From the NCBI RefSeq assembly GCF_900113715.1, contig NZ_FOQK01000008.1, positions 1 to 64,000 on the forward strand: a stretch of 64,000 nt of DNA. Direction: 5' to 3'. This DNA is from Pseudoselenomonas ruminantium. Lineage in GTDB: Bacteria; Bacillota; Negativicutes; Selenomonadales; Selenomonadaceae. Under the pieces are notes generated by a model, which made no database searches, was not told where the DNA came from, and saw nothing but the letters and a program-made list of their open reading frames with translations. Below are positions 1 through 64,000 of the stretch, piece by piece. A program made the position numbers and the translations under genes. Each line of letters opens with the position of its first letter. Within the stretch, counting starts at the first letter, position 1.

Positions 1-125
1 CCATTACCAAAGGGGCGAACGGGGTAGTGCTTCTTTCTGTCTGGAGCGACTATCCTAGGCACAGAATGATACGTACTAACGTATTAGCAGGTTGAAGATT
101 CATTCGGGCTATTGCTGAAACGAAG

Positions 126-322
126 CCGCCGGGCAGGGGCGTACCATAAGCGTAACATTGATGGTTTGCGTGAAGAAAATATTTTTTGCCTTCACATTCC
201 GTTGAAAAATTCACACCGTTCAAGCGCAGCGCGTTTGGGAACTTTTTCAATGCTTAGTTAAAGGCAAAAAATATTTTTAGCAAAGCATCTAAGTGAAGCG
301 TTGGTACTCCCCGGCCCGGCGG
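126..322. repeat. MITE-like inverted-repeat element
   Basis: The two ends are inverted copies of one another. The outer ends (126-146 and 302-322) share the pattern CCGCCGGGCnGGGGnGTACC, and the inner parts carry a perfect 17-bp inverted pair (AAAATATTTTTTGCCTT at 176-192 and its complement at 261-277). The stretch between can form a long imperfect hairpin. No transposase is present. It is best read as a non-autonomous intergenic repeat or the remnant of one; copies elsewhere in the genome would settle it. A 66-codon minus-strand reading frame across it (50-250) is judged not to be a gene. Confidence 0.55.
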
Positions 323-370
323 CGCGGTATTCTACGAATAAATTCCTGGTAATTACAAACTGCAATTTAT

Positions 371-416
371 AGCAAAAACGGCTCGCCGTCTCACGTAGGA
401 GACAACGAGCCGCCCT
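371..416 (-). terminator. Terminator of the phosphoheptose isomerase gene
   Basis: On the minus strand a GGCTCG...GAGAC / GTCTC...CGAGCC hairpin is followed by GTTTTTGC, a few bases after the isomerase stop codon. It is a typical intrinsic terminator. Confidence 0.7.
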
Positions 417-425
417 TATTGCAGG

Positions 426-1091
426 TTACTCGCCAAAGAATTCATTCTCGGCCGCAATGCAGAGCATATGGTAGACCGGCAGGTGAAGTTCCTGGATACG
501 GAAGGTTTCATCATCGGGCACGCAGATGCAGACATCTGCCAGGTTGCGGCTCTTGATCTTGCCGCCCGACTTGCCCGTAAGTGCGATGGTCTTTACCCCT
601 TTGACCTTCGCCATCTGCAACGCATAGATAACATTCGTGCTGTTGCCCGATGTCGAAATCGCCACGAGGACATCGCCCGCATCGCCCATGCCCAAAAGCT
701 GCTGGGCAAAGGCGAGATCCGGTGCCTGATCGTTGGCGAACGCCGTATTGAGCGCTACCTGATTGACCATCGACAGTGCCGGCAATGCGCCCTGCAGATT
801 CTCCATAAAGTAGTCTGCCTCATCCGGGCATACCGCGCGCATCTTGGCCTCCATATCACTGCCGAGCTTGCGCGGCAGCAGGAAGCCCTTCATGAGCTCG
901 CCGACGATATGCTCGGCATCCGAGGCGCTGCCGCCATTGCCGCAGGCAATGAGCTTATGCCCGCTGCGATAGCTCTCACAGATGGCCTCCACCGCCGCCT
1001 CAAGGTCGGCCTTGCAGACCAACAGGGCCGGATAACGTTCAATCAATTCGCTTACTTTATTTCTTGTCGATTCCTTCACCAATTTAAACAA
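426..1091 (-). CDS. gmhA: SIS-domain phosphoheptose isomerase (GmhA-like)
   Basis: A sugar isomerase (SIS) domain protein of about 221 residues. The family converts sedoheptulose 7-phosphate to heptose 7-phosphate for the LPS inner core in the cytoplasm. Visible motifs are the phosphate loop GNGGSASDAEH (about 51-61), the second SIS loop STSGNS (145-150) and the C-terminal QELHLPVYHM segment carrying the catalytic Gln/His. A segment of about 30 residues follows the first loop, as in the longer GmhA-like branch, so DiaA-like or other SIS roles are possible. The start is uncertain: TTG at 1091 lies almost on the GGAGA, while TTG/GTG codons at 1082 and 1079 have better spacing. It ends just before an intrinsic terminator. 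Confidence 0.8.
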   Translation of the reverse strand: MFKLVKESTRNKVSELIERYPALLVCKADLEAAVEAICESYRSGHKLIACGNGGSASDAEHIVGELMKGFLLPRKLGSDMEAKMRAVCPDEADYFMENLQGALPALSMVNQVALNTAFANDQAPDLAFAQQLLGMGDAGDVLVAISTSGNSTNVIYALQMAKVKGVKTIALTGKSGGKIKSRNLADVCICVPDDETFRIQELHLPVYHMLCIAAENEFFGE

Positions 1092-1099
1092 ATCTCCTT

Positions 1100-1771
1100 T
1101 TAACGATTGCGATATCTGTCAGCCATGCTTTTGGCTTCATAGCCGCTTTCAGGGCCTCGGATATCCTGGATTTCCCTGCGCTGCGGCATGACATCCTGTG
1201 GTTCCTGGCGCATGTTGAGATCACGCATCGAGGAACGGTAGACATTGCCCTCATTCTTGCGGCCACGGAACTTGTTCCAGAGCCATTTGATCACCATGAT
1301 GGCTGCAAAGACCAGGATGACATTCATGACCACACCGAGGATATCAGCGAGCAGGCCGCCGCCCAGGCCGCCAAACATGCTCGCCAGCAGGCTGCCGAGC
1401 ATCATGCCGCCAGCCAGCAGGCCGATATTGCGCAGGGCACTCCCCCAACGGCTGCCGCTCTGCGCATTGGCCGTACCCGCCGTATTGCTCTTGCTGTTGG
1501 CTGCCGGTGCATTCTTATCGAGGCTCTTGGCATCCTTGGACGGCTTGTAGCCCTCGCCATTGCCCGATACCGATTTGCTGTTGCTTGCCGGTGCCGATGC
1601 CTTCGGGGCTACCGGTTTCGGCGCAGATTTTGCCCCGCCGCCCAGCTTTGCGCCGCCTTTGGCCGCATAGGCCACCGTTGCCGTATCAGCCGTGACGGCT
1701 GTGACCATCGGCACCGCCGTAGCGACCATAAGCCCCACCATAACTGCCGCAGCTAATTTCTTCAACTTCAT
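1100..1771 (-). CDS. Secreted/membrane protein resembling the N-terminal part of Tim44-like proteins
   Basis: 223 residues. A signal-peptide-like start (KK, then a hydrophobic stretch ending near AYA, about 1-36) is followed by a Ala/Ser/Pro/Lys-rich linker (40-105). Next come a Gly/Leu/Met-rich segment (LLAGGMMLGSLLASMFGG, about 118-140), a transmembrane helix (about 145-165) and a charged tail ending in an RNR. Bacterial Tim44-domain proteins often begin this way, but the Tim44 domain itself is absent. AAGGAG lies 8 bases before the ATG. It sits tightly upstream of the isomerase gene (9 bases) and may be co-transcribed. The function is unknown. Confidence 0.75.
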   Translation of the reverse strand: MKLKKLAAAVMVGLMVATAVPMVTAVTADTATVAYAAKGGAKLGGGAKSAPKPVAPKASAPASNSKSVSGNGEGYKPSKDAKSLDKNAPAANSKSNTAGTANAQSGSRWGSALRNIGLLAGGMMLGSLLASMFGGLGGGLLADILGVVMNVILVFAAIMVIKWLWNKFRGRKNEGNVYRSSMRDLNMRQEPQDVMPQRREIQDIRGPESGYEAKSMADRYRNR

Positions 1772-1805
1772 AATGTCAACTCTCCTTCATATATAGTATC
1801 ACAGA

Positions 1806-2084
1806 TTATTCTTCCTTATAGGACTTGATATCCTCGGGGAAGGCGTAGATCTCGCCCACCGTATCGAGCTCACCCGACAGATACCGGTCAATATCATCGA
1901 CATCGATGTAGAGCTTGCAGTCAATGTCGAGGTATCCCTGTTCCTGGCCATTGGATAAATCACGGATTGCCATAAGTTTCTCGCGGAGCTTCAAGAGCTC
2001 GCTGCGCGTCGCATGGACATCGAGCTTGATCTGCGGGACGCCATACTGTTTGAGGACTTCGTCCATCGTCATACGTTGAGACAT
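1806..2084 (-). CDS. Small acidic conserved hypothetical protein
   Basis: 92 residues starting MSQRMTMDEVLKQYGV. The ATG at 2084 is chosen over an upstream ATG at 2132 because AAAGGATG sits directly before it. It is rich in Asp, Glu and Leu, soluble, with no signal peptide, and contains a helical N-terminus and an acidic centre (DIDCKLYIDVDDIDRYL). I do not recognise the family. It is transcribed in the same direction as the two genes downstream and the 54-codon gene upstream, suggesting one operon. Confidence 0.65.
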   Translation of the reverse strand: MSQRMTMDEVLKQYGVPQIKLDVHATRSELLKLREKLMAIRDLSNGQEQGYLDIDCKLYIDVDDIDRYLSGELDTVGEIYAFPEDIKSYKEE

Positions 2085-2157
2085 TTGAGGTTCATCCTTT
2101 CTTTTGACCTTTTGATGTTTATAGTTTATCAATCCCAGATGAAAATCTGCTGAGATT

Positions 2158-2322
2158 CTACAGATTTCTGGCTTTCATGCGATCGAGTATCTGCTGCAGC
2201 TGTCGCTTCTGGCGCAGATGCGTCTCGTAGTCGAGATCGTTCGAATCCACGCGCATCCGCTTCTCGATGCTGTCGATACTCTGCTGGATGCGGGCCATCG
2301 CCTCGGTGTTATCCGCTTTCAT
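2158..2322 (-). CDS. Small coiled-coil protein, 54 residues
   Basis: A short frame beginning MKADNTEAMARIQQSIDSIE and ending ILDRMKARNL. A strong GGAGGG ribosome site lies 8 bases before the ATG. The composition is highly charged (K/R/E/D/Q) with heptad-like spacing of I, L and M, so a single amphipathic or coiled-coil helix is likely. It lies between the 92-residue gene and a secreted-protein gene, all on the minus strand. No family is recognised. The ribosome site and protein-like composition make it credible. Confidence 0.6.
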   Translation of the reverse strand: MKADNTEAMARIQQSIDSIEKRMRVDSNDLDYETHLRQKRQLQQILDRMKARNL

Positions 2323-2393
2323 CCATTCTTCCCTCCTGTAGCTTTCCTGCTCCTACCAGTTTACAGGGTTATCGCTGCCAGTTCAAGAAAAAA

Positions 2394-2421
2394 CAGTCCG
2401 GGAAGCAGAATTCCCGGACTG
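2394..2421 (-). terminator. Terminator after the secreted-protein gene
   Basis: CAGTCCGGGAA and TTCCCGGACTG form an 11-bp perfect stem with a 6-base loop. On the minus strand it is followed by TTTTTTC, a strong intrinsic terminator. Confidence 0.85.
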
Positions 2422-2441
2422 GCATTCATATTCACAGGATA

Positions 2442-3413
2442 TTATTTTTTCCCTGCCGGCAGGACTTTCGGCAATACACTCGGCATCTTGGCATCCGTCA
2501 GCTTAGCTTTCGCAGCTACATCAGCCGGTACATTAAGATCCGACTCCGACTCAAGCTTGCGGCCGCTGAAGCTGATTTCCAGCGTGCTGCCATTGATGAT
2601 TTCCAGCAGTCCCTTTTCATCTTCCGCCGTCATTTTTTGTTCTTTGAGTAGCGAAGTCAACGCTTTGCGCATCTGCGTCGTCAGGTTGGCGTGCAAATCC
2701 GTCATCATATGTTCTTTTCTGTCAATGGTCACAGTGTATTCGATATCGCCCATGCTCTGCAATACCTTTTTGAGCTGCTCGGTATCCTTCGCATCCTTTT
2801 TATCTTTCGCATCTTTCTTGTCGAGCTCCAATAGCTGGAACAGATACGGATAGAACTTTTTCCCGTCGAGCGTGACAAGATAGCTCTGCTTGCTGCCCTC
2901 GCTGCTGCCGAGAGTTACCTCTTTGGTACATTTCATCAGATCAACAGCCAATGCCTGATCTACCGTCTGATCCACGGTCTTTTTCTGTTCCTTCTTTTCT
3001 GCTACGGTCTTTTCCCAGCTCTTATCGGCCTTCTGCACATAGACCGTGAGGTCCTTATCCGATTCCTGCATATAGAATGCGCTCTGCTCGATGGACGACG
3101 GTGCCCCCGGTACGATCATCTCCATGGCCAGCGTGCCCTTGGCAGCCATCTTCGGCTCGACATTGAAGGACAGTGATCCCTTATAGCATAAGCTGAGCAA
3201 TGGCGATGACAAATCTAAGTCAAACGCCATCGTCCCTTTATTATACTCAGCCAGGCTGGCCAAATCCTTGCTCAGCTGTGCCTTGGCATCTACGACAGCC
3301 GCCTGCTGCACAGCCGGAGCCTGCTCCGCTGCCAGTACCGGCAGCGCGGTTCCGCCAAACGTCAGTGACACAGCAAGACCTGCTGCCGCTAAGAATTTCT
3401 TTCCCTTCATCAT
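2442..3413 (-). CDS. Exported protein of unknown function
   Basis: About 323 residues with a clear signal peptide (MMKGKKFLAAAGLAVSL..., cleavage near PVLAA, about residue 30). The mature part is a lysine-rich, probably beta-rich domain reminiscent of DUF6612/LppX-like exported proteins that carry a hydrophobic cavity, but I cannot assign it firmly. A low-complexity Lys/Asp segment (KKDAKDKKDAKD) lies near residues 195-210. The ATG at 3413 is preferred because GGAAAGG lies about 10 bases upstream. It is expressed toward the small genes at 2.3-1.1 kb but is separated from them by a strong terminator. Confidence 0.65.
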   Translation of the reverse strand: MMKGKKFLAAAGLAVSLTFGGTALPVLAAEQAPAVQQAAVVDAKAQLSKDLASLAEYNKGTMAFDLDLSSPLLSLCYKGSLSFNVEPKMAAKGTLAMEMIVPGAPSSIEQSAFYMQESDKDLTVYVQKADKSWEKTVAEKKEQKKTVDQTVDQALAVDLMKCTKEVTLGSSEGSKQSYLVTLDGKKFYPYLFQLLELDKKDAKDKKDAKDTEQLKKVLQSMGDIEYTVTIDRKEHMMTDLHANLTTQMRKALTSLLKEQKMTAEDEKGLLEIINGSTLEISFSGRKLESESDLNVPADVAAKAKLTDAKMPSVLPKVLPAGKK

Positions 3414-3576
3414 TTGCAATCATCCTTTCCTTATCCTGTTTTGCTTCTCTTGCAAAAGCTTTTCTCTTCTTATACCCCTGAGCCAAGCTTTCTGTTACTG
3501 ATTTCGACATTTTTTTCGAAAAACCTACATCATGCTATAATAAAATCATCCAGATTATTGTGTGAGGTGATTTTCT

Positions 3577-5391
3577 TTGAAACATACCCAGGAGAAACGG
3601 CACTTCTATGAAGCCATCCGTGAGGCTGACCTCTGTACCATCCATGAGCTCCAGCAGCGTAGCAGCCGCTATATGGCGCTGCGCACAGGCACCTTCCTCA
3701 CGATGGTCTTCGCCTTTGCGGCCGGCTACGATGGCCATCCGGCAGGAACCGTCCTCGGCCTGCTGCTACTCATCTTTTTCCTGTTGCTCGTCCGCCAGCA
3801 CAACAGGCTGCGCCAGCAACAGCAGCTGCTTGCCTGCCATCTCGACGCGACTTCTTCCTATATCGATCGCTTCACTGGCAAATGGAAGGATTTTGATGAC
3901 AATGGGGCCAGCTTCCACCGCGCCGACCGGCCACAGGAAACCGACCTGCATATCTTCGGCCCTGCCTCCCTGTACCAGTACCTTTCCTGCGCCCGTACCC
4001 AGCGCGGCCGCCAGCGGCTGGCCCGGTCCCTTGCCACGTCACCGCCTGCTCCCGCAAAGATACTCGCCCGCCAGCAAGCCGTGGCAGAACTCATCGATCA
4101 CCCGCGTTTCTGCCTGAACCTCATGGCCCGCGCAGCCATGCTCGCCAATGGCCATGATACCACCAGCCTGCTGGCAGAGATTGAAAAAGAACCGCCCAGC
4201 GGCAGCCACTCGATCGTCCGCTACCGCACAGCCTGGATACTGCCAGTCCTCACGCTCATCAGCCTGCTGCTTGCGGCCTTCGATGTGGTGAGCTGGAGCC
4301 TCCCCGGCCTGCTGACCGGACTGCAATTCCTGCTCACGATGCTGTTCCACCGTCACAACCAGGAGGTGCTCGCCCCCCTCGCCGATCTCACCCATGAGCT
4401 GCACCACTACGAGGCGCTGTTCCGCGAGCTCGAGCAGGCAGATTTTGCCAGCACCACGCTGAGCGGTCTGCAGCAGCGCCTGCGCACGGGCGGCGCCAGC
4501 CAAAGCCTGCGCCGTCTGGCCCGGCTGGCCGACTGCGTCTCTTTGGACCACAACCTCTTTTTCTTCGTGCTTGCCAACACCCTGCTGCTCTGGGATTGCC
4601 ATATGGCCGTCCAGCTCAGCCGCTGGCGCGACGATGCTGCCAGCAACCTGCGCGAATGGATCGACATCTGGTCCGAAATGGAAACCTTGCTGTCACTGGC
4701 GACGATCGGCCACACGCGGACAACATGGGTATTCCCGCAGCTGGCAGCAGGCTCGCCGTCTCTGCGCGCCCGCAGCCTCAGCGCCTTGCTGCTCCCCGAG
4801 GAGAAAGCCATCCCGAACGATGCCAGGCTTGCCGCAGGCACGCATATCATCACGGGATCGAACATGAGCGGCAAAACCACCTATATGCGCACGCTTGCCA
4901 GTGCAGCCGTCCTCGCCTATGCCGGCGCACCGGTCTGTGCCGCAGAGTTCACGCTGTCGCCGCTGCATATCTTCACCTCCATCCAGGTCAACGATGACTT
5001 GTCCCAGGGCATATCGACCTTCTACGCCGAACTCCTGCGCATCAAGCAGATGGTCGAGTTCAGCCGCCAGGAGCAGCCCATGCTCATCTGCATCGATGAG
5101 ATCTTCAAAGGCACCAACTCCGCCGACCGCATCATCGGTGCGCAGGAAGCCATCCGCCATCTGACCCGCGCCTGGTGCATCACCCTTGTCACCACGCACG
5201 ACTTCGAGCTCTGTGACCTGAACTCCCCCAACGAGATACCTGTAACAAATTGTCACTTCGAAGAATACTACGAAGACGACAAGATACGGTTCGACTACAA
5301 GCTCAAGCCAGGGCGCTGCCAGACCACGAATGCCCAGTATCTGCTGCGCATGGCAGGGATCATCACCGATGAGCACGCAACAGGAAACTAA
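3577..5391 (+). CDS. Membrane-anchored MutS-family ATPase
   Basis: 604 residues; a TTG start is used, with AGGTGA a few bases before. Two hydrophobic hairpins are seen (about 36-75 and 212-250), then a helical clamp-like region and a MutS C-terminal ATPase domain. The ATPase has Walker A GSNMSGKTT (427-435), Walker B LICIDEIFKGTNS and the TTHDFEL switch. The mismatch-recognition domains I and II and the MutS2 Smr domain are missing, so it is neither MutS1 nor MutS2. It matches a poorly studied family of membrane MutS-like proteins of about 600 residues. A role in DNA transactions at the membrane is inference. Confidence 0.85.
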   Translation: MKHTQEKRHFYEAIREADLCTIHELQQRSSRYMALRTGTFLTMVFAFAAGYDGHPAGTVLGLLLLIFFLLLVRQHNRLRQQQQLLACHLDATSSYIDRFTGKWKDFDDNGASFHRADRPQETDLHIFGPASLYQYLSCARTQRGRQRLARSLATSPPAPAKILARQQAVAELIDHPRFCLNLMARAAMLANGHDTTSLLAEIEKEPPSGSHSIVRYRTAWILPVLTLISLLLAAFDVVSWSLPGLLTGLQFLLTMLFHRHNQEVLAPLADLTHELHHYEALFRELEQADFASTTLSGLQQRLRTGGASQSLRRLARLADCVSLDHNLFFFVLANTLLLWDCHMAVQLSRWRDDAASNLREWIDIWSEMETLLSLATIGHTRTTWVFPQLAAGSPSLRARSLSALLLPEEKAIPNDARLAAGTHIITGSNMSGKTTYMRTLASAAVLAYAGAPVCAAEFTLSPLHIFTSIQVNDDLSQGISTFYAELLRIKQMVEFSRQEQPMLICIDEIFKGTNSADRIIGAQEAIRHLTRAWCITLVTTHDFELCDLNSPNEIPVTNCHFEEYYEDDKIRFDYKLKPGRCQTTNAQYLLRMAGIITDEHATGN

Positions 5392-5410
5392 ATCCGTCAA
5401 AACACGAAAA

Positions 5411-5453
5411 AATGCGAACAAAGCCCAATCTGACGGCTTGTTCGCATTTTTTT
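5411..5453 (+). terminator. Terminator after the MutS-like gene
   Basis: AATGCGAACAA and TTGTTCGCATT form an 11-bp stem around a 16-base loop, followed by a run of seven T. Confidence 0.85.
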
Positions 5454-5576
5454 ATAAAAAAAGCGAGACAAATGTCCACAGATGTGCTAATATATTTATT
5501 GTCTTAATTCCGTATATCATTGTATATTCACAAGAGACACTTCCTGTTATTCTATTCATTTGAGGAGGACATTCCC

Positions 5577-6947
5577 ATGGAATCATTCATCCCTGTACTC
5601 AATGCCATCGACTCCTTCATGTGGGGGCCGCCGCTGATCACGCTTCTGGTCGGCACGGGCATCTTCCTGACGATCCGCCTGCACCTGCTGCAGGTATTCC
5701 GCCTGCCGAAAGCGCTCGGCCTTATCTTCAAAGCCAAGAACCACGGCGAAGGTGATGTCTCGAGCTTCAAGGCACTCTGCGTCGCCCTCGCCGCTACGGT
5801 CGGCACGGGCAACATCGTCGGCGTCGCCACGGCTGTGAAGGTCGGCGGCCCGGGTGCCATCTTCTGGATGTGGATGGCCGCATTCTTCGGCATGGCAACG
5901 AAATACGCCGAAGGCCTGCTCGCCGTCAAGTATCGCAGCACCGATGAAAAAGGCGAGATTGCCGGCGGCCCGATGTTCTACATCCGCAACGGCATGGGCG
6001 AAAAGTATAAACCGCTCGCTACCTTCTTCGCCGTCGCAACGATCCTCGTCGCTTATCTCGGCATCGGTACCTTCCCGCAGGTCAACGCCATCGTCGACAG
6101 TGTCAATATCTCCTTTGGTGTGCCGAAATTCGCTACGGACATCGTCCTGACACTGCTGATTGCCGCTATCACCCTCGGCGGCCTGCAGAGCATCGCCAAA
6201 GTCGCCTCCAAGGTCATCCCGTTTATGGCCGTCATGTACATCGCCATCAGCCTTGGCCTTATCCTCATGCATCTCGATGCCGTCCCGGCTGCCGTTTCCC
6301 TGATTCTCGAGAGTGCCTTCACAGGCACGGCTGCTGCCGGTGGTTTTGCAGGCTCCACCATCATGATGGCCATGCAGAACGGTATCGCCCGCGGCGTCTT
6401 CTCCAATGAATCCGGTCTCGGCTCCGCCCCGATCGCCGCCGCTGCTGCCAAAACCAAGCATCCGGCTGAGCAGGGTCTCATCTCCATGACGGGTACCTTC
6501 ATCGACACGATCATCATCTGCACGATGACGGGCCTGGCCCTTGTCCTCACGGGTGTATGGCAGGGAGATGCTGCGGGTGCCGCTATGACCAGCGCCGCCT
6601 TTGCCAGCGTCTACGGCTTCCTCGGCAGCCAGCTCCTGACGATTGCTTTGGCCCTGTTTGCCTTCACGACGATCCTCGGCTGGAACTACTACGGCGAGCG
6701 CGCCTGCATCTACCTCATGGGTACCAAAGGCGTCCTGCCGTACCGTGTGATCTTCATCGCACTGATTGCCTCAGGTGCCTTCCTCAAGCTCGAAGCCATC
6801 TGGATCCTTGCCGATATCGTCAACGGCCTCATGGCTATCCCGAACCTTATCGCCCTTATCGCCCTCTCCGGTGTAGTCGTCGCTGAGACGAAGAGCTACC
6901 TCGCCGAAGAGGAAGCCTCCAAGAATGCCAAAGAGGCCTTGAACTGA
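5577..6947 (+). CDS. Sodium:alanine/glycine symporter (AGCS family)
   Basis: 456 residues with about ten hydrophobic helices. AGCS signatures are seen: GPPLITLLVGTGIFLTIR at the N-terminus, the ATVGTGNIVGVATA ligand/sodium loop, and the FSNESGLGSAPIAAAAA motif in the middle. The family imports alanine or glycine (some members glutamine) with Na+. The ATG at 5577 follows GAGGAGG by 8 bases, so the 19 in-frame codons upstream are not used. It is monocistronic, with strong terminators on both sides. No riboswitch fold was recognised in the roughly 120-base leader. Confidence 0.92.
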   Translation: MESFIPVLNAIDSFMWGPPLITLLVGTGIFLTIRLHLLQVFRLPKALGLIFKAKNHGEGDVSSFKALCVALAATVGTGNIVGVATAVKVGGPGAIFWMWMAAFFGMATKYAEGLLAVKYRSTDEKGEIAGGPMFYIRNGMGEKYKPLATFFAVATILVAYLGIGTFPQVNAIVDSVNISFGVPKFATDIVLTLLIAAITLGGLQSIAKVASKVIPFMAVMYIAISLGLILMHLDAVPAAVSLILESAFTGTAAAGGFAGSTIMMAMQNGIARGVFSNESGLGSAPIAAAAAKTKHPAEQGLISMTGTFIDTIIICTMTGLALVLTGVWQGDAAGAAMTSAAFASVYGFLGSQLLTIALALFAFTTILGWNYYGERACIYLMGTKGVLPYRVIFIALIASGAFLKLEAIWILADIVNGLMAIPNLIALIALSGVVVAETKSYLAEEEASKNAKEALN

Positions 6948-6965
6948 TACGCCAGCTTGCTAGGC

Positions 6966-7003
6966 AAAGCGACCTCCTGCCATTGGGCAGGAGGTCGCTT
7001 TAT
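6966..7003 (+). terminator. Terminator after the AGCS symporter gene
   Basis: AAAGCGACCTCCTGCC and GGCAGGAGGTCGCTTT make a 16-bp perfect stem with a 4-base loop. It is AT-rich on both sides and may work in both directions. Confidence 0.85.
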
Positions 7004-7076
7004 TTACATCTTTACAATTCCTTCACTTAGCCATACAATAGTAGGCATACACTTATTCTTAGAAAGAAGGCTTTTC

Positions 7077-7826
7077 ATGTCAGCCATACCATTGCCACTG
7101 GGCAAGACCCGCCGGGATGTGTTTTTCGAAGGCATCCATGACGGCATCCCGATTGCCCTGGGATATTTCGTCGTCTCCTTCACCCTTGGCATTGCCGCCA
7201 GGAACGCCGGCCTCACGCCCTTCCAGGGCTTTCTGGCCAGCTTCTTCAACAATGCCTCCGCCGGCGAATACGCCGCCTTCACGGTCATTGCCGCCGATGC
7301 CCCCTACCTCGAGATGGCCATCATCACCCTTGTGGCCAATGCGCGCTACATGCTCATGAGCTGTGTCGTCAGCCAGAAATTCGCAGCGGATACGCCACTT
7401 TGGCATCGCATTCTCGTCGGCTTCGACATCACGGACGAGATTTTCGGCATCACGATTGCCCGCAAAGGTCCGCTCAATCCCTACTATAATTATGGCGCTA
7501 TGGCCGTCGCCCTGCCTGGCTGGTCCATCGGTACCGCCCTCGGCGTCGTCGCCGGCAACCTGCTGCCACTGCAGGCCGTCAGTGCCCTGTCTGTCGCCCT
7601 GTTCGGCATGTTCCTCTGGGTCATCATCCCGACGGCCCGCGACAACCACATCGTCGGCGGCCTCGTACTCGCCAGTTTCATTGCCAGCTTTGCTCTGGCA
7701 CATCTGCCCGGTCTTATGGAGCTGTCCGCCGGCACGCGCACGATTATCCTGACCGTTGTCATCGCAGGGCTTGGCGCCGCGTTCTTCCCCATAAAAGACA
7801 AGGAGGACAACGACCATGCAGCATGA
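7077..7826 (+). CDS. azlC: AzlC-family branched-chain amino-acid exporter, large subunit
   Basis: 249 residues with several transmembrane segments. The N-terminus (GIHDGIPIALGYFVVSFTLG) and the NARYMLMSC segment are typical of AzlC/YgaZ. With AzlD it exports branched-chain amino acids (azaleucine in Bacillus) across the inner membrane. The ATG at 7077 follows AAGAAGG by 7 bases. Its end overlaps azlD by 11 bases, showing translational coupling. Confidence 0.92.
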   Translation: MSAIPLPLGKTRRDVFFEGIHDGIPIALGYFVVSFTLGIAARNAGLTPFQGFLASFFNNASAGEYAAFTVIAADAPYLEMAIITLVANARYMLMSCVVSQKFAADTPLWHRILVGFDITDEIFGITIARKGPLNPYYNYGAMAVALPGWSIGTALGVVAGNLLPLQAVSALSVALFGMFLWVIIPTARDNHIVGGLVLASFIASFALAHLPGLMELSAGTRTIILTVVIAGLGAAFFPIKDKEDNDHAA

Positions 7827-8124
7827 CATCTATGTCTATCTATTCATCATGAGCGCCGTGACTATCGCCATCCGCATCGTCCCGCTGACGCTCATCCGCA
7901 AGCAGATCAAGAACCGTTTTCTGCGTTCCTTCCTGTTCTACGTCCCCTATGTAACGCTCGCCGTCATGACCTTCCCGGCCATCATGAACGCTACGCAGAC
8001 ACCAATCTCCGGCCTTATGGCCCTTATAGCCGGCATCGCGCTTTCCTGGTACGGTGCCAGCCTGTTCAAAGTATCAGCCGCCTGCTGTATCGTCGTGTTC
8101 TGCACCGAACTCATACTCATCTAA
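7816..8124 (+). CDS. azlD: AzlD-family branched-chain amino-acid exporter, small subunit
   Basis: 102 residues, three or four hydrophobic helices, normal length for AzlD/YgaH. The RIVPLTLIRK segment near the N-terminus and the FLFYVPYVTLAVMTFPAI segment are characteristic. It overlaps azlC by 11 bases, with AAGGAGG inside azlC as its ribosome site. Its last 18 bases and the stop codon lie in a 25-bp sequence repeated at 13756-13780, which marks the edge of the island that follows. Confidence 0.92.
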   Translation: MQHDIYVYLFIMSAVTIAIRIVPLTLIRKQIKNRFLRSFLFYVPYVTLAVMTFPAIMNATQTPISGLMALIAGIALSWYGASLFKVSAACCIVVFCTELILI

Positions 8125-8131
8125 GCAGGAA
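8107..8131. repeat. Left 25-bp direct repeat flanking the island (attachment-like)
   Basis: The 25 bases from GAACTCATACTC to TAAGCAGGAA are identical to 13756-13780. This copy contains the azlD stop codon; the other contains the stop codon of the crp-like gene read on the opposite strand. The neighbouring bases differ at both ends. Before insertion azlD and crp probably overlapped tail to tail. Confidence 0.85.
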
Positions 8132-8151
8132 TTATATAATACTCCAAAAAC

Positions 8152-8198
8152 AAGCGGAGGCTTGACTTGTCAAATTTGACTTGTCAGCCCCCGCTTTT
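8152..8198 (+). terminator. Hairpin after azlD, at the left end of the island
   Basis: AAGCGGAGGC and GCCCCCGCTT pair (one mismatch) and are followed by TTTTC. The loop contains the 11-mer TTGACTTGTCA twice (8162-8172 and 8176-8186). It can terminate azlCD transcripts, although it lies inside the repeat-bounded island. Confidence 0.6.
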
Positions 8199-8359
8199 CT
8201 GTGTTCTACTAGTCAATCAATATAGGAATTGTATGTATCTCCATATTTGTAGTGATACAGGCAACGTATAATGGACAGGGCCAGCGCTGAACTGCGCGCC
8301 TTAGTGCTTGGCGGGGCCAGTCGCGGGTCTGTTCTGCAATAAGCCCAGCAAAAACCTCA

Positions 8360-8419
8360 TCAAAGCAAAAAGCCCATTCCCAACAACAAGATTAAGAGAT
8401 TTTTCTTCACCAGTCTCAT
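8360..8419 (-). other. Possible 19-codon peptide or broken signal-peptide gene
   Basis: A short frame MRLVKKNLLILLLGMGFLL is preceded by GGGGAGG. GTG at 8410 may be the real start, giving better spacing. It reads like a signal peptide cut off by a stop; another frame continues as LFALMRFLLGLLQNRP. The rest of 8125-8433 holds only the azlD hairpin and no recognisable gene. It may be a decayed exported-protein gene. Confidence 0.25.
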
Positions 8420-8433
8420 CCTCCCCTAATTGG

Positions 8434-9135
8434 TCAATTTTCCATTCTTATGCCAAACCACTGAGCGGCACTATCCCAAAACAGAACGGCTGAGTTTATA
8501 GTGCAATAATTCCCATCCACTTTGACCGGCACACCGTTGTATTTACTGCTTAATGGACGGGGCGGAGCCTGCGGGTCAGCCCCCCAATAAACTTTTGCCG
8601 TCCCAGTAAGCCAAAGCTCACCATTCTTAATGGTCGGGGATATGTCATCAAACAGCAAACCTGCATTTTCTACTGTGTCCAATGTAGCATAAGTAAGCAA
8701 TTTCCCATCTTTCTCGCCCACAAGCCACATCCCCATACAAGCAGAACTGCCATCAGCAGCATCCTGATAAGTTCGAATCAATAAAAACTCTCGCTTATCT
8801 GTCGAAGGCATTATCTGCACCTTGGCTGATTCATCTTTTTTCACCGGAAAAGACAGCATCTCTCTGCCGCAGCTAACTGTTATCGTTCCACCGGCATTTT
8901 TTCTGATGCCATAGTCGTGATAATATTTTACCCGTATCTTTACATTGACTTCCTTGCCATTGAAGTTACTTAACTTGGCCCAATGTTCTCCATTATCCGG
9001 GCCACTGCAATCTTCTGCTATCCCATTGTGATTGGAAAAGCCTAACAAAGGACAAATAGCGCGCAACGACATGGCATCCGCACTGCCTATGTGAACAAAC
9101 AGCGACAAACATAGCAGGAATAACAGTTTACGCAT
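8434..9135 (-). CDS. Exported hypothetical protein (island)
   Basis: 233 residues with a signal peptide (RKLLFLLCLSLFVHIGSADA, cleavage about residue 21). The mature part contains cysteines near CPLLGF, CSGP, SCGRE, ACMG and NYCTI that could pair after export. I see no known enzymatic motif. It begins 15 bases downstream of the neighbouring 165-residue gene and is probably in one transcript with it. Family and function are unknown. Confidence 0.6.
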   Translation of the reverse strand: MRKLLFLLCLSLFVHIGSADAMSLRAICPLLGFSNHNGIAEDCSGPDNGEHWAKLSNFNGKEVNVKIRVKYYHDYGIRKNAGGTITVSCGREMLSFPVKKDESAKVQIMPSTDKREFLLIRTYQDAADGSSACMGMWLVGEKDGKLLTYATLDTVENAGLLFDDISPTIKNGELWLTGTAKVYWGADPQAPPRPLSSKYNGVPVKVDGNYCTINSAVLFWDSAAQWFGIRMEN

Positions 9136-9150
9136 TACTTATGCCTCCCA

Positions 9151-9648
9151 TCAAATCCCCAATGCCTGATACAAACTCTCGGGAATAACTCTCTGCCACG
9201 AACCGTAAGTATATCCTAGTTTATTTCCATAGAACTTCATATTATAAGCACTTACAAAAGCCACCTCTGCTAAATTAGGCACAAAGGGCGCACCCGTTGC
9301 AAAACTATAGGTACAATTCAAATCCCATTTCAACCATGTATCTTTTTGTTGTGAATAATAGTAAACCGTCTTGGTATCCCAGTTATAGCGGAAATAATGG
9401 ATCTCCACATCCCCACGCTGACCCGTATCCACATTCACCGTTATACTATTTATAGCAATCTGATACTTTGGCGGCTGATAAAGCTGCACATCTACTGAGG
9501 AACGAATAGCATATATTCCATAGCCCATATGACCAGCAACAAATACTAAATTCCCATTATCCAATGTCCGTGGATAAGGATTAGCCGCAAAGGCACTTTG
9601 ACATGTCAATAAAAGAAATGCTAACAAAGTTAATACAATCTTTTTCAT
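9151..9648 (-). CDS. Exported hypothetical protein (island)
   Basis: 165 residues with a signal peptide (MKKIVLTLLAFLLLTCQSAFA, cleavage after AFA). The mature part is rich in Tyr, Asn and Val (QLYQPPKYQIAINSITVNVD, EIHYFRYNWDTKTVYYYS), suggesting an all-beta exported domain. The ATG at 9648 follows GAGGAG by about 10 bases; an in-frame TTG at 9657 overlaps that site and is rejected. The family resembles small secreted proteins common in Selenomonadaceae, an impression rather than a proven match. Confidence 0.65.
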   Translation of the reverse strand: MKKIVLTLLAFLLLTCQSAFAANPYPRTLDNGNLVFVAGHMGYGIYAIRSSVDVQLYQPPKYQIAINSITVNVDTGQRGDVEIHYFRYNWDTKTVYYYSQQKDTWLKWDLNCTYSFATGAPFVPNLAEVAFVSAYNMKFYGNKLGYTYGSWQRVIPESLYQALGI

Positions 9649-9720
9649 TATCTTCAACTCCTCTCACATTGCCCGCAAAATTATATCCCGATTAATCCTT
9701 GCCGCTTCCAGTATAGCCGC

Positions 9721-9923
9721 TTAATGGGCCATAATCCGCGCATGGCCTGGATTCTTCGCCTTGTCCGGGGCAGCCCCTCCATAGTCCATGCCGTTGATAG
9801 TCTCCTTGTCCCATTCCATCATATCACTGCTCGCTGCCAACGTCTGCGCCATATTGCTACTTAACCAAAAGCCGACAGCTGTCAAGAGACAAATTGGTCT
9901 ACTTATTATTTTATCATTCTCAT
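9721..9923 (-). pseudogene. Small exported protein gene with a one-base frameshift
   Basis: A GGGAGG ribosome site leads to ATG at 9923, which reads MRMIK and then stops. In the next frame a typical signal peptide and mature region continue (IISRPICLLTAVGFWLSSNM, then AQTLAASSDMMEWDKETING and GGAAPDKAKNPGHARIMAH). Adding one A to the AAAA run (plus-strand TTTT, 9909-9912) would join them into a normal protein of about 67 residues. It may be a real mutation, slippage or a sequencing error. Confidence 0.5.
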
Positions 9924-9941
9924 CTACATTTACCTCCCAAT

Positions 9942-10799
9942 TTAAGCACTCCAACCTACGTAAATCGCCGTAACCACACCATTTGCTACCGAAAAAACAA
10001 AATCACAATCCCCACGTCCCTTATAGTGATATGAGCCATTTACAGCAAAAGGCGGTTTACCGTATTTTGTTATAACCTCTGAAGCAGGACTGCCAACTTT
10101 AATTCCGTCCGGAGTCGCTAAACCATTTGCAGCTGTACATTTTATTAGATATGGGTACTCTGTCGAATCTCCCACAAATAGCATTATAAAAGAATCTCCA
10201 TACTCCCAACGCTCTACCATTGCCTCCCATGACTTTGACCATGACCTTGATATTTTAGTCGGTTCACCGTAAATACTCCTGATATATGCTTGCGATGAGC
10301 CAAACGGAGATATACCACCAATCGCAATCTGGTCATCACGAAGTAAATTGTGTTGTTTTGAAGAACTGGATTTACTCCCCGATGAACTCTTCCCATTCGC
10401 TCGGTCAAAAATCACCTTCGCCGCACGACTAGTGTCACTGCCTTTAATGTACTGATAGCTGCCTCCCGGCGCATGGTACACACCATTTTGGAAGAACACA
10501 AAATTAAAGTTCGTTCCTCCCTTGGAATTCTCTGAATCGCTAGTTATCATGTATACTCGGCCATATACCGCAGCCCGTCCATCATAACTTCCCGATTCAC
10601 AAGAATTCAAATCCAACATATACCACATAGAAATCGGCCCCATAGGTTGAGTATCAATCAGCATATAATCATGGTTATCCGAAGCATAGTAGCCCCCCTG
10701 CCCATCCGTGGACAGACCTAACGCCTGCACCATATTCGCACTTCCCAAAAGCATCATAGTACATAGCCATATTGTACCCAAAAATTTTCGCCATAACAT
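9942..10799 (-). CDS. Exported protein with two repeated domains (island)
   Basis: 285 residues with a signal peptide (WRKFLGTIWLCTMMLLGS..., cleavage near VQA, about 26). After a Tyr/Gly-rich first half and a Ser/Lys linker (about 140-150), two similar units follow: SPFGSSQAYIRSIYGEPTK with WEYGDSFIMLF, and DGIKVGSPASEVITKYGKPP with CDFVFSVANGVVTAIYVG. This 'YGEP/YGKP' repeat resembles SmpA-like or DUF4309-like exported domains of Firmicutes. The function is unknown. The ribosome site is GAGGAAG 9 bases before the ATG. Confidence 0.65.
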   Translation of the reverse strand: MLWRKFLGTIWLCTMMLLGSANMVQALGLSTDGQGGYYASDNHDYMLIDTQPMGPISMWYMLDLNSCESGSYDGRAAVYGRVYMITSDSENSKGGTNFNFVFFQNGVYHAPGGSYQYIKGSDTSRAAKVIFDRANGKSSSGSKSSSSKQHNLLRDDQIAIGGISPFGSSQAYIRSIYGEPTKISRSWSKSWEAMVERWEYGDSFIMLFVGDSTEYPYLIKCTAANGLATPDGIKVGSPASEVITKYGKPPFAVNGSYHYKGRGDCDFVFSVANGVVTAIYVGWSA

Positions 10800-10873
10800 C
10801 CTTCTTCACTTCCTCTAAGCCATCGTAATCATATTAATTTTTTATTCAAAACTTGACTTTTTGGGACATTATA

Positions 10874-11860
10874 TCACTTATAACAATCCTTTAATTTTAG
10901 ATAATCAATTTTAATCCCTGCATCTTCCAAGCTCTTTTTTCGTTCTTCATATAATTTTCTCAGCACAGGTTCTTTTTCTTCCATAGTTCCATGATGCAAT
11001 ATGGCATGGCAATTACTACATAGAGATACAATATTATTGGTAACATCAAGTGAAATCACATTATTTTCGTTATCTCTAAATTCACCAGTATTACTCATTG
11101 GCACTAAATGATGTGCTTCTGTATAGCCTTTTCCATTCTTCCTTTGAAATATTTTATGATTATTATCCACTTCACATTTATAATTTGCGTAAATCAATGC
11201 TTCAGCCGCATTCACCAGATTACGTCTAGGATATTTTTTATTATAGACATATGCTGCTTTTTGTGGCTCTTTTTTGAAGTGTTCCCTATTAGGCATTTTA
11301 CTCATCGTATCAATAGCTTTTTCAATTTCTTCTTTTTCATCATTAGTATAATCTTGATCAAAATAGTATAAAATCTTCCATAAGTAAAGATTCTCGTTAC
11401 CAAAACTTCTGATTTGTTCAGTCAAATATATTATCTCTTTTGGATTCATCTTTAACGCATAAGCCATTTTCTTAACTGCTTTTTCACCATATGTAATCAA
11501 TTCTGAATTCTTTATATTCATTTTGACCCATTCGATAAATTTCTGATGGTCTACATGTGTACTTAATTCCTCAACATGAACTCTAGTCAAATATCCCTCG
11601 TCCATTCCGTCTCCATAAACCACTCTATCTTCAGGTGGCATTTCAGATAAATTGTAATATTTGCCATCTTCAACAACACAACTTATCGCAACTATTTTTT
11701 TCTTATGAAGATGGTATATGAAATCTCCTTTTTTCATTCTTTTAACATTCTCAGCTGGTGGCCAACGCTTACCATCTCTTGTTAACTGCCTTGTCCACAA
11801 ATATTGTTTTGTTATTTCTTGTTCGTACGTTTCATCCTGAGATACATAGTAAACCTCCAT
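10874..11860 (-). CDS. HNH endonuclease with an EVE/PUA-like N-terminal domain
   Basis: 328 residues, AT-rich coding. The N-terminal 120 residues (MEVYYVSQDET..., MKKGDFIYHLHKKKIVAISC) look like an EVE/PUA-type domain, a fold that often reads modified bases. The C-terminus carries an HNH nuclease: a cysteine in YKCEVDN, the core EAHHLVPM, and NIVSLCSNCHAILHHG with the zinc CxxC and terminal histidines. This architecture fits a modification-dependent (type IV-like) restriction enzyme. GGAGG 7 bases before the ATG at 11860 decides the start; the ten codons upstream are excluded. It probably forms a pair with the GIY-YIG gene just upstream. Confidence 0.75.
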   Translation of the reverse strand: MEVYYVSQDETYEQEITKQYLWTRQLTRDGKRWPPAENVKRMKKGDFIYHLHKKKIVAISCVVEDGKYYNLSEMPPEDRVVYGDGMDEGYLTRVHVEELSTHVDHQKFIEWVKMNIKNSELITYGEKAVKKMAYALKMNPKEIIYLTEQIRSFGNENLYLWKILYYFDQDYTNDEKEEIEKAIDTMSKMPNREHFKKEPQKAAYVYNKKYPRRNLVNAAEALIYANYKCEVDNNHKIFQRKNGKGYTEAHHLVPMSNTGEFRDNENNVISLDVTNNIVSLCSNCHAILHHGTMEEKEPVLRKLYEERKKSLEDAGIKIDYLKLKDCYK

Positions 11861-11956
11861 TTTATGCCTCCATTTCATAATATAAAACAAAACTTATCTT
11901 TATAAAATAATATTTGCGTTTGTTTATTCCATTTTTATCTAATAATTATAATTTCA

Positions 11957-12685
11957 TTAACGATCTTTCTTATTATTTTCTATCTTCCCATCAATAACAT
12001 AAATAACCGGATGTTGTAACTTAGTAGTTTCCGGCAAATATTTATTTACATATCTTTCACGAATTTCATCTGAGGCAATGGCTCCTACAAATTCGTAACG
12101 CTCATCCTCAACATAAGCCCATTCATCTACTTTATATACTTCCAAAATTATATTATTGTACAGCGGCATTACATATTTACAGTTCCGTTTTGCTTTTTCA
12201 CTCCTAATTTCCCAACTACTCCGTGCAATTTCATATAGTTCATTTTCATCTATTCCTGCTTTATACTTTTGTGTAATTTTCACAAATATAGCATCCTCCT
12301 TAAAGTCTTTAGCATAAATAGGCGTTGCGCCATATTCGCGTTCCAATTCATCCGCAAACCTACGTCCCCACTTACCAGCATGATTTCCTCTTATCTCATT
12401 CGTAAGTTTATCTAATCCTATAAGGTCAATCGCTGACATTTCAACAATTTTGGCCGTTTCATCATCCATTCCATATGCTAATATTTCAATCACGGGTTCT
12501 TTCCCTTGTTTCTTTAATTCATCTAATTTTGCAACTTTAGAATTATTTCCATTCTGTTTAAAATGGTCAAATACGCGATTCCCTGTCCCTTTCCCGATAT
12601 AGAAAATGTTCCCTTCCGTATCTGACAAAACATAAACATAGTTTTTCAGTTCTTCCTGGGTCTTTAATGAAAATTCACGAATCAT
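11957..12685 (-). CDS. GIY-YIG nuclease domain protein (LEM-3-like)
   Basis: 242 residues, AT-rich. Residues 15-110 form a GIY-YIG domain: YVYVL (the GIY element), FYIGKGTGNRVFDH (the YIG element with the catalytic Arg), and a conserved Glu in KIVEMSAIDLIG. The subtype looks like the LEM-3-like group. The C-terminal 130 residues (SSWEIRSEKAKR..., VYKVDEWAYVED) are unassigned but resemble small beta-barrel modules attached to such nucleases. GGAGG lies 8 bases before the ATG. It is followed 96 bases later by the HNH nuclease gene, suggesting a two-nuclease defence cassette. Confidence 0.75.
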   Translation of the reverse strand: MIREFSLKTQEELKNYVYVLSDTEGNIFYIGKGTGNRVFDHFKQNGNNSKVAKLDELKKQGKEPVIEILAYGMDDETAKIVEMSAIDLIGLDKLTNEIRGNHAGKWGRRFADELEREYGATPIYAKDFKEDAIFVKITQKYKAGIDENELYEIARSSWEIRSEKAKRNCKYVMPLYNNIILEVYKVDEWAYVEDERYEFVGAIASDEIRERYVNKYLPETTKLQHPVIYVIDGKIENNKKDR

Positions 12686-12841
12686 AACGCTAACCTCCGA
12701 TACAGTTTACAAATCATATCATCATACATTACCTGTATTTTTCCATCTTCTCATGCTTACAAAGCATCTTTCCAACACCCTACGAAAACTATCATTAATC
12801 GCTCCATCCCCCTTCTATCCGCTTTTTTGCATACCGCAATT

Positions 12842-12992
12842 TGGCAGAAAAACCATGGTTTTTTTGCGGCATAATTTTTCTTTTTCTTTGCAGGAAAATT
12901 ATTATATATTGTCGAAACATTACGATAATATATATGGGGTCGTGAAATCAAAGATTCTTTAGATGGCAGTTAAACCATGGTTTTCTTGCCGC
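12842..12992. promoter_or_regulatory. Candidate resolvase recombination (res-like) site
   Basis: Two similar dyads centred on AAACCATGGTTT, each starting GGCAG and ending TTGCnGC, lie at 12842-12869 and 12963-12990. Between them is a third inverted repeat (ATATATTGTCG, 8-base spacer, CGATAATATAT, about 12905-12934). Three dyads beside a serine resolvase gene match the general layout of Tn3/gamma-delta res sites. It lies just downstream of the resolvase stop. No protein gene was found in 12686-13019; two overlapping short frames there are discarded. Confidence 0.5.
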
Positions 12993-13019
12993 CTCTTTCA
13001 TTTTAGGGCTTTATCGTGC

Positions 13020-13616
13020 TTACTCATGCGCCCATTTATGGAAGGTGGGGCGGGACACGCCCAGCTTTTCTGCAGCTTCCCGCTCGGAAATCTGCCCGTT
13101 TGCCCATGCCTCCCGCACCATCGCAAAAGCCGCAGGTTTCTTCACTGGCCGTCTGCCCAGCCGGACACCGCGCAGCCTTGCCGCGGCCAGCCCTTCCATG
13201 GTTCGCTGGTGATTCATATTGCGCTCAGTTTCAGCCACATAGGAAAATACTTGAATGACCAGATTGGAGATAAGTTTTGCCGTCAGGTCATCCCCATATT
13301 TGTTTCGCGTATCAAGCAGCGGAAGGTCGATAACCACAATGGCTGCTTCTTTCTCCTTGGTGATGATATCCAGCTGTTGGGTCATCTCGTCGTAGTTACG
13401 CCCCAGCCTGTCCAAACTCTTCACCACCAAGGTGTCACCAGGTTTGAGCTGTTCCATCATCTCGATATAGGCAGGGCGTTCGAAGTTTTTCCCGCTTTGC
13501 CTATCTACAAAGACGCACTCCTTCGGAATGCCGAAATCTTCCATTGCCAGCCACTGGCGATCATCGCGCTGGGAAATAGTGGATACTCGGATGTAGCCAT
13601 AAATCTTGTTGTTCAT
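13020..13616 (-). CDS. Serine recombinase of the resolvase/invertase family
   Basis: 198 residues, the usual length for TnpR/Hin-type enzymes. The catalytic Ser12 lies in GYIRVST. The family Arg residues are in SLDRLGRNY, and the E-helix ends in ETERNMNHQRTMEGLAAAR. A C-terminal helix-turn-helix (ISEREAAEKLGVSRPTFHKW) binds the site. It catalyses DNA cleavage and rejoining via a 5'-phosphoserine link. A strong GAGAGGAGG precedes the ATG and TATAAT lies about 25 bases upstream. Its GC content is higher than the nuclease genes downstream, so the island may be composite. Confidence 0.9.
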   Translation of the reverse strand: MNNKIYGYIRVSTISQRDDRQWLAMEDFGIPKECVFVDRQSGKNFERPAYIEMMEQLKPGDTLVVKSLDRLGRNYDEMTQQLDIITKEKEAAIVVIDLPLLDTRNKYGDDLTAKLISNLVIQVFSYVAETERNMNHQRTMEGLAAARLRGVRLGRRPVKKPAAFAMVREAWANGQISEREAAEKLGVSRPTFHKWAHE

Positions 13617-13695
13617 TTGGATTCCTCCTCTCCAATTATAAAAAACAAATTTACTTTGATTTTAGAGGGAATGCTTCCGTTTTTTGGACAATAAC

Positions 13696-13748
13696 GATAC
13701 ACCTAAAAGCCCATCGGTGTTTCTTACCGATGGGCTTTTAGGTGTATC
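13696..13748 (-). terminator. Perfect 23-bp inverted repeat, terminator of the crp-like gene
   Basis: Arms GATACACCTAAAAGCCCATC...(13696-13718) and the complement (13726-13748) are perfect over 23 bp with a 7-base loop. The inner part, AAAAGCCCATCGGT/ACCGATGGGCTTTT, is a bidirectional terminator. Its outer edge is 7 bases from the right direct repeat, so it also marks the island end. Confidence 0.8.
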
Positions 13749-13755
13749 TATAAAG

Positions 13756-13780
13756 GAACTCATACTCATCTAAGCAGGAA
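13756..13780. repeat. Right 25-bp direct repeat flanking the island (attachment-like)
   Basis: Identical to 8107-8131 over 25 bp. On the minus strand it supplies the last codons (FLLR) and stop of the crp-like gene. Confidence 0.85.
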
Positions 13781-14446
13781 GTATCTCTTCCCCTCAATGC
13801 GCAGCAGGCCTTCATCCTGCATGGCACCGAGCTCGCGAGACAGGGCACTGCGGTTGACGCCAAGGAATTCTGCCATAGCTGTCGTCGTCAGGTTGACAGC
13901 TACCGCGCCATCTGTCTGGCGCGGCATCTCGCCTAGGAATATCCCGATGCGGTCGCGCAGTTTCTTCTGGCTCAAGATCCGCACCTTGCGGTTTTGATAG
14001 ACGTTCTGCTGGGCCAGGCCACGAATCAAATTCAGTGCGAGCTGATACGGTATTACCGTACTTTCGCCTTGCGGCTGCTGCAGGATAGAAAGGTCAACGA
14101 AGATGACCAGACTGTCTGCCAAAGCCTCAAGTTGTATCGGGCTGTGCGCCGGCTGCACGCAGCCCAGAGCCTCACCGAAGAATTCCCCGGCGCCAAAGCG
14201 GCTGACCGCGATCTTCGCATCATTTTCATTGAGGAAGGCTCCTTCGATACGCCCCATCACCACGATTCCCGCATAACGGAACGGCTCATCCAGTCGTTGG
14301 AATATCTCATGCTTACCCAGACGCTGCCATCTTCCCTTCAGGAAATGCAACGTCTTTTCGTATTCTGCCGCAGGTATCCCCGCCAGCAGGGGACAGCTCG
14401 CCAAAACCTGCTCATACTTCCTGCATAGATTTTCTTTCCCCATCAT
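13766..14446 (-). CDS. Crp/Fnr-family transcriptional regulator
   Basis: 226 residues with an N-terminal cyclic-nucleotide-type beta-roll (about 30-120: FGAGEFFGEALG), a long dimer helix and a C-terminal winged helix (TTTAMAEFLGVNRSALSREL, about 180-205). The cysteine cluster of FNR is absent, so the signal is unknown; haem- or nitrosative-stress-sensing relatives (DNR, HcpR) are possible. GGAGG 8 bases before the ATG at 14446 sets the start. It diverges from a hemerythrin gene whose promoter carries a matching palindrome. The final codons lie in the right repeat of the island. Confidence 0.88.
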   Translation of the reverse strand: MMGKENLCRKYEQVLASCPLLAGIPAAEYEKTLHFLKGRWQRLGKHEIFQRLDEPFRYAGIVVMGRIEGAFLNENDAKIAVSRFGAGEFFGEALGCVQPAHSPIQLEALADSLVIFVDLSILQQPQGESTVIPYQLALNLIRGLAQQNVYQNRKVRILSQKKLRDRIGIFLGEMPRQTDGAVAVNLTTTAMAEFLGVNRSALSRELGAMQDEGLLRIEGKRYFLLR

Positions 14447-14521
14447 ACGCACAGCCTCCGTTTCCTATTTTGGTTTTATTCTAGCATACACCAGCAGTCT
14501 GGCATATCCAGAAAATCACAA

Positions 14522-14566
14522 TCTGTTGCCATGACAACAGACCCGTCAGCCGCCAGCCGCTACAAT
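14522..14566 (+). promoter_or_regulatory. Crp/Fnr-type operator and promoter of the hemerythrin gene
   Basis: TCTGTTGCCATGACAACAGA (14522-14541) is a dyad with 7-bp perfect arms and a 6-base centre. A -10 element TACAAT lies at 14561-14566, giving a start near 14573. The dyad centre is then at about -41.5, the class II activator position for Crp/Fnr proteins. No good -35 box is present, as expected for an activated promoter. Confidence 0.65.
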
Positions 14567-14602
14567 AAGACCAGAAAAACGACAAACCAAGGAGGCTATC
14601 TC

Positions 14603-15013
14603 ATGTATCTTGAAATCTTGAAAGACCACCATGCCAGCATCTATGAATACATCCGCACCATCAACAGCTGCCATTCCGACCTGCAAGTCGGGCAGCAGGC
14701 CGATGACATCGCCAAAGCCTTGGCACGGCTGGCAGGGCTTATCTCCATCCATCTTGCCGCTGAGGATAAATTCCTTTACCCCAGCCTCAGCCAGAGTCCC
14801 GACGACACCATCCGGCAGATGGCTGTACGCTTTGAGCAGGATATGGGCGGACTGGCCGCAACCTTCACGGCCTATAAGGAAGCATTCATGACGCCGTCAA
14901 AGATCAAGGCCGATATCCCCAAATTCCGCCAGGAAACCCAGCGGGTCATCGGCGCCTTGCTGGAACGGCTGCAGCGCGAAGACAAAGAGCTCTACCCCCT
15001 CGTCGCGGAATGA
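14603..15013 (+). CDS. Hemerythrin-domain protein
   Basis: 136 residues forming a four-helix bundle. Helix A has KDHHASIYEYI, helix B has HLAAEDKFLYPSL (His50, Glu54), and helix D reads ERLQREDKELYPLV. This is the subtype without the later histidines of classical hemerythrin, so diiron binding may use other ligands. AAGGAGG lies 7 bases before the ATG at 14603. Related proteins sense or handle O2, NO or iron. The divergent Crp/Fnr gene and the operator suggest induction by low oxygen or nitrosative stress, which is inference. Confidence 0.82.
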   Translation: MYLEILKDHHASIYEYIRTINSCHSDLQVGQQADDIAKALARLAGLISIHLAAEDKFLYPSLSQSPDDTIRQMAVRFEQDMGGLAATFTAYKEAFMTPSKIKADIPKFRQETQRVIGALLERLQREDKELYPLVAE

Positions 15014-15026
15014 CAGCAGGAACGAA

Positions 15027-15065
15027 AACCGGCCCCGCCTTATGTACCATAAGGCGGGGCCGGTT
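15027..15065 (+). terminator. Terminator after the hemerythrin gene
   Basis: AACCGGCCCCGCCTTATG and its complement form a 17-18-bp GC-rich stem with a very short loop, followed by TTCTGTCT. The T-tract is weak but the stem is strong. Confidence 0.65.
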
Positions 15066-15100
15066 CTGTCTGCCATTGCTATCCTCAGAAATGACAATCT

Positions 15101-15388
15101 TTATGCGATTTGGTAGACGCGTGCATCACAATACGTCTTCCAGTAACGTACAGCATCAACATAAGACAGTACATAGCGATTTTCCACATCGCTGCGCGTG
15201 AGTTTTATATCGTAGCAGCACTTGGCAAATGCGATAGGCTCACGATGGGCGGCTTCGCGGATGATTTCCTGCAGCGTATCCTCGACAAACGCCGTCCGCG
15301 ATTTCCAGGCTGCTTTCTCCTTGAGATTATATCGTCCCGTCTTGAATTTAAATAACTTATTTGTTGTGTTGTTGACTGCCACAACCAT
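15101..15388 (-). CDS. Conserved hypothetical protein, 95 residues
   Basis: Starts MVVAVNNTTNKLFKFKTGRY. GGAGGAG lies 6 bases before the ATG at 15388. It is soluble and basic, with two adjacent cysteines (AKCCYDIKLTRSDVENRYVL) and a Tyr/Trp-rich C-terminus (VDAVRYWKTYCDARVYQ). I do not recognise it. The AT-rich stretch 15389-15533 contains its promoter region and no other gene. Confidence 0.6.
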   Translation of the reverse strand: MVVAVNNTTNKLFKFKTGRYNLKEKAAWKSRTAFVEDTLQEIIREAAHREPIAFAKCCYDIKLTRSDVENRYVLSYVDAVRYWKTYCDARVYQIA

Positions 15389-15533
15389 TTACTTCTCCTC
15401 CTACGCAACAGTTATATAAACAATCTTTATATTGCTTTTTATTTACATAAATATTTATAGCGTTATTTTACCCCATAAGTCCTAAAGGGTAAATGTATTA
15501 TAGCACAATTTTTCTACCATTGGTAGTGAATTA

Positions 15534-17033
15534 TTACAATTTACCTTTATTAGGAAAAAATGTTGCCAGCACTTTTTCATCCTGCGGTTTGCCAATATAA
15601 GCACCGAGCAGGAAGAACAGCAGCGAAACCGTAATACCGATGGTTATCTGATGCAGTCCTAGGACTTTGAATCCCATGCCCTGCGTCAAGCAATAAGCCA
15701 GCGTGCCGCCCCCCATCGACAGGATGGCACCAAGCTTGTTGGCCCGCCGCCAAAACAGTCCGAGCAGCAGCGTCCAGAAGAACGCCGTCTCCAAACCGCC
15801 AAAAGCAAACATGTTGATGATCCAGATAAGGCTAGGCGGCGTCAACGCAATGCAGAACACCACAACACCAATCACCGCCGTAGCCGCCATCGACAGTAGC
15901 CGAAGCTTGCCTGCGGACGGCTGGATGCCCCGCTTGGCCTTATGATGCAGATAAACATCCTTGATGATGGCCGAAGATGCGACAATCAGCAGCCCCGAAA
16001 TCGTCGAAATCGAAGCAGCCAACGGGCCGATGATGGCCAGGCCAACCAATGCTGGTGGCATTGCCGTGACAATCGTCTTCGGTATGATATAGTCAACACC
16101 GCCATAGCTCTGCAGGCTATCGGTCAGTACACCATGGGCAAGGATACCCGTGAAGTTAATACCGATATTCATGAAACCGACAACCACCGTACCGATAAGC
16201 ATTGCCCGATGCAAACTCTTCGTATCCTTGTAGCTGATGCCACGCACGACTGACTGAGGCAGGGCAATCGTACAGATACCGACGAGTATCCACTGCGTAA
16301 GATACAGGCCCACAGGCATATGCCCCGCTGACAACGGCTCCAGCATCTCCGGATGGTTGGCATGGATATTGGCCATGATATTGCTATAACCGCCACCTGC
16401 CTGCAAGACATAGTAGAGCAACAACACGATGCCAATCATCATCATGACTGCACAGCAAGTATCTGTTAGTGCCACCGCACGGAAACCGCCGATACTCGTA
16501 TAGATGACAACGACTAGGCCAAAAAGCAACAGCCCCATCTCATAACTGTAGCCCGTGACCGTTGCAAACAACTTCGCACCACCGACAAACTGTGCCGTCA
16601 TTGTCGCACAGAAGAACAGCACGATAATAAAAGCCGCCAGGCTCGCAAGACCATCCGACTGGAAACGCTCACGGATAATATCGACAACCGTCACCGCATC
16701 GAACTTGCGCGACAGCAGGGCCACGCGTTTGCCAAAAATTCCCAGCACCAGGAAAATCGCCGTGACCTGCACAACCGCCATATAAATCCAGCCAAAACCG
16801 ATCTGCCAGGCCATGCCGGGACCGCCGACAAACGAACTTACCGAGCTGTAAGTCGCCACGGTCGTCATCGCAAGAACGAAGCCGCCAAGATCGTGGCTGC
16901 CAATGAAATACTGCTGCACAAAATTATGGGCAAAGCCACGGGCTTGCACGCGGCGCACATAGAAGCCGATGCCGACCATCACAGCCATGAAGACCAGCAA
17001 GGGCAGCAGTGCTGCCGGATTGCCGTTATTCAT
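15534..17033 (-). CDS. panF: Sodium/pantothenate symporter
   Basis: 499 residues, about 13 transmembrane helices, of the sodium:solute symporter family. Characteristic stretches are FIGSHDLGGFVLAMTTVATY near the N-terminus, the YTSIGGFRAVALTD motif and AIIGPLAASISTISGLL. It imports pantothenate with Na+ for coenzyme A synthesis. The ATG at 17033 is chosen because GGGG is 10 bases upstream and it overlaps the end of the yhdT-like gene by 8 bases; the yhdT-panF pair is conserved in many bacteria. Confidence 0.92.
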   Translation of the reverse strand: MNNGNPAALLPLLVFMAVMVGIGFYVRRVQARGFAHNFVQQYFIGSHDLGGFVLAMTTVATYSSVSSFVGGPGMAWQIGFGWIYMAVVQVTAIFLVLGIFGKRVALLSRKFDAVTVVDIIRERFQSDGLASLAAFIIVLFFCATMTAQFVGGAKLFATVTGYSYEMGLLLFGLVVVIYTSIGGFRAVALTDTCCAVMMMIGIVLLLYYVLQAGGGYSNIMANIHANHPEMLEPLSAGHMPVGLYLTQWILVGICTIALPQSVVRGISYKDTKSLHRAMLIGTVVVGFMNIGINFTGILAHGVLTDSLQSYGGVDYIIPKTIVTAMPPALVGLAIIGPLAASISTISGLLIVASSAIIKDVYLHHKAKRGIQPSAGKLRLLSMAATAVIGVVVFCIALTPPSLIWIINMFAFGGLETAFFWTLLLGLFWRRANKLGAILSMGGGTLAYCLTQGMGFKVLGLHQITIGITVSLLFFLLGAYIGKPQDEKVLATFFPNKGKL

Positions 17034-17289
17034 CACGGTCAGCCCCCTTCCCTTCCTCAAGCTCCATATCCCGGAACACGAATCTTGTCAGCAGCTTCAC
17101 CAATACGATGGCAAAGAACCAGACACCGAGGCTCGAGGTCACTGCCCAAAGCGGCAGGCCAAAAAGCTCGCCTTTGACACCAGCGAGCCCAAAGCCGGCA
17201 AAGATCCAGAACACAATAAGAACCAGCAGAGCTGCCCCGGTCCATCCGGCTTCGCGGCATATCTGCTGGTATTTTTCAAATTCAGACAT
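17026..17289 (-). CDS. yhdT: YhdT-family small membrane protein (DUF997)
   Basis: 87 residues starting MSEFEKYQQICREAGWTGA with two transmembrane helices (about 19-40 and 50-75). DUF997/YhdT proteins are encoded directly upstream of panF and are thought to be accessory to it. AAAGGGG lies 8 bases before the ATG at 17289. A sigma-A-type promoter is found just upstream. Confidence 0.88.
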   Translation of the reverse strand: MSEFEKYQQICREAGWTGAALLVLIVFWIFAGFGLAGVKGELFGLPLWAVTSSLGVWFFAIVLVKLLTRFVFRDMELEEGKGADRDE

Positions 17290-17345
17290 ATAAAAATCCC
17301 CTTTCTGTACAGTCGCACCATCCTGTGCGTACCGTCGTACCAAAT

Positions 17346-17374
17346 AGTGTACCGCAGAAAGAGGATTTTATCAA
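17346..17374 (-). promoter_or_regulatory. Promoter of yhdT-panF
   Basis: On the minus strand -35 TTGATA (17369-17374) and -10 TACACT (17346-17351) are separated by 17 bases. It sits between the M48 protease stop codon and yhdT. Confidence 0.6.
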
Positions 17375-17376
17375 TC

Positions 17377-18504
17377 TTATTTGATGGAGTTGAGACGATC
17401 AGCCAACGTCTGCGCCGCTTCATCGTCTGCGGTGCAGGTCAGGATGGGCTGTGCCCCCATCATGACCGTATTGCCATTCGCCGTGACGCCAGCTTTGTTA
17501 TGGCCGTTATGATAGGCGGCTGCCAGATTGCCCATGACGAAATACGAACGCTCCTTGGTGCTCATGCCGCCAGCCGGTGCCGGCGTGACGAATTTCTTGC
17601 CATTGACATAGACCACGCCGTCCTTATCCGTGACATGCTTGCCGCTGTAAGCCGTCAGCTTCTTCGCGTAATTGTCGCGGCGGGCAGCATGGTTCGGATG
17701 GTCAGACGGGTTGAACCAGAGAGCTGCACCGCTCTGGCTGTTATTGCCGAGCTTGTCGATGACGCGCTGCCAGATAGCAGCACAGGCCCCTGGATTGTAA
17801 TTGGAATGCGTCATGTATTCCCAGGAAAGGTTGTCCGCCTCCCACTCGTTGCTCTTAGTCGCATGTACGACGCCATTCTTGAGCGCCATCCCCGCTACCA
17901 TATCGGTAAGGTCCGTTCCCCCAGCCACCGATGAGGCCACAGATGCCAACAGCTGCTTGTCCAACGTCTTCACCATGCCATTCGCTGCATGGGATTTCTG
18001 CCCATGGCCCATCTCGTGGCCGACAATGACAGCCAGCTCATCATCACAGGAAATGTAGTCGAAGGCACCATGATTGACACTCATGACATGCCCTAAACCA
18101 CAGAAGGCGTTGAACGAGTCGTCCGGATTCAGGTAATAATAGTAGGGATGCTTGTCGATCGAGGCATCCACCGCGCGGACTGCAGCCGTCATATTCTGCA
18201 TCATATTTTCCAGACGCCAGTTCAGATTCTCATTATAGTCAACGCCGGTCTTGTTGCGCCAATCGTTATACATCACCTGCCGTCCATTTGGGTCGTTGTC
18301 CAGATAATCCGTCTGCTGCTTGATCTGCGAACGCAGCTGCGCATATTTCACCCCCGTCACGACGATGCTGCCGATATCGTTGATATTGCTGAGCGAAAAA
18401 GCCTCTGCCGTTGCCGGCGGAGCGATTGCCAGCTCACCACCCACCAAAGAAGCACTGAGCAGCATAGCAGCGGCAGCTTTGCGCGATATTTTTTTGAATT
18501 CCAC
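17377..18504 (-). CDS. Exported M48-family metalloprotease
   Basis: 375 residues with a signal peptide (residues 1-35: FKKISRKAAAAMLLSASL...). The zinc motif HEMGH is in VIVGHEMGHGQKSH, and a downstream Glu ligand is in EWEADNLSWEYM. It is a single-domain peptidase, probably periplasmic, related to YggG/LoiP and BepA-type proteases that act on envelope proteins. A GTG start at 18504 is used: GGAGGG lies 7 bases before it, while the upstream ATG has no ribosome site. Confidence 0.85.
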   Translation of the reverse strand: MEFKKISRKAAAAMLLSASLVGGELAIAPPATAEAFSLSNINDIGSIVVTGVKYAQLRSQIKQQTDYLDNDPNGRQVMYNDWRNKTGVDYNENLNWRLENMMQNMTAAVRAVDASIDKHPYYYYLNPDDSFNAFCGLGHVMSVNHGAFDYISCDDELAVIVGHEMGHGQKSHAANGMVKTLDKQLLASVASSVAGGTDLTDMVAGMALKNGVVHATKSNEWEADNLSWEYMTHSNYNPGACAAIWQRVIDKLGNNSQSGAALWFNPSDHPNHAARRDNYAKKLTAYSGKHVTDKDGVVYVNGKKFVTPAPAGGMSTKERSYFVMGNLAAAYHNGHNKAGVTANGNTVMMGAQPILTCTADDEAAQTLADRLNSIK

Positions 18505-18616
18505 TAAAAATCCCTCCAAATCAACCAAGAATTGTTATCATCCTCCTCGATTATACTTATATAGACTGACTATTTCAACCATAATCAGATAATTCTCACA
18601 AAACTTTAACCATGAT

Positions 18617-18658
18617 AAAAGCCTCCCTTAATTTTATCAGCAAAATCAAAGGAGGCTG
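18617..18658 (-). terminator. Terminator of metY
   Basis: On the minus strand AGCCTCCTTTGATTTT...AAAATTAAGGGAGGCT forms a stem followed by TTTTATC. It lies 14 bases after the metY stop. Confidence 0.75.
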
Positions 18659-18671
18659 TTCGTTATTTATA

Positions 18672-19967
18672 TCAGTCTACCGCCTGGAAAGCCTGATCGA
18701 GATCATAGATGATATCGTCAATATGCTCCGTACCGATGGACAGGCGGACAGTCGCCGGCGTGATGCCCGAAGCGGCCAGTTCCTGCTCATTCATCTGGCT
18801 ATGCGTCGTCGATGCCGGATGGATAACGAGGGACTTGACGTCAGCGACGTTGGCCAACAGGCTGAATACCTTCAGATGATCGACAAACTTCTTGGCTTCT
18901 GCCGCACCGCCAGCAATCTCGAAGGTAAAGATGGAGATACCGCCATTCGGGAAGTATTTCTTGTAAAGCTCATGATCCGGATGGTCGGCTACTGCCGGAT
19001 GGTTGACCTTGGCGACCTTCGGATTCTTCGCCAGATAGTCGACAACCTTGAGTGCGTTCTCCACATGGCGCTCGACGCGCAGCGACAGGGTCTCTGTCCC
19101 CTGCAGCAGCAGGAAGGCGTTGAACGGCGAGATAGCCGCTCCCTCATCGCGCAGGATCAAGGCACGGATATAGGTGACAAAGGCCACCGGGCCCAGCGCT
19201 TCGTAGAAGCTTACGCCATGGTAGCTCTCATTCGGCTCGACAAGCTGCGGGAACTTGCCCGAAGCCTTCCAGTCGAACTTGCCGCTCTCGACGATGACAC
19301 CGCCCAGCGTCGTGCCATGACCGCCGATGAATTTCGTCGCCGAATGGACGACGATATCTGCCCCATACTCGAACGGACGCAACTGATACGGCGTCGCAAA
19401 GGTGCTGTCAACAACCAGCGGCAGACCATGCTTATGAGCGATAGCCGCTACCGCCTCGATATCGATGAGGTTGGCATTCGGATTGCCGATGGACTCGATG
19501 TAGACAGCGCGGGTATTTTCCTGGATTGCATCCTCGAATACCTGCACACCCTGCGTCGGGTCAACAAAGGTCGTCTCCACGCCATGGCTAGGGAAGGTAT
19601 GGGCAAAGAGATTATAGGTACCACCATAGATCGTCGTCGCAGCCACGATATGCTGGCCATGGTGCACGAGAGCCTCCAGGGCATAGGTCACAGCAGCGGC
19701 ACCCGAGGCTACCGCCAGAGCCGCCGAGCCGCCCTCCAGCGCTGCAATGCGCTTCTCGAATACATCTTCCGTCGGGTTCGTCAGACGGCCATAGATATTG
19801 CCGCCTTTCTTCAGAGCGAAGCGGTCAGCAGCATCCTCGCAGTCGCTGAACACATAAGACGTCGTCTGATAGATGGGAACGGCACGGGCATCGGTGGCTG
19901 GATCAGCCTGCTCCTGACCGACATGGAGCTGCAGGGTCTCAAATCTGTATTTTCTCTCTTCACTCAT
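18672..19967 (-). CDS. metY: O-acetylhomoserine sulfhydrylase (PLP enzyme)
   Basis: 431 residues, Cys/Met-metabolism PLP family. The N-terminus [12 protein letters not shown], the PLP lysine in [11 protein letters not shown] and the C-terminal [16 protein letters not shown] are diagnostic of O-acetyl-L-homoserine sulfhydrylases. It makes homocysteine (or methionine with methanethiol) from O-acetylhomoserine in the cytoplasm. The ATG at 19967 follows AGAGG. The gene is monocistronic, with its own consensus promoter, an adjoining operator and a terminator. Confidence 0.93.
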
Positions 19968-20000
19968 GGCGATTACCTCTTTTCGTAAGCTATGTGTTTT

Positions 20001-20057
20001 TGTAAACATATCTGATTAATATGTTTACATTATATCTGTAACATTGTTAAGTGTCAA
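20001..20057 (-). promoter_or_regulatory. metY promoter with start-site operator
   Basis: The minus strand has a near-consensus sigma-A promoter: TTGACA (20052-20057), 17 bases, TATAAT (20029-20034). Immediately after the -10 box is a perfect inverted repeat, TGTAAACATAT - 7 bases - ATATGTTTACA (20001-20029), covering the expected transcription start. This is where a repressor would bind. No SAM riboswitch fits in the short leader, so control is probably by a protein. Confidence 0.75.
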
Positions 20058-20071
20058 TACTTTTTGTAAAA

Positions 20072-20109
20072 AAAAAACAGGCTTTTGGCCATTTCTTGCC
20101 AAAGCCTGT
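20072..20109 (-). terminator. Terminator after the 200-residue exported-protein gene
   Basis: On the minus strand ACAGGCTTTGGC and GCCAAAAGCCTGT form a stem followed by nine T. Confidence 0.85.
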
Positions 20110-20115
20110 CTACTC

Positions 20116-20718
20116 TCATTTTATATTCGTTTTCCAACTCCAGACGCGGTCATGGACTGCAGCCTCGCGCAGGGCATCATCCATAGCTTCCGCCACCAGC
20201 CGTGTCACCTCGCCGGAGGGCATGTATTCGTCATCATAGCGGCGCGATCCCTCCTTCTTGAAGACCTCGTCTTTCTTGCGGTCATAGCCGACAATCTGCA
20301 CCGCCGCGTAGCTGTGGAGTATCTGCCCGCGCCGCCAGTTCCAGCTCATATAGGTATACTGCTCATACCCAGTGACCACCGGCACGACCACGAGGTCAGC
20401 CTGCAGCTTTGCGGCCAGCGGCTTCACGATATCCTTCAGCCGCGGCTTGCCGCCGACCTCATCGGCCGTCTCTGCCAATGCCGCCAGGCACTGCCGCTCC
20501 GGAATGAATTCCACAGCCTTGAGCGTCTCGTTGAGCGGCACATGCAGGCTGCGGTCTACCTGCCGCTCCAGGCCGTCAATCACCTGCTGCGACGGCTGAT
20601 AGCAGCTCTGTACCCGCAGCGGCAGCTGCGCGACCCGCAAGGGAACCCGCTCGGCCGCACTTGCGGCCGCAGTCAGGAACAACATGACAAGAAATGCCAG
20701 CAATGCAATACGGCGCAT
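20116..20718 (-). CDS. Exported hypothetical protein
   Basis: 200 residues. A signal peptide (RRIALLAFLVMLFLTAAASA, cleavage about 22) is followed by a mixed alpha/beta domain (DIVKPLAAKLQADLVVVPVV, SYAAVQIVGYDRKKDEVFKK) that resembles envelope proteins of the GNA1162/CsgG-like nucleotide-free fold. That similarity is a weak impression. The ATG at 20718 is set by GGGAGGAG 5 bases upstream. It starts 22 bases after the YitT-family gene and is probably co-transcribed. Confidence 0.65.
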   Translation of the reverse strand: MRRIALLAFLVMLFLTAAASAAERVPLRVAQLPLRVQSCYQPSQQVIDGLERQVDRSLHVPLNETLKAVEFIPERQCLAALAETADEVGGKPRLKDIVKPLAAKLQADLVVVPVVTGYEQYTYMSWNWRRGQILHSYAAVQIVGYDRKKDEVFKKEGSRRYDDEYMPSGEVTRLVAEAMDDALREAAVHDRVWSWKTNIK

Positions 20719-20740
20719 GCTTTCTCCTCCCTTCATCGAA

Positions 20741-21616
20741 TCAATGGATCGCCTTTTTCTTGAACCGTCCGCCGATGATGTCGTGGACGGCGTTGATGGT
20801 GACGAATGCGTTCTCCTCCTTCTCCAGCACGATTTCCTTGAGCTTGTCGACCTCCAGGCGCGTGACGACACAGTAAAGCACTTCCTTGCTCTCCCCCGTA
20901 TAGCCGCCAGCACCATGCAGCAGCGTCACACCGCGGCCCAGGCGATCATTGAGTGCCGACGTGATCTCATCATGCTCATTCGTCACGATCATGACGGCAT
21001 ACGACTCATCGAGGCCCTTGATGACCACATCGATCATCTTCGAGATGACGAAGTAGGCCACGAGGGAATACATCGCCTTGTCCCAGCCATAGAGCAGGCC
21101 CGCGCTCGACAGGATGAAGAGATTGATGAACATGACGACCTCGCCGACCGAGAACACCGACTTCTTATCCATGATGATGGCGACGATCTCCGTGCCATCG
21201 AGACTGCCGCCCGCACGGATGATCAGCCCGACGCCCAGACCGTCGATGATGCCGCCAAAGATGGCCGCGAGGAACGGGTCGTCAGTGACCTGCGGAAAGG
21301 GCGAAAACACCGCAGACCATACAGCCAGGAAACAGATGGCGACCAGGGTCGCAATGGCAAAATTCTGTCCGATCTGCTTATAGCCCAGATATAGGAACGG
21401 GATGTTGAGCAAAACCAGGAATACACCAAGGGACAAACCCGTCAGCGAGCTCATCATGATCGAGACACCGACGATGCCGCCATCGATGACTTCATTCGGG
21501 ATCAAAAACAGCTCCAAGCCCACTGCCGCAATGATCGCGCCGAAGAATATCGTCAGGTACTTCTTCACATAAAACGACTTGGGCCGGTGCTGAACAATCT
21601 TTTTCTTTTCTTCCAT
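20741..21616 (-). CDS. YitT-family membrane protein (DUF161/DUF2179)
   Basis: 291 residues: five or so transmembrane helices (about 20-185), then a cytoplasmic DUF2179 domain (about 220-285) with RGVTLLHGAGGYTGESKEVL and a VDKLKEIVLEKEENAFVTI segment. This is the standard YitT/YqfU architecture in Firmicutes. The substrate is unknown. The gene starts at 21616 on the minus strand and diverges from the fructose operon. Confidence 0.9.
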   Translation of the reverse strand: MEEKKKIVQHRPKSFYVKKYLTIFFGAIIAAVGLELFLIPNEVIDGGIVGVSIMMSSLTGLSLGVFLVLLNIPFLYLGYKQIGQNFAIATLVAICFLAVWSAVFSPFPQVTDDPFLAAIFGGIIDGLGVGLIIRAGGSLDGTEIVAIIMDKKSVFSVGEVVMFINLFILSSAGLLYGWDKAMYSLVAYFVISKMIDVVIKGLDESYAVMIVTNEHDEITSALNDRLGRGVTLLHGAGGYTGESKEVLYCVVTRLEVDKLKEIVLEKEENAFVTINAVHDIIGGRFKKKAIH

Positions 21617-21795
21617 AGGTTCACACTCCCGTCATAGACTTCTACCTATTTATATTATAGCCAATTTCTTGCTTTTCCTGCCATTAATTTTTAATAAAAT
21701 TCGTGACTTTGGTCAACCATTATCGTTTTGGTCGGTGTTTTTTGCCAGACTATGCTCTTTTATAATTTTTTTTGCTGGGTTTATCGTGCTTTTGA

Positions 21796-21824
21796 TTGAC
21801 TTTGGCGGACTTTAGTTGTATTAT
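21796..21824 (+). promoter_or_regulatory. Promoter of the fructose operon
   Basis: -35 TTGACT (21796-21801), 17-base spacer, -10 TATTAT (21819-21824), about 25 bases before fruR. The octamer GACTTTGG overlaps the -35 box (21798-21805) and also occurs at 21705-21712; a TTTTGGTC copy lies near 21725. These could be operator half-sites for a DeoR-type regulator. The rest of 21617-21795 is AT-rich with no gene. Confidence 0.55.
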
Positions 21825-21848
21825 ATTAAGAAATAAGGAGTGATAGCC

Positions 21849-22600
21849 ATGCTTACGGAAGAACGTTATGCAACGATTCTCCGCATTCTCGAAGAGAAAA
21901 AGGCTGTTACCGTACTGGATCTGACCAAGGCCCTCGATGCCTCGGAATCCACGGTCCGCCGCGACTTAACGGCGCTGCACAAAAGCGGCCGCCTCTACAA
22001 AGTCTATGGCGGCGCTACTTCCATCGACAACAATTACAGCTCGTCGGAGGAAGATATGAAGACGAAGCGCGATCTTTACCCTGAGGAAAAGATCGCCATT
22101 GCCCGCAAGGCAGCCAGTCTCATCAAGCGCAGGGATTTCGTCTACATCGATGCCGGTTCTACCACCTTGCGCATGATTGACTTCTTGACTGTGAAACCAG
22201 TGCCGTGTATGTAACGAACGGCATTTCCCATGCAGCCCGTCTTGCTGCCAAGGGTTTCAAGGTCTTCATCCTCGGCGGTGAAATCAAGGCCGTCACTGAA
22301 GCTGTGGTCGGTACAGAGGCACTGAATAATCTGAAAGCTTACAACTTTACGAAAGGATTCTTCGGTACCAACGGTATCAGCACCAAATCCGGTTTTTCTA
22401 CGCCAGACTCGAGCGAAGGCATCATCAAAGGAGCAGCGCTTTCCCGCTGCAGTCATGCGTTCATCCTGGCCGACCGGTCGAAATTCAATAAAATTTCGCC
22501 TATTACCTTTGCTAATATCTCCAGTGCCTCAATCATCACAGGCCAGCTGGAAGATAAGAAGTATCGGGACTACACTACTATCATCGAGGGGGATTTATAA
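21849..22600 (+). pseudogene. fruR: DeoR-family fructose operon regulator, frameshifted
   Basis: The first part (from ATG 21849 to a stop at 22212) contains the DeoR winged helix (TVLDLTKALDASESTVRRDL) and the start of the sugar-phosphate domain (FVYIDAGSTTLRMIDFLT). The rest continues in another frame as SAVYVTNGISHAARLAAKGF to the end at 22600. Removing one TG from ACTGTGAAA (22188-22196) restores FLTETSAVYVTNG, the expected family sequence. A two-base TG duplication has therefore split the gene. Either the regulator is lost, so fruKA may be constitutive, or this is slippage or a sequencing error. AAGGAG precedes the start. Confidence 0.75.
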
Positions 22601-22603
22601 CTC

Positions 22604-23512
22604 ATGATTTACACCGTAACATTCAACCCATCGCTGGACTACATCGTCCGCCTGGACAAGTTCACTGCCGGCACTATCAACCGCGTGAACTACGAACAGG
22701 TTCTGGCTGGCGGCAAGGGCATCAACGTGTCCATCGTCCTGCAGAACCTCGGCCATGAGAGCACGGCGCTCGGTTTCCTCGCCGGCTTCACGGGCGAAGA
22801 GATCAAGAACCAGCTCAAGGACTTCGGCGTCAAGAGCGACTTCGTCCAGCTTGAGAAGGGCTTCTCGCGCATCAACGTCAAGGCCAAGGCTGACTGCGAG
22901 ACCGAAATCAACGGTCAGGGCCCGGACATCAGCGAAGCCAAGCGCGAAGAGCTTTTCGCACAGCTCGACAAGCTGCAGGAAGGCGACACCCTCGTCCTGG
23001 CTGGCTCGATTCCGAAGACCCTGCCGGATGACATCTATCAGAAAATCATGGCCCGCCTTGACGGCAAGGGCATCCGCATCGTTGTCGATGCCGAGAAGAA
23101 CCTGCTCCTGAACGTCCTGCAGTATCATCCGTTCCTCATCAAGCCGAATAACCACGAGCTCGGTGACATGTTCGGCGTGAAACTCACGACGGATGAGGAA
23201 ATCATCACCTATGCCAAGAAACTCCAGGAAAAAGGTGCCCAGAACGTGCTGATCTCCATGGCTGGCGACGGTGCCATCCTGCTGACGGCCGAGGGCAAGT
23301 CCTACAAATGCCCGGCACCGAAAGGCAAGCTCATCAACTCCGTCGGCGCCGGTGATTCGATGGTAGCTGGCTTCATCACGGGCTTCATGGAATCCAATGG
23401 CGACTTCGAGAAAGCCTTCCACATGGGTGTCGCCACCGGCTCGGCTTCCGCCTTCAGCGAAAACCTCGCTACGCGTCCGGAAGTTGAAGCACTGCTGGCC
23501 ACCATTGCCTAA
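22604..23512 (+). CDS. fruK: 1-phosphofructokinase
   Basis: 302 residues, PfkB/ribokinase family. It shows the N-terminal TFNPSLDYIVRLDKF, the substrate motif GGKGINVS (about 34-41) and the C-terminal catalytic motif NSVGAGDSMVAGF with its Asp base. It phosphorylates fructose 1-phosphate to fructose 1,6-bisphosphate after PTS uptake. It begins 4 bases after the regulator's stop, with GAGGGGG just upstream, and is followed by fruA in one operon. Confidence 0.95.
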   Translation: MIYTVTFNPSLDYIVRLDKFTAGTINRVNYEQVLAGGKGINVSIVLQNLGHESTALGFLAGFTGEEIKNQLKDFGVKSDFVQLEKGFSRINVKAKADCETEINGQGPDISEAKREELFAQLDKLQEGDTLVLAGSIPKTLPDDIYQKIMARLDGKGIRIVVDAEKNLLLNVLQYHPFLIKPNNHELGDMFGVKLTTDEEIITYAKKLQEKGAQNVLISMAGDGAILLTAEGKSYKCPAPKGKLINSVGAGDSMVAGFITGFMESNGDFEKAFHMGVATGSASAFSENLATRPEVEALLATIA

Positions 23513-23565
23513 TCATTTGCTAGTATCATAAAATCATTATACATTATTCAAAAAGGAGAGATACC

Positions 23566-25458
23566 ATGCGTATTACTGATTTGCTCAAGAGCGACAGCAT
23601 CCTGCTGGGTGCGGCTCCGGCTGACAAAGCCGCTGCAATCAATCAGCTCGCTGACCTCATGGAGGCTGGCGGCAACCTGTCCGACAAGGAACAGTACACG
23701 AAAGACGTCTTTGCCCGCGAAGCTTCGGGCACGACGGGCCTCGGTGATGGCATTGCCACGCCGCATGCCAAGAGCGCAGGCGTTAAAGCAGCTGGCCTTG
23801 CTGCCATGACAGTTCCATCTGGCATGGACTTTGAGTCCATGGATGGCAACCCGAGCCGCTTGTTCTTCATGATTGCTGCACCGGATTCGGCCAATGATGA
23901 GCACCTCGCCATCCTGTCGAAGCTCGCTACGATGATCATGGATCCGGACTTCAAAGAGGCTCTGATCGCCGCTAAGACGAAGGAAGAATTCCTCAAGCTC
24001 GTTGACGACAAAGAAGACGGCAAGTTCGTCGCTCCGGCTGCTGAAGAAGAGACGGCTGCTCCGGCTGCTGACCACATCCAGGTCCTCGCTGTCACGGCTT
24101 GCCCGACGGGTATCGCCCACACGTTCATGGCTGCCGAGAGCCTTGAGCAGCATGCCAAGAAGCGCGGCATCAGCATCAAAGTCGAGACCAACGGCTCCGG
24201 CGGTGCCAAGAACGTCCTGACGGATGAAGAGATTGCTGCTGCTGACGGCATCATCGTCGCTGCTGACAAGAACGTCGCTATGGCCCGCTTCGCTGGCAAG
24301 CGCGTCGTCATCACGAAGGTTGCTGACGGCATCAACAAAGCCGATGAGCTCCTGGACCGCGCGCTTTCGGGCAATGCCCCGGTATACCAGGCAAACGGCT
24401 CCGACGCTGCTGAGGGCGCTGCTGATGTGGAAGGCGAGAGCCTCGGCCGTCAGATCTACAAGCACCTCATGAACGGTGTCAGCCACATGCTGCCTTTCGT
24501 TGTCGGCGGTGGTATCCTGATTGCCCTCGCCTTCCTGCTCGATGATTACTCCATCGACCCGAAGAACTTCGGCTCCAACACGCCGGTGGCTAAATTCTTC
24601 AAGGATATCGGCGGCGCTGCCTTTGGCTTCATGCTGCCAGTTCTCGCCGGCTTTATCTCCATGTCCATTGCTGACCGCCCGGGTCTGGCTGTCGGTTTCG
24701 TCGGCGGTGCTCTGGCTGGCACGACGGGTTCCGGCTTCCTCGGCGCTCTCGTCGCTGGTTTCGTCGGTGGTTATGCTGTGAACTTCCTCAAGAAGGCCTT
24801 CAGCTGCCTGCCGGAATCCCTAGACGGCATCAAGCCGGTCCTGCTCTATCCGTTCTTCGGTATCCTGATCATCGGTGTCATCAGCATGTTCGTCATCGCT
24901 CCGCCGGTCGGCGCTCTGAACACCTGGATGGTGGACACCCTCAAGAACATGGACCCGAATGCCCGCATCCTGCTCGGTATCGTCATGGGCGGTATGATGG
25001 CTGTTGACATGGGTGGCCCGATCAACAAGGCTGCTTATGTAACGGGTACTGGCCTGCTGGCTTCCGGCGAGTTCCACGTCATGGCTGCTGTCATGGCTGG
25101 TGGTATGGTTCCGCCGCTCGCCATTGCTCTCTGCACGACGTTCTTCAAGAACCGCTTCACCGAGAGCGAGCGCAAAGCTGGTGTGACGAACTACGTCATG
25201 GGCCTTTCCTTCATCACCGAGGGTGCTATCCCGTTCGCAGCTGGTGACCCGCTGCGCGTCATCCCGTCGATGGTTATCGGCTCCGCTACGGCTGGTGCTC
25301 TGACCATGGCTTTTGACTGCACGCTGCGTGCACCGCACGGCGGTATCTTCGTCGTTCCGACGATCGGCAACCCGGTCATGTACCTCGTCGCTATCCTCGT
25401 CGGCGCTATCGTCGGCTGTGCTATCCTCTCCGTGCTCAAGAAGCCGCTCAAAGGATAA
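23566..25458 (+). CDS. fruA: Fructose PTS transporter, EIIABC fusion
   Basis: 630 residues with domains in the order EIIA (about 1-148; phosphorylated His67 in GIATPHAKS), an Ala/Glu linker, EIIB (about 170-268; Cys179 in VTACPTGIAHTF) and EIIC (about 300-630, roughly nine transmembrane segments). It takes up fructose and delivers fructose 1-phosphate to FruK. A ribosome site AAAGGAGAG lies before the ATG. Codon choice is strongly biased toward a few codons, typical of high expression. A strong terminator follows. Confidence 0.95.
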   Translation: MRITDLLKSDSILLGAAPADKAAAINQLADLMEAGGNLSDKEQYTKDVFAREASGTTGLGDGIATPHAKSAGVKAAGLAAMTVPSGMDFESMDGNPSRLFFMIAAPDSANDEHLAILSKLATMIMDPDFKEALIAAKTKEEFLKLVDDKEDGKFVAPAAEEETAAPAADHIQVLAVTACPTGIAHTFMAAESLEQHAKKRGISIKVETNGSGGAKNVLTDEEIAAADGIIVAADKNVAMARFAGKRVVITKVADGINKADELLDRALSGNAPVYQANGSDAAEGAADVEGESLGRQIYKHLMNGVSHMLPFVVGGGILIALAFLLDDYSIDPKNFGSNTPVAKFFKDIGGAAFGFMLPVLAGFISMSIADRPGLAVGFVGGALAGTTGSGFLGALVAGFVGGYAVNFLKKAFSCLPESLDGIKPVLLYPFFGILIIGVISMFVIAPPVGALNTWMVDTLKNMDPNARILLGIVMGGMMAVDMGGPINKAAYVTGTGLLASGEFHVMAAVMAGGMVPPLAIALCTTFFKNRFTESERKAGVTNYVMGLSFITEGAIPFAAGDPLRVIPSMVIGSATAGALTMAFDCTLRAPHGGIFVVPTIGNPVMYLVAILVGAIVGCAILSVLKKPLKG

Positions 25459-25476
25459 TCGCAATAATTCCATACA

Positions 25477-25512
25477 ACAAAAACAGCTCATCGCAAGATG
25501 AGCTGTTTTTGT
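25477..25512 (+). terminator. Terminator of the fructose operon
   Basis: ACAAAAACAGCTCATC - GCAA - GATGAGCTGTTTTTGT is a 16-bp perfect hairpin with a tetraloop. It also faces the end of the convergent gene at 25516 and is probably bidirectional. Confidence 0.9.
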
Positions 25513-25515
25513 ATG

Positions 25516-25995
25516 TCAGAAGCCCCAAAGCGATTGGAGCTGCATATTCTGGATACTGGCCATCACCGAGGTCTGCAGCGCTGCTGTCAGCGCCTTGCCA
25601 AGCTGCTGGGAGGCCTCGGTGCCAATGGCTGGGTTCAGGATACCAGCGTTGTTGAGCTGGTTGAGCCAGGCGATATCCTGGGTGATCTCCGTCAGCGACT
25701 GCTGGTTGATGGCCCGCTTCTGCCGCTTATAATAGCTGGCCAGATAGTTCTGCGCATCGTGGCGGTCCGACCAGAAGCTGTCCATCAGGGCGAGCTTGTA
25801 CTGGGTGATATCGACCTCGTTGAGCGTCTTGTCCCACTCTTCCTGCTCCCGCCGGACCTGCGCCCAGATATCCTTATAGCTTGCCGCAGCCTCGCCGCTG
25901 GCACTGTCCTTTTTATCATCCTGCCGCTTCTTATCCTTCTGCATCTCCGCCAGTTTCTGCAGAACCAGCAAGGAATCCATATTCACACCTGCCAT
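25516..25995 (-). CDS. Conserved hypothetical protein, helical
   Basis: 159 residues starting MAGVNMDSLLVLQKLAEMQK. A charged Lys/Asp segment (about 20-35) is followed by an all-helical region rich in Gln, Trp and Tyr (SYKDIWAQVRREQEEWDKTL, FWSDRHDAQNYLASYYKRQ) and a C-terminus ending in LQSLWGF. No signal peptide. I do not recognise it; the style resembles phage or flagellar-associated structural proteins. GGGAGGT before the ATG at 25995 sets the start. Confidence 0.6.
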   Translation of the reverse strand: MAGVNMDSLLVLQKLAEMQKDKKRQDDKKDSASGEAAASYKDIWAQVRREQEEWDKTLNEVDITQYKLALMDSFWSDRHDAQNYLASYYKRQKRAINQQSLTEITQDIAWLNQLNNAGILNPAIGTEASQQLGKALTAALQTSVMASIQNMQLQSLWGF

Positions 25996-26047
25996 GCTGT
26001 GCACCTCCCTTTCTCCATATATCGGCGAAAACCGGTGCAAACTTAAA

Positions 26048-26067
26048 GCCGCTCCTGAAGGAGCGGC
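26048..26067 (-). terminator. Terminator of the cytidine-deaminase-like gene
   Basis: GCCGCTCC - TGAA - GGAGCGGC forms an 8-bp GC stem. On the minus strand it is followed by TTTAAGTTT. Confidence 0.7.
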
Positions 26068-26074
26068 TGGCTAT

Positions 26075-26497
26075 TCAAAAATCTTCTTCGTCAAGCTGCA
26101 TCGGATTGCCGATGAGTTCCCGCGCATAGGGCATGAGCTCGTCAAGCGTCACCGTCTTGAGCACGCCATGCATATTGGCCATGATGATCTCCTGCACGTT
26201 GAACTCTGCCAGCAGCTGACAGACTGCACCGTTCGGGATGAACGGCTTTTCCGTATCCGCGATGACAGCAATGCCGTCGAATTCCCGCTTGCCATCAGCG
26301 ATAGCGCGATACATAGCTACTTCTTCCGCAAAAACCGACAAGCGCGGGATGGCGTTCTCAATGTTGCATCCCGTATAGAATGTGCCATCGCTCGCCAGTA
26401 CACAGGCACCGATAGCTGCTTTGCTATAAGGCACATACGCATTATCCATCGCCTGCATGGCAACGCGCACCATAGTATCTACGATTTCTGTATTCAT
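26075..26497 (-). CDS. Cytidine deaminase homologue lacking the zinc cysteines
   Basis: 140 residues, collinear with tetrameric cytidine deaminases (DNAYVPYSKAAIGACV, TGCNIENA). The active-site pattern is altered. The family CAE is FAE here (Phe56; the catalytic Glu58 is kept), and PCGAC is PNGAV (Asn89, Val92; a Cys93 follows). All three zinc-ligand cysteines are therefore replaced, so ordinary deamination is doubtful. It may bind nucleosides, use another metal arrangement, or be a regulator. It lies alone between a hypothetical gene and mgtC-like gene and has its own terminator. Confidence 0.8.
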   Translation of the reverse strand: MNTEIVDTMVRVAMQAMDNAYVPYSKAAIGACVLASDGTFYTGCNIENAIPRLSVFAEEVAMYRAIADGKREFDGIAVIADTEKPFIPNGAVCQLLAEFNVQEIIMANMHGVLKTVTLDELMPYARELIGNPMQLDEEDF

Positions 26498-26598
26498 TCC
26501 AAACCCTCTCCTTCTGACTGGAAAAGCCGTATATTTACTCTTTGGATATTATTCCGCACCGGACGGCGAAAATCCTCTCGCGCGCAAAATAAAATCCT

Positions 26599-27279
26599 TC
26601 AGACGACATCGACGCGGATCACGCCATCGATCTGACGCACAGCATCGACGATCATGACACTCTTGACGCTCTGCTTGTTGAAGATCTCAAAATCGATATA
26701 CATGCAGCGTTCATCCTTCTCATCGGCCTCGTCCTCATCCGCCTTGACCTTGACGCCACGCACCTTGAGCTGCAGGTCCTCCAGGCAGCGGCTGATGCGC
26801 ATGAGTTGTCCCGGCCTGTCCACCGTATGGATGGTCAGCGACAGATTCTTCTCATGATCCACCCAGTCATCGAGCCGTGACAGGCTGCCGAGCGTCACAA
26901 AAACCAGCGCCGTCGTGATGAGCGCCCCCGAATAGAAGCCGCCGCCGACCGCCAAGCCGACACCAGCCACTACCCATAGGCAAGCTGCCGTCGTGAGTCC
27001 TGTGACCGTCAGGCCCTCCTTCATGATGGCACCTGCACCGAGGAAACCAATGCCGCTCACCACCTGTGCTGCCAGACGTGCCGGATCGGCGTTCGTCAAG
27101 CCCTCGACCTGCTGGTACATCGCCTGCGACAATACCATGATGAGACAAGCGCCCAAGCAGACCAGCACATTCGTGCGCAGGCCAGCCGACTTGCGGCGCG
27201 ACTGGCGTTCATAGCCGATGATGCCGCCCAGCACACAGGAAAGGACCAGCCGTAAAAACAATTCGCCCTCTGTCAGCAT
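26599..27279 (-). CDS. MgtC/SapB-family membrane protein
   Basis: 226 residues. The N-terminal MgtC domain has four or five helices and the signature LVLSCVLGGIIGYERQSRRK, with VVSGIGFLGAGAIMKEG. The C-terminal cytoplasmic domain (about 145-226) is ACT-like (LSLTIHTVDRPGQLMRISRC). MgtC proteins help survival at low Mg2+ and modulate ATP synthase in pathogens; the exact role here is unknown. The C-terminus is acidic (KADEDEADEKDE). It starts at the edge of a long non-coding region full of DnaA boxes. Confidence 0.88.
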   Translation of the reverse strand: MLTEGELFLRLVLSCVLGGIIGYERQSRRKSAGLRTNVLVCLGACLIMVLSQAMYQQVEGLTNADPARLAAQVVSGIGFLGAGAIMKEGLTVTGLTTAACLWVVAGVGLAVGGGFYSGALITTALVFVTLGSLSRLDDWVDHEKNLSLTIHTVDRPGQLMRISRCLEDLQLKVRGVKVKADEDEADEKDERCMYIDFEIFNKQSVKSVMIVDAVRQIDGVIRVDVV

Positions 27280-27365
27280 GCTCTCATCTCCCTATCCGTT
27301 AATCGCTATAATATTCGTCATTTATGCTTGAATCTCCTGCTAAGAAATAAGCAAACAGTCTTTCG

Positions 27366-27600
27366 TTATCCACAAAACAATCCACACCTGTGGATAACAA
27401 AAGCGAACACACATAAAACTTTTCAGTTTCCTTCTATAATATATAAGCATCTTGTTCATAATGTTCGTATCCTTATCCCCATTTTCTGTGGATATTGTGG
27501 ATAAATCCGTGGATAACCCCATATATTAGGTCTTTCTTCCTGCCTTTTTCCATATTTTGTGCTTTTATCCCCCGATTTTACCCCCAAATTCTGTGGATAA
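27366..27600. promoter_or_regulatory. DnaA-box cluster in a 549-bp intergenic region
   Basis: Four perfect DnaA boxes (TTATCCACA or complement) lie at 27366-27374, 27389-27397, 27496-27504 and 27592-27600. One-mismatch copies lie at 27473-27481, 27487-27495 and 27508-27516. The region 27280-27828 has no gene and includes an AT-rich stretch (about 27433-27450). The density equals that around dnaA, yet it is about 31 kb away. A DnaA-titration or regulatory site, or an auxiliary origin segment, is possible. Confidence 0.8.
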
Positions 27601-27752
27601 GCTTCCCGCCAAAACACAGTTTACAAAACACTGGCAATTCAGCCCCAAAATTAAAATTTACTATAAACATGACAAAATCACCGGCTCTCCCCGCGTTTTT
27701 CAGAAAGGAAGCGTAAGATTTCATATATATACGCGCGATATGAAAATTGTAA

Positions 27753-27781
27753 TTGCACAAAGCCGCGTATCTCTTTATAAT
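27753..27781 (+). promoter_or_regulatory. Promoter of the LCP gene
   Basis: -35 TTGCAC (27753-27758), 17 bases, -10 TATAAT (27776-27781), about 48 bases before the ATG. Confidence 0.7.
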
Positions 27782-27828
27782 AGCTATGTAGTGCTTAACA
27801 CCTGTACGGAACTAAACGAAAAGAAGGT

Positions 27829-29091
27829 ATGACTTTGCAAAAATCCAATATCCCTCCACGGAGGGCACAGAAGAAACGCCGCATCTGGCCTTGGCTTCTT
27901 CTGTTTTTTTGTTTTGCCGCTGCCGCCATCGGCGGAGCCCTTTTTGCCAGCAGCAGCCTGCTCGACAAGCCAATCGAACATGCCATCGACGACGGACTGC
28001 TGACCGCCAAAGACAAATCCACCATCATGATCATGGGCGTCGACGAGCGCGACGATGATGTCGGCCGCAGTGACACGCTCATGGTTGCTTCGATCGATCC
28101 GAAGAAGAACCAGGCCTCGCTGCTTTCTGTCCCACGCGACACCCGCGTGAAAATCAAGGGACATGGCTTTGACAAAGTCAATGCCGCCTATGCCTATGGC
28201 AAGGAGCGCCTGACGCAGGATACTGTCGAGAACCTGCTCGGCGTCAATATCGACCACTATGTCATCATCAACACGAAATCCTTCGCCAAGATCATCGATG
28301 CCCTCGGCGGCATCGACATCGACGTGCCCAAGCGCATGTACTATGAGGACCCTTGGGACGATGACGGCGGCCTCATCATCGATTTCAGGCCAGGCATGCA
28401 GCACATGGACGGTGCCAAGGCAATCACCTATGTGCGTTACCGCGATGAGGAAGGCGACCTCGGCCGCATCCGCCGCCAGCAGGACTTCATCAAGGCTTGC
28501 CTTGACAAGATGGTCTCGCCGGCCATCATCCCGAAGCTCCCGACCATCATCCGCGAGGTCATGGACTCCATCCAGACCGACCTGAGCTTCCGCCAGCTGC
28601 TCGAATTCGCCGGCACGCTCAAGGAATCGAAGCAAAACGGTCTCAAGACCGATATGGTCCCGGGCCGCCCGCTCTATATCGACGGCATCAGTTACTGGAT
28701 CCCTGACCTCACGCAGCTGCGTTCCACGGTCGCCGATACCCTTGATGTCACGATGAGCGCCAAGGTCCGCCACCGTCTGGAGCAGGATGCCCGCGAATAC
28801 GAGAACTCCATTCCGGCGAATGCCAGCGAAGTTCCCGCCAGCGATACCTCCATCGGCCGCAGCACAGAAAGCACCAAGAAACACAAAGCTGCTGACAGCA
28901 CGGCCAAGAAGCGCAGCGAGCAGCGTGAAGACAATGCCGAGGAGAAGAAGCGCAGCAAATCCTCTGCCAGCGACAATCGTTCGGGCCGCGACGCGGCGGA
29001 CAATGACACTGGCTCCAGCCGCGAAAGCACCCCGGCAGCTCCGGATCGTTCCGTACCTAGCCGCTCCGCAGCGCCAGCAAAAACGCAATAG
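27829..29091 (+). CDS. LytR-CpsA-Psr (LCP) family glycopolymer ligase
   Basis: 420 residues. A basic cytoplasmic start and one transmembrane helix (about 20-41) are followed by an extracytoplasmic LCP domain (about 62-235). LCP hallmarks are the Asp in IMGVDERDDDVGRSDTL, VPRDTRV, KVNAAYAYG and the paired arginines in YVRYRDEEGDLGRIRRQQ. The last 95 residues are a Ser/Lys/Ala/Asp-rich disordered tail. LCP enzymes attach undecaprenyl-linked polymers to the cell wall. In a diderm the acceptor is uncertain. GAAGG precedes the ATG. Confidence 0.92.
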   Translation: MTLQKSNIPPRRAQKKRRIWPWLLLFFCFAAAAIGGALFASSSLLDKPIEHAIDDGLLTAKDKSTIMIMGVDERDDDVGRSDTLMVASIDPKKNQASLLSVPRDTRVKIKGHGFDKVNAAYAYGKERLTQDTVENLLGVNIDHYVIINTKSFAKIIDALGGIDIDVPKRMYYEDPWDDDGGLIIDFRPGMQHMDGAKAITYVRYRDEEGDLGRIRRQQDFIKACLDKMVSPAIIPKLPTIIREVMDSIQTDLSFRQLLEFAGTLKESKQNGLKTDMVPGRPLYIDGISYWIPDLTQLRSTVADTLDVTMSAKVRHRLEQDAREYENSIPANASEVPASDTSIGRSTESTKKHKAADSTAKKRSEQREDNAEEKKRSKSSASDNRSGRDAADNDTGSSRESTPAAPDRSVPSRSAAPAKTQ

Positions 29092-29099
29092 CATATCCC

Positions 29100-29142
29100 A
29101 AGAGGCTGATACCAGCAACCACGCTGGCGTCAGCCTCTTTCT
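29100..29142 (+). terminator. Terminator after the LCP gene
   Basis: AAGAGGCTGA ... TCAGCCTCTT, with an inner CCAGC/GCTGG pair, then TTCTTCT. Confidence 0.75.
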
Positions 29143-29188
29143 TCTGCTACGAAATAGCCAAAAACTATGGCGATATGAATATTCTGTA

Positions 29189-29217
29189 TTGGTAATTATC
29201 CTGCATTCGTCTATAAT
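29189..29217 (+). promoter_or_regulatory. Promoter of the malic enzyme gene
   Basis: -35 TTGGTA (29189-29194), 17 bases, -10 TATAAT (29212-29217). The leader is about 100 bases to the ATG at 29321, with no obvious riboswitch fold. Confidence 0.65.
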
Positions 29218-29320
29218 GTATTCTAGCTGTATGATTACACTTTTACGAAAATATTACCAAAATATATTTATAAAATGTAACATTTCTTACGTAACAGTAT
29301 TGGGAAAGGAAGTCATCACC

Positions 29321-30553
29321 ATGAGTAATGTAAATGCTGCGGCTTTAGCCTTACATAAGCAAGCACAGGGAAAGATTGCCGTCACGAGCAAGGTTCCCCT
29401 GGAGAACGCCGACGACCTCACACTTGCCTATTCTCCCGGCGTTGCCGCCCCCTGTCTCGAAATCAAGGACGATCCAAAGAAGATCTACGATTACACATCC
29501 AAGGGCAATATGGTAGCCGTCGTGACCAACGGCTCGGCCGTCCTCGGCCTTGGCAATATCGGTGCGGGTGCCGGCCTGCCGGTCATGGAGGGCAAGGCCA
29601 TCCTGTTCAAAGGTTTTGCCGGCGTGGACGCCGTCCCCATCTGTCTCGATACCCAGGATCCCTTCGAGGTCATCAAGGCTGTCGAGCTCATGGCACCGAC
29701 CTTTGGCGGCATCAATCTGGAAGACATCAAGGCCCCGCAGTGCTTCGACATCGAAAAAGCCCTGCGGAAGAGCCTTGACATCCCCGTATTCCACGACGAC
29801 CAGCACGGCACGGCCATCGTCGTTGTCTCGGCCCTCATCAATGCCTTCAAGCTCACGGGCAAGACCTTTGCCGATGCCAAATTCGTCGTCAATGGCGCAG
29901 GTGCTGCCGGACAGGCCATCACGCGTCTCCTGTACAGTGCTGGTGGCCGCAATATCATCCTCTGCGACTCCCGCGGTGCCATCTACACCGGCCGTCCGAA
30001 CGGCATGAATCCATATAAGGAGGATATCGCCAAGATCACCAACCCGCAGAACGAAGCCGGCCCCCTCGAATCGGTCATCCGCAAGGCCGATGTGTTCATC
30101 GGCGTCTCGGTCGCTGGCTGCGTCACGCAGGATATGGTACGCACGATGAACCCCAATGCCATCGTCATGGGCATGGCCAACCCCGAACCGGAAATCCTGC
30201 CCCAGCTGGCCAAGGAGGCTGGCGCCCGCATCGTCTGCACCGGCCGCAGCGACTACCCGAACCAGGTCAACAACCTCCTGGCCTTCCCGGGCATCTTCCG
30301 CGGCGCCCTCGACGTCCGCGCCAGCGAGATCAACGAAGCCATGAAAGTCGCCGCTGCCAAGGCGATTGCCGACCTCATCAAGCCGGAGGAGCTCGACGAA
30401 GACCACGTCATCACGAGCCCGTTCAATCCCGAGGTCGCACCGGCAGTTGCCGCCGCCGTAGCCCATGCTGCCCGCCAAACCGGCGTCGCCCGCAACCGGG
30501 AAATGACCCCCGCTATGGTTGCTGCGCACACGCGCCAGCTGCTGGCTCAATAA
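29321..30553 (+). CDS. NAD(P)-dependent malic enzyme
   Basis: 410 residues, the short bacterial malic enzyme form. It has the N-terminal LTLAYSPGVAAPC motif with the catalytic Tyr, the metal-binding region FHDDQHGTAIV, and the dinucleotide fold VVNGAGAAGQAI. It oxidatively decarboxylates malate to pyruvate and CO2. The start at 29321 follows AAAGGAAG. An open frame runs on upstream into the LCP gene end but has no role. Monocistronic, with promoter and terminator. Confidence 0.94.
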   Translation: MSNVNAAALALHKQAQGKIAVTSKVPLENADDLTLAYSPGVAAPCLEIKDDPKKIYDYTSKGNMVAVVTNGSAVLGLGNIGAGAGLPVMEGKAILFKGFAGVDAVPICLDTQDPFEVIKAVELMAPTFGGINLEDIKAPQCFDIEKALRKSLDIPVFHDDQHGTAIVVVSALINAFKLTGKTFADAKFVVNGAGAAGQAITRLLYSAGGRNIILCDSRGAIYTGRPNGMNPYKEDIAKITNPQNEAGPLESVIRKADVFIGVSVAGCVTQDMVRTMNPNAIVMGMANPEPEILPQLAKEAGARIVCTGRSDYPNQVNNLLAFPGIFRGALDVRASEINEAMKVAAAKAIADLIKPEELDEDHVITSPFNPEVAPAVAAAVAHAARQTGVARNREMTPAMVAAHTRQLLAQ

Positions 30554-30570
30554 GCAAATAATACCAAAGC

Positions 30571-30615
30571 AAAAAAGGCGTATGCCTGGAGCAACCGCTC
30601 CGGCCTACGCCTTTT
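30571..30615 (+). terminator. Terminator between malic enzyme and the chemoreceptor gene
   Basis: AAAAGGCGTA-TGCC-TGGAGC ... GCTCCGGCC-TACGCCTTTT hairpin, A-rich before and T-rich after, so bidirectional. Confidence 0.85.
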
Positions 30616-30634
30616 CTCTGCTTTTCAACCGAAA

Positions 30635-32614
30635 TCAAATCTTGAACTTGCCTACTGCCTCCTGCATCTTGCTAGCCAGCGTCGACAAAGCCTGCGATGC
30701 CGCAGCAATTTCCTCATTCGATGCCGACTGCTGTTCCGTTGCAGCCGAAATCGTCTGCGTGCTGTTCGAAGTCTTATTGCTAACACTATCAATAGCATCC
30801 ACTGCCGTGACAATCTGCTCTGCACCGGCCGAAACTTTGCTGACCGCATCGTTGATCTGTTCCATCTGTTTATTGATATCATCGACTTTCGTCATGATAT
30901 CCTCAAACTGCTCGCCGACATCACGGATAGCTTTCGTTCCCTGTGTCACTTCATTCGTGCCATTCTGCATAGACTCAACTGCCTGCGCCGTATCCTGCTG
31001 GATCGAACTGATACGTGCCTTAATCTGCTCAGCCGACTCCTGCGATTCAGCCGCCAGCTTCCTTACCTCTTCGGCCACGACAGCAAAACCGCGGCCCTGC
31101 TCACCAGCGCGAGCCGCCTCAATCGCTGCATTGAGCGACAAGAGATTCGTCTGCTGGGCAATTGAGGAAATCGCTTCGACAATCTGGCCAATCTGCTGCG
31201 AATTCTCGCCCAACGCCTTGACCACAGCAGCCGACTCCAGAACACTCTTCTCGATAGAGCCCATCTTGCGGATGGCTTCTTCCATAAGGTCAGCTCCACG
31301 TTTTGCCGCTTCTGCTGTATGCGTGGAAGCTACCGTTACCTGCACGGCCTTTTCCGACATGATGTCGATATCGTGGTAAACGCCATCCACGCTTTCTTTT
31401 GCCTTTTCCACTTCGCCAAGCTGCTGATTTACCTGTGTGCTGACATCGCCTACGGTTTCAGCGACATGCACGGCGGTATCTGCCGACTGCTGGGCATTAG
31501 CCGTCAGCTCCTCCGAGGATGCTGCCACCTGCTCTGCCGTCGAAGCCATCTGCGAGATTAATTCATGCAGATTCTCTTTCATCGTATTGAAGGCGCCGGT
31601 AAGCGAGCCAATCTCGTCACTCGTTTCCACGGGCAGCGGCTTGAGCCCGAGATTTCCCTTAGCCATCTCAGCTGCATGTGCCTCAAGAGCCACCAGCGGG
31701 CGCGTAATACGGCCAGCGAACTGGAAGCATACGCCTAGTACCAGGATAAGTCCGACCACCGTCAGGATGGCATATACCGTCTTGAGTGTCGTAACCGAAG
31801 CAAATACATAGCTATAAGGAACACTCATGGCCAGCAGCCAGCCCGTGCTTGGCACCACCGTATATCCGCAAATCATCTTGCCATCGCGCGGACTGTCAAA
31901 GACGAAGACACCTTTGCCATTTTTCTGCATTTCTTCAAAATGAGTACCAATCCCTGGCAAATCCTGGAACTTGGAGCCAATAGCCTCATCCGTGCCAATG
32001 CCCAGAATCATGCCGCTCTTATCTGCTACCGCCGCCATGCCAGCCTCACCATGGTATTTGAGCTTATCGACCTGGGCATCAACTACCGCCAAGTCGATAT
32101 CCGTGCAAATGTTACCGGCAAACTGTCCATCCTTCTTGAAAGGAGCCACCGCCGAAACTACTAATTTCCCCGTATTCTTGTCTACATACGGGTCCGTAAA
32201 GACCATCTTCCCAGCCTTCTTGCCATCATTATACCAAGGCCGGGTACGGGGATCGAGCGTGCCTGTACTCTTATTCTGCGTGCGGTAAGAGGCAAAATAA
32301 CCATCTTCCATTCCCACGTTGACATCGAGGATTTCCTTATCCGAAGCTCCGATAGCCAGCGAATCGATGCTCTTGGTCCGGGTTTCATCGCCATTGAACT
32401 CTGTCAATAAATCAGCCGTATGCTGAGCCGATACTCCCTTAGACTGCAGCCATCCGTCCATCTGCGAAGCAGCATCCCCCATCGTTGCCGTCAATTCCTG
32501 TTCTACTGCCTTTTCCAGATTCGTATCCGCCATGTAGAAACCGATGACAGATACTACCGCCAGTAATGCACCGATAACACCAGCCAATACATAGAATTTC
32601 TGCCTTATTCCCAT
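30635..32614 (-). CDS. Methyl-accepting chemotaxis protein
   Basis: 659 residues. TM1 (about 9-30) is followed by a periplasmic dCache-type sensor (about 35-275: [30 protein letters not shown]), TM2 (about 280-302), HAMP (about 303-356) and a long signalling coiled coil. The hairpin tip is [20 protein letters not shown]. Such dCache domains usually sense amino acids or other small molecules. ATG at 32614 is used, with AGAGG 9 bases before; the upstream TTG is rejected. No chemotaxis or flagellar genes are near. Confidence 0.92.
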
Positions 32615-32740
32615 AGTTCTCAACCTCTCTTCCTTATCACATATCCAATAACGGACAAAATTTCCCTATGGGCAATACTTCGACAAGCAACCGGAAAATC
32701 CTTTTTCACCTGACAGGAAGATTCGTCATTTGATTTGTAT

Positions 32741-32774
32741 AAAAAAATAACAGGTTCCCTTAGGAACCTGCTAT
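32741..32774 (-). terminator. Terminator of gyrA
   Basis: On the minus strand ATAGCAGGTTCC - TAAG - GGAACCTGTTAT is followed by seven T. Confidence 0.85.
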
Positions 32775-32798
32775 TTTTCTGCTCATCTATTCTTATAA

Positions 32799-35228
32799 TC
32801 AATCATTCTTCTGATCCATCGTAGCCATCGATGCGACTTTGTCATTTTCTGCCGTACTCATGAGCTTGACGCCCTGCGTATTGCGGCTGATGACTGAGAT
32901 ATCCTCGACATTCGTGCGGATAACGATACCATCCGTCGTTATCAGCATGAGCTCCTGCTCCGGATGGACAACCTTGATGCCGACGACATAGCCGGTCTTA
33001 TCCGTGACCTTCATGTTGATGAGGCCCTTGCCGCCGCGCGTCTGGCTGCGGTATTCCTCGGTCGGCGTGCGCTTGCCATAGCCGCCCTCGGTGACCGTCA
33101 GTACCTCAGCATTGTGCGTGAGGATATCCATGCCGACAACCTCATCGCCCATGCCCAGGCTGATGCCCTTGACGCCGCGGGCCGTACGGCCCATCGCACG
33201 GACATCATCCTCCGAGAATGCGATAGCCTTGCCGCCCTTCGTGCCGAGCATCAGATAGCTCTCGCCATCGGTGAACTTGACACCGATAAGGTCATCATCA
33301 TCATCAAGATTGATAGCAATCAAGCCGACTTTGCGGATGTTGCTGAACTCAGACAAGCTCGTCTTCTTGACAATACCCTTGCGCGTTGCCATGAACAAGA
33401 AACGCTCCGGATCGAAGCCCTTGACCTGGATGATGGCCGTGATCTTCTCGCCCTGCTCAAGCTGCAGCAGATTGATAATTGCCGTGCCCTTCGCCTGACG
33501 GCTGGCCTCAGCGATCTCATAGGCCTTGAGGTTATATACGCGTCCGCGCGTCGTGAAGAACAGGATGGTGTGGTGCGTCGTCGTGATGAGCATGTTCTCG
33601 ACGAAGTCCTCTTCCTTCGTTCCCATTCCCTTGACGCCCTTGCCACCGCGGTTCTGGCGGCGATAGGTATCGAGCGGGATGCGTTTGATGTAGTTGTTAT
33701 GCGTGAGCGTGATGACGACATCTTCCTCAGCGATGAGGTCTTCGACATCGATCTCCGACGTATCAATCGTGAGTTTCGTGCGGCGCTCGTCGCCGTATTT
33801 CTCTTTGACAGCCGTGAGCTCATCCTTGATGATGCCCAGGATACGCTGCTCGTCTGCGAGGATCGCCTTGTACTCCTCGATAGCTTTCAAGACTTCCTGA
33901 TACTCCTCCTGGATCTTGTCGCGCTCGAGACCGGTCAGGCGCTGCAAGCGCAGGTCAAGGATGGCCTGAGCCTGTTTCTCGCTGAGCTTGAAGCCCGACA
34001 TCAGAGCCTCGCGGGCGATATCCGCCGTGCGGCTCTCGCGGATGGTCGTGATGACCGCATCGAGATGATCGAGGGCAATCGTCAAGCCTTCGAGGATATG
34101 TGCACGGGCCTCAGCCTTAGCCAGCTCGTATTTCGTCCGGCGGGTGATTACATCTTCCTGATGCTTGATGTAATAGTGCAGAACCTGCTTGAGGTTCAAG
34201 ACCTGTGGCTTGCCGTCGACAAGTGCCAGCATGATGACACCGAAGCTCTCCTGCAGCTGCGTGTGCTTGTAGAGCTGATTCAGGATGACATTCGGGTTGG
34301 AGTCCTTGCGCAGGTCGACGACCACACGCATACCATTGCGGTCAGACTCATCGCGCAGGTCAGTGATGCCCTCAATCTGCTTGTCGCGGACGAGCTGGGC
34401 GATCTTCTCGACCAGACGCGCCTTGTTAACCTGATACGGCAGCTCCGTCACGATGATGCGCGGCTTGCCATTCGACATCGTCTCGATATGCGCATTGGCA
34501 CGCATCTTGATGATGCCGCGGCCCGTCGTGTACGCCTGGCGGATACCCTCTTTGCCGAGGATAAGGCCAGCCGTCGGGAAATCCGGTCCCTTGATGACCG
34601 TCATGAGCTCATCGACAGTCGCATCCGGATTATCGATGAGCATCAGCGTGCCATCAATGACCTCACTCATGTTGTGCGGCGGGATATTCGTCGCCATGCC
34701 GACGGCGATGCCCGAAGTACCATTCACGAGAAGCTGCGGGAACTTCGCCGGCAGCACCGACGGCTCCTTCATCGACTCATCGTAGTTCGGCACGAACTCC
34801 ACCGTGTCCTTGTCGATATCCTGCAGCATGAGCTCGGAAATCTTCGACATACGGACCTCGGTATAACGCATTGCTGCCGCCGGGTCGCCATCGACCGAAC
34901 CGAAGTTGCCGTGGCCGTCAGCGAGCATATAGCGCATCGAGAAATCCTGTGCCATACGCACGATGGCATCATAGACCGAGGAATCACCATGCGGGTGATA
35001 TTTACCGAGAACTTCGCCGACGATACGCGCCGACTTCTTGTACGGTTTATTGGAACCCATGCCGGCTTCCTGCATCGCATAAAGGATGCGGCGATGTACC
35101 GGCTTCAGGCCGTCACGGACATCTGGCAAAGCACGCGCGACGATGACGCTCATCGCATAGTCGATGTAGCAGTTTTTCATCTCGTGTTCCAGATTGACCG
35201 GGACTATCTTTCCCTGACCAAAATCCAC
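32799..35228 (-). CDS. gyrA: DNA gyrase subunit A
   Basis: 809 residues. It contains the winged-helix/tower breakage-reunion domain with catalytic Tyr122 ([10 protein letters not shown]) and a C-terminal beta-pinwheel with the GyrA box QNRGGKG. The quinolone region [17 protein letters not shown] keeps Ser83 and Asp87, so no resistance substitution is visible. It introduces negative supercoils with GyrB. A GTG start at 35228 follows GAGGTGA. Here gyrA is about 18 kb from gyrB, separated by the Tad locus; in many Firmicutes the two are adjacent. Confidence 0.97.
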
Positions 35229-35266
35229 AATCTCACCTCAAAACAAATTCTTAGCTTACAAAGTAA

Positions 35267-35297
35267 AAGCCTTCCCCTCTGAGGAAGGCTTAAAAAA
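35267..35297 (-). terminator. Terminator of the Ppx/GppA gene
   Basis: AAGCCTTCC - 7 bases - GGAAGGCTT stem with A/T runs on both sides. Confidence 0.75.
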
Positions 35298-35370
35298 GAC
35301 TTTTCAGTAACTTATATTTTACCATAAAAAGGCCGGAAATCCAAACAAATACTCCCAATCCCCATGGATT

Positions 35371-36285
35371 TTACGCCTTTTGCCCGATGATCTGGTCATA
35401 AATATAGCCCTCGCGCACCCCCGAATCGCTGTAAGTGATGACGCCGCTCTTGAAGCGGCGCGCCAGCACATCGGCAATGATGAGCCCAGGGATGATGGTA
35501 TGCATGCGCTCCGGTACAGCCCGCATCAGCATGATGGCCATGTCCTGCGTCATCTCCTGCTCACTCGTGAACATCCCGATGATGGACTTCAGGCGTTTCG
35601 TCTCCATGCGCGTATTGGCCGCCGGCTGATTGAACATGATGTTATAGAGAGCCGAGGCGCCCTTGAACGTACCGCCGATACCGGCGATCTCCGCTTCGTT
35701 GACATAGGCAAAATCCTTAGCCGCCTGGATCGTCGCCTCAGCTTCCGCCCGCATGGCCATGCACTCGCTGAGCGACGGCAGGAGCTTGCTCACATACTTC
35801 GTGCGGAAGGCCAGCGACCCCAGCGGCAAGCTAGTCTTATACTGTATCTGCCGCTCGCGATACGTCACGATCTCCGTGCTGCCACCACCGATATCGATGA
35901 GCAGCCCCGATGACGTCTGCAGATTATGCGTCGCCCCGATGAAATCAAACGTCGCCTCCTCATCGCCCGTTATGACCCGTATGGCAAGGCCTGTCCGCCG
36001 CTCGATCTCTCCTACGGCCGCCCGGCTGTTCTTGGCATTGCGCAGCGCAGCCGTCGTGAAGGCCGTCACCTGCGTGATGCGGAATGTCGCCAGGAAATCT
36101 TTGAACTCCCCGAGGATCTCCACCGCCTTATCGATGCCCTGCTGCTGCATCACACCATCGCGCAGATAGGCGGCCAGCCCCACCGTATGTTTTTTCTTCA
36201 GCAGCATCTCGATGTGGCTGCCCTCTATCAGATAGATGGCCATGCGCACCGTATTCGAACCGATATCTATGATTCCATGAAGCAT
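35371..36285 (-). CDS. Ppx/GppA-family exopolyphosphatase
   Basis: 304 residues, the short single-module form with actin-like ATPase fold. Motifs are HGIIDIGSNTVRM (phosphate 1), LLIDIGGGSTEI (phosphate 2) and IAGIGGTFKGASAL. It hydrolyses polyphosphate or pppGpp; the short form lacks the C-terminal HD domain. The ATG at 36285 is chosen for GGGAG 7 bases before. It starts just after the threonine-synthase-like gene, whose 3' end is about 25 bases upstream, suggesting co-transcription. Confidence 0.9.
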   Translation of the reverse strand: MLHGIIDIGSNTVRMAIYLIEGSHIEMLLKKKHTVGLAAYLRDGVMQQQGIDKAVEILGEFKDFLATFRITQVTAFTTAALRNAKNSRAAVGEIERRTGLAIRVITGDEEATFDFIGATHNLQTSSGLLIDIGGGSTEIVTYRERQIQYKTSLPLGSLAFRTKYVSKLLPSLSECMAMRAEAEATIQAAKDFAYVNEAEIAGIGGTFKGASALYNIMFNQPAANTRMETKRLKSIIGMFTSEQEMTQDMAIMLMRAVPERMHTIIPGLIIADVLARRFKSGVITYSDSGVREGYIYDQIIGQKA

Positions 36286-36310
36286 ATCGTCACTCCCGCC
36301 AGGATTTATT

Positions 36311-37306
36311 TCAACGTTTGAGGCCATTGCCCGTAAGAGGTACGACCACGCGGTAATTGTCCGGCTTGCCCGACTGGAAGAACTTCTCCGCTCCAGCCAG
36401 TGCCGCCGCCGAGGTCATCTCCACATAGATACCGCAATGTGCCAGGTGTTTCTTGGCCCGCAGGATTTCGCAATCCTCAATCGTCACAACATCGCCATTG
36501 CTGGCCTTGATAGCCTCGATCATCCAATCCAGCCGCTTCGGCTGCTCAATGCGGATAGCCTCTGCAATCGTCGTCTTCTTCGGCTGCTCCGGCAAGCCAT
36601 GATAGGCATCATAAAGCGGCGCACACTTACGGCTCTGCACCGCCACGAAATGCGGCAGACGGCCAATCTCCATAAAGCCCAGGAACAAGCCGATCAGCAG
36701 CGTGCCGTTGCCCACCGGCACGAAAATATAGTCGGGCACATGGCCGCCGAGCTGCTCATACATCTCCTTGGCAATCGACTTCATGCCCTCAAAGAACAGG
36801 GGATTATAGACGTGGGAAGCATAGTATGCATCACCGAGATTCTGCTTGACCGCTGCACAGGCCTTCATGCGGCCATTGGCGACCTTGATGATCTTGGCCC
36901 CATAGGCCTCGATCTGCGTCACGAGCTCATTCGACACATCATCGGGCACATATACCGTGCACTCCATCCCTGCTGCTGCCGCATAGGCTGCAATCGCTGC
37001 ACCGGCATTACCTGCCGAGTCAAGGGCAATCTTCTTGACCCCCAGATGATGGATTTCATTGATCAGCGTATAGGCACCACGATCCTTGAAGGAGCCAGTC
37101 GGCAGCAGGTTCTCCAGCTTCAGCAGGAATTCCAGCTTGCCATCCCGGAACGGCAGCAGCGGCGTCTGGAACTCTCCCAGACTGATTTCATGGACTGGCT
37201 CATCATCGGCATCTTTATGCAGACGGAACATGCCGCCACATTCACACATATAGGAATGACTATTGAGTGGATACTGTTTCTTGCATTTCTCACAATAAAA
37301 GTACAT
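36311..37306 (-). CDS. Threonine-synthase-like PLP enzyme with N-terminal zinc ribbon
   Basis: 331 residues. The first 35 residues hold a rubredoxin-like zinc ribbon (CEKC ... CECGG). The rest is a fold-type II PLP domain: the Schiff-base lysine is in LLPTGSFKDRG, the phosphate-binding/Asn loop in SAGNAGAAIAAYA, and PVGNGTLLIG follows. Threonine synthases of this class turn O-phosphohomoserine into threonine, but related lyases share the plan, so the substrate is not certain. The ATG at 37306 follows an AAGGGGG site. Confidence 0.8.
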   Translation of the reverse strand: MYFYCEKCKKQYPLNSHSYMCECGGMFRLHKDADDEPVHEISLGEFQTPLLPFRDGKLEFLLKLENLLPTGSFKDRGAYTLINEIHHLGVKKIALDSAGNAGAAIAAYAAAAGMECTVYVPDDVSNELVTQIEAYGAKIIKVANGRMKACAAVKQNLGDAYYASHVYNPLFFEGMKSIAKEMYEQLGGHVPDYIFVPVGNGTLLIGLFLGFMEIGRLPHFVAVQSRKCAPLYDAYHGLPEQPKKTTIAEAIRIEQPKRLDWMIEAIKASNGDVVTIEDCEILRAKKHLAHCGIYVEMTSAAALAGAEKFFQSGKPDNYRVVVPLTGNGLKR

Positions 37307-37409
37307 GGATAAGCCCCCTTTTCTATAAGAATATCTTAACATAGGTATTCGGCAAAACTGTACAATTCCCTTTACACTTTGGAATTAAAATTTTTATAAA
37401 TATACCCTA

Positions 37410-37438
37410 TTGAAATAACTTGGCAAATGTTGTATTAT
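37410..37438 (+). promoter_or_regulatory. Promoter of the candidate small RNA
   Basis: -35 TTGAAA (37410-37415), 17 bases, -10 TATTAT (37433-37438). Transcription should start near 37445. Confidence 0.65.
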
Positions 37439-37444
37439 ATCTAT

Positions 37445-37536
37445 GGGAGAACAACAACATGTTGTATATGTTGTTGTAGGCAGAAGGTATAGAGGCGGCA
37501 AAAGCGGGAACGTTCGGTTGTTCCCGCTTTTGTATT
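37445..37536 (+). ncRNA. Candidate small RNA or attenuated leader
   Basis: A consensus-like promoter is followed by a 10-bp hairpin (ACAACAACAT - GTTGTAT - ATGTTGTTGT, 37451-37477). A 20-base single-stranded segment and an intrinsic terminator follow (AAAAGCGGGAAC ... GTTCCCGCTTTT, 37500-37531, then TGTATT). The predicted transcript is about 90 bases. A 41-codon frame starts at 37443 but has no ribosome site and runs through the terminator. It may instead be an attenuating leader for the guanylate-kinase-like gene 70 bases on. Confidence 0.5.
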
Positions 37537-37605
37537 GCCTGCATTCCTATGCTAAAATAGACATATAGATTTTCTGTAAAGCTGTAATGTAAGGATGAAT
37601 ATACT

Positions 37606-38202
37606 ATGACAAATAAGATTTATGCACTAGTAGGTCCTCATGCATCCGGCAAGGCGACACTCGCCTCACACCTCATGTCCATGGGCATCCATTTCATACC
37701 GACATATACGACCTATGTCTTCCCGGAGCGTGGCAAAACGCATCAGAAATCCGAAAGTGCCCACCTCTACCGCAGTGTGAGCCGTGAGGAGTTCAATTCC
37801 CTCGACCTCGTCGTGCAGTTCACGCACAAGGGCGATGCCTTCGGCATCCGCAAGGATGACATCCTCAACTCGCTCAAGGACCATCAAATCAGCGTCATGA
37901 TCCTCGAGGCCAACGGCATCAAGCAGCTCAACAAGCTCATCAAGAAAAAGCTTGCGACCGTCTATCTCATGGTCGACTACGTCGCGCTCATCGATCGCAT
38001 GCTGAATACCGGCCACACCAACGAAGAGATCAAATACCACCTCCAGTATGCCGAAAACAACAAAGAATTCGACACCTGGAAAATCGCGACCTATGTCATC
38101 AAGAACACCGGCACACCGGAAATGGCGCTCGTCCAGCTCCTGTCCATCATGGGGCTCACCACAGTCATCCCGCAAAAGGACTTCAACGCCATGATAAAAT
38201 GA
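37606..38202 (+). CDS. Guanylate-kinase-like P-loop protein
   Basis: 198 residues. The P-loop reads ALVGPHASGKATL, and the GMP-binding-like region has TYTTYVFPERGKTH and YRSVSREEFNSLDLVVQFTH, as in guanylate kinases. The usual Arg-rich TTRxPR element is degenerate (TYTTYVFPERGK), so it is a paralogue whose substrate may not be GMP. It is cytoplasmic, with a normal length. AAGGATG precedes the ATG, and a terminator follows 20 bases after the stop. Confidence 0.8.
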   Translation: MTNKIYALVGPHASGKATLASHLMSMGIHFIPTYTTYVFPERGKTHQKSESAHLYRSVSREEFNSLDLVVQFTHKGDAFGIRKDDILNSLKDHQISVMILEANGIKQLNKLIKKKLATVYLMVDYVALIDRMLNTGHTNEEIKYHLQYAENNKEFDTWKIATYVIKNTGTPEMALVQLLSIMGLTTVIPQKDFNAMIK

Positions 38203-38223
38203 ACAAGGATATCGTAAGCTCCA

Positions 38224-38251
38224 CACCGCTAGATTATCTAGCGGTGTTTTT
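38224..38251 (+). terminator. Terminator after the guanylate-kinase-like gene
   Basis: CACCGCTAGA - TTA - TCTAGCGGTG hairpin followed by five T. Confidence 0.85.
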
Positions 38252-38285
38252 CATTCTACCTATAGCCAATCACAAACTAGAGCGT

Positions 38286-38365
38286 TATAATAAAATTGCC
38301 GATATCGGCAATTTATATTTCGATATATGTATTTTTTATTGGCTATATTTTGCCGTAAATGGCAA
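38286..38365 (+). promoter_or_regulatory. fic promoter with two identical-pattern operators
   Basis: A -10 box TATAAT lies at 38286-38291, with a weak -35 TAGCCA at 38263. Right after it is a 22-bp perfect palindrome (38293-38314) with core TTGCC-GATATC-GGCAA. A second TTGCC-N6-GGCAA occurs at 38350-38365, its centre 54 bp away and 15 bases before the fic start codon. Repressor binding at the start site and inside the leader is suggested. The Fic protein's own N-terminal helix-turn-helix is the obvious candidate. Confidence 0.65.
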
Positions 38366-38379
38366 GAAAGGAAGTTGCT

Positions 38380-39273
38380 ATGACTTATCTGTCCGTACAG
38401 GAAGCAGCTGAAAAATGGGGCCTTTCAGCGCGCAGCGTGCGAAATTACTGCGCAGCAGGCCGCATTGCCGGTGCCTTTCAGACTGGCCGCAGCTGGAATA
38501 TCCCTGCTGATGCTCAGCTTCCCCACCGCAAACCACGAACAGGAACAAAGCCGCGTACACTACTGACCATACTCCGGCAGGAAAAAGCCAATCAGCAAAA
38601 AGGGGGCATCTACCACCGGATACAGATTGATCTGACCTACAACTCCAATCATATCGAAGGCAGCCGCCTTTCCCACGAAGAAACGCGCTATATCTATGAA
38701 ACGAATACTATCGGCCAAACGAACAATAGATGCATCAATGTCGATGACATCGTCGAAACCATGAACCACTTCCGTTGCATCGATAGAATCATCGACACAG
38801 CCGAAAATCGCATTACCGAAAAAATGATAAAGGAACTCCATCGGCAGCTCAAAAGCGGGACCTCTGACAGCCGCCAAAGCTGGTTCGCCGTCGGCGACTA
38901 TAAACGCCTTCCCAATGAAGTCGGCGGTAACCCCACCTGTCCTCCCGAGGAAGTAGCCACCAAGATAAAAGAACTGCTAACATGGTACAACGAACGAAAA
39001 AACATATCCTTCGACGATTTGCTGGAATTCCATCATCGCTTTGAACAGATTCATCCCTTCCAGGACGGCAATGGCCGCGTCGGCCGCCTCCTTTTATTCA
39101 AAGAATGTCTGCATCATAAAATCGTCCCCTTTATCATAACCGACCAGCTAAAACTCTTTTATTACCGCGGATTAGCCAACTGGAAAAACGAAAAAGGCTG
39201 GCTTCGCGATACTTGTCTGACTGCACAGGATGCCTTCAAAAAACATCTCGATTATTTTCGTATTTCGTATTGA
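38380..39273 (+). CDS. Fic-domain AMPylase-type protein with N-terminal DNA-binding domain
   Basis: 297 residues. The N-terminus (about 1-55: LSVQEAAEKWGLSARSVRNY, AAGRIAGAFQTGRSWNIP) is a MerR/excisionase-like helix-turn-helix. The Fic core carries HPFQDGNGRVGR, the full HxFx(D/E)GNGRxxR motif. The helix SNHIEG (about 90) fits the inhibitory (S/T)xxxE(G/N) motif in the class II N-terminal position, so the enzyme is probably self-inhibited. Fic proteins transfer AMP or other groups to proteins. AAAGGAAG precedes the ATG at 38380. Two operators upstream suggest it represses itself. Confidence 0.88.
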   Translation: MTYLSVQEAAEKWGLSARSVRNYCAAGRIAGAFQTGRSWNIPADAQLPHRKPRTGTKPRTLLTILRQEKANQQKGGIYHRIQIDLTYNSNHIEGSRLSHEETRYIYETNTIGQTNNRCINVDDIVETMNHFRCIDRIIDTAENRITEKMIKELHRQLKSGTSDSRQSWFAVGDYKRLPNEVGGNPTCPPEEVATKIKELLTWYNERKNISFDDLLEFHHRFEQIHPFQDGNGRVGRLLLFKECLHHKIVPFIITDQLKLFYYRGLANWKNEKGWLRDTCLTAQDAFKKHLDYFRISY

Positions 39274-39274
39274 A

Positions 39275-39318
39275 TTTTACCCTTTTTCTCTTTCAAAAAC
39301 AGGAGAAAAAGGGTAAAA
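39275..39318. terminator. Hairpin after fic
   Basis: TTTTACCCTTTTTCTC and its exact complement GAGAAAAAGGGTAAAA form a 16-bp stem with a 12-base loop, directly after the fic stop. Confidence 0.65.
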
Positions 39319-39373
39319 TATTGTATATAGATATATAATATTATCTCATCAAAATAGAGGAAGAGGTTGGCAT

Positions 39374-40636
39374 ATGTTCGCAAAATATCTACACCAAAAA
39401 GGCGCCATTTTGATTCTGACAGCATTACTGCTTCCTATGCTGATTTGCGGAACAGGATTAGCCGTTGATTTAGGCAATATTTACGTACAAAAAACCCGTC
39501 TGCAAAACACAGCAGACGCCGCTGCACTGGCCGGAGCAAAAGCCTATGCCGTCAATAACGAAACGACCAGCAAGCATCCATATGCCAACACAACAGCCAG
39601 CCAATATATACAGGGCGACTATCATAATCTTAACACCGATGAACCTATAGCCGAACCAATATATACAGCTGACACCGATAAAAATATCACTCGTTTTCAT
39701 GTAGAACTTTCCAAGGAAGTTCCGCTTTATTTCCTGAAAATCTTCTACGATAAAGATACATTTACCGTACCAGCAAAAAGCATCGCCGCGATTACCTATA
39801 AAGGAACGCCAGCGAATAACAACCCATTCAAGAACCTTTTTACCTTTACCAAGGATTTGAACACCCTGAACGTCATGTCACTCGATCCGAATAATAAGAC
39901 GATATTTACCACCTTCAATGGCAATATCGTCTATACCAACGGCACAGGTACCAACCAGCCATCCTTCCGGCCCAACACCTTGCAGTATAATGCCAACGAT
40001 CCGGATGCCAAGGCTTTCTACCCTTCAGAAACAAAAGGCAAACGCGCCAATGACCCGGAAGTAAGCGCCAAAGGCTATAAAGCCCAATACCAAAACCTGA
40101 ATCTCTATTCCTATGCCAATACACTCAAGGAAAAATATAAAAACACCACCAAATATTCCAATCGGGAATATGACAATTTCTGGCTATCGGCAAACGCAAT
40201 CAACCAAACCGAATATTATATAAAGAATGCCAATGAAGCTGTCATTGACTTATCGCAAAATACCAATAAAATAAGCAATGATCCTATCCATATTACCGTA
40301 GATTCAGCATCGAACCCCAAAATTCGTCTGAACAACAATAGTTCCAACGAAAACCAGCCTATCATTTACACCTATCTGGGAAAAAACGATGTCGTTTTCG
40401 AAGGCAGTGGCGGAAGTTTTTACGGCATTATCTATGCACCGTATGCGAGAGTTTTCTGCAACGATAATAATTTCAAATTCTATGGAAGCATTGTCAGTGA
40501 AAGCATTCGCCTTGAGGCCAATGGTGCCCAATACCATTTCAAGGATTATACCAAATATCTGCCGCTTTCGGATGACAGCAGCTCTTCCTCTGAAGGCAGC
40601 CAAACTACTGGCGATTATACGATTACTCTGGTCTGA
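39374..40636 (+). CDS. tadG: TadG-like Flp pilus-assembly protein
   Basis: 420 residues. The N-terminus is typical of TadG-like proteins: a short basic start, one transmembrane helix (about 11-32, AILILTALLLPMLICGTGLA), then VDLGNIYVQKTRLQNTADAAALAGA. The large extracytoplasmic part is Asn/Tyr-rich and ends in a beta-helix-like segment (IIYTYLGKNDVVFEGSGGSF, GIIYAPYARVFC) like the DUF7305 domain of Tad-associated proteins, plus a Ser/Thr tail. It is convergent with the rest of the tad genes and lower in GC. The ribosome site is GAGGAAGAGG. Confidence 0.78.
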   Translation: MFAKYLHQKGAILILTALLLPMLICGTGLAVDLGNIYVQKTRLQNTADAAALAGAKAYAVNNETTSKHPYANTTASQYIQGDYHNLNTDEPIAEPIYTADTDKNITRFHVELSKEVPLYFLKIFYDKDTFTVPAKSIAAITYKGTPANNNPFKNLFTFTKDLNTLNVMSLDPNNKTIFTTFNGNIVYTNGTGTNQPSFRPNTLQYNANDPDAKAFYPSETKGKRANDPEVSAKGYKAQYQNLNLYSYANTLKEKYKNTTKYSNREYDNFWLSANAINQTEYYIKNANEAVIDLSQNTNKISNDPIHITVDSASNPKIRLNNNSSNENQPIIYTYLGKNDVVFEGSGGSFYGIIYAPYARVFCNDNNFKFYGSIVSESIRLEANGAQYHFKDYTKYLPLSDDSSSSSEGSQTTGDYTITLV

Positions 40637-40658
40637 TTCCCAATCATTTACTGGCACT

Positions 40659-40689
40659 AAAAAAGTCACGGTCAATCCGTGACTTTTTT
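40659..40689. terminator. Bidirectional terminator between tadG and the tad operon
   Basis: AAAAAAGTCACGG - TCAAT - CCGTGACTTTTTT, 13-bp stem with A and T runs. It overlaps the 3' end of the DUF192 gene on the minus strand. Confidence 0.9.
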
Positions 40690-41022
40690 ATTATGCAATA
40701 TCATATCTTTTTCGAGGCCATAACGCGCTGCTTCGCCGGCATTCATTTCAATTACTGCCCAGGCTTTTGGGCACCAGGATATTCCTATCCAGGGACGCAA
40801 ATTCCGGACTACCTTCAGCACGCGGTATTCCTTGTCAATATACACCGCATCAATGCTAAAACGCATAAAGCACATATGAATGCTATTGCAAGGAGCCAGC
40901 AATAAGCCTGTACCCCTGGCCAGTTTTTTCCGCCCCATCAGGCCTAGGAAACGCTGCCAAAAAGAATCCGCGATCTCCAGCCGGAGCTGCACATCTTTCT
41001 TTCCGCCCACGTCTTTCTCCAT
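40672..41022 (-). CDS. DUF192-family protein at the end of the tad operon
   Basis: 116 residues. DUF192 signatures: SFWQRFLGLMGRK, the GLLLAPCNSIHMCFMRF loop, IDAVYIDKEYRVL and the AWAVIEMNAGEAARYGL end. There is no signal peptide, unlike many DUF192 proteins, so it may be cytoplasmic. It lies 15 bases after tadC and is the last gene of the operon; DUF192 genes are often found beside tad or cpa loci. GGAGG before the ATG at 41022 sets the start. Confidence 0.85.
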   Translation of the reverse strand: MEKDVGGKKDVQLRLEIADSFWQRFLGLMGRKKLARGTGLLLAPCNSIHMCFMRFSIDAVYIDKEYRVLKVVRNLRPWIGISWCPKAWAVIEMNAGEAARYGLEKDMILHNKKVTD

Positions 41023-41036
41023 CAATCTGCCTCCGC

Positions 41037-41978
41037 TTACATATTCTTTACGAGGAACAACAGCGTCGGTACCAGTGTCACGACGAATAACGCTGGAAAA
41101 ATGAACAACACCAGCGGAAAGACAATCTTTACCGGTGCTTTCATGGCTTTCGCCTTTACATACTGCCGCCGCCGTTCCCGGATATTATCCGCCTGATTTT
41201 TCAGCGTCTGCCCCATGCTCGTGCCAAGCCGTTCGGCCTGAATCAGCGATGTCATGAATAGCGAAACATCCTGTACCTGACAGCGCTTGGAAACATTGTG
41301 CATGGCCGTCCGCCGTACCATGCCCATGCGGATATCCTCCTGCATGCGGCGGCATTCATCGACAAAGGGCCCTTTCATGCGGTCAATGATTTTGCGCATA
41401 GACGCATCAAAGGATAAACCGGCCTGAACGCTGACACAAAGCAAATCCAGCACCTCTGGCAGCTGATGCTGGATAGATTCCTGCCGCTTCTGAATCATGA
41501 TATTGAGCACCACGATAGGCATGGCACCACCCAGCAGGCCGCTAAATACCAGGAACATGATTTTCTGGATTAACGCATAGTGCGCATTCCAGGTCAACAT
41601 AAGCATCAAGCCCCACATGACCGCCGAGCCTAGCAAGCAGGATAGGATGAATTCATTGACCGTCCAGGCCTTTGCCTTGCCCGCCATAGCGATGCGCGCG
41701 GCAATCACCTGATTCATTTCTTTCGGTGCCAGCCTTGTCACAGTCTGTACCAAAGCCCGCAGCAAAGGCTGAACCACACGCTCGACAAAAGGAATTTCGC
41801 TGAGTTTCCGCTCCCTAGCCGCTTGCCGGTAAACCGCGCCTTTTTTATCCGCATCATCCTGAATACTCATAATGCGTTTATGGATTTGCGACTGGGGACG
41901 GATTTTCTTCTCAATCAGCCCGTATAAAAGCAGGAATATCACAACTGCCAGCGACATGGCAAAGCAAAATATCAGCAT
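41037..41978 (-). CDS. tadC: Tad pilus inner-membrane platform protein TadC
   Basis: 313 residues, type II secretion F-like fold with three or four transmembrane segments (about 1-20, 120-165, 285-310). The cytoplasmic part contains LPEVLDLLCVSVQAGLSFDA and TSLIQAERLGTSMGQTLKNQ, diagnostic of the GspF/TadC group. With TadB it forms the platform driven by TadA. It begins at the last base of tadA (1-base overlap), so translation is coupled. Confidence 0.93.
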   Translation of the reverse strand: MLIFCFAMSLAVVIFLLLYGLIEKKIRPQSQIHKRIMSIQDDADKKGAVYRQAARERKLSEIPFVERVVQPLLRALVQTVTRLAPKEMNQVIAARIAMAGKAKAWTVNEFILSCLLGSAVMWGLMLMLTWNAHYALIQKIMFLVFSGLLGGAMPIVVLNIMIQKRQESIQHQLPEVLDLLCVSVQAGLSFDASMRKIIDRMKGPFVDECRRMQEDIRMGMVRRTAMHNVSKRCQVQDVSLFMTSLIQAERLGTSMGQTLKNQADNIRERRRQYVKAKAMKAPVKIVFPLVLFIFPALFVVTLVPTLLFLVKNM

Positions 41979-43384
41979 CAGAACACACTCCTGTTATAAT
42001 TCCTGCTATCGCCGCCATCCGGCATGAAGAAATCATCAGGCAGCTCAACGCCATTGAGTTCGAATTTATCGAGGAAGCCCGGCTGAAGCCCCGTCGGCAC
42101 AAAATGGCCGATAGCCTTACCACTTTCATCAAAGCCGGTCTGCTCATAGCGGAAGATATCCTGCGTCGTGATGGTGTTATCCTCCATATGCTGGACTTCC
42201 GTCACGTAGGTAATCTTACGGCTGCCATCGCGGATACGCGACTGCTGGATGATAAGGTCGATAGCTGAGGAAATCTGCTCGCGGATGGCACGCACCGGCA
42301 GCTCCAAACCACTCATGAGCACCATCGTCTCCAGACGCGACAAGGCATCACGCGGACTATTGGCATGGGCCGTCGTCAGCGAACCATCATGGCCCGTGTT
42401 CATGGCCTGCAGCATGTCGAGTGCCTCGCCGCTTCTGACCTCACCGACAATAATGCGATCGGGACGCATACGCAGAGCATTGCGCACCAAATCGCGAATC
42501 GTAATCTGTCCCTTGCCCTCGATATTGGAGGGACGAGACTCCAGCGTCACGACATGCTCCTGCTGCAAGCGCAGCTCAGCCGCATCCTCGATGGTCACGA
42601 TGCGTTCCTGCTCAGGGATGAAGGATGAGATGACATTGAGCGTCGTCGTCTTACCCGAACCTGTACCGCCCGATACAAGGATATTGATGCGTGCTTTGAC
42701 ACAGGCCCGCAGGAAAAGCGCCATCTTCTCATCCATCGTACCAAAAGAAATCAGATTTTCCACACTAAGTGGCGTCTTCGAAAATTTTCGGATGGTTATG
42801 GCCGGACCGACGAGCGAGAGCGGCGGAATGATGATATTGACACGCGAGCCATCCTCAAGGCGGGCATCGACCAAGGGCGAAGACTCATCAATGCGGCGTC
42901 CGAGCGGCGTCAGGATACGCTCGACGATATTCATCAGATGCGCATTATCATGGAACTTCACATCGGTAAGCTCCAGCTTGCCGAGACGCTCGACGAATAC
43001 CTTCTTCGGGCCATTGACCATGACCTCGGTGATGGAATCATCATTGAGCAGCGACTGGATAGGGCCAAGACCCAGCATCTCATCCTGGATATCGGCAATC
43101 AGATGATGGATTTCGCCGCGCGGTACCGCAAATGGCTCCTCATCCATGACCTCTTTGCAGTATTTATGGATAACCGCCTCGACCTGCCGCGCATCCTGGC
43201 TAACGGAGGAGAGCACGACCTGCTCCTCCGGCGTCATCTCCTCGACGATGCGCTGATGGATACGATGCTTGATATTCTGATAGGAAACTTCCTCGGCCAT
43301 TTCCTGGCTTTCGTCATGCGAAGCGAAAATCATGACCTGTTTATTTTTCCCATCCATGCGCCCTAGGCGCGATAATAATGACAT
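41978..43384 (-). CDS. tadA: Tad pilus ATPase TadA/CpaF
   Basis: 468 residues. An N-terminal helical domain precedes the secretion ATPase core: Walker A SGGTGSGKTTTLNVIS, Asp box ERIVTIEDAAELRL, Walker B-like RIIVGEVRSGEALDML and His box HDGSLTTAHANSP. It powers pilin assembly as a hexamer at the inner membrane. The C-terminus extends past the core with an acidic tail. It is the first gene after tadE, with a 45-base gap. Confidence 0.95.
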   Translation of the reverse strand: MSLLSRLGRMDGKNKQVMIFASHDESQEMAEEVSYQNIKHRIHQRIVEEMTPEEQVVLSSVSQDARQVEAVIHKYCKEVMDEEPFAVPRGEIHHLIADIQDEMLGLGPIQSLLNDDSITEVMVNGPKKVFVERLGKLELTDVKFHDNAHLMNIVERILTPLGRRIDESSPLVDARLEDGSRVNIIIPPLSLVGPAITIRKFSKTPLSVENLISFGTMDEKMALFLRACVKARINILVSGGTGSGKTTTLNVISSFIPEQERIVTIEDAAELRLQQEHVVTLESRPSNIEGKGQITIRDLVRNALRMRPDRIIVGEVRSGEALDMLQAMNTGHDGSLTTAHANSPRDALSRLETMVLMSGLELPVRAIREQISSAIDLIIQQSRIRDGSRKITYVTEVQHMEDNTITTQDIFRYEQTGFDESGKAIGHFVPTGLQPGFLDKFELNGVELPDDFFMPDGGDSRNYNRSVF

Positions 43385-43429
43385 CGTATCTCAACTCCCG
43401 CATTTATATTAACTAAATCTCTTAGTTAT

Positions 43430-43906
43430 TTACTGTTTTTTTTCTTGATACATTTGATATTTTATCGAAAATGTATCCATTGTATTAAAAAAGTTACTAA
43501 AAACTTTTCCTAATGTATTTTTTTTATTTAATTTTGCATGGATAACCACTTGAACATTGCGAACAGAATTTAAATCTTTTGCTTTCTTACCACTTTTATC
43601 TACAGGATATATTGAAAAATCTGATTCATTTTGAGGGTCAAACTCATATAAACTCGTATGCAAAGCCCCCTTGTATAAATCGCTTTCTTCTTTTTTCGTA
43701 TTAGCGTATGCCTTGTTAAGCTGCGATATATCCGCACTGTTCGATGCACTAACACTTGCCTGTCTTGCACTGCTACGTGCCATATTCGATAACATCATAT
43801 AATCTTTAAATAATAATCCCGCATAAATAATACCAAATAGAAAAACAAAAAAAAGTGGGAGTATCAAAGCAAACTCCATTACAGATTGACCTTTTTGGAA
43901 TTTCAT
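43430..43906 (-). CDS. tadE: TadE-like pseudopilin
   Basis: 158 residues, markedly AT-rich. It has a prepilin-like start: KGQSVMEFALILPLFFVFLF, with a Gly before the cut site and Glu at +5, then a hydrophobic helix and MARSSARQASVSAS. The remaining domain is Asn/Asp/Lys-rich and extracytoplasmic. It is processed by the prepilin peptidase and acts as a minor pilin. GGGGGAG before the ATG pair favours 43906. Confidence 0.85.
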   Translation of the reverse strand: MKFQKGQSVMEFALILPLFFVFLFGIIYAGLLFKDYMMLSNMARSSARQASVSASNSADISQLNKAYANTKKEESDLYKGALHTSLYEFDPQNESDFSIYPVDKSGKKAKDLNSVRNVQVVIHAKLNKKNTLGKVFSNFFNTMDTFSIKYQMYQEKKQ

Positions 43907-43956
43907 CATACTCCCCCTTAATATTCTAACCTTGATAATTATCTTTGCAATTATCC

Positions 43957-44139
43957 TTACGCACCAAATAAACCTGACAAGCTAGTAAATACAGCTTTTA
44001 CCTTTGTCTGAAGATCTCCGCCACTACCAATAGCAGCAGCAACTACTACAACAAATGCCAAAATCAAGGCGTATTCCATAATCCCCTGACCTTTTTCGCT
44101 AGCATAGCGAACCTTCAGATACTCAAGAATCTCCATCAT
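43957..44139 (-). CDS. flp: Flp-type major pilin
   Basis: 60 residues. The class III prepilin site is SEKG|QGIMEYALIL (cut after Gly17; Glu at +5 and Tyr at +6), followed by a 20-residue hydrophobic helix and a short tail ending LSGLFGA. The mature pilin is about 43 residues, normal for Flp. GAGGAGG lies 9 bases before the ATG. It sits between tadB and tadE, unlike the usual place at the head of the locus, in an AT-rich patch. Confidence 0.92.
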   Translation of the reverse strand: MMEILEYLKVRYASEKGQGIMEYALILAFVVVVAAAIGSGGDLQTKVKAVFTSLSGLFGA

Positions 44140-44205
44140 AATATAATTCCTCCTCTAAAAAAATAAAATAGATTTATGTTAATCCATTTAAGGATAAACA
44201 ACAAA

Positions 44206-45180
44206 TTATATCTTAATATCTACAATTTTGCGAATAACAAAGAAACCAATAACTTCAAATACTATTGCTCCTATCATAGCAATTTGACCAGCAGTTTCTT
44301 CAAATAAAGGTTTTAAATAATTTGGATTTATAAGCATTAAAATTCCAGCCAATGCAATTGGCAAAACCCCAAGAACTATTCCTGATAATCTTCCCTGCGC
44401 CGTAAGTGCCATTACCTCACGCCGCATGCGGATGCGTTCCTGTATCGTCTCGCTGATAGTGTCGAGGATCTGCGCCAGATTACCGCCGACCTGCCGTTGA
44501 ATCAGCACGGCCGTTACCACCAGCTCGAAATCCGGGCTTTTGACGCGCTTTTGCATATTCTCGAGTGCTGTATCGAGCGTCGCGCCGACGTTCACCTCAT
44601 TGACGACTTTCTGTACCTCGCGGCCGATTGGCGCATCCATTTCCCGCGCAATCAGCTCGAAGGCCTGCATGAAACTGAATCCGGCGCGCAGGGCATTCGC
44701 CACCATGGTGAGCATATCACCGAGCTGGTTGGTGAAGGCCTTCTGCCGCCTTTTTATGTATATATCCAGGAACATAAGTCCCACAATCACTCCGGCTATG
44801 CCCGCCGCTAAAGCTATCCACGGTTTTAGCGTGGCCGCCAGAGTGATGATGCCGCACAGGACACCGAAAATCACGAGCATGACCTCGTATTCGGAGCCCA
44901 GAAGCGGCCAATCTGCCTGCTGCATCTTCATATCCATCCGTTTTTCCTTCTGGATGCTTTGCAGCTTCATCGCGATCCTATGGACCACATCGCGGAACTT
45001 TCCCTTCATGGCAGCACTGCGCTTCTTGCGGAGCTGCTGCTGGCGCAGCTTTACAGCACTGCCCGAGAAATATTCCATGCGATTGACGATATTCTTATGC
45101 TCACGCGCCTTGATGCGCAGCAGCAGCAGGAAAAACGCCAGACATAGGATTGTCACCAATATTGCCAGTAGAAACCTCAT
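44206..45180 (-). CDS. tadB: Tad pilus inner-membrane platform protein TadB
   Basis: 324 residues, T2SS-F fold: a first helix (about 1-20), a basic cytoplasmic stretch, two helices (about 95-140), the GDMLTMVANALRAGFSFMQA motif and two C-terminal helices. The ATG at 45180 is used; it overlaps the stop of the preceding ATPase gene by four bases (ATGA) and follows AAGGTGG. The last 70 codons or so become strongly AT-rich compared with the rest of the gene, continuous with the flp-tadE patch, a sign of recombination inside the gene. Confidence 0.92.
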   Translation of the reverse strand: MRFLLAILVTILCLAFFLLLLRIKAREHKNIVNRMEYFSGSAVKLRQQQLRKKRSAAMKGKFRDVVHRIAMKLQSIQKEKRMDMKMQQADWPLLGSEYEVMLVIFGVLCGIITLAATLKPWIALAAGIAGVIVGLMFLDIYIKRRQKAFTNQLGDMLTMVANALRAGFSFMQAFELIAREMDAPIGREVQKVVNEVNVGATLDTALENMQKRVKSPDFELVVTAVLIQRQVGGNLAQILDTISETIQERIRMRREVMALTAQGRLSGIVLGVLPIALAGILMLINPNYLKPLFEETAGQIAMIGAIVFEVIGFFVIRKIVDIKI

Positions 45181-46307
45181 GATGCCGACCACCTTATCCT
45201 ATGGCCGCGGCCAGTGATTTCATCGGCCAGACGATCCACGCTCTGCGCGAGGGGACTGTCCGGACGGATATCGGTGGCCATCTTGCCATTATCCGCAGCA
45301 TCGGAGACGATGCCGTATTCGTTCGGGATAATGGCCGTTACCGGATAGCCGAGCTGGCGCGCCAGCTCCCGTTGGGACTGGCTGTTGCACGGCTCGACCC
45401 GCGTGAAGATGGCCTTTACCCGCTCTTCATAATCCTCCCAGTCCTTGAATATCTCCAAGGCCCGCTTCATATGGTCGATTTCGTAGGCATCATTGATCAT
45501 GCTGACCAAGAAGGTCGTATTCGACTGTTCCGCCGCCGCAATACTCGTCGGATTGAACCCTGGCGGTACATCGATAAGCAAATAACGGAACAGGCTGCGG
45601 CTCATGCTGATGATATTCTCGAACCGGCGGATCGATACCTTGTCGATAAGATTCGGCGTCGCCGTGCCGCAAAGCACGCTGACATTCTGCATGACCGGCA
45701 TAAAGTAGGGATGCAAAGTGACGGGGGACAGGAACTTGGCATCGCGCGCCGCCTCGACAATGGTCGTCTTAGGTGCGAGATTGAAAAATACCGACATATC
45801 GCCGAATTGCAAATCCGCATCGATGATGCCGACCTGCTCATGCGTCTTGCGGGCTAGTGCTGTGGCCAAATTGGCAATCAGTGTCGTCTTGCCGCTCTTT
45901 CCCTTGGGGCTGAAGAATACCAACGTCTCACAGCCAGCCTCCGTGCCGAGCTTGACGAAAGTATCGACCGCTTCCTGCAGCTCCAGCCCTGTGAATGGCT
46001 TGATGATATAGCCGCGGGCGCCAGCCTGGACGATATGACTGGCGCTTTCGGCCTTCCATTTCTCGCCCATGCAGAGGATAGCTGCTTTCGGATACACTTT
46101 CAAAAAGTCAGCAATCAAGGCCACAGAATTCTGCTCCTCGATATCGAGCAGGATAAGATTCGGATTGAATATGGTTCCCTGTCCGAGCGCATCGCTGATT
46201 GATTGGTAGCGAGCTACCAGTTCAAAGCCATTCGTGCCCTGCACGACCTGCGTGAGCTTTTCCAGCATCAGGCGATTACGCTCTACCAGCATAACGCGAT
46301 TTCCCAT
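45177..46307 (-). CDS. tadZ: TadZ/CpaE-like ATPase with receiver-like domain
   Basis: 376 residues. Residues 1-120 are a response-regulator-like fold (ILLDIEEQNSVALIADFL, ending YIIKPFTGLELQEAVDTF). Residues 128-376 are a MinD/ParA ATPase with deviant Walker A SPKGKSGKTTL and DADLQFGDMSVFF. TadZ places the Tad machine at a cell pole and binds ATP. It is followed with overlap by tadB and preceded by a second, shorter TadZ-type gene. Confidence 0.9.
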   Translation of the reverse strand: MGNRVMLVERNRLMLEKLTQVVQGTNGFELVARYQSISDALGQGTIFNPNLILLDIEEQNSVALIADFLKVYPKAAILCMGEKWKAESASHIVQAGARGYIIKPFTGLELQEAVDTFVKLGTEAGCETLVFFSPKGKSGKTTLIANLATALARKTHEQVGIIDADLQFGDMSVFFNLAPKTTIVEAARDAKFLSPVTLHPYFMPVMQNVSVLCGTATPNLIDKVSIRRFENIISMSRSLFRYLLIDVPPGFNPTSIAAAEQSNTTFLVSMINDAYEIDHMKRALEIFKDWEDYEERVKAIFTRVEPCNSQSQRELARQLGYPVTAIIPNEYGIVSDAADNGKMATDIRPDSPLAQSVDRLADEITGRGHRIRWSAS

Positions 46308-46333
46308 GTACGTCCCTCCTTCCTCCTGTAATA

Positions 46334-47167
46334 TCAGCTAAAAATCCTGCTAAGCCAGGACTCCCCGGCTTCCTCAGCATCATCCTCTTCAAAATCCATC
46401 TGCCCTTGATTCGTATAGCGCAGGACCAAGTCGCGCAAGGCCTCGCCGAGCTCCGTGTGCTCCTGTTTGAGTACCAGCGGGATACCATCCTTGATGGACT
46501 GGCTGGCCGCCCGGAAATCGTTTGGCAGGATATGGTAGAACTCCTCGCCAAGCAGCTTCTCCACATCATCGATGCTGATGCGCGTCTTGGCATTGCTACG
46601 GTTGAGCACAAGGCGCAGTTTCTGCCGGTCATAATTGAGTTCATTGAGCGTATTCCGGCCAATCTTCATATTCTTGATGGTTGGAATGAAATCCACGATA
46701 CCGAGGAATGTCACGATGGTCGACATATCCAGCAAATCGAGATTGAGTACGCTGAACATCGAAGTCGTATCGACGATGACATAATCGAATTTCAGCTGCA
46801 GCTGACGGATAACCTTGATGGCATATTCCGTCTTGATGTTATAAGCCTCTTCAAGCTTCCGCGGGGCAGCCATGACATAGAACAGGACACCGCGATACTC
46901 ATAAGGTGTCAGATATTCCTCCACATGGCAGGCATCGCCCTGCAGAGTGAAGCCGCGCTGCACATCCGCAATCGTATTTTTCGGCAGCAGCTGCAAATAG
47001 TTGCAGACATCGCCAAACTGCAAGTCATAGTCCACCAGGCAAACGCTTTTCCCCTGCCTTGCAAGCTCCGAGGCCATATTGCAGCTGATAAGCGTCTTGC
47101 CTACGGCCGAGGCCGTACTGAAGAAAGTAATGACAACGCCATTGACTTCTTTTTCTAATTCCAGCAT
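46334..47167 (-). CDS. Second TadZ/CpaE-like ATPase without receiver domain
   Basis: 277 residues, MinD/ParA fold only. The P-loop reads FSTASAVGKTLISCNMA, so the signature lysine of the deviant Walker A (KGGxGKT) is missing although the GKT lysine is kept. VDYDLQFGDVCNYL follows. There is no N-terminal receiver-like domain. It may pair with the longer TadZ as a heterodimer or act as a regulatory partner. It lies between the secretin and tadZ genes. Confidence 0.85.
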   Translation of the reverse strand: MLELEKEVNGVVITFFSTASAVGKTLISCNMASELARQGKSVCLVDYDLQFGDVCNYLQLLPKNTIADVQRGFTLQGDACHVEEYLTPYEYRGVLFYVMAAPRKLEEAYNIKTEYAIKVIRQLQLKFDYVIVDTTSMFSVLNLDLLDMSTIVTFLGIVDFIPTIKNMKIGRNTLNELNYDRQKLRLVLNRSNAKTRISIDDVEKLLGEEFYHILPNDFRAASQSIKDGIPLVLKQEHTELGEALRDLVLRYTNQGQMDFEEDDAEEAGESWLSRIFS

Positions 47168-47191
47168 TACCGCTGCTCCTTTCTGCTTGGC

Positions 47192-49048
47192 TTATTTCTG
47201 CACCTGATCCGGTGGCAGGATGTTATCGAGAGATACGCTACCCGCAGTATTTGCTTTAGCATTTTCCTCTTTTATCGCTTTATAACGTTCTAAGAAAGAT
47301 GGTTTATTCGCTTTCTGCTTGAGCTTTTCCGCCTTTAATTTCTCTTCTCTTTCTTTTTCAGCCTTTATCTCAGAATCTTTCTTGGGAATCGCACCATTCA
47401 AGTCAACATTATGCAATGTGTCATATTCCCGGCGAGAATCAATATAAGCATCCTGCATATATTCCGACATATGCGCTTTCGTCGTCTCATTGACTACACG
47501 CGGCGTCAGCAGAATCATGATTTCTGAGTTATCATTCGTATTGTAATGATACTTGAAAAGTTCTCCCAACACAGGAATATCACCGAGCAAAGGAACTTTC
47601 TGCGTAACTTTAGTTTCTTCCGAATTCAAGAGGCCACCAATGACCATAGTCATTCCCGAAGGGATATTTACCATGGTATTGGCAGAACGCGTAGTCACAC
47701 CTGGAATATTTATCCCATTTGCTGTGACAGCGTTCGACCAATCCAACCGGCTGACCGACGCTACAACCTCTGATGTGATATTGCCATTGTTATCTACTTT
47801 GGGAGACAACAAGTTCAGCTCAATACCATAGTTCTTGTACTCTACAGATATACCACCATCACTCCCTCCCTGTTTGACAGGAATTGGTATCTGTCCGCCG
47901 ACCAAGATTGAGGCATTCTTGCCACTCATCGTCGTGATATTCGGACGTGAGATAATCCGTGCTCTACCGGTCTGAACTAAGGCAAAAATCTGCGCATTGA
48001 TCTGAGAAAAATGCGTATACAGCCAGTTACGCGTGAACCAGTTGCTTCCTTTTTCGCGCTGCTGTCCATATGATTCACCAATATAGAACTGCCCTATACC
48101 ACCTAAGTGTACATTCGAATTCGAGGTCTTACTGCTCATTGTATAGGATTCAGCTCTGTTTCTTGCAGCAGACACCCCCGCAGAACCGGAGAGATTATAA
48201 CTCGAACCAGAGTTTGTAGTAGTTTTATTACTAGTACCACTCGTACCAGAACTTTGACTGTTACTTTCACTGCCACTCATGCCTGCATTCCCGTTCAAAC
48301 TTGCACTTCCATTCATGCTATTTCCACGGGAATTGGTAGACTCACTTGACGTCCCTGCTGAATTGCTTTGTGACGGGTCAAGCGATGCATATTGCAGGCC
48401 AATCTTCTTGGCATCGTTGGAATTTATCTCGATGACCAAAGCCTCGAGATTGATTTGGTCAGGATTCATCATTTCCAGCAAGTTGACCACGCGATTGCTG
48501 GTATCCAGCGACTCTTCCAGTTTATAGGAACTATCCATCCCCGCAATGCTATTCGACGTCTTGCGGTCTACCTGCTTGGTATTGTTGACCGCATCATCGG
48601 CAATATACAGGCAGGCTATCTTATACGCCAGTTCCTTTTCATACTGGTTCTGTACCCGCCCTTTGAGCAGGACACGGTCGCCGACCATTGTTACCTCCAC
48701 ATGCGGCAAGTCGATGGCCTTCTGGATGATGGCCGCCAGGCCCTTGTCCTCTTTCGATACCGTCACGCTGTATTCCTGACGCATACCATTCTGTGTCCAG
48801 ATATTGAGCGTCGTCGTTCCCGGTTTGAATGCCACGACATTCAAGGCACTGGCGCCGAGTATCTTGACATCAGCGATTTCCGGATTCGCTACGGCTACGC
48901 GGGTAATGGCGCTGCCTGTATTCATGTAGTACGACTGATTCACCCCGAGCCAGATTGGCTGGACATAGGCATAAGCTGGTGCCGGCGCGATAGCGGCGGC
49001 CGTCACAGTAGTAAGACCGAGGGTGAAAGCTGTTTTCCACTGTTTCAT
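47192..49048 (-). CDS. rcpA: Tad pilus outer-membrane secretin RcpA/CpaC
   Basis: 618 residues with a signal peptide (about 1-28, ending PAYA). An N-terminal pilus-secretin domain (YYMNTGSAITRVAVANPEIA) and a BON-like domain (VTMVGDRVLLKGRVQNQYEK) are followed by the secretin core (about 360-520: SRPNITTMSGKNASILVGGQ, GGLLNSEETKVTQKVPLLGD). A Ser/Gly/Asn-rich insert of about 65 residues lies before the core (about 228-293). A charged Lys/Glu tail ends the protein. It forms the outer-membrane channel and so indicates a diderm cell. Confidence 0.93.
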   Translation of the reverse strand: MKQWKTAFTLGLTTVTAAAIAPAPAYAYVQPIWLGVNQSYYMNTGSAITRVAVANPEIADVKILGASALNVVAFKPGTTTLNIWTQNGMRQEYSVTVSKEDKGLAAIIQKAIDLPHVEVTMVGDRVLLKGRVQNQYEKELAYKIACLYIADDAVNNTKQVDRKTSNSIAGMDSSYKLEESLDTSNRVVNLLEMMNPDQINLEALVIEINSNDAKKIGLQYASLDPSQSNSAGTSSESTNSRGNSMNGSASLNGNAGMSGSESNSQSSGTSGTSNKTTTNSGSSYNLSGSAGVSAARNRAESYTMSSKTSNSNVHLGGIGQFYIGESYGQQREKGSNWFTRNWLYTHFSQINAQIFALVQTGRARIISRPNITTMSGKNASILVGGQIPIPVKQGGSDGGISVEYKNYGIELNLLSPKVDNNGNITSEVVASVSRLDWSNAVTANGINIPGVTTRSANTMVNIPSGMTMVIGGLLNSEETKVTQKVPLLGDIPVLGELFKYHYNTNDNSEIMILLTPRVVNETTKAHMSEYMQDAYIDSRREYDTLHNVDLNGAIPKKDSEIKAEKEREEKLKAEKLKQKANKPSFLERYKAIKEENAKANTAGSVSLDNILPPDQVQK

Positions 49049-49052
49049 CTGC

Positions 49053-50045
49053 TTAGTTTACCCCCACTCTGCTTGATTTGACACCGCGTATGACTTCAAT
49101 GCCCGTTCCATAGCTTGGCGCTGCTGCAGCTTTCGCCGGCGCTGGCGCAGGGGCCGGTGCTGGGGCAGCAGCGACAGGACGTGCTGCCGCCGCTGCAGGT
49201 GCCGCAGCTTGCGGCGCAGGGGATGCCTCGCGCTTGTCGCCAGGCATATAGAAATCCTTGTCAAGGGTAAAGATATCCGTCGGATTATACGGACGCAAAG
49301 CCAGATAGATCGTGCCCTTCTGCGAAGCCACTGCCAGTTTCAGCGCCTCATTGAGGGGCAGAGCCAGCGTAGCCGTAGCCATCGCGTCTTTTGCCCCCTC
49401 GATGTTACCTTCGCTCTTATCCTTCGATTTGTCCTTCGGATCGTCTTTTTTGTCGTCGTCCTTCACCGCCTGCTCGCCGGTCTTATTTATGCCCAGCAAG
49501 AGGACGTTCTGCATCAGCACTTCGCCCTTTAGTCCGTCTTCCTTCTTGCCGCTGACCACCATGATATCGACATAGTCGCCAGCCTTGGCAAAGCCCGATA
49601 CACCTGTTATATCCGTGATAGCTACGGATACCGCCCGACAGTTAGGTGGAATCGTTCCCGTAAAACCTGCCATGCGCACATCGGTATAGACTTTCTTATC
49701 CGTCACGATATCGCCCTGCTGGATTGCCGCACAGGTTGGGCGGTCAGCCGCCTCCGACACCTCGCTAAACGCTCCTGTTGGTGCAATATCTGCAGGAACT
49801 TCGATTACCTTGAGCATTTCCTCCTTGAGGATCGTACGCTCTGGTATATCCTGCTTTGCTACTACTACTTTTACCTTGATTTCTTTGGCCGCACTTTCCG
49901 CATTGGAATCCACTCCTGATAACGAAAAGAATACGAACAATCCCATCATACAGCTGAACATGACCGCCATGATAACCCATTGCCGGTAAGTGATCTTGTC
50001 CAGTAAATCCTTGAAATTCCCCGATGAATTCGGCATTTTCAACAT
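49053..50045 (-). CDS. rcpC: Tad pilus assembly protein RcpC/CpaB
   Basis: 330 residues. One transmembrane helix (about 20-42) is followed by a SAF domain (about 55-118: VVVAKQDIPERTILKEEML) and an RcpC/CpaB beta domain (AVSVAITDITGVSGFAKAGDYVDIM). An acidic Lys/Asp insert (DDDKKDDPKDKSKDKSEG) lies near 200, and an Ala/Pro low-complexity stretch (about 275-315) precedes the end. It probably contacts peptidoglycan or the secretin. It is the first gene of the operon. Confidence 0.92.
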   Translation of the reverse strand: MLKMPNSSGNFKDLLDKITYRQWVIMAVMFSCMMGLFVFFSLSGVDSNAESAAKEIKVKVVVAKQDIPERTILKEEMLKVIEVPADIAPTGAFSEVSEAADRPTCAAIQQGDIVTDKKVYTDVRMAGFTGTIPPNCRAVSVAITDITGVSGFAKAGDYVDIMVVSGKKEDGLKGEVLMQNVLLLGINKTGEQAVKDDDKKDDPKDKSKDKSEGNIEGAKDAMATATLALPLNEALKLAVASQKGTIYLALRPYNPTDIFTLDKDFYMPGDKREASPAPQAAAPAAAAARPVAAAPAPAPAPAPAKAAAAPSYGTGIEVIRGVKSSRVGVN

Positions 50046-50123
50046 CTACAACAATCTCCCTGTCATGAATAAGTAGTTCAAAAGTCCTTTATTTATTATT
50101 AATCTTGCTCTAATAACATTATG

Positions 50124-50151
50124 AGTATATCATAATTCTTATCATTGTAAA
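50124..50151 (-). promoter_or_regulatory. Promoter of the tad operon
   Basis: On the minus strand -35 TTTACA (50146-50151), 16 bases, -10 TATACT (50124-50129). The region 50046-50348 is AT-rich, has no gene and also holds a weaker plus-strand promoter (TTGTGT, 16 bases, TATAGA near 50287-50314) for the peptidase gene. Confidence 0.55.
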
Positions 50152-50348
50152 ATGTTTTTTTCAGAATTCTTTTGTTTCTTTTTCTTTCATAGGAGAATTT
50201 TTGTCCTTATAAGATGTTATTTTTCACAAAAAATGTATTTTTATAAAAAATTTCGCCATATAATCAAATTTCTCTGGCTATTCCCTTGTGTTTAGTCGTA
50301 TACTGATTATAGATGGATTAATATTTCATGAGATAGGATAGTGAGACT

Positions 50349-50990
50349 ATGAACACCTTGCTTTTGACCATTATGACTATTATCCTAGCTGTTTTCGGCA
50401 GTATCGCCGGCAACCGCTGGCTGGCGAAGCTCTATGCGAAATCGTCTGCCATCCTGAGCTATCCTGCGGCCGTAGCGAGCCGCAGCCATATCCGCGAGCA
50501 TTACCTTGCGCCTCTCCTGGCGTTCCTGTTCACCTTCACAGCCCTGCAGCACGCAGATCTCATGCCCTTGCGGCTGTATTTCCTGCTTAGCTTTGAATAT
50601 TTCCTCATTCTCTATACATTTTCAGATTTCGAGCAGGAAGTCATTTTTGACGATATGCTGCTGCCCTTTGCCATCTTCGGTGCACTCTATACCACGATGC
50701 TTGGCCTGCCGCTCCTTGACCATGTGCTGGCCGCTGTGGCAGGCGGTGCTGTCTTCCTGCTGCTGGCAGTGCTCACCCGCGGCGGCATCGGCGGCGGCGA
50801 TATCAAGCTGATTACCGCTCTCGGGCTCTGGCTGGGATCTGATGCCCTGCTGGGCGTAGTTGCCGCGGGTCTCGTCCTCGGCGGCATCGCCGCCCTGCTG
50901 CTGCTCATCACCGGCAAGAAGAAACGCGGTGAGTACTTCGCCTATGGCCCCTGCTTCACCATAATCGCCCTGCTTGCCGCCCTGTCATGA
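50349..50990 (+). CDS. tadV: Prepilin peptidase (A24 family, TadV/CpaA type)
   Basis: 213 residues, six or so transmembrane helices. The two catalytic aspartates of the A24 family are Asp93 (YTFSDFEQEVIFDD) and Asp151 (GIGGGDIKL). There is no N-methylase zinc domain, although the protein keeps an N-terminal region longer than minimal CpaA. It cleaves Flp and TadE leaders after the glycine. It is transcribed away from the rest of the tad operon, sharing its promoter region. Confidence 0.9.
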   Translation: MNTLLLTIMTIILAVFGSIAGNRWLAKLYAKSSAILSYPAAVASRSHIREHYLAPLLAFLFTFTALQHADLMPLRLYFLLSFEYFLILYTFSDFEQEVIFDDMLLPFAIFGALYTTMLGLPLLDHVLAAVAGGAVFLLLAVLTRGGIGGGDIKLITALGLWLGSDALLGVVAAGLVLGGIAALLLLITGKKKRGEYFAYGPCFTIIALLAALS

Positions 50991-51001
50991 TTGCCAAAAC
51001 G

Positions 51002-51046
51002 AAAAAGGCTGGGCCGGAAGTTCCTTGACTTCCGGCCCAGCCTTTT
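51002..51046. terminator. Bidirectional terminator between tadV and htpX
   Basis: AAAAAGGCTGGGCCGGAAGT - TCCTTG - ACTTCCGGCCCAGCCTTTT, a stem of 19 bp. Confidence 0.9.
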
Positions 51047-51075
51047 ATTTATACGTTTTTCTCCAATCAGCCTTT

Positions 51076-51942
51076 TCAGCCTACCCGCATATCTCTGGCC
51101 TGCTGGCGCAGCAGAGCGATGCGCTCACTGGTGTCAGGGTGCGTGCTGAACAGGTTAGCCAGCGTCTTGCCTGCACCCTTGAGCGGGTTGATGATGAACA
51201 TATGCGCCGTTGCCGGGCTGGCATCCTGCATCGGACGCGCATGCGTTGCATAATACTCGATCTTCTCCAGACCATCAGCCAGGAAGTTCGGGTTGCCGCA
51301 GATTTCAGCACCATCGTGATCAGCCTCGTACTCACGCGAACGGCTGATAGCCATCTGGATCAGCATGGCCGCAATCGGTGCCAGGATGATCGTGGCAACT
51401 GCCGCCAGCGGGTTGCTGCTCTCCTCGTCATCCGAGCGGCCGCCGAAGAAGGCCATGAACTGGGCAGCATAGGTGATGACCGTAGCCATCATGGCAGCAA
51501 TCGTCGACGTCAGGATATCGCGGTTCTTGACATGAGCCAGCTCATGGCCGATGACGCCCGAGAGCTCATTGTAGTCGAGGGCATTCATGATGCCCGTGGT
51601 AACGGCGACAGCTGCATGATCCGGGTTGCGACCCGTAGCGAAAGCATTCGGCACATCAGAATTGATGATGCAGACCTTCGGCATCGGCAGGTTGGCATTG
51701 CCTGCCAGTCTCTCTACCAAGCCATAGAGCTGCGGTGCCTCCTCGCGGGTCACTTCCTGCGCATTATAGGCTTTGAGCACCATGGAATCGCTGAACCAGT
51801 AAGAAAAGAAATTCATGCCCAGCGATACAATCAGCATGAACATGAGGCCCGTCTTGCCGCCCAACATACCGCCAATGAACATCATGATGGCGGCCATCAG
51901 TACCATCAGTAAAAGGGTTTTGAGGTTATTCATAGTTGTCAC
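51076..51942 (-). CDS. htpX: Membrane zinc metalloprotease HtpX
   Basis: 288 residues, M48B. Two N-terminal helices (about 8-45) precede the catalytic HELAH (VIGHELAHVKNRD). Two helices follow (about 150-210), then the third zinc ligand in SREYEADHDGAEI. It degrades misfolded membrane proteins at the inner membrane. GAGGAGTGACAACT precedes the ATG. It lies 6 bases from the TerC-family gene upstream, so they are probably co-transcribed. Confidence 0.95.
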   Translation of the reverse strand: MTTMNNLKTLLLMVLMAAIMMFIGGMLGGKTGLMFMLIVSLGMNFFSYWFSDSMVLKAYNAQEVTREEAPQLYGLVERLAGNANLPMPKVCIINSDVPNAFATGRNPDHAAVAVTTGIMNALDYNELSGVIGHELAHVKNRDILTSTIAAMMATVITYAAQFMAFFGGRSDDEESSNPLAAVATIILAPIAAMLIQMAISRSREYEADHDGAEICGNPNFLADGLEKIEYYATHARPMQDASPATAHMFIINPLKGAGKTLANLFSTHPDTSERIALLRQQARDMRVG

Positions 51943-51948
51943 TCCTCT

Positions 51949-52641
51949 TTATTTCTTGTTTCTATGATTGATATACCAGCCGATGCCCAGAACGGCAGCG
52001 ACAAATACGATTTTGAGCACGAGTGCATAAGGCAGGAGATAGACGCCCAGGGCCTTGTCTCCGACCATCAGAGCCGCTGCCGTCCAGCCGAGGATGGCGG
52101 CACCGCCATAGATGAGCGCCGGCACTTTGAGCATGATCATCAGGAAGAACTGCGCGCCAAACAGCACGATAGGGATCGAGATCAGCAGACCGCAGATGAT
52201 AAGGCTCCATTTGCCATCCGGGACGGTATTGGCCACGCCAGCCAGCGACAGGATGTTGTCGATGCTCATGATGAAATCCGCAATCAGGATTGTCCGTATC
52301 GCTGCACCAAAGCTTGCAGGCGCCTCGCCATCCTCCTTGTTCTCCCCCTTGTGGTCAGTCACGAGCTTCACCGCGATGTAGAGCAGCGCAGCACCGCCGA
52401 TGAACTCGATATAAGGGGCCGCGAGCACGCTCGTGGCTCCCAGCGTACAGAGAATGCGGATGAGCACCGCACCAAGACCACCGACCAGTATCGCCTTCTT
52501 GCGATTGTGATGCGGCAGGTTCTTGCACGCCAGCGCGATCAAGATAGCATTGTCACCGGATAACAGCAGATCCAGCAGCAAGATTCCCGACAGTGCAGCA
52601 AACCATTCGGGACTGAACATCCCCGCTAGTAGATTTTCCAT
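51949..52641 (-). CDS. TerC/YjbE-family manganese exporter
   Basis: 230 residues, seven or so transmembrane helices. TerC motifs: LLDLLLSGDNAILIALA and IADFIMSIDNILSLAGVA, each with the Asp-Asn metal pair. Members exporting Mn2+ are controlled by yybP-ykoY riboswitches, and one is found directly upstream. The ATG at 52641 is used; 41 in-frame codons before it are part of the riboswitch leader. The coupling to htpX suggests Mn2+ or envelope stress control of both. Confidence 0.92.
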   Translation of the reverse strand: MENLLAGMFSPEWFAALSGILLLDLLLSGDNAILIALACKNLPHHNRKKAILVGGLGAVLIRILCTLGATSVLAAPYIEFIGGAALLYIAVKLVTDHKGENKEDGEAPASFGAAIRTILIADFIMSIDNILSLAGVANTVPDGKWSLIICGLLISIPIVLFGAQFFLMIMLKVPALIYGGAAILGWTAAALMVGDKALGVYLLPYALVLKIVFVAAVLGIGWYINHRNKK

Positions 52642-52672
52642 ATCGTCCTTTACAACTCCTTCTTTTTCATAC

Positions 52673-52810
52673 AAAAAGACCTTGTCCCACACGCCGCCCG
52701 CAGGCCACCTGTAAGACAAGGTCTTGCTTACTAATCTTAGCCGGCCATACCGGGTGCCATGCACCGTATTGACGATATCTGACCGTTCAGCTACTCCCCT
52801 TGTGGAAGTA
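52673..52810 (-). promoter_or_regulatory. yybP-ykoY (manganese) riboswitch with terminator
   Basis: The minus-strand leader contains AAGGGGAGTAGC (52792-52803), the conserved start of the yybP-ykoY aptamer. CCGGTATGGCCGG and the partner strands of a multi-stem fold follow. A terminator forms from AAGACCTTGTC and GACAAGGTCTT followed by TTT (52673-52725). Mn2+ binding should disrupt termination and switch on the exporter. Confidence 0.85.
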
Positions 52811-52896
52811 TTCTTTTGTTTGGCTATGGATATAATATAGCATAGCTCTACTGACTTTACAAGTGATAAATATCAAAAAGTCAGATTATATTTTGA

Positions 52897-54954
<2,058 letters not shown>

Positions 54955-55293
54955 TCATTCCGTATCCGTAATAGCAATATCACGCATCTCTGTTTTATCT
55001 GGTCTGTCAGTAGTATCTGACGTATCTATCGTATGAAATGCCAGCTCTGAACGCCGTTTGAGTGTCAGCGGCGAGATAGCCGACAGGTAAATCTTATCCG
55101 TAGTCAGGATCAGCGACTTTATGGATTCTCCCTCGCCCTCAGAGCCGAGGTCGAGGGTATTTATGACCTTGCCGTCAGCCTGTCCGGCTGCCAGCAGGGC
55201 ACTTCCCGGGCCATCCTGGAAAAGGGCATAGCTCTGGATGGCGATGACGTCTTTTGTCCGCACGGAAACACCGTTGCCTAAATGCAGGAACAT
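54955..55293 (-). CDS. remB: RemB/YaaB-like protein (DUF370 family)
   Basis: 112 residues. The N-terminus MFLHLGNGVSVRTKDVIAIQ and the central SLILTTDKIYLSAISPLTLKRR match RemB (YaaB), encoded between recF and gyrB in Bacillus. RemB/RemA bind DNA and regulate matrix genes. The last 25 residues are acidic/Thr-rich and variable. The start overlaps the stop of the dciA-like gene by one base. Confidence 0.85.
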   Translation of the reverse strand: MFLHLGNGVSVRTKDVIAIQSYALFQDGPGSALLAAGQADGKVINTLDLGSEGEGESIKSLILTTDKIYLSAISPLTLKRRSELAFHTIDTSDTTDRPDKTEMRDIAITDTE

Positions 55294-56246
55294 CAGCTTT
55301 TCCTCTTGCCTTTCTTCCCTAACGGGATGACCGAGTACCGTTTCGGCGCCTTGTAGTCCTTCGGGCGGTGCAGGTTGAACCGCAGCCCATAAAGCGTGCG
55401 CGTTATCTCCTCTTCGGTGAGGTGCTCCGGCGGCAGGCAGCGGCAGAGCATGACAAGATTCATCGCCTTGATGCTTGTCTTGTCATTGACATCGACCTCA
55501 GAAGCCAGCTGCTGGACCATCGCCGCCCGCTGCTCATTCAAGAGCTTCGGCGTGCATCCGGGAACGTACTCCTGTACCTCCTTGCAGCGCGCCCAGGGAA
55601 TATCCCTGAGCACCTGCCGGATATCCGCCAGCAGCTGATCGCGCTGCTTCTTCGCACACACCGGACAATACCGCTTCTCCGGCGGGCAGAGCGTCCCGCA
55701 TACTGCACAGGGATGCCAGTCCCTTTCGGCCCGCAGCTTTTCCATCTGCAGATGCTTCTTGTAGAGCTGCCGCGCCTTCTGCGCCAGTTCTTCGTCCTGC
55801 ACCTCAGCCCCGATACCATCTGCGGCCGAAGCTTCCTCAGCCGACAGCACAATCTTGCGCCGTGCCTTTCCCCAATTCTCCTCAGGAGCCGCATGGGCGA
55901 GACGGATCTCATCGATCTCCTCGGTGTCCGGATGCTCCCAGCGCCTGCCGAAAGCAATGCCCGTGATCATGCGTTGGCCGGCATAATTATTGACCATCTG
56001 CGTGATCTGCTCCTGCATCATCATGAGTTCATTGCGCAGCGTCGAGTTGCCGCAATACAGATACAGGATATCCTTGCGGATTCCCTGGGGTTCTGCATGT
56101 CTTGCATTGAACTCGCCGACAATATCCGCCCAGTGCCAAAGCACCCAATGCGCATAGAATTTCTTGCCAAAAGCCTCGCCCTTGCCCTTCACCCAGCGCG
56201 GGAGGATTTCCTTCACCTTCTCCAGCTTTGGATTGCGCTTCGCCAT
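55293..56246 (-). CDS. DciA-like protein (DUF721) with C-terminal zinc-ribbon extension
   Basis: 317 residues, about twice the usual DciA. The first 110 residues form the DUF721 domain (FYAHWVLWHWADIVGEFNAR, LYLYCGNSTLRNELMMMQEQ), which in other bacteria helps load DnaB helicase. A long charged linker and a zinc ribbon follow (CAVCGTLCPPEKRYCPVC, about 186-203), then a helical and basic tail ending KKGKRKS. GAGG before the ATG at 56246 decides the start. It is encoded between recF and remB; the context fits a replication role. Confidence 0.82.
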   Translation of the reverse strand: MAKRNPKLEKVKEILPRWVKGKGEAFGKKFYAHWVLWHWADIVGEFNARHAEPQGIRKDILYLYCGNSTLRNELMMMQEQITQMVNNYAGQRMITGIAFGRRWEHPDTEEIDEIRLAHAAPEENWGKARRKIVLSAEEASAADGIGAEVQDEELAQKARQLYKKHLQMEKLRAERDWHPCAVCGTLCPPEKRYCPVCAKKQRDQLLADIRQVLRDIPWARCKEVQEYVPGCTPKLLNEQRAAMVQQLASEVDVNDKTSIKAMNLVMLCRCLPPEHLTEEEITRTLYGLRFNLHRPKDYKAPKRYSVIPLGKKGKRKS

Positions 56247-56250
56247 CTTA

Positions 56251-57354
56251 TTACCTCGTGATCTGGCCCGCCTTGACATGGAAATAGGTACCGATACGCT
56301 CCTGCGGGAAATAGGCCGCGTCCGTCGCTGTAATCATCGTCTGGATGCGCTCGCGGCGGATGAACTCCATGAGTTGATGGCGCCGGGTCACATCGAGCTC
56401 GCTCATGACATCATCCAGCAGCAGGATTGGGTATTCTCCCGTCTCTGACCGCAGGAACTCTAGCTCAGACAGCTTCAGGGACAGTACGCCAGTGCGCTGC
56501 TGTCCCTGCGAGCCAAACGAACGCAGATTGATGCCATTGACCGTCAGGATGATATCGTCATGATGCGGCCCACGGCTCGTGGAACCACGCAGGATATCGA
56601 CCTCCCGGTGAGATGCAAGCTCTTTATTATACCATGAAGCGAGGTCCTTTGTCATGTCCTCTGCCTCCATGCCATGAATTTCATAGGTGATCGCCAGGTT
56701 TTCCTGGTTGCCCGAAATGCGGCGCTGCATGAGGTTAGCCAGCATGTTGAGCTTGCGCACGGCCTCCTGGCGCTTCCTTGTGATCTTGACGGCACTGTCC
56801 ACGAGCTGCGGGTCCCAGAGATCCAGCATGTCAGTGGCTGCCTTGCGCTCACGGATGCGCTTCAGGAGCGTATTGCGCTGCGTCACGATGCGCGTGTACT
56901 GCTGCAGCTCGTGATAGTAGGCAGGACTCGCCTGCGATATCTCACCGTCTAAAAAGCGCCGGCGGCCAGCCGGCGCTCCTTTGATAAGGAACAGGTCCTC
57001 AGGTGAGAACAGGACGGTATTGATGCTGCCGATCAGCTCCTTGGGGCGGATGGGGTGCTCGTTCAAGAGTATCCGCCGCCGTTTCTCGCGGCTGAACTGG
57101 AATTCAAGATGATTGCCGACACCGAGACGGTCGAAATCGAGCTGCACCGATGCCGCCGGCTTATCCCAAAAGATGAGATCCGTATCCGTGTGCGTGCGAT
57201 GAGAGCGGCCCAGCGATGCATAGTAGACGGCCTCGATGATATTCGTCTTGCCCTGGGCATTCTGGCCCAAGAAAACATTGATATTCTGGTCGAAATCCAG
57301 GTGCAGCTCCGAATAGTTCCGATAATTTCTTAATGTAAGCGAACGTACAAACAT
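56251..57354 (-). CDS. recF: DNA replication and repair protein RecF
   Basis: 367 residues, SMC-like ATPase. Walker A GQNAQGKTNI (about 30-39), LRNYRNY near the start, the signature region RSFGSQGQQRTGVLSLKLSE and Walker B PILLLDDVMSELD. It loads RecA at gaps with RecOR. It lies between yaaA and dciA and overlaps neither; the gap to dciA is 4 bases. Confidence 0.96.
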   Translation of the reverse strand: MFVRSLTLRNYRNYSELHLDFDQNINVFLGQNAQGKTNIIEAVYYASLGRSHRTHTDTDLIFWDKPAASVQLDFDRLGVGNHLEFQFSREKRRRILLNEHPIRPKELIGSINTVLFSPEDLFLIKGAPAGRRRFLDGEISQASPAYYHELQQYTRIVTQRNTLLKRIRERKAATDMLDLWDPQLVDSAVKITRKRQEAVRKLNMLANLMQRRISGNQENLAITYEIHGMEAEDMTKDLASWYNKELASHREVDILRGSTSRGPHHDDIILTVNGINLRSFGSQGQQRTGVLSLKLSELEFLRSETGEYPILLLDDVMSELDVTRRHQLMEFIRRERIQTMITATDAAYFPQERIGTYFHVKAGQITR

Positions 57355-57387
57355 TATTTCTAATCTCCTGTTCGGTAACGGATGGCC

Positions 57388-57609
57388 TCAGCCCTTTGCC
57401 ACCCTCCAGGCACCCATGCCCTCGATCTCGATGACATCACCGGGATGGAGTTTGCGGCGGCGGGCACTTTCCGTCTCGCCATTGCGCTTGATGCGTCGCT
57501 CGGCAAGCAGAGCCTTGACTTCGCCGCCCGAAGCCAGCACGCCAGCCCATTTCAGGAACTGATCAAGCTGGATTTCTTCGGTATCGATCGTGATATCCTC
57601 AATCTGCAT
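57388..57609 (-). CDS. yaaA: S4-domain RNA-binding protein YaaA/RlbA
   Basis: 73 residues: IQLDQFLKWAGVLASGGEVK, LLAERRIKRNGE and HPGDVIEIEG are the S4 fold. It is the small gene found between dnaN and recF in Firmicutes; related proteins act in ribosome biogenesis. AGGAGG lies 8 bases before the ATG at 57609. Confidence 0.92.
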   Translation of the reverse strand: MQIEDITIDTEEIQLDQFLKWAGVLASGGEVKALLAERRIKRNGETESARRRKLHPGDVIEIEGMGAWRVAKG

Positions 57610-57631
57610 GTGTATAACCTCCTGCAAAAAA

Positions 57632-58744
57632 TCAATGAGCCGTACGGACCGGCGTCACGATGTAGATGAACTCTTCATCGTCGGACTCGCGGATAGCTGC
57701 CGGGGAAAGCGGCTGGTTGAGTTTGATCTGGCAAGTCTCGCTGTCAACAGTCTTCATCACATCCATGATGTACTTGGCATTGAAGGCAATCGAGAGCTCC
57801 GGCCCGTCGATCGTCGCAGGGATTGTCTCCTCTGCATTGCCGATTTCCGGATTGTTCGAGGTGATATGCACCTGATTGTTGGCGAATTCGAGCTTGATGA
57901 TATTGTAGTCGCCAGCACGCGAAATCAGCGAGACACGGTCAACGGCTGAGTTCAACTCGGCGGCATTGAGCGTGATTTTCGTAGCGAATTCCGGTGGGAT
58001 GACACGATGATAGTCTGGGAAAGCACCTTCGATCAGACGTGAAGTCATATAGAGGTTCTCGAAGGAGAAACTGATCTGGTTGTAAGTGCAAGTGACCGTC
58101 ACATCCGTCGGGATTTCCGAGGTCATGTTGTGGAGAAGTTCCTGCAGGATGCGCGAGGGAATGATGATCTTGATATTGCCGATGGACTCATCGAAGGTCT
58201 CATATTTGACAGCCAGACGGTGCGTGTTCGTCGCTGCCATCGTCACTTTCGTATCGGCAACCTCGAGGTAGCAGCCAGTGAATACAGGACGGGATTCATC
58301 CGTGGAGCAAGCAAAGACAGTTTTCTTGATAAGAGAACGCAGGACATTGTCCTTGATCTTGAATTGCAGGTTGCCCTCCATCTCTTTGATGGTCGGGAAT
58401 TCCGAAGCGTTCATGCTCAGAAGGGTGAAATTTGCCTGATTGGAAGAGATATGCACGATCTTTTCTTCACGATTGAAGGAAATGGTGACACTATCCCCAG
58501 GCAGCTTGCGGACAACTTCCTGGAAATAACGTCCGGAGATGGCTATCTGTCCTGGCTCGGCAATCTCTACGGGAATGCGGGAAATCATGCCGATCTCATA
58601 ATTTGTTGCCTGGAGCTCCAAGACACCAGCTTCTGCTCTCAGATAAATACCCGAAAGGATGGGGGTCTGTGGTTTGCTGGCTACGGCCTTGGATACGATC
58701 TGCAAGGCGCTCACTAATTCGCTTTTGGCACAGGTTATTTTCAT
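57632..58744 (-). CDS. dnaN: DNA polymerase III beta subunit (sliding clamp)
   Basis: 370 residues with three clamp domains. Characteristic stretches are KTPQTPI-like ASKPQTPILSGIYLRAEAG near the start, GRYFQEVVRKLPGD and the C-terminal EEFIYIVTPVRTAH. It encircles DNA and tethers replication proteins. GAGG lies before the ATG; the gene is separated from dnaA by 281 bases containing DnaA boxes. Confidence 0.96.
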   Translation of the reverse strand: MKITCAKSELVSALQIVSKAVASKPQTPILSGIYLRAEAGVLELQATNYEIGMISRIPVEIAEPGQIAISGRYFQEVVRKLPGDSVTISFNREEKIVHISSNQANFTLLSMNASEFPTIKEMEGNLQFKIKDNVLRSLIKKTVFACSTDESRPVFTGCYLEVADTKVTMAATNTHRLAVKYETFDESIGNIKIIIPSRILQELLHNMTSEIPTDVTVTCTYNQISFSFENLYMTSRLIEGAFPDYHRVIPPEFATKITLNAAELNSAVDRVSLISRAGDYNIIKLEFANNQVHITSNNPEIGNAEETIPATIDGPELSIAFNAKYIMDVMKTVDSETCQIKLNQPLSPAAIRESDDEEFIYIVTPVRTAH

Positions 58745-58901
58745 TTTGCTTGGCCTCTTTCTTTTTTTTAATATTACTCGGAGTATTTTTAAATAAATAG
58801 CCGTCGTAGTAGTAGGGCCTGTGGAAATGTTGATAAGCCAGGATCAGGCGATGTTATCAACGTTTTTGCTGTGGGTAACATGTTCATAACAAGAGGGGAG
58901 G

Positions 58902-58994
58902 TTATCCACACAATCCACGGTGATAATCTCCCCTCTCATTTATCCACATTCTGTCAACAAGAAATTCGCAAGGCTCTCCACAGAGTTATCCACG
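58902..58994. other. DnaA-box cluster between dnaA and dnaN (oriC part 2)
   Basis: Perfect boxes TTATCCACA at 58902-58910 and 58940-58948, a one-mismatch TTATCCACG at 58986-58994, and further partial copies (TTATCAACG near 58853). The intergenic 58745-59025 has no gene. Firmicute origins are often bipartite with box clusters on both sides of dnaA. Confidence 0.8.
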
Positions 58995-59025
58995 ACGATT
59001 TTGTTCATAAATAAGCGCGTCGGCG

Positions 59026-60453
59026 TCACATTTTCTGGATGCGCTCGATAAGTTCGGTCAGGATACTGCCGAGCTTCTTATCGGATTCTTTTTCTTTGTT
59101 GATTTTGTCGCAGGCGTGCAGGACGGTCGTATGGTCGCGGCCGCCAAAGAAGTTGCCAATCTGCGGCAGTGACGTATCGGTAAGCTCGCGGCAGAGGTAC
59201 ATGGCGATCTGCCGCGGGTAGGCGATGCTGCGCGTGCGCTTCTTGGCATGCAGGTCATCGATCTTTATCTTGAAATAGGAGGCAACGATTTCCTGGATGA
59301 CTTCCATCGTTACTTCCTTTGTCTTGTTGTTCGGGAAAACGTCTTTGAGCGCCTCAGCGACGAGATCCGTCGTGACCGGACGCTTGATCAGCGAGGCGTA
59401 AGCGACGACGCGCGTCAATGCGCCTTCGAGCTCACGGATGTTGCTGTCGATGCGGCTGGCGATATAGACCATGACATCGTTCGGCACGCTGAAATGGTCG
59501 AGCTGTGCCTTATTCTTGAGGATGGCGATACGCGTCTCGAGATCCGGTGCCTGGATGTCCGTGATAAGACCCCACTCAAAGCGGGAACGCAGGCGGTCTT
59601 CGAGGCGCTCGACCTCACGCGGCGGACGGTCCGAGGACAGGATGATCTGCTTCTGAGCGTCGTGCAGCGTGTTGAACGTATGGAAGAATTCCTCCTGGGT
59701 ACTGGTCTTGCCCGACAGGAACTGGACATCGTCGACGAGCAGTACGTCGATGTTGCGGTATTTCTGCCGGAATTTCTCGGCCGTGCCTTCCTGGATGCTG
59801 CGGATGATCTCGTTGGTGAACTGCTCACTGGAGACATAGAGCACACGCATCTCGGGATGGTTCTGCAGGACCCGGTTGCCGATGGCATGCATCAGATGCG
59901 TCTTGCCAAGGCCGACACCGCCGTACATGAAGAACGGGTTGTAGACTTTGCCCGGCGACTCGGCGACGGCCATGGCTGCGGCATGAGCGAAGCGGTTGCT
60001 GCTGCCGGTCACGAAGGTATCAAAGGTATATTTCGGATTCAGCGAGGAGCTGTCACCGGCGGCCATGATGTGCATATCATTGGTCTCAGCTGGTGCGCTG
60101 GCGCCATTCCCTTCCTGGAAAAGCGTTCCCTGATCGGGGTTCTCCCCTTTGGCGGGGCGGCGTACCGGCGCTGCTGGCGCCTCTGGTTCCTCTGGCTTTT
60201 CGGCCTCGATGACTTTCATGACAATCTTGTGAGGTGCACCGAGTACGTCAGCGACGGCATCCTCAAGGATCGTCAGGTAATGGCTCGTGATCCACTCCTT
60301 GGACATGGCGTTCTGTGCACCAAGGACGAGTTCGGAGTCGGTCAGGGAGAGTGGTTTGACCGGATTGAGCCATTTGAAGGCAGATGCCGCGAGCTGTTCT
60401 TTCATATTGTCAAGAATCTGCTCCCAGACTGCCTGCAACTGTGATTGCTCCAT
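59026..60453 (-). CDS. dnaA: Chromosomal replication initiator DnaA
   Basis: 475 residues. Domain I (about 1-85), an Ala/Pro/Glu linker, AAA+ domain (Walker [17 protein letters not shown], Walker [14 protein letters not shown]) and the DNA-binding domain IV with the signature [14 protein letters not shown]. It unwinds oriC. It starts the gyrB-ward run on the minus strand and is flanked by box clusters on both sides. Confidence 0.97.
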
Positions 60454-60492
60454 TAAAATAACCCTTTCTGCTTATAGAATATGTAGAAAGCT

Positions 60493-60726
60493 TTTTCCAC
60501 AGGTGTATAATTTTATCCACATTTTTATCCACACATGTGGATAACTGAAGGTATTCCCAGGAGAAGAGGCGGGAATTGCAGATAATATATATAGATAGGC
60601 TTTTTTGCTTTTTTTCGCTTCCTGTGGAGTTTTCCGCACAATAATCAACAATATCTTATCAGAATAAAAGTAAGTTATCAACAGTTTTTCGGGGATAAAG
60701 TACAGCAAGCGTGTATTTTATCCACA
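60493..60726. other. oriC part 1: DnaA boxes upstream of dnaA
   Basis: Perfect boxes at 60513-60521, 60525-60533, 60536-60544 and 60718-60726; near matches at 60493-60501 and 60675-60683. An AT-rich run (about 60577-60615, with AATATATATAGATA) is a candidate unwinding element. The region 60454-60895 holds no gene except the rpmH promoter, and genes diverge from it on both sides. Confidence 0.85.
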
Positions 60727-60756
60727 ATTCCGTGGAAAAAATGCACAGAGAAAATC

Positions 60757-60785
60757 TTGACACCATCTAGGGGACAAGATATAAT
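60757..60785 (+). promoter_or_regulatory. Promoter of the rpmH operon
   Basis: A consensus sigma-A promoter: TTGACA (60757-60762), 17 bases, TATAAT (60780-60785), about 110 bases before rpmH. Confidence 0.85.
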
Positions 60786-60895
60786 TTACAGTGATTCTTA
60801 GTGCGGGGGCAGCCCTGCGCTTCGCATGAAAACGATCTGATGCTTTTTGCTTCTATACGAAAAGTCAGAAATTAGAATAAGGAGGTGTTTAACGA

Positions 60896-61030
60896 ATGAA
60901 ACAGACTTACCAGCCGAACAACCATTGGAGAAAGCAGACTCATGGCTTCCGTGAGCGCATGAAGACGAAAGGCGGCCGTCTCGTTCTGAAGAGAAGACGC
61001 CAGCGCGGTAGAAAGAAGCTTTCGGCATAA
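60896..61030 (+). CDS. rpmH: Ribosomal protein bL34
   Basis: 44 residues: [20 protein letters not shown], then [20 protein letters not shown] and KLSA. Normal length. GGAGG lies 10 bases before the ATG. It heads the rpmH-rnpA-yidD-yidC-jag-mnmE run. Confidence 0.97.
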
Positions 61031-61130
61031 ATTTTACAGTAAGGTCACTTTATGTGGCCTTTTCTTTTAGTTATCAAGTAGTTTCGGATAATCATCCGAA
61101 GTGTTTTTATAGATTTTGGTGAAATTACGA

Positions 61131-61511
61131 ATGCTTAAATTACCGAGAAAGCGGATGCTCAAGCGGCGCAGTGATTTCCAGCGGGTCTACCGCACGGGCC
61201 GCTCGTGGGCAAACCGGTATTTTGTGCTGTATGTCTTTGCCTCGGACCATCTCGATGGCAAGGTCGGCTTTGCCGCTGGCAAGAAGCTCGGCTGCGCTGT
61301 CGTACGCAACCGCGTCAAACGCTTGCTGCGTGAGAGTTACCGCAAGAACCAGGCACAGATAAAGCCGGGATTGGCGCTGCTGCTCGTGGGCCGCAAGGCC
61401 ATGGTCGATGTCAAGTGCGATGTGGTCGAGAAGGCCTTCGTGTCCTTAGGGCGCCGGGCGGGCATCTTTGAAGGGACGGAGCCACCGGTACGAAAGAAGG
61501 CAAGAGAATGA
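61131..61511 (+). CDS. rnpA: Ribonuclease P protein component
   Basis: 126 residues. [15 protein letters not shown] near the start, then [20 protein letters not shown] with the RNR motif that binds RNase P RNA. It matures tRNA 5' ends. ATG at 61131 is used, with GGTGA 8 bases before; the earlier GTG at 61116 is less likely. Its stop overlaps yidD by four bases. Confidence 0.93.
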
Positions 61512-61717
61512 AGAAAGTGCTGCTGCTGCTGATAAAGTTCTATCGCAACTTCATTTCGCCGCTGAAGCCGCCTTCCTGCCGGTATATCCCGACGTGTTCG
61601 GAGTATGCCTTGATTGCAATTGAAAGATATGGAGCATGCCGTGGCGGCTGGCTCGCTGCAAAGCGCATCCTTCGCTGCCATCCTTTCCACAAGGGCGGTT
61701 ATGATCCTGTCCCATAA
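61508..61717 (+). CDS. yidD: Membrane protein insertion efficiency factor YidD
   Basis: 69 residues, an amphipathic start ([20 protein letters not shown]) and three conserved cysteines ([29 protein letters not shown]). It helps YidC-dependent insertion. ATGA overlap with rnpA. Confidence 0.95.
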
Positions 61718-61759
61718 GTTGAAGTTTTTGGTTATAGTTTTAGATTAGGACGTGATGGT

Positions 61760-62428
61760 TTGGGTTTCTTTGGAACGATATTTGCACCGATTGAGAATCT
61801 CCTGCACTTTGTGCTCGAGACGTTATATTCACTGACTGACCTTGCCGGTGTAGGTAGCTATGGTCTGGCAATCATCCTGCTGACGGTCATCATCAAGATG
61901 CTCTTGTATCCGCTGACGGTCAAGCAGGTAAAATCCATGAAGGCGATGCAGGAATTGTCGCCGAAGATGAAGAAGATACAGGAGAAGTACAAGGACAATC
62001 CGCAGGTCATGCAGCAGAAGATCGGCGCACTCTATCAGGAGGCTGGTGTCAATCCGCTGGCTGGCTGCCTGCCGCTGCTGATCCAGATGCCGATTCTCAT
62101 GGGCATGTACTATGCGCTGTTCAACTTCACGTATCCGTCGGCCGAGGCGGCTAAGTTCCTCTGGCTGCCGAGCATGTCGGAGGCTGATCCGCTCTACATC
62201 CTGCCAATCCTGTCGGCATTGACGACGTTCCTGCAGCAGAAGATGACGACGACGGAAATGAATCAGCAGATGAAGATCATGATGACGGTCATGCCGCTGT
62301 TCATCGGCTGGATCAGCTTGTCTTTCCCGTCTGGCCTTGTCCTGTACTGGGTAACGATGAACGTGGTACAGATTGCCCAGCAGTGGTGGATGTATCGTGG
62401 TGAGGATAGCAAGAAGGAGGCTGCCTGA
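61760..62428 (+). CDS. yidC: Membrane protein insertase YidC
   Basis: 222 residues, Oxa1/YidC core only, without the large periplasmic domain of Proteobacteria. About five transmembrane segments; PLTVKQVKSMKAMQELSPKM with the basic groove region, then NPLAGCLPLLIQMPILMGMY. A TTG start at 61760 is used, with AGGA about 9 bases before; the ATG just upstream is out of frame. It inserts membrane proteins, alone or with Sec. Confidence 0.92.
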   Translation: MGFFGTIFAPIENLLHFVLETLYSLTDLAGVGSYGLAIILLTVIIKMLLYPLTVKQVKSMKAMQELSPKMKKIQEKYKDNPQVMQQKIGALYQEAGVNPLAGCLPLLIQMPILMGMYYALFNFTYPSAEAAKFLWLPSMSEADPLYILPILSALTTFLQQKMTTTEMNQQMKIMMTVMPLFIGWISLSFPSGLVLYWVTMNVVQIAQQWWMYRGEDSKKEAA

Positions 62429-62429
62429 T

Positions 62430-63182
62430 ATGGCAGAAGTATTGGAAGCATCCGGTAAAACAGTAGACGCAGCATTGGAAACGGCACTGGCGCAGCTGGG
62501 GGTCGATGCCTCGCAGGTTGACTATGAGGTCATCGAGCAGCCGTCGCGCGGTTTCTTCGGCCTCTTCGGGGGCAAGCCTGCCCGCATCCGGGTGACGGCA
62601 AAGGCTTCCGCTGCTGTGTGCAGGGAAAGCGAGCCCGCTGTTCAGGCAGAGGCCCCGGCAGCGGCTGGACCTGCTATATCGCTGGCAGAGCAGACGCAGC
62701 GGGCGGAGGACTTCCTGCGCGATGTATTTGCAGCTATGAAGCTTGACGTGAAGATCGAGCGGGGCGAGTCTGAGGAGGGCATCCTGTTCCATCTGATCGG
62801 CGACCATCTGGGCATCCTGATCGGCAAGCATGGGCAGACGCTGGATTCCCTCCAGTATCTGGCCAATCTGGCAGCCAATCGTGGCATCTCGGAAAACCGT
62901 GCGCGCATCATCATCGATATCGAGGATTACCGCTCGCGCCGTGAGGAGACACTGCAACGCCTGGCTGGGCATCTGGCCGATAAGGCCTGCCGCATCGGTG
63001 AGGAGATACATCTTGAGCCGATGAACCGCCATGAACGCAAGATCATCCATATGGCCTTGCAGGAGAACCGCCGCGTGCTGACGTACAGTGCTGGCGATGA
63101 ACCGCGCCGCTATGTGGTCATTGCGCCGAAACGCCGCCGCCGTCCGCGCCGGCGTGATAGCGAGCGCAGAGACGAAGAATAA
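62430..63182 (+). CDS. jag: RNA-binding protein Jag (KhpB/EloR)
   Basis: 250 residues: a Jag-N domain (about 1-50, ending RGFFGLFGGKPARI), an Ala-rich linker, a KH domain (about 115-175: GDHLGILIGKHGQTLDSLQY) and an R3H domain (LEPMNRHERKIIHMALQENR). The tail is Arg-rich. It binds RNA and influences cell elongation in Firmicutes. It starts one base after the yidC stop, with AAGGAGG inside yidC. Confidence 0.94.
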   Translation: MAEVLEASGKTVDAALETALAQLGVDASQVDYEVIEQPSRGFFGLFGGKPARIRVTAKASAAVCRESEPAVQAEAPAAAGPAISLAEQTQRAEDFLRDVFAAMKLDVKIERGESEEGILFHLIGDHLGILIGKHGQTLDSLQYLANLAANRGISENRARIIIDIEDYRSRREETLQRLAGHLADKACRIGEEIHLEPMNRHERKIIHMALQENRRVLTYSAGDEPRRYVVIAPKRRRRPRRRDSERRDEE

Positions 63183-63207
63183 TATCTGCTTTAGCAAGAG
63201 AGCTGTG

Positions 63208-63239
63208 AAAGGGCTGTCTCATTTTGAGGCTGCCCTTTT
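63208..63239 (+). terminator. Hairpin between jag and mnmE
   Basis: AAAGGGC...TCTC - ATTTT - GAGG...GCCCTTTT stem with internal mismatches, followed by TTTTG. Confidence 0.6.
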
Positions 63240-63260
63240 GTGTATATATGAGGAGGAAAC

Positions 63261-64000
63261 ATGCAACAGTCGGATACGATAAGCGCGATTGCGACCGCGC
63301 AGGGCGAAGGAGGCATCGGCATCATCCGCATCAGCGGGGAGCGGGCCATCGCAGTGGCCGACACGGTATTCCGCGCTGCCAGCGGCCGCAAGCTGGAAAG
63401 CTATGAGACGCAGCGGGCCGTTTTCGGCCATATCGTCGACGCAGCGGGTGAGACGGTCGATGAGGCGATGGTGCTTCTGATGCGCGCGCCCCATTCCTAT
63501 ACGAAAGAAGATGTGGTCGAACTGCAATGCCACGGCGGTGTGATGCCGCTGCGCAAGACCTTGGCGCTTACCTGGCAGGCAGGTGCCAGAGCTGCCGAGC
63601 GCGGTGAGTTCACGAAGCGCGCCTTTTTGAATGGGCGCCTCGATCTCACGCAGGCGCAGGCTGTCATGGATGTCATCAGTGCCAAGACGGAGAAGTCCCT
63701 CAAGATGGCTTCGGGCCATCTTTCCGGTCACTTTTCCGCAGGTATCAAGGCGATGCGCCACGATATCCTCGGGCAGATTGCCCATCTGGAAGCAGCTATC
63801 GACTTTCCAGAGGATGAGGTCGACGATGTGGTGACCGATGAAGTAGAACGAAATGTGGTTGACGTGCGCAACAAGATCCGGAAGCTCCTCAAGACGGCCC
63901 ATACGGGCCGCATCCTGCGTGAGGGGTTGATGACGGCGATCGTCGGCAAGCCGAACGTCGGCAAGTCGTCGCTGCTGAATGCCCTGCTGCGCGAGGAGCG
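63261..64000 (+). CDS. mnmE: tRNA modification GTPase MnmE (partial, cut by window end)
   Basis: The first 246 codons of a gene of normally about 455. The N-terminal folate-binding domain begins QQSDTISAIATAQGEGGIGI, with the family motifs VELQCHGG and AERGEFTKRAFLNGRLDL. The window ends just after the G1 loop VGKPNVGKSSLLNALL. With MnmG it modifies the wobble uridine of some tRNAs. AGGAGG lies 5 bases before the ATG. Confidence 0.95.
   Translation, partial: MQQSDTISAIATAQGEGGIGIIRISGERAIAVADTVFRAASGRKLESYETQRAVFGHIVDAAGETVDEAMVLLMRAPHSYTKEDVVELQCHGGVMPLRKTLALTWQAGARAAERGEFTKRAFLNGRLDLTQAQAVMDVISAKTEKSLKMASGHLSGHFSAGIKAMRHDILGQIAHLEAAIDFPEDEVDDVVTDEVERNVVDVRNKIRKLLKTAHTGRILREGLMTAIVGKPNVGKSSLLNALLREE

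What the first reader, a model, noticed from the sequence alone, without database searches (positions are those of the whole stretch)
8107..13780. Resolvase/nuclease island inserted between azlD and crp with a 25-bp target repeat
Seen: 25 bp are identical at 8107-8131 and 13756-13780, each forming the 3' end of a convergent host gene; the DNA between is AT-rich. Known: duplication of a gene's 3' end is typical of site-specific integration. Inferred: azlD and crp once overlapped tail to tail and a 5.6-kb element separated them, rebuilding both ends. The element carries only a small resolvase, which does not normally make a 25-bp duplication, so the integration mechanism is open and may be new.
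Basis: partly seen in the sequence, partly recalled or inferred. Interest (0 to 1): 0.8.

Follow-up and report, generated by a model that had tools for sequence, protein, structure and literature searches.

The report
Phase-switched restriction island in Selenomonas
A 5.6-kb foreign block sits between two genes of a rumen-type Selenomonas; its 'resolvase' most likely flips a tiny neighbouring promoter to switch on or off two enzymes that probably cut the modified DNA of phages, while how the block itself got in remains unsolved.

Summary
The 25-mer at 8107-8131 and 13756-13780 is the only exact direct repeat of 18 nt or more in the window, and one congener (G015) has the empty site with a single copy. 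azlD and crp thus once overlapped tail to tail and 5,649 bp (one repeat copy included) were inserted. The integration mechanism stays open: no integrase was recognised in the block.

The 'resolvase' is probably not the mobiliser. It is a small serine recombinase followed, here and at related loci, by two ~26-bp dyads around AACCATGGTT, 122 bp apart. The segment between them occurs in both orientations among relatives, and a related switch in the same genome breaks exactly at the dyad centre. It is a DNA-inversion switch. The segment carries a conserved sigma-H-like promoter; distant clostridial relatives often carry sigma-A promoters there. Downstream lie a homologue of the type IV restriction enzyme CMoRE/PD-T4-3, an EVE-HNH (VcaM4I-like) nuclease and three secreted-type proteins. 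As assembled, the promoter points away from them (probably OFF). Four of 18 other switches tested precede defence genes (Hma, HKD-Snf2 twice, IetA-like). Inversion is supported by comparison only; nothing was tested at the bench.

The parts
7816..8124 (+). azlD, host gene whose 3' end forms the left repeat
   Evidence: Pfam AzlD 4.5e-10
8107..8131 (+). left copy of the 25-bp repeat
8150..8199 (.). hairpin at the left end of the block; its core 8162-8186 is a repeat dispersed in the genus
8434..9135 (-). secreted-type protein, 233 aa (signal-like start judged by eye)
   Evidence: no Pfam, NCBIfam or PADLOC family; 65% identical homologue in the G010 island
9151..9657 (-). secreted-type protein, 168 aa
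   Evidence: homologues in L057 (56%) and L048 (43%)
9721..9954 (-). probable remnant of a gene that is 312 codons long in the G010 island
   Evidence: DNA match 9707-10817 reaches into that G010 gene; resemblance of the proteins judged by eye
9942..10799 (-). secreted-type protein, 285 aa
   Evidence: PHROG of unknown function 1.9e-17; 54% identical homologue in L048
10874..11860 (-). EVE-HNH type nuclease, 328 aa
   Evidence: HNH_2 0.00016; PADLOC mREase_IV 1.7e-6; PDB McrA 0.00017 and VcaM4I 0.034; Foldseek VcaM4I 1.4e-8 on a low-confidence model
11957..12685 (-). GIY-YIG nuclease, homologue of CMoRE/PD-T4-3, 242 aa
   Evidence: PADLOC PD-T4-3 8.2e-29; PDB 9u7u 2.9e-18
12843..12868 (.). dyad next to the operon (recombination site)
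12869..12964 (.). invertible segment, 96 bp
   Evidence: inverted relative to L043 and, in a related switch, L047 against L042
12890..12917 (+). sigma-H-like promoter GCAGGAAAA-N12-GTCGAAA, pointing away from the operon
   Evidence: consensus in PMC8510167
12965..12990 (.). dyad next to the recombinase gene (recombination site)
13020..13616 (-). small serine recombinase (DNA invertase), 198 aa
   Evidence: Pfam Resolvase 1.8e-28; PHROG DNA invertase 5.8e-48; PDB Sin, gamma-delta resolvase, DNA-invertase
13696..13748 (.). perfect 23-bp hairpin, terminator-like, at the right end of the block
13756..13780 (+). right copy of the 25-bp repeat
13766..14452 (-). crp-family regulator, host gene whose 3' end forms the right repeat
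   Evidence: Pfam HTH_Crp_2 and cNMP_binding

Best explanation
The block is a horizontally acquired cassette whose expression is set by DNA inversion. The serine recombinase made by its first gene acts on the two dyads just downstream of that gene, exchanges strands at the centre of AACC-AT-GGTT and flips the 96-bp segment between them. The segment carries one promoter, of sigma-H type. In one orientation it drives the operon GIY-YIG, EVE-HNH and the secreted-type proteins; in the other, as assembled here, it points back at the recombinase gene and the operon is probably silent. When expressed, the two nucleases would cut incoming DNA with modified cytosines, as the characterised CMoRE and VcaM4I do, and switching would let part of the population carry this defence while sparing the rest its cost. 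Shown by comparison: insertion and inversion. Inferred: that this recombinase does the flipping, sigma-H dependence, which state is ON, and the restriction function. Not explained: how the block was integrated.
For: Dyads beside the recombinase gene, 2 found in the window and 0 in shuffles, at the same places next to homologues in several genera. Inverted arms of at least 19/24 matches just downstream of the gene in 17 of 35 Selenomonad records and 17 of 61 others, against 0 of 30 and 0 of 56 control stretches. Window switch aligns to that of L043 better inverted (126/154, score 168) than colinear (score 89); L047 of the same genome against L042 is colinear to CCAT at the dyad centre (57/59) and inverted beyond (110/123). 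Sigma-H-like motif in 14 of 19 segments in one orientation, 0 of 19 in the other; sigma-H orthologue in the genome, 373 bits against a cut-off of 295. In 10 of 17 distant loci the segment holds a sigma-A promoter of at least 10/12, 0.65 expected. Nuclease homologies. Other switches precede Hma, HKD-Snf2 and IetA-like defence genes.
Against: No reads, so both orientations were never seen in one population. Most Selenomonad segments are too diverged to be oriented by alignment to the window. The sigma-H pattern was chosen after seeing related segments, most have GAAA rather than the consensus GAAT, and 5 of 19 miss the strict pattern. A weak sigma-A-like promoter on the other strand is not excluded, which would reverse ON and OFF. 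14 of 18 other loci tested show no PADLOC hit in the 1-2 cargo proteins tried. VcaM4I similarity is weak by sequence (0.034) and the model has pLDDT 55.8. Upstream stretches of 6 loci also reach the 19/24 arm threshold.
Confidence: 0.72

Rival explanations
1. Integration by a tyrosine integrase acting in trans or since lost: a circular form carrying the 25-29-bp sequence (attP) recombined with the overlapping azlD/crp ends (attB), giving attL and attR. The block would ride on the cell's or another element's recombinase.
For: Single-copy empty site, identical repeats at gene 3' ends with both ends kept; similarity resumes for 3 nt after the mismatch (28/29), as hybrid att sites may show.
Against: No integrase family among the block's proteins tested; the 25-mer is in none of 187 other family genomes and its 20-base core not in IMG/VR.
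Confidence: 0.4
2. Integration by short-homology (RecA or illegitimate) recombination of taken-up DNA that already carried a copy of the azlD/crp junction, for instance from another strain.
For: The 25-39-bp repeats at two islands differ in kind; at L060 the repeat belongs to a duplicated host-gene end, and at G015:C31 there is no long repeat, so integration is not uniform.
Against: A chance 25-bp match between block and target is very unlikely; it must come from the same locus, which only moves the origin elsewhere.
Confidence: 0.3
3. The repeat is a true target-site duplication: a staggered break of 25 nt at the azlD/crp junction was filled in around captured DNA, or an unknown transposition did so.
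For: Both copies identical over 25 nt.
Against: No transposase in the block; 25 nt is longer than the usual duplications of insertion sequences (recalled); no other insertion with such a duplication was found in the scan of 107 records.
Confidence: 0.2
4. The small recombinase itself integrated the block.
For: It is the only recombinase in the block.
Against: Its likely sites are the internal dyads; the 25-mer does not resemble them; homologues sit at many places with the same adjacent dyads; G015:C31 lacks a repeat.
Confidence: 0.03
5. The dyads are resolution sites or terminator-like hairpins and do not invert.
For: The recombinase belongs to the Tn3/Tn552 resolvase-invertase family and the dyads are nearly palindromic, so they can also be read as direct repeats.
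Against: The segment is found inverted with a breakpoint at the dyad centre; promoters lie between the arms in distant families.
Confidence: 0.07

Closest known systems
Invertible promoters (invertons) with adjacent serine invertase; Hin/Gin and Mpi families (names recalled; inverton survey PMC11892184 seen in passages)
   Same: serine recombinase, paired inverted sites, short promoter segment found in both orientations
   Different: sigma-H-like promoter, type IV restriction cargo, dyads of AACCATGGTT type placed right after the recombinase gene in an inserted island; that survey's passages link invertons to hsdS shuffling, not to type IV enzymes
CMoRE (PD-T4-3), GIY-YIG type IV restriction enzyme (PMC12923530, abstract and two passages)
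   Same: homology across nuclease and part of the sensing domain
   Different: 242 aa against 262; only moderate similarity; here paired with an EVE-HNH gene behind an invertible promoter
VcaM4I, EVE-HNH endonuclease (PMC7897488, abstract and outline)
   Same: N-terminal EVE-like domain and C-terminal HNH
   Different: weak sequence similarity; modification specificity unknown
Phase-variable type I restriction by hsdS inversion (PMC11892184 passages)
   Same: restriction under site-specific inversion
   Different: there coding sequence is shuffled to change specificity; here a promoter would be flipped, an on/off control

Membership tests
DNA inversion switch with dedicated serine recombinase | serine recombinase gene adjacent to the sites | tested here: met
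   Ser12 invariant in 13 aligned homologues
DNA inversion switch with dedicated serine recombinase | paired recombination sites flanking a promoter segment | tested here: met
   sigma-H-like motif
DNA inversion switch with dedicated serine recombinase | segment found in both orientations | tested here: met
   between genomes only:
DNA inversion switch with dedicated serine recombinase | inversion within one population, catalysed by this enzyme | not testable with these tools
   needs reads or an assay
Sigma-H regulon promoter | RNAGGAWWW and RNNGAAT elements at 11-12 nt spacing | tested here: met
   window 12 of 13 defined positions by the score used; -10 has GAAA in place of GAAT
Sigma-H regulon promoter | transcription depends on sigma-H | not testable with these tools
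   sigma-H orthologue present
CMoRE/PD-T4-3 | GIY-YIG domain and matching sensing domain | tested here: met
   residues 2-198 of 242, E 2.9e-18; PADLOC 8.2e-29
CMoRE/PD-T4-3 | cleavage of 5hmC or 5ghmC DNA | not testable with these tools
   biochemistry needed
EVE-HNH endonuclease | N-terminal EVE domain fused to HNH | tested here: inconclusive
   best PDB fold match VcaM4I 1.4e-8 on a model with pLDDT 55.8; sequence 0.034; HNH part clear
Integrative element of tyrosine-integrase type | att-like repeats at a gene 3' end and a single-copy empty site | tested here: met
Integrative element of tyrosine-integrase type | integrase gene in the element | tested here: not met
   no integrase family for the block's proteins; so not filed as a member

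The most novel reading that the evidence does not exclude
Selenomonadaceae carry a recurring, swappable cassette type in which a dedicated invertase flips a sigma-H promoter to switch defence and secreted-protein operons, so that restriction of modified DNA is both phase-variable and tied to the sigma-H state (stationary phase or competence). The cassette moves without its own integrase, and at azlD/crp it left 25-bp attachment repeats at gene ends.
Probability: 0.3. Interest if true: 0.75.

Novelty: new variant of a known kind. Interest (0 to 1): 0.58.

Why it matters
If true, type IV restriction and other defence systems (Hma, HKD-Snf2, IetA-like) in some rumen and gut Selenomonads are bet-hedged by promoter inversion and coupled to sigma-H, which long reads can test directly. 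The dyad-plus-recombinase signature gives a way to find such switched operons in Negativicutes and Clostridia, where the segment holds sigma-H-like promoters in the former and often sigma-A promoters in the latter. The 25-bp repeat without an integrase remains a small, clear open problem with a known empty site.

Tried and rejected
Resolvase as integrase: rejected (rival 4). Phage or plasmid origin: the exact 20-base core of the 25-mer is not in IMG/VR, the block has no blastn match in PLSDB or INPHARED, and no IMG/VR relative of the HNH protein was found with a single-sequence query; relatives of the recombinase do occur there, 68 loci, and were not examined further. tRNA target: no tRNA in the window. 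Repeats at other invertase islands: a scan of 27 oriented loci (window included) and 80 named records found repeats of 15 nt or more in four: the window, L060 (paralogous gene end) and two 15-mers (L104, L131) of uncertain meaning; downstream flanks were limited to what was fetched. Sigma-70 promoter in 12600-13780: none found, 2.3 expected. Orphan dyads acting in trans: of 22 genus genomes 6 have matches; the own genome has only its two sites; G007 has a lone 3-mismatch match that was printed but not analysed. Literature: no paper describing such a switch over type IV restriction or in Selenomonas in the listings; these cover open-licence PMC text only and four term sets. One search found nothing. 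PMC5641562 was seen in passages and was of no use.
Full report
The repeat and the insertion. The two 25-mers at 8107-8131 and 13756-13780 are identical, are the only exact direct repeat of 18 nt or more in the window and exceed every shuffle of the flanks (longest 13 nt), and occur nowhere else in the assembly within 3 mismatches. Of 22 genus genomes only the own genome and G015 have this crp-family gene at E <= 1e-20. In G015 azlD and crp meet over a single copy: its sequence matches window 6620-8135 and 13756-15946, the two matches overlapping by 29 nt. Joining 800 nt of each flank at the repeat gives 1464 identities in 1596 columns. So 5,649 bp were inserted, counting one repeat copy. Only these two of 189 family genomes hold the 25-mer.

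Organism. Contigs of G009, G010 and G014, which are of the window's genus, coincide in length with contigs of MAGs named Selenomonas ruminantium; the window's genus is Selenomonas in that sense. Its species was not determined.

The recombinase and its switch. The 198-aa protein at 13020-13616 is a small serine recombinase related to Sin, gamma-delta resolvase and a DNA invertase of known structure; its NCBIfam matches are all below the curated cut-offs. At E <= 1e-40 relatives occur in 69 of 189 family genomes, the own included. Directly downstream lie two dyads, 12843-12868 and 12965-12990, 122 bp apart, both with AACCATGGTT at the centre (2 found, 0 in shuffles). That the core resembles hix sites is recalled, not tested. 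Homologues in other genera have dyads at the same places, with AACCATGGTT or diverged cores. A search for inverted arms found at least 19/24 matches near the end of the recombinase gene in 17 of 35 Selenomonad records and 17 of 61 others, against 0 of 30 and 0 of 56 control stretches further downstream; stretches upstream of the gene reached this in 6 loci (L039, L067, L111, L121, L129, L145), some of which may be switches on the other side.

The segment inverts. The switch region of the window aligns to that of L043 (G014:C5) with 126/154 identities when one is inverted (score 168) and with score 89 in the colinear frame; inside the segment alone the scores were 102 against 34. L053 also fits inverted (53 against 16) and L057 colinear (95 against 39), their largest shuffle scores being 25 and 30; L061 fits inverted only weakly (31 against 16, largest shuffle 34); most other segments could not be oriented this way. 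In the same genome, at C6 (L047), a related switch compared with that of G012 (L042) is colinear over 57/59 up to CCAT at the dyad centre and inverted over 110/123 from there on, which places the crossover at the core. I assigned 4 of 19 segments as pointing to the cargo (L043, L053, L061, L047) and 15, the window among them, as pointing away; apart from the alignments just given this rests on the marker AATCCTTGATTT and the promoter motif, read by eye.

The promoter. In one common orientation most segments share GCAGGAAWW-N11/12-GNCGAAW. PMC8510167 (one passage) gives the sigma-H consensus as RNAGGAWWW and RNNGAATWW. A strict form occurs in 14 of 19 segments in that orientation and in 0 of 19 in the other, with 0.04 expected in shuffles; the same pattern occurs 3 times in the 64-kb window on both strands together. 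I chose the pattern after seeing the segments, and they are related, so these numbers are descriptive. The genome encodes a sigma-H orthologue above the curated cut-off (373 against 295 bits). In 17 more distant loci (Oscillospiraceae and other Clostridia) the segment instead holds a sigma-A promoter scoring at least 10/12 in 10 loci (0.65 expected), at least 11 in 6 and 12 in 3, each pointing back toward the recombinase gene; the strand of the cargo was not checked there. In the window the promoter (12890-12917) lies on the + strand, away from the operon on the - strand.

The cargo. The GIY-YIG protein hits the PADLOC PD-T4-3 model (8.2e-29) and the CMoRE structures (2.9e-18); PMC12923530 (abstract and two passages) states that PD-T4-3 is a type IV enzyme for 5hmC/5ghmC DNA and renames it CMoRE. 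The HNH protein matches a PADLOC type IV model (1.7e-6), McrA in its HNH part (0.00017) and VcaM4I weakly in its N-terminus (0.034); a low-confidence model (pLDDT 55.8) has VcaM4I as best PDB match (1.4e-8), followed at 1.3e-3 by human THYN1 bound to 5mC DNA. PMC7897488 (abstract and outline) describes VcaM4I as a 5mC/5hmC-sensing EVE-HNH enzyme. The three secreted-type proteins have no Pfam, NCBIfam or PADLOC family; two match PHROGs of unknown function; their signal-like starts were judged by eye. The G010:C56 island has the same switch, then TPR proteins, then a truncated EVE gene and homologues of the same secreted-type proteins. PD-T4-3 homologues occur in 2 other of 189 family genomes, G164 and G165; both are followed by genes that resemble these secreted-type proteins, a BLAST match being seen for G165 only.

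Other switches. PADLOC was run on 1-2 cargo proteins of each of 18 other loci: 4 had hits, namely HmaA and HmaB in L055 (1602 and 1051 bits), HKD+Snf2 in L051 and L054, and an IetA-like AAA protein in L053; the other 14 had none. Defence is therefore one cargo class, not the rule.

How the block entered. No integrase family was found among its proteins. One other invertase island (G015:C31) interrupts a terminator-like sequence without a long repeat; another (G025, L060) is bounded by a 39-bp repeat that belongs to a duplicated host-gene end and is single in G026 and G027. The islands thus do not share one integration signature, which argues against the recombinase being the integrase. I cannot decide between a trans-acting integrase, short-homology recombination and break repair.

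Noticed in passing
window 8162-8186: TTGACTTGTCAAATTTGACTTGTCA, part of a hairpin at the block's left end, is a dispersed repeat: 19 of 22 genus genomes have matches to this end, at least 13 in the own genome and 24 in G004. Function unknown; terminator or uptake sequence are guesses.
   Followed up: partly
L049 6651-9299 (G015:C31): An invertase island with a stop codon in the recombinase gene and a PDDEXK_2 (Rpn-like) gene, absent from the matching place in the own genome (G000:C5), with related inverted sequences at 7712-7769 and 9217-9299.
   Followed up: partly
L047 (G000:C6:35065-35652): A second, related invertase and switch in the own genome, in the opposite orientation to relatives, with recombinant half-sites.
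   Followed up: yes
L218 (G000:C45:800-1366): A second sigma-H-like sigma factor (131 bits, below the curated cut-off) besides the orthologue at G000:C20.
   Followed up: no
L060 (G025:C30), repeats at 1583-1621 and 4731-4769: An invertase island bounded by a 39-bp repeat that is part of a duplicated host-gene 3' end; single copy in G026 and G027.
   Followed up: partly
L055 (G023:C39): An Hma-type defence system (HmaA 1602 bits, HmaB 1051 bits) starts directly downstream of an invertible-promoter segment.
   Followed up: no
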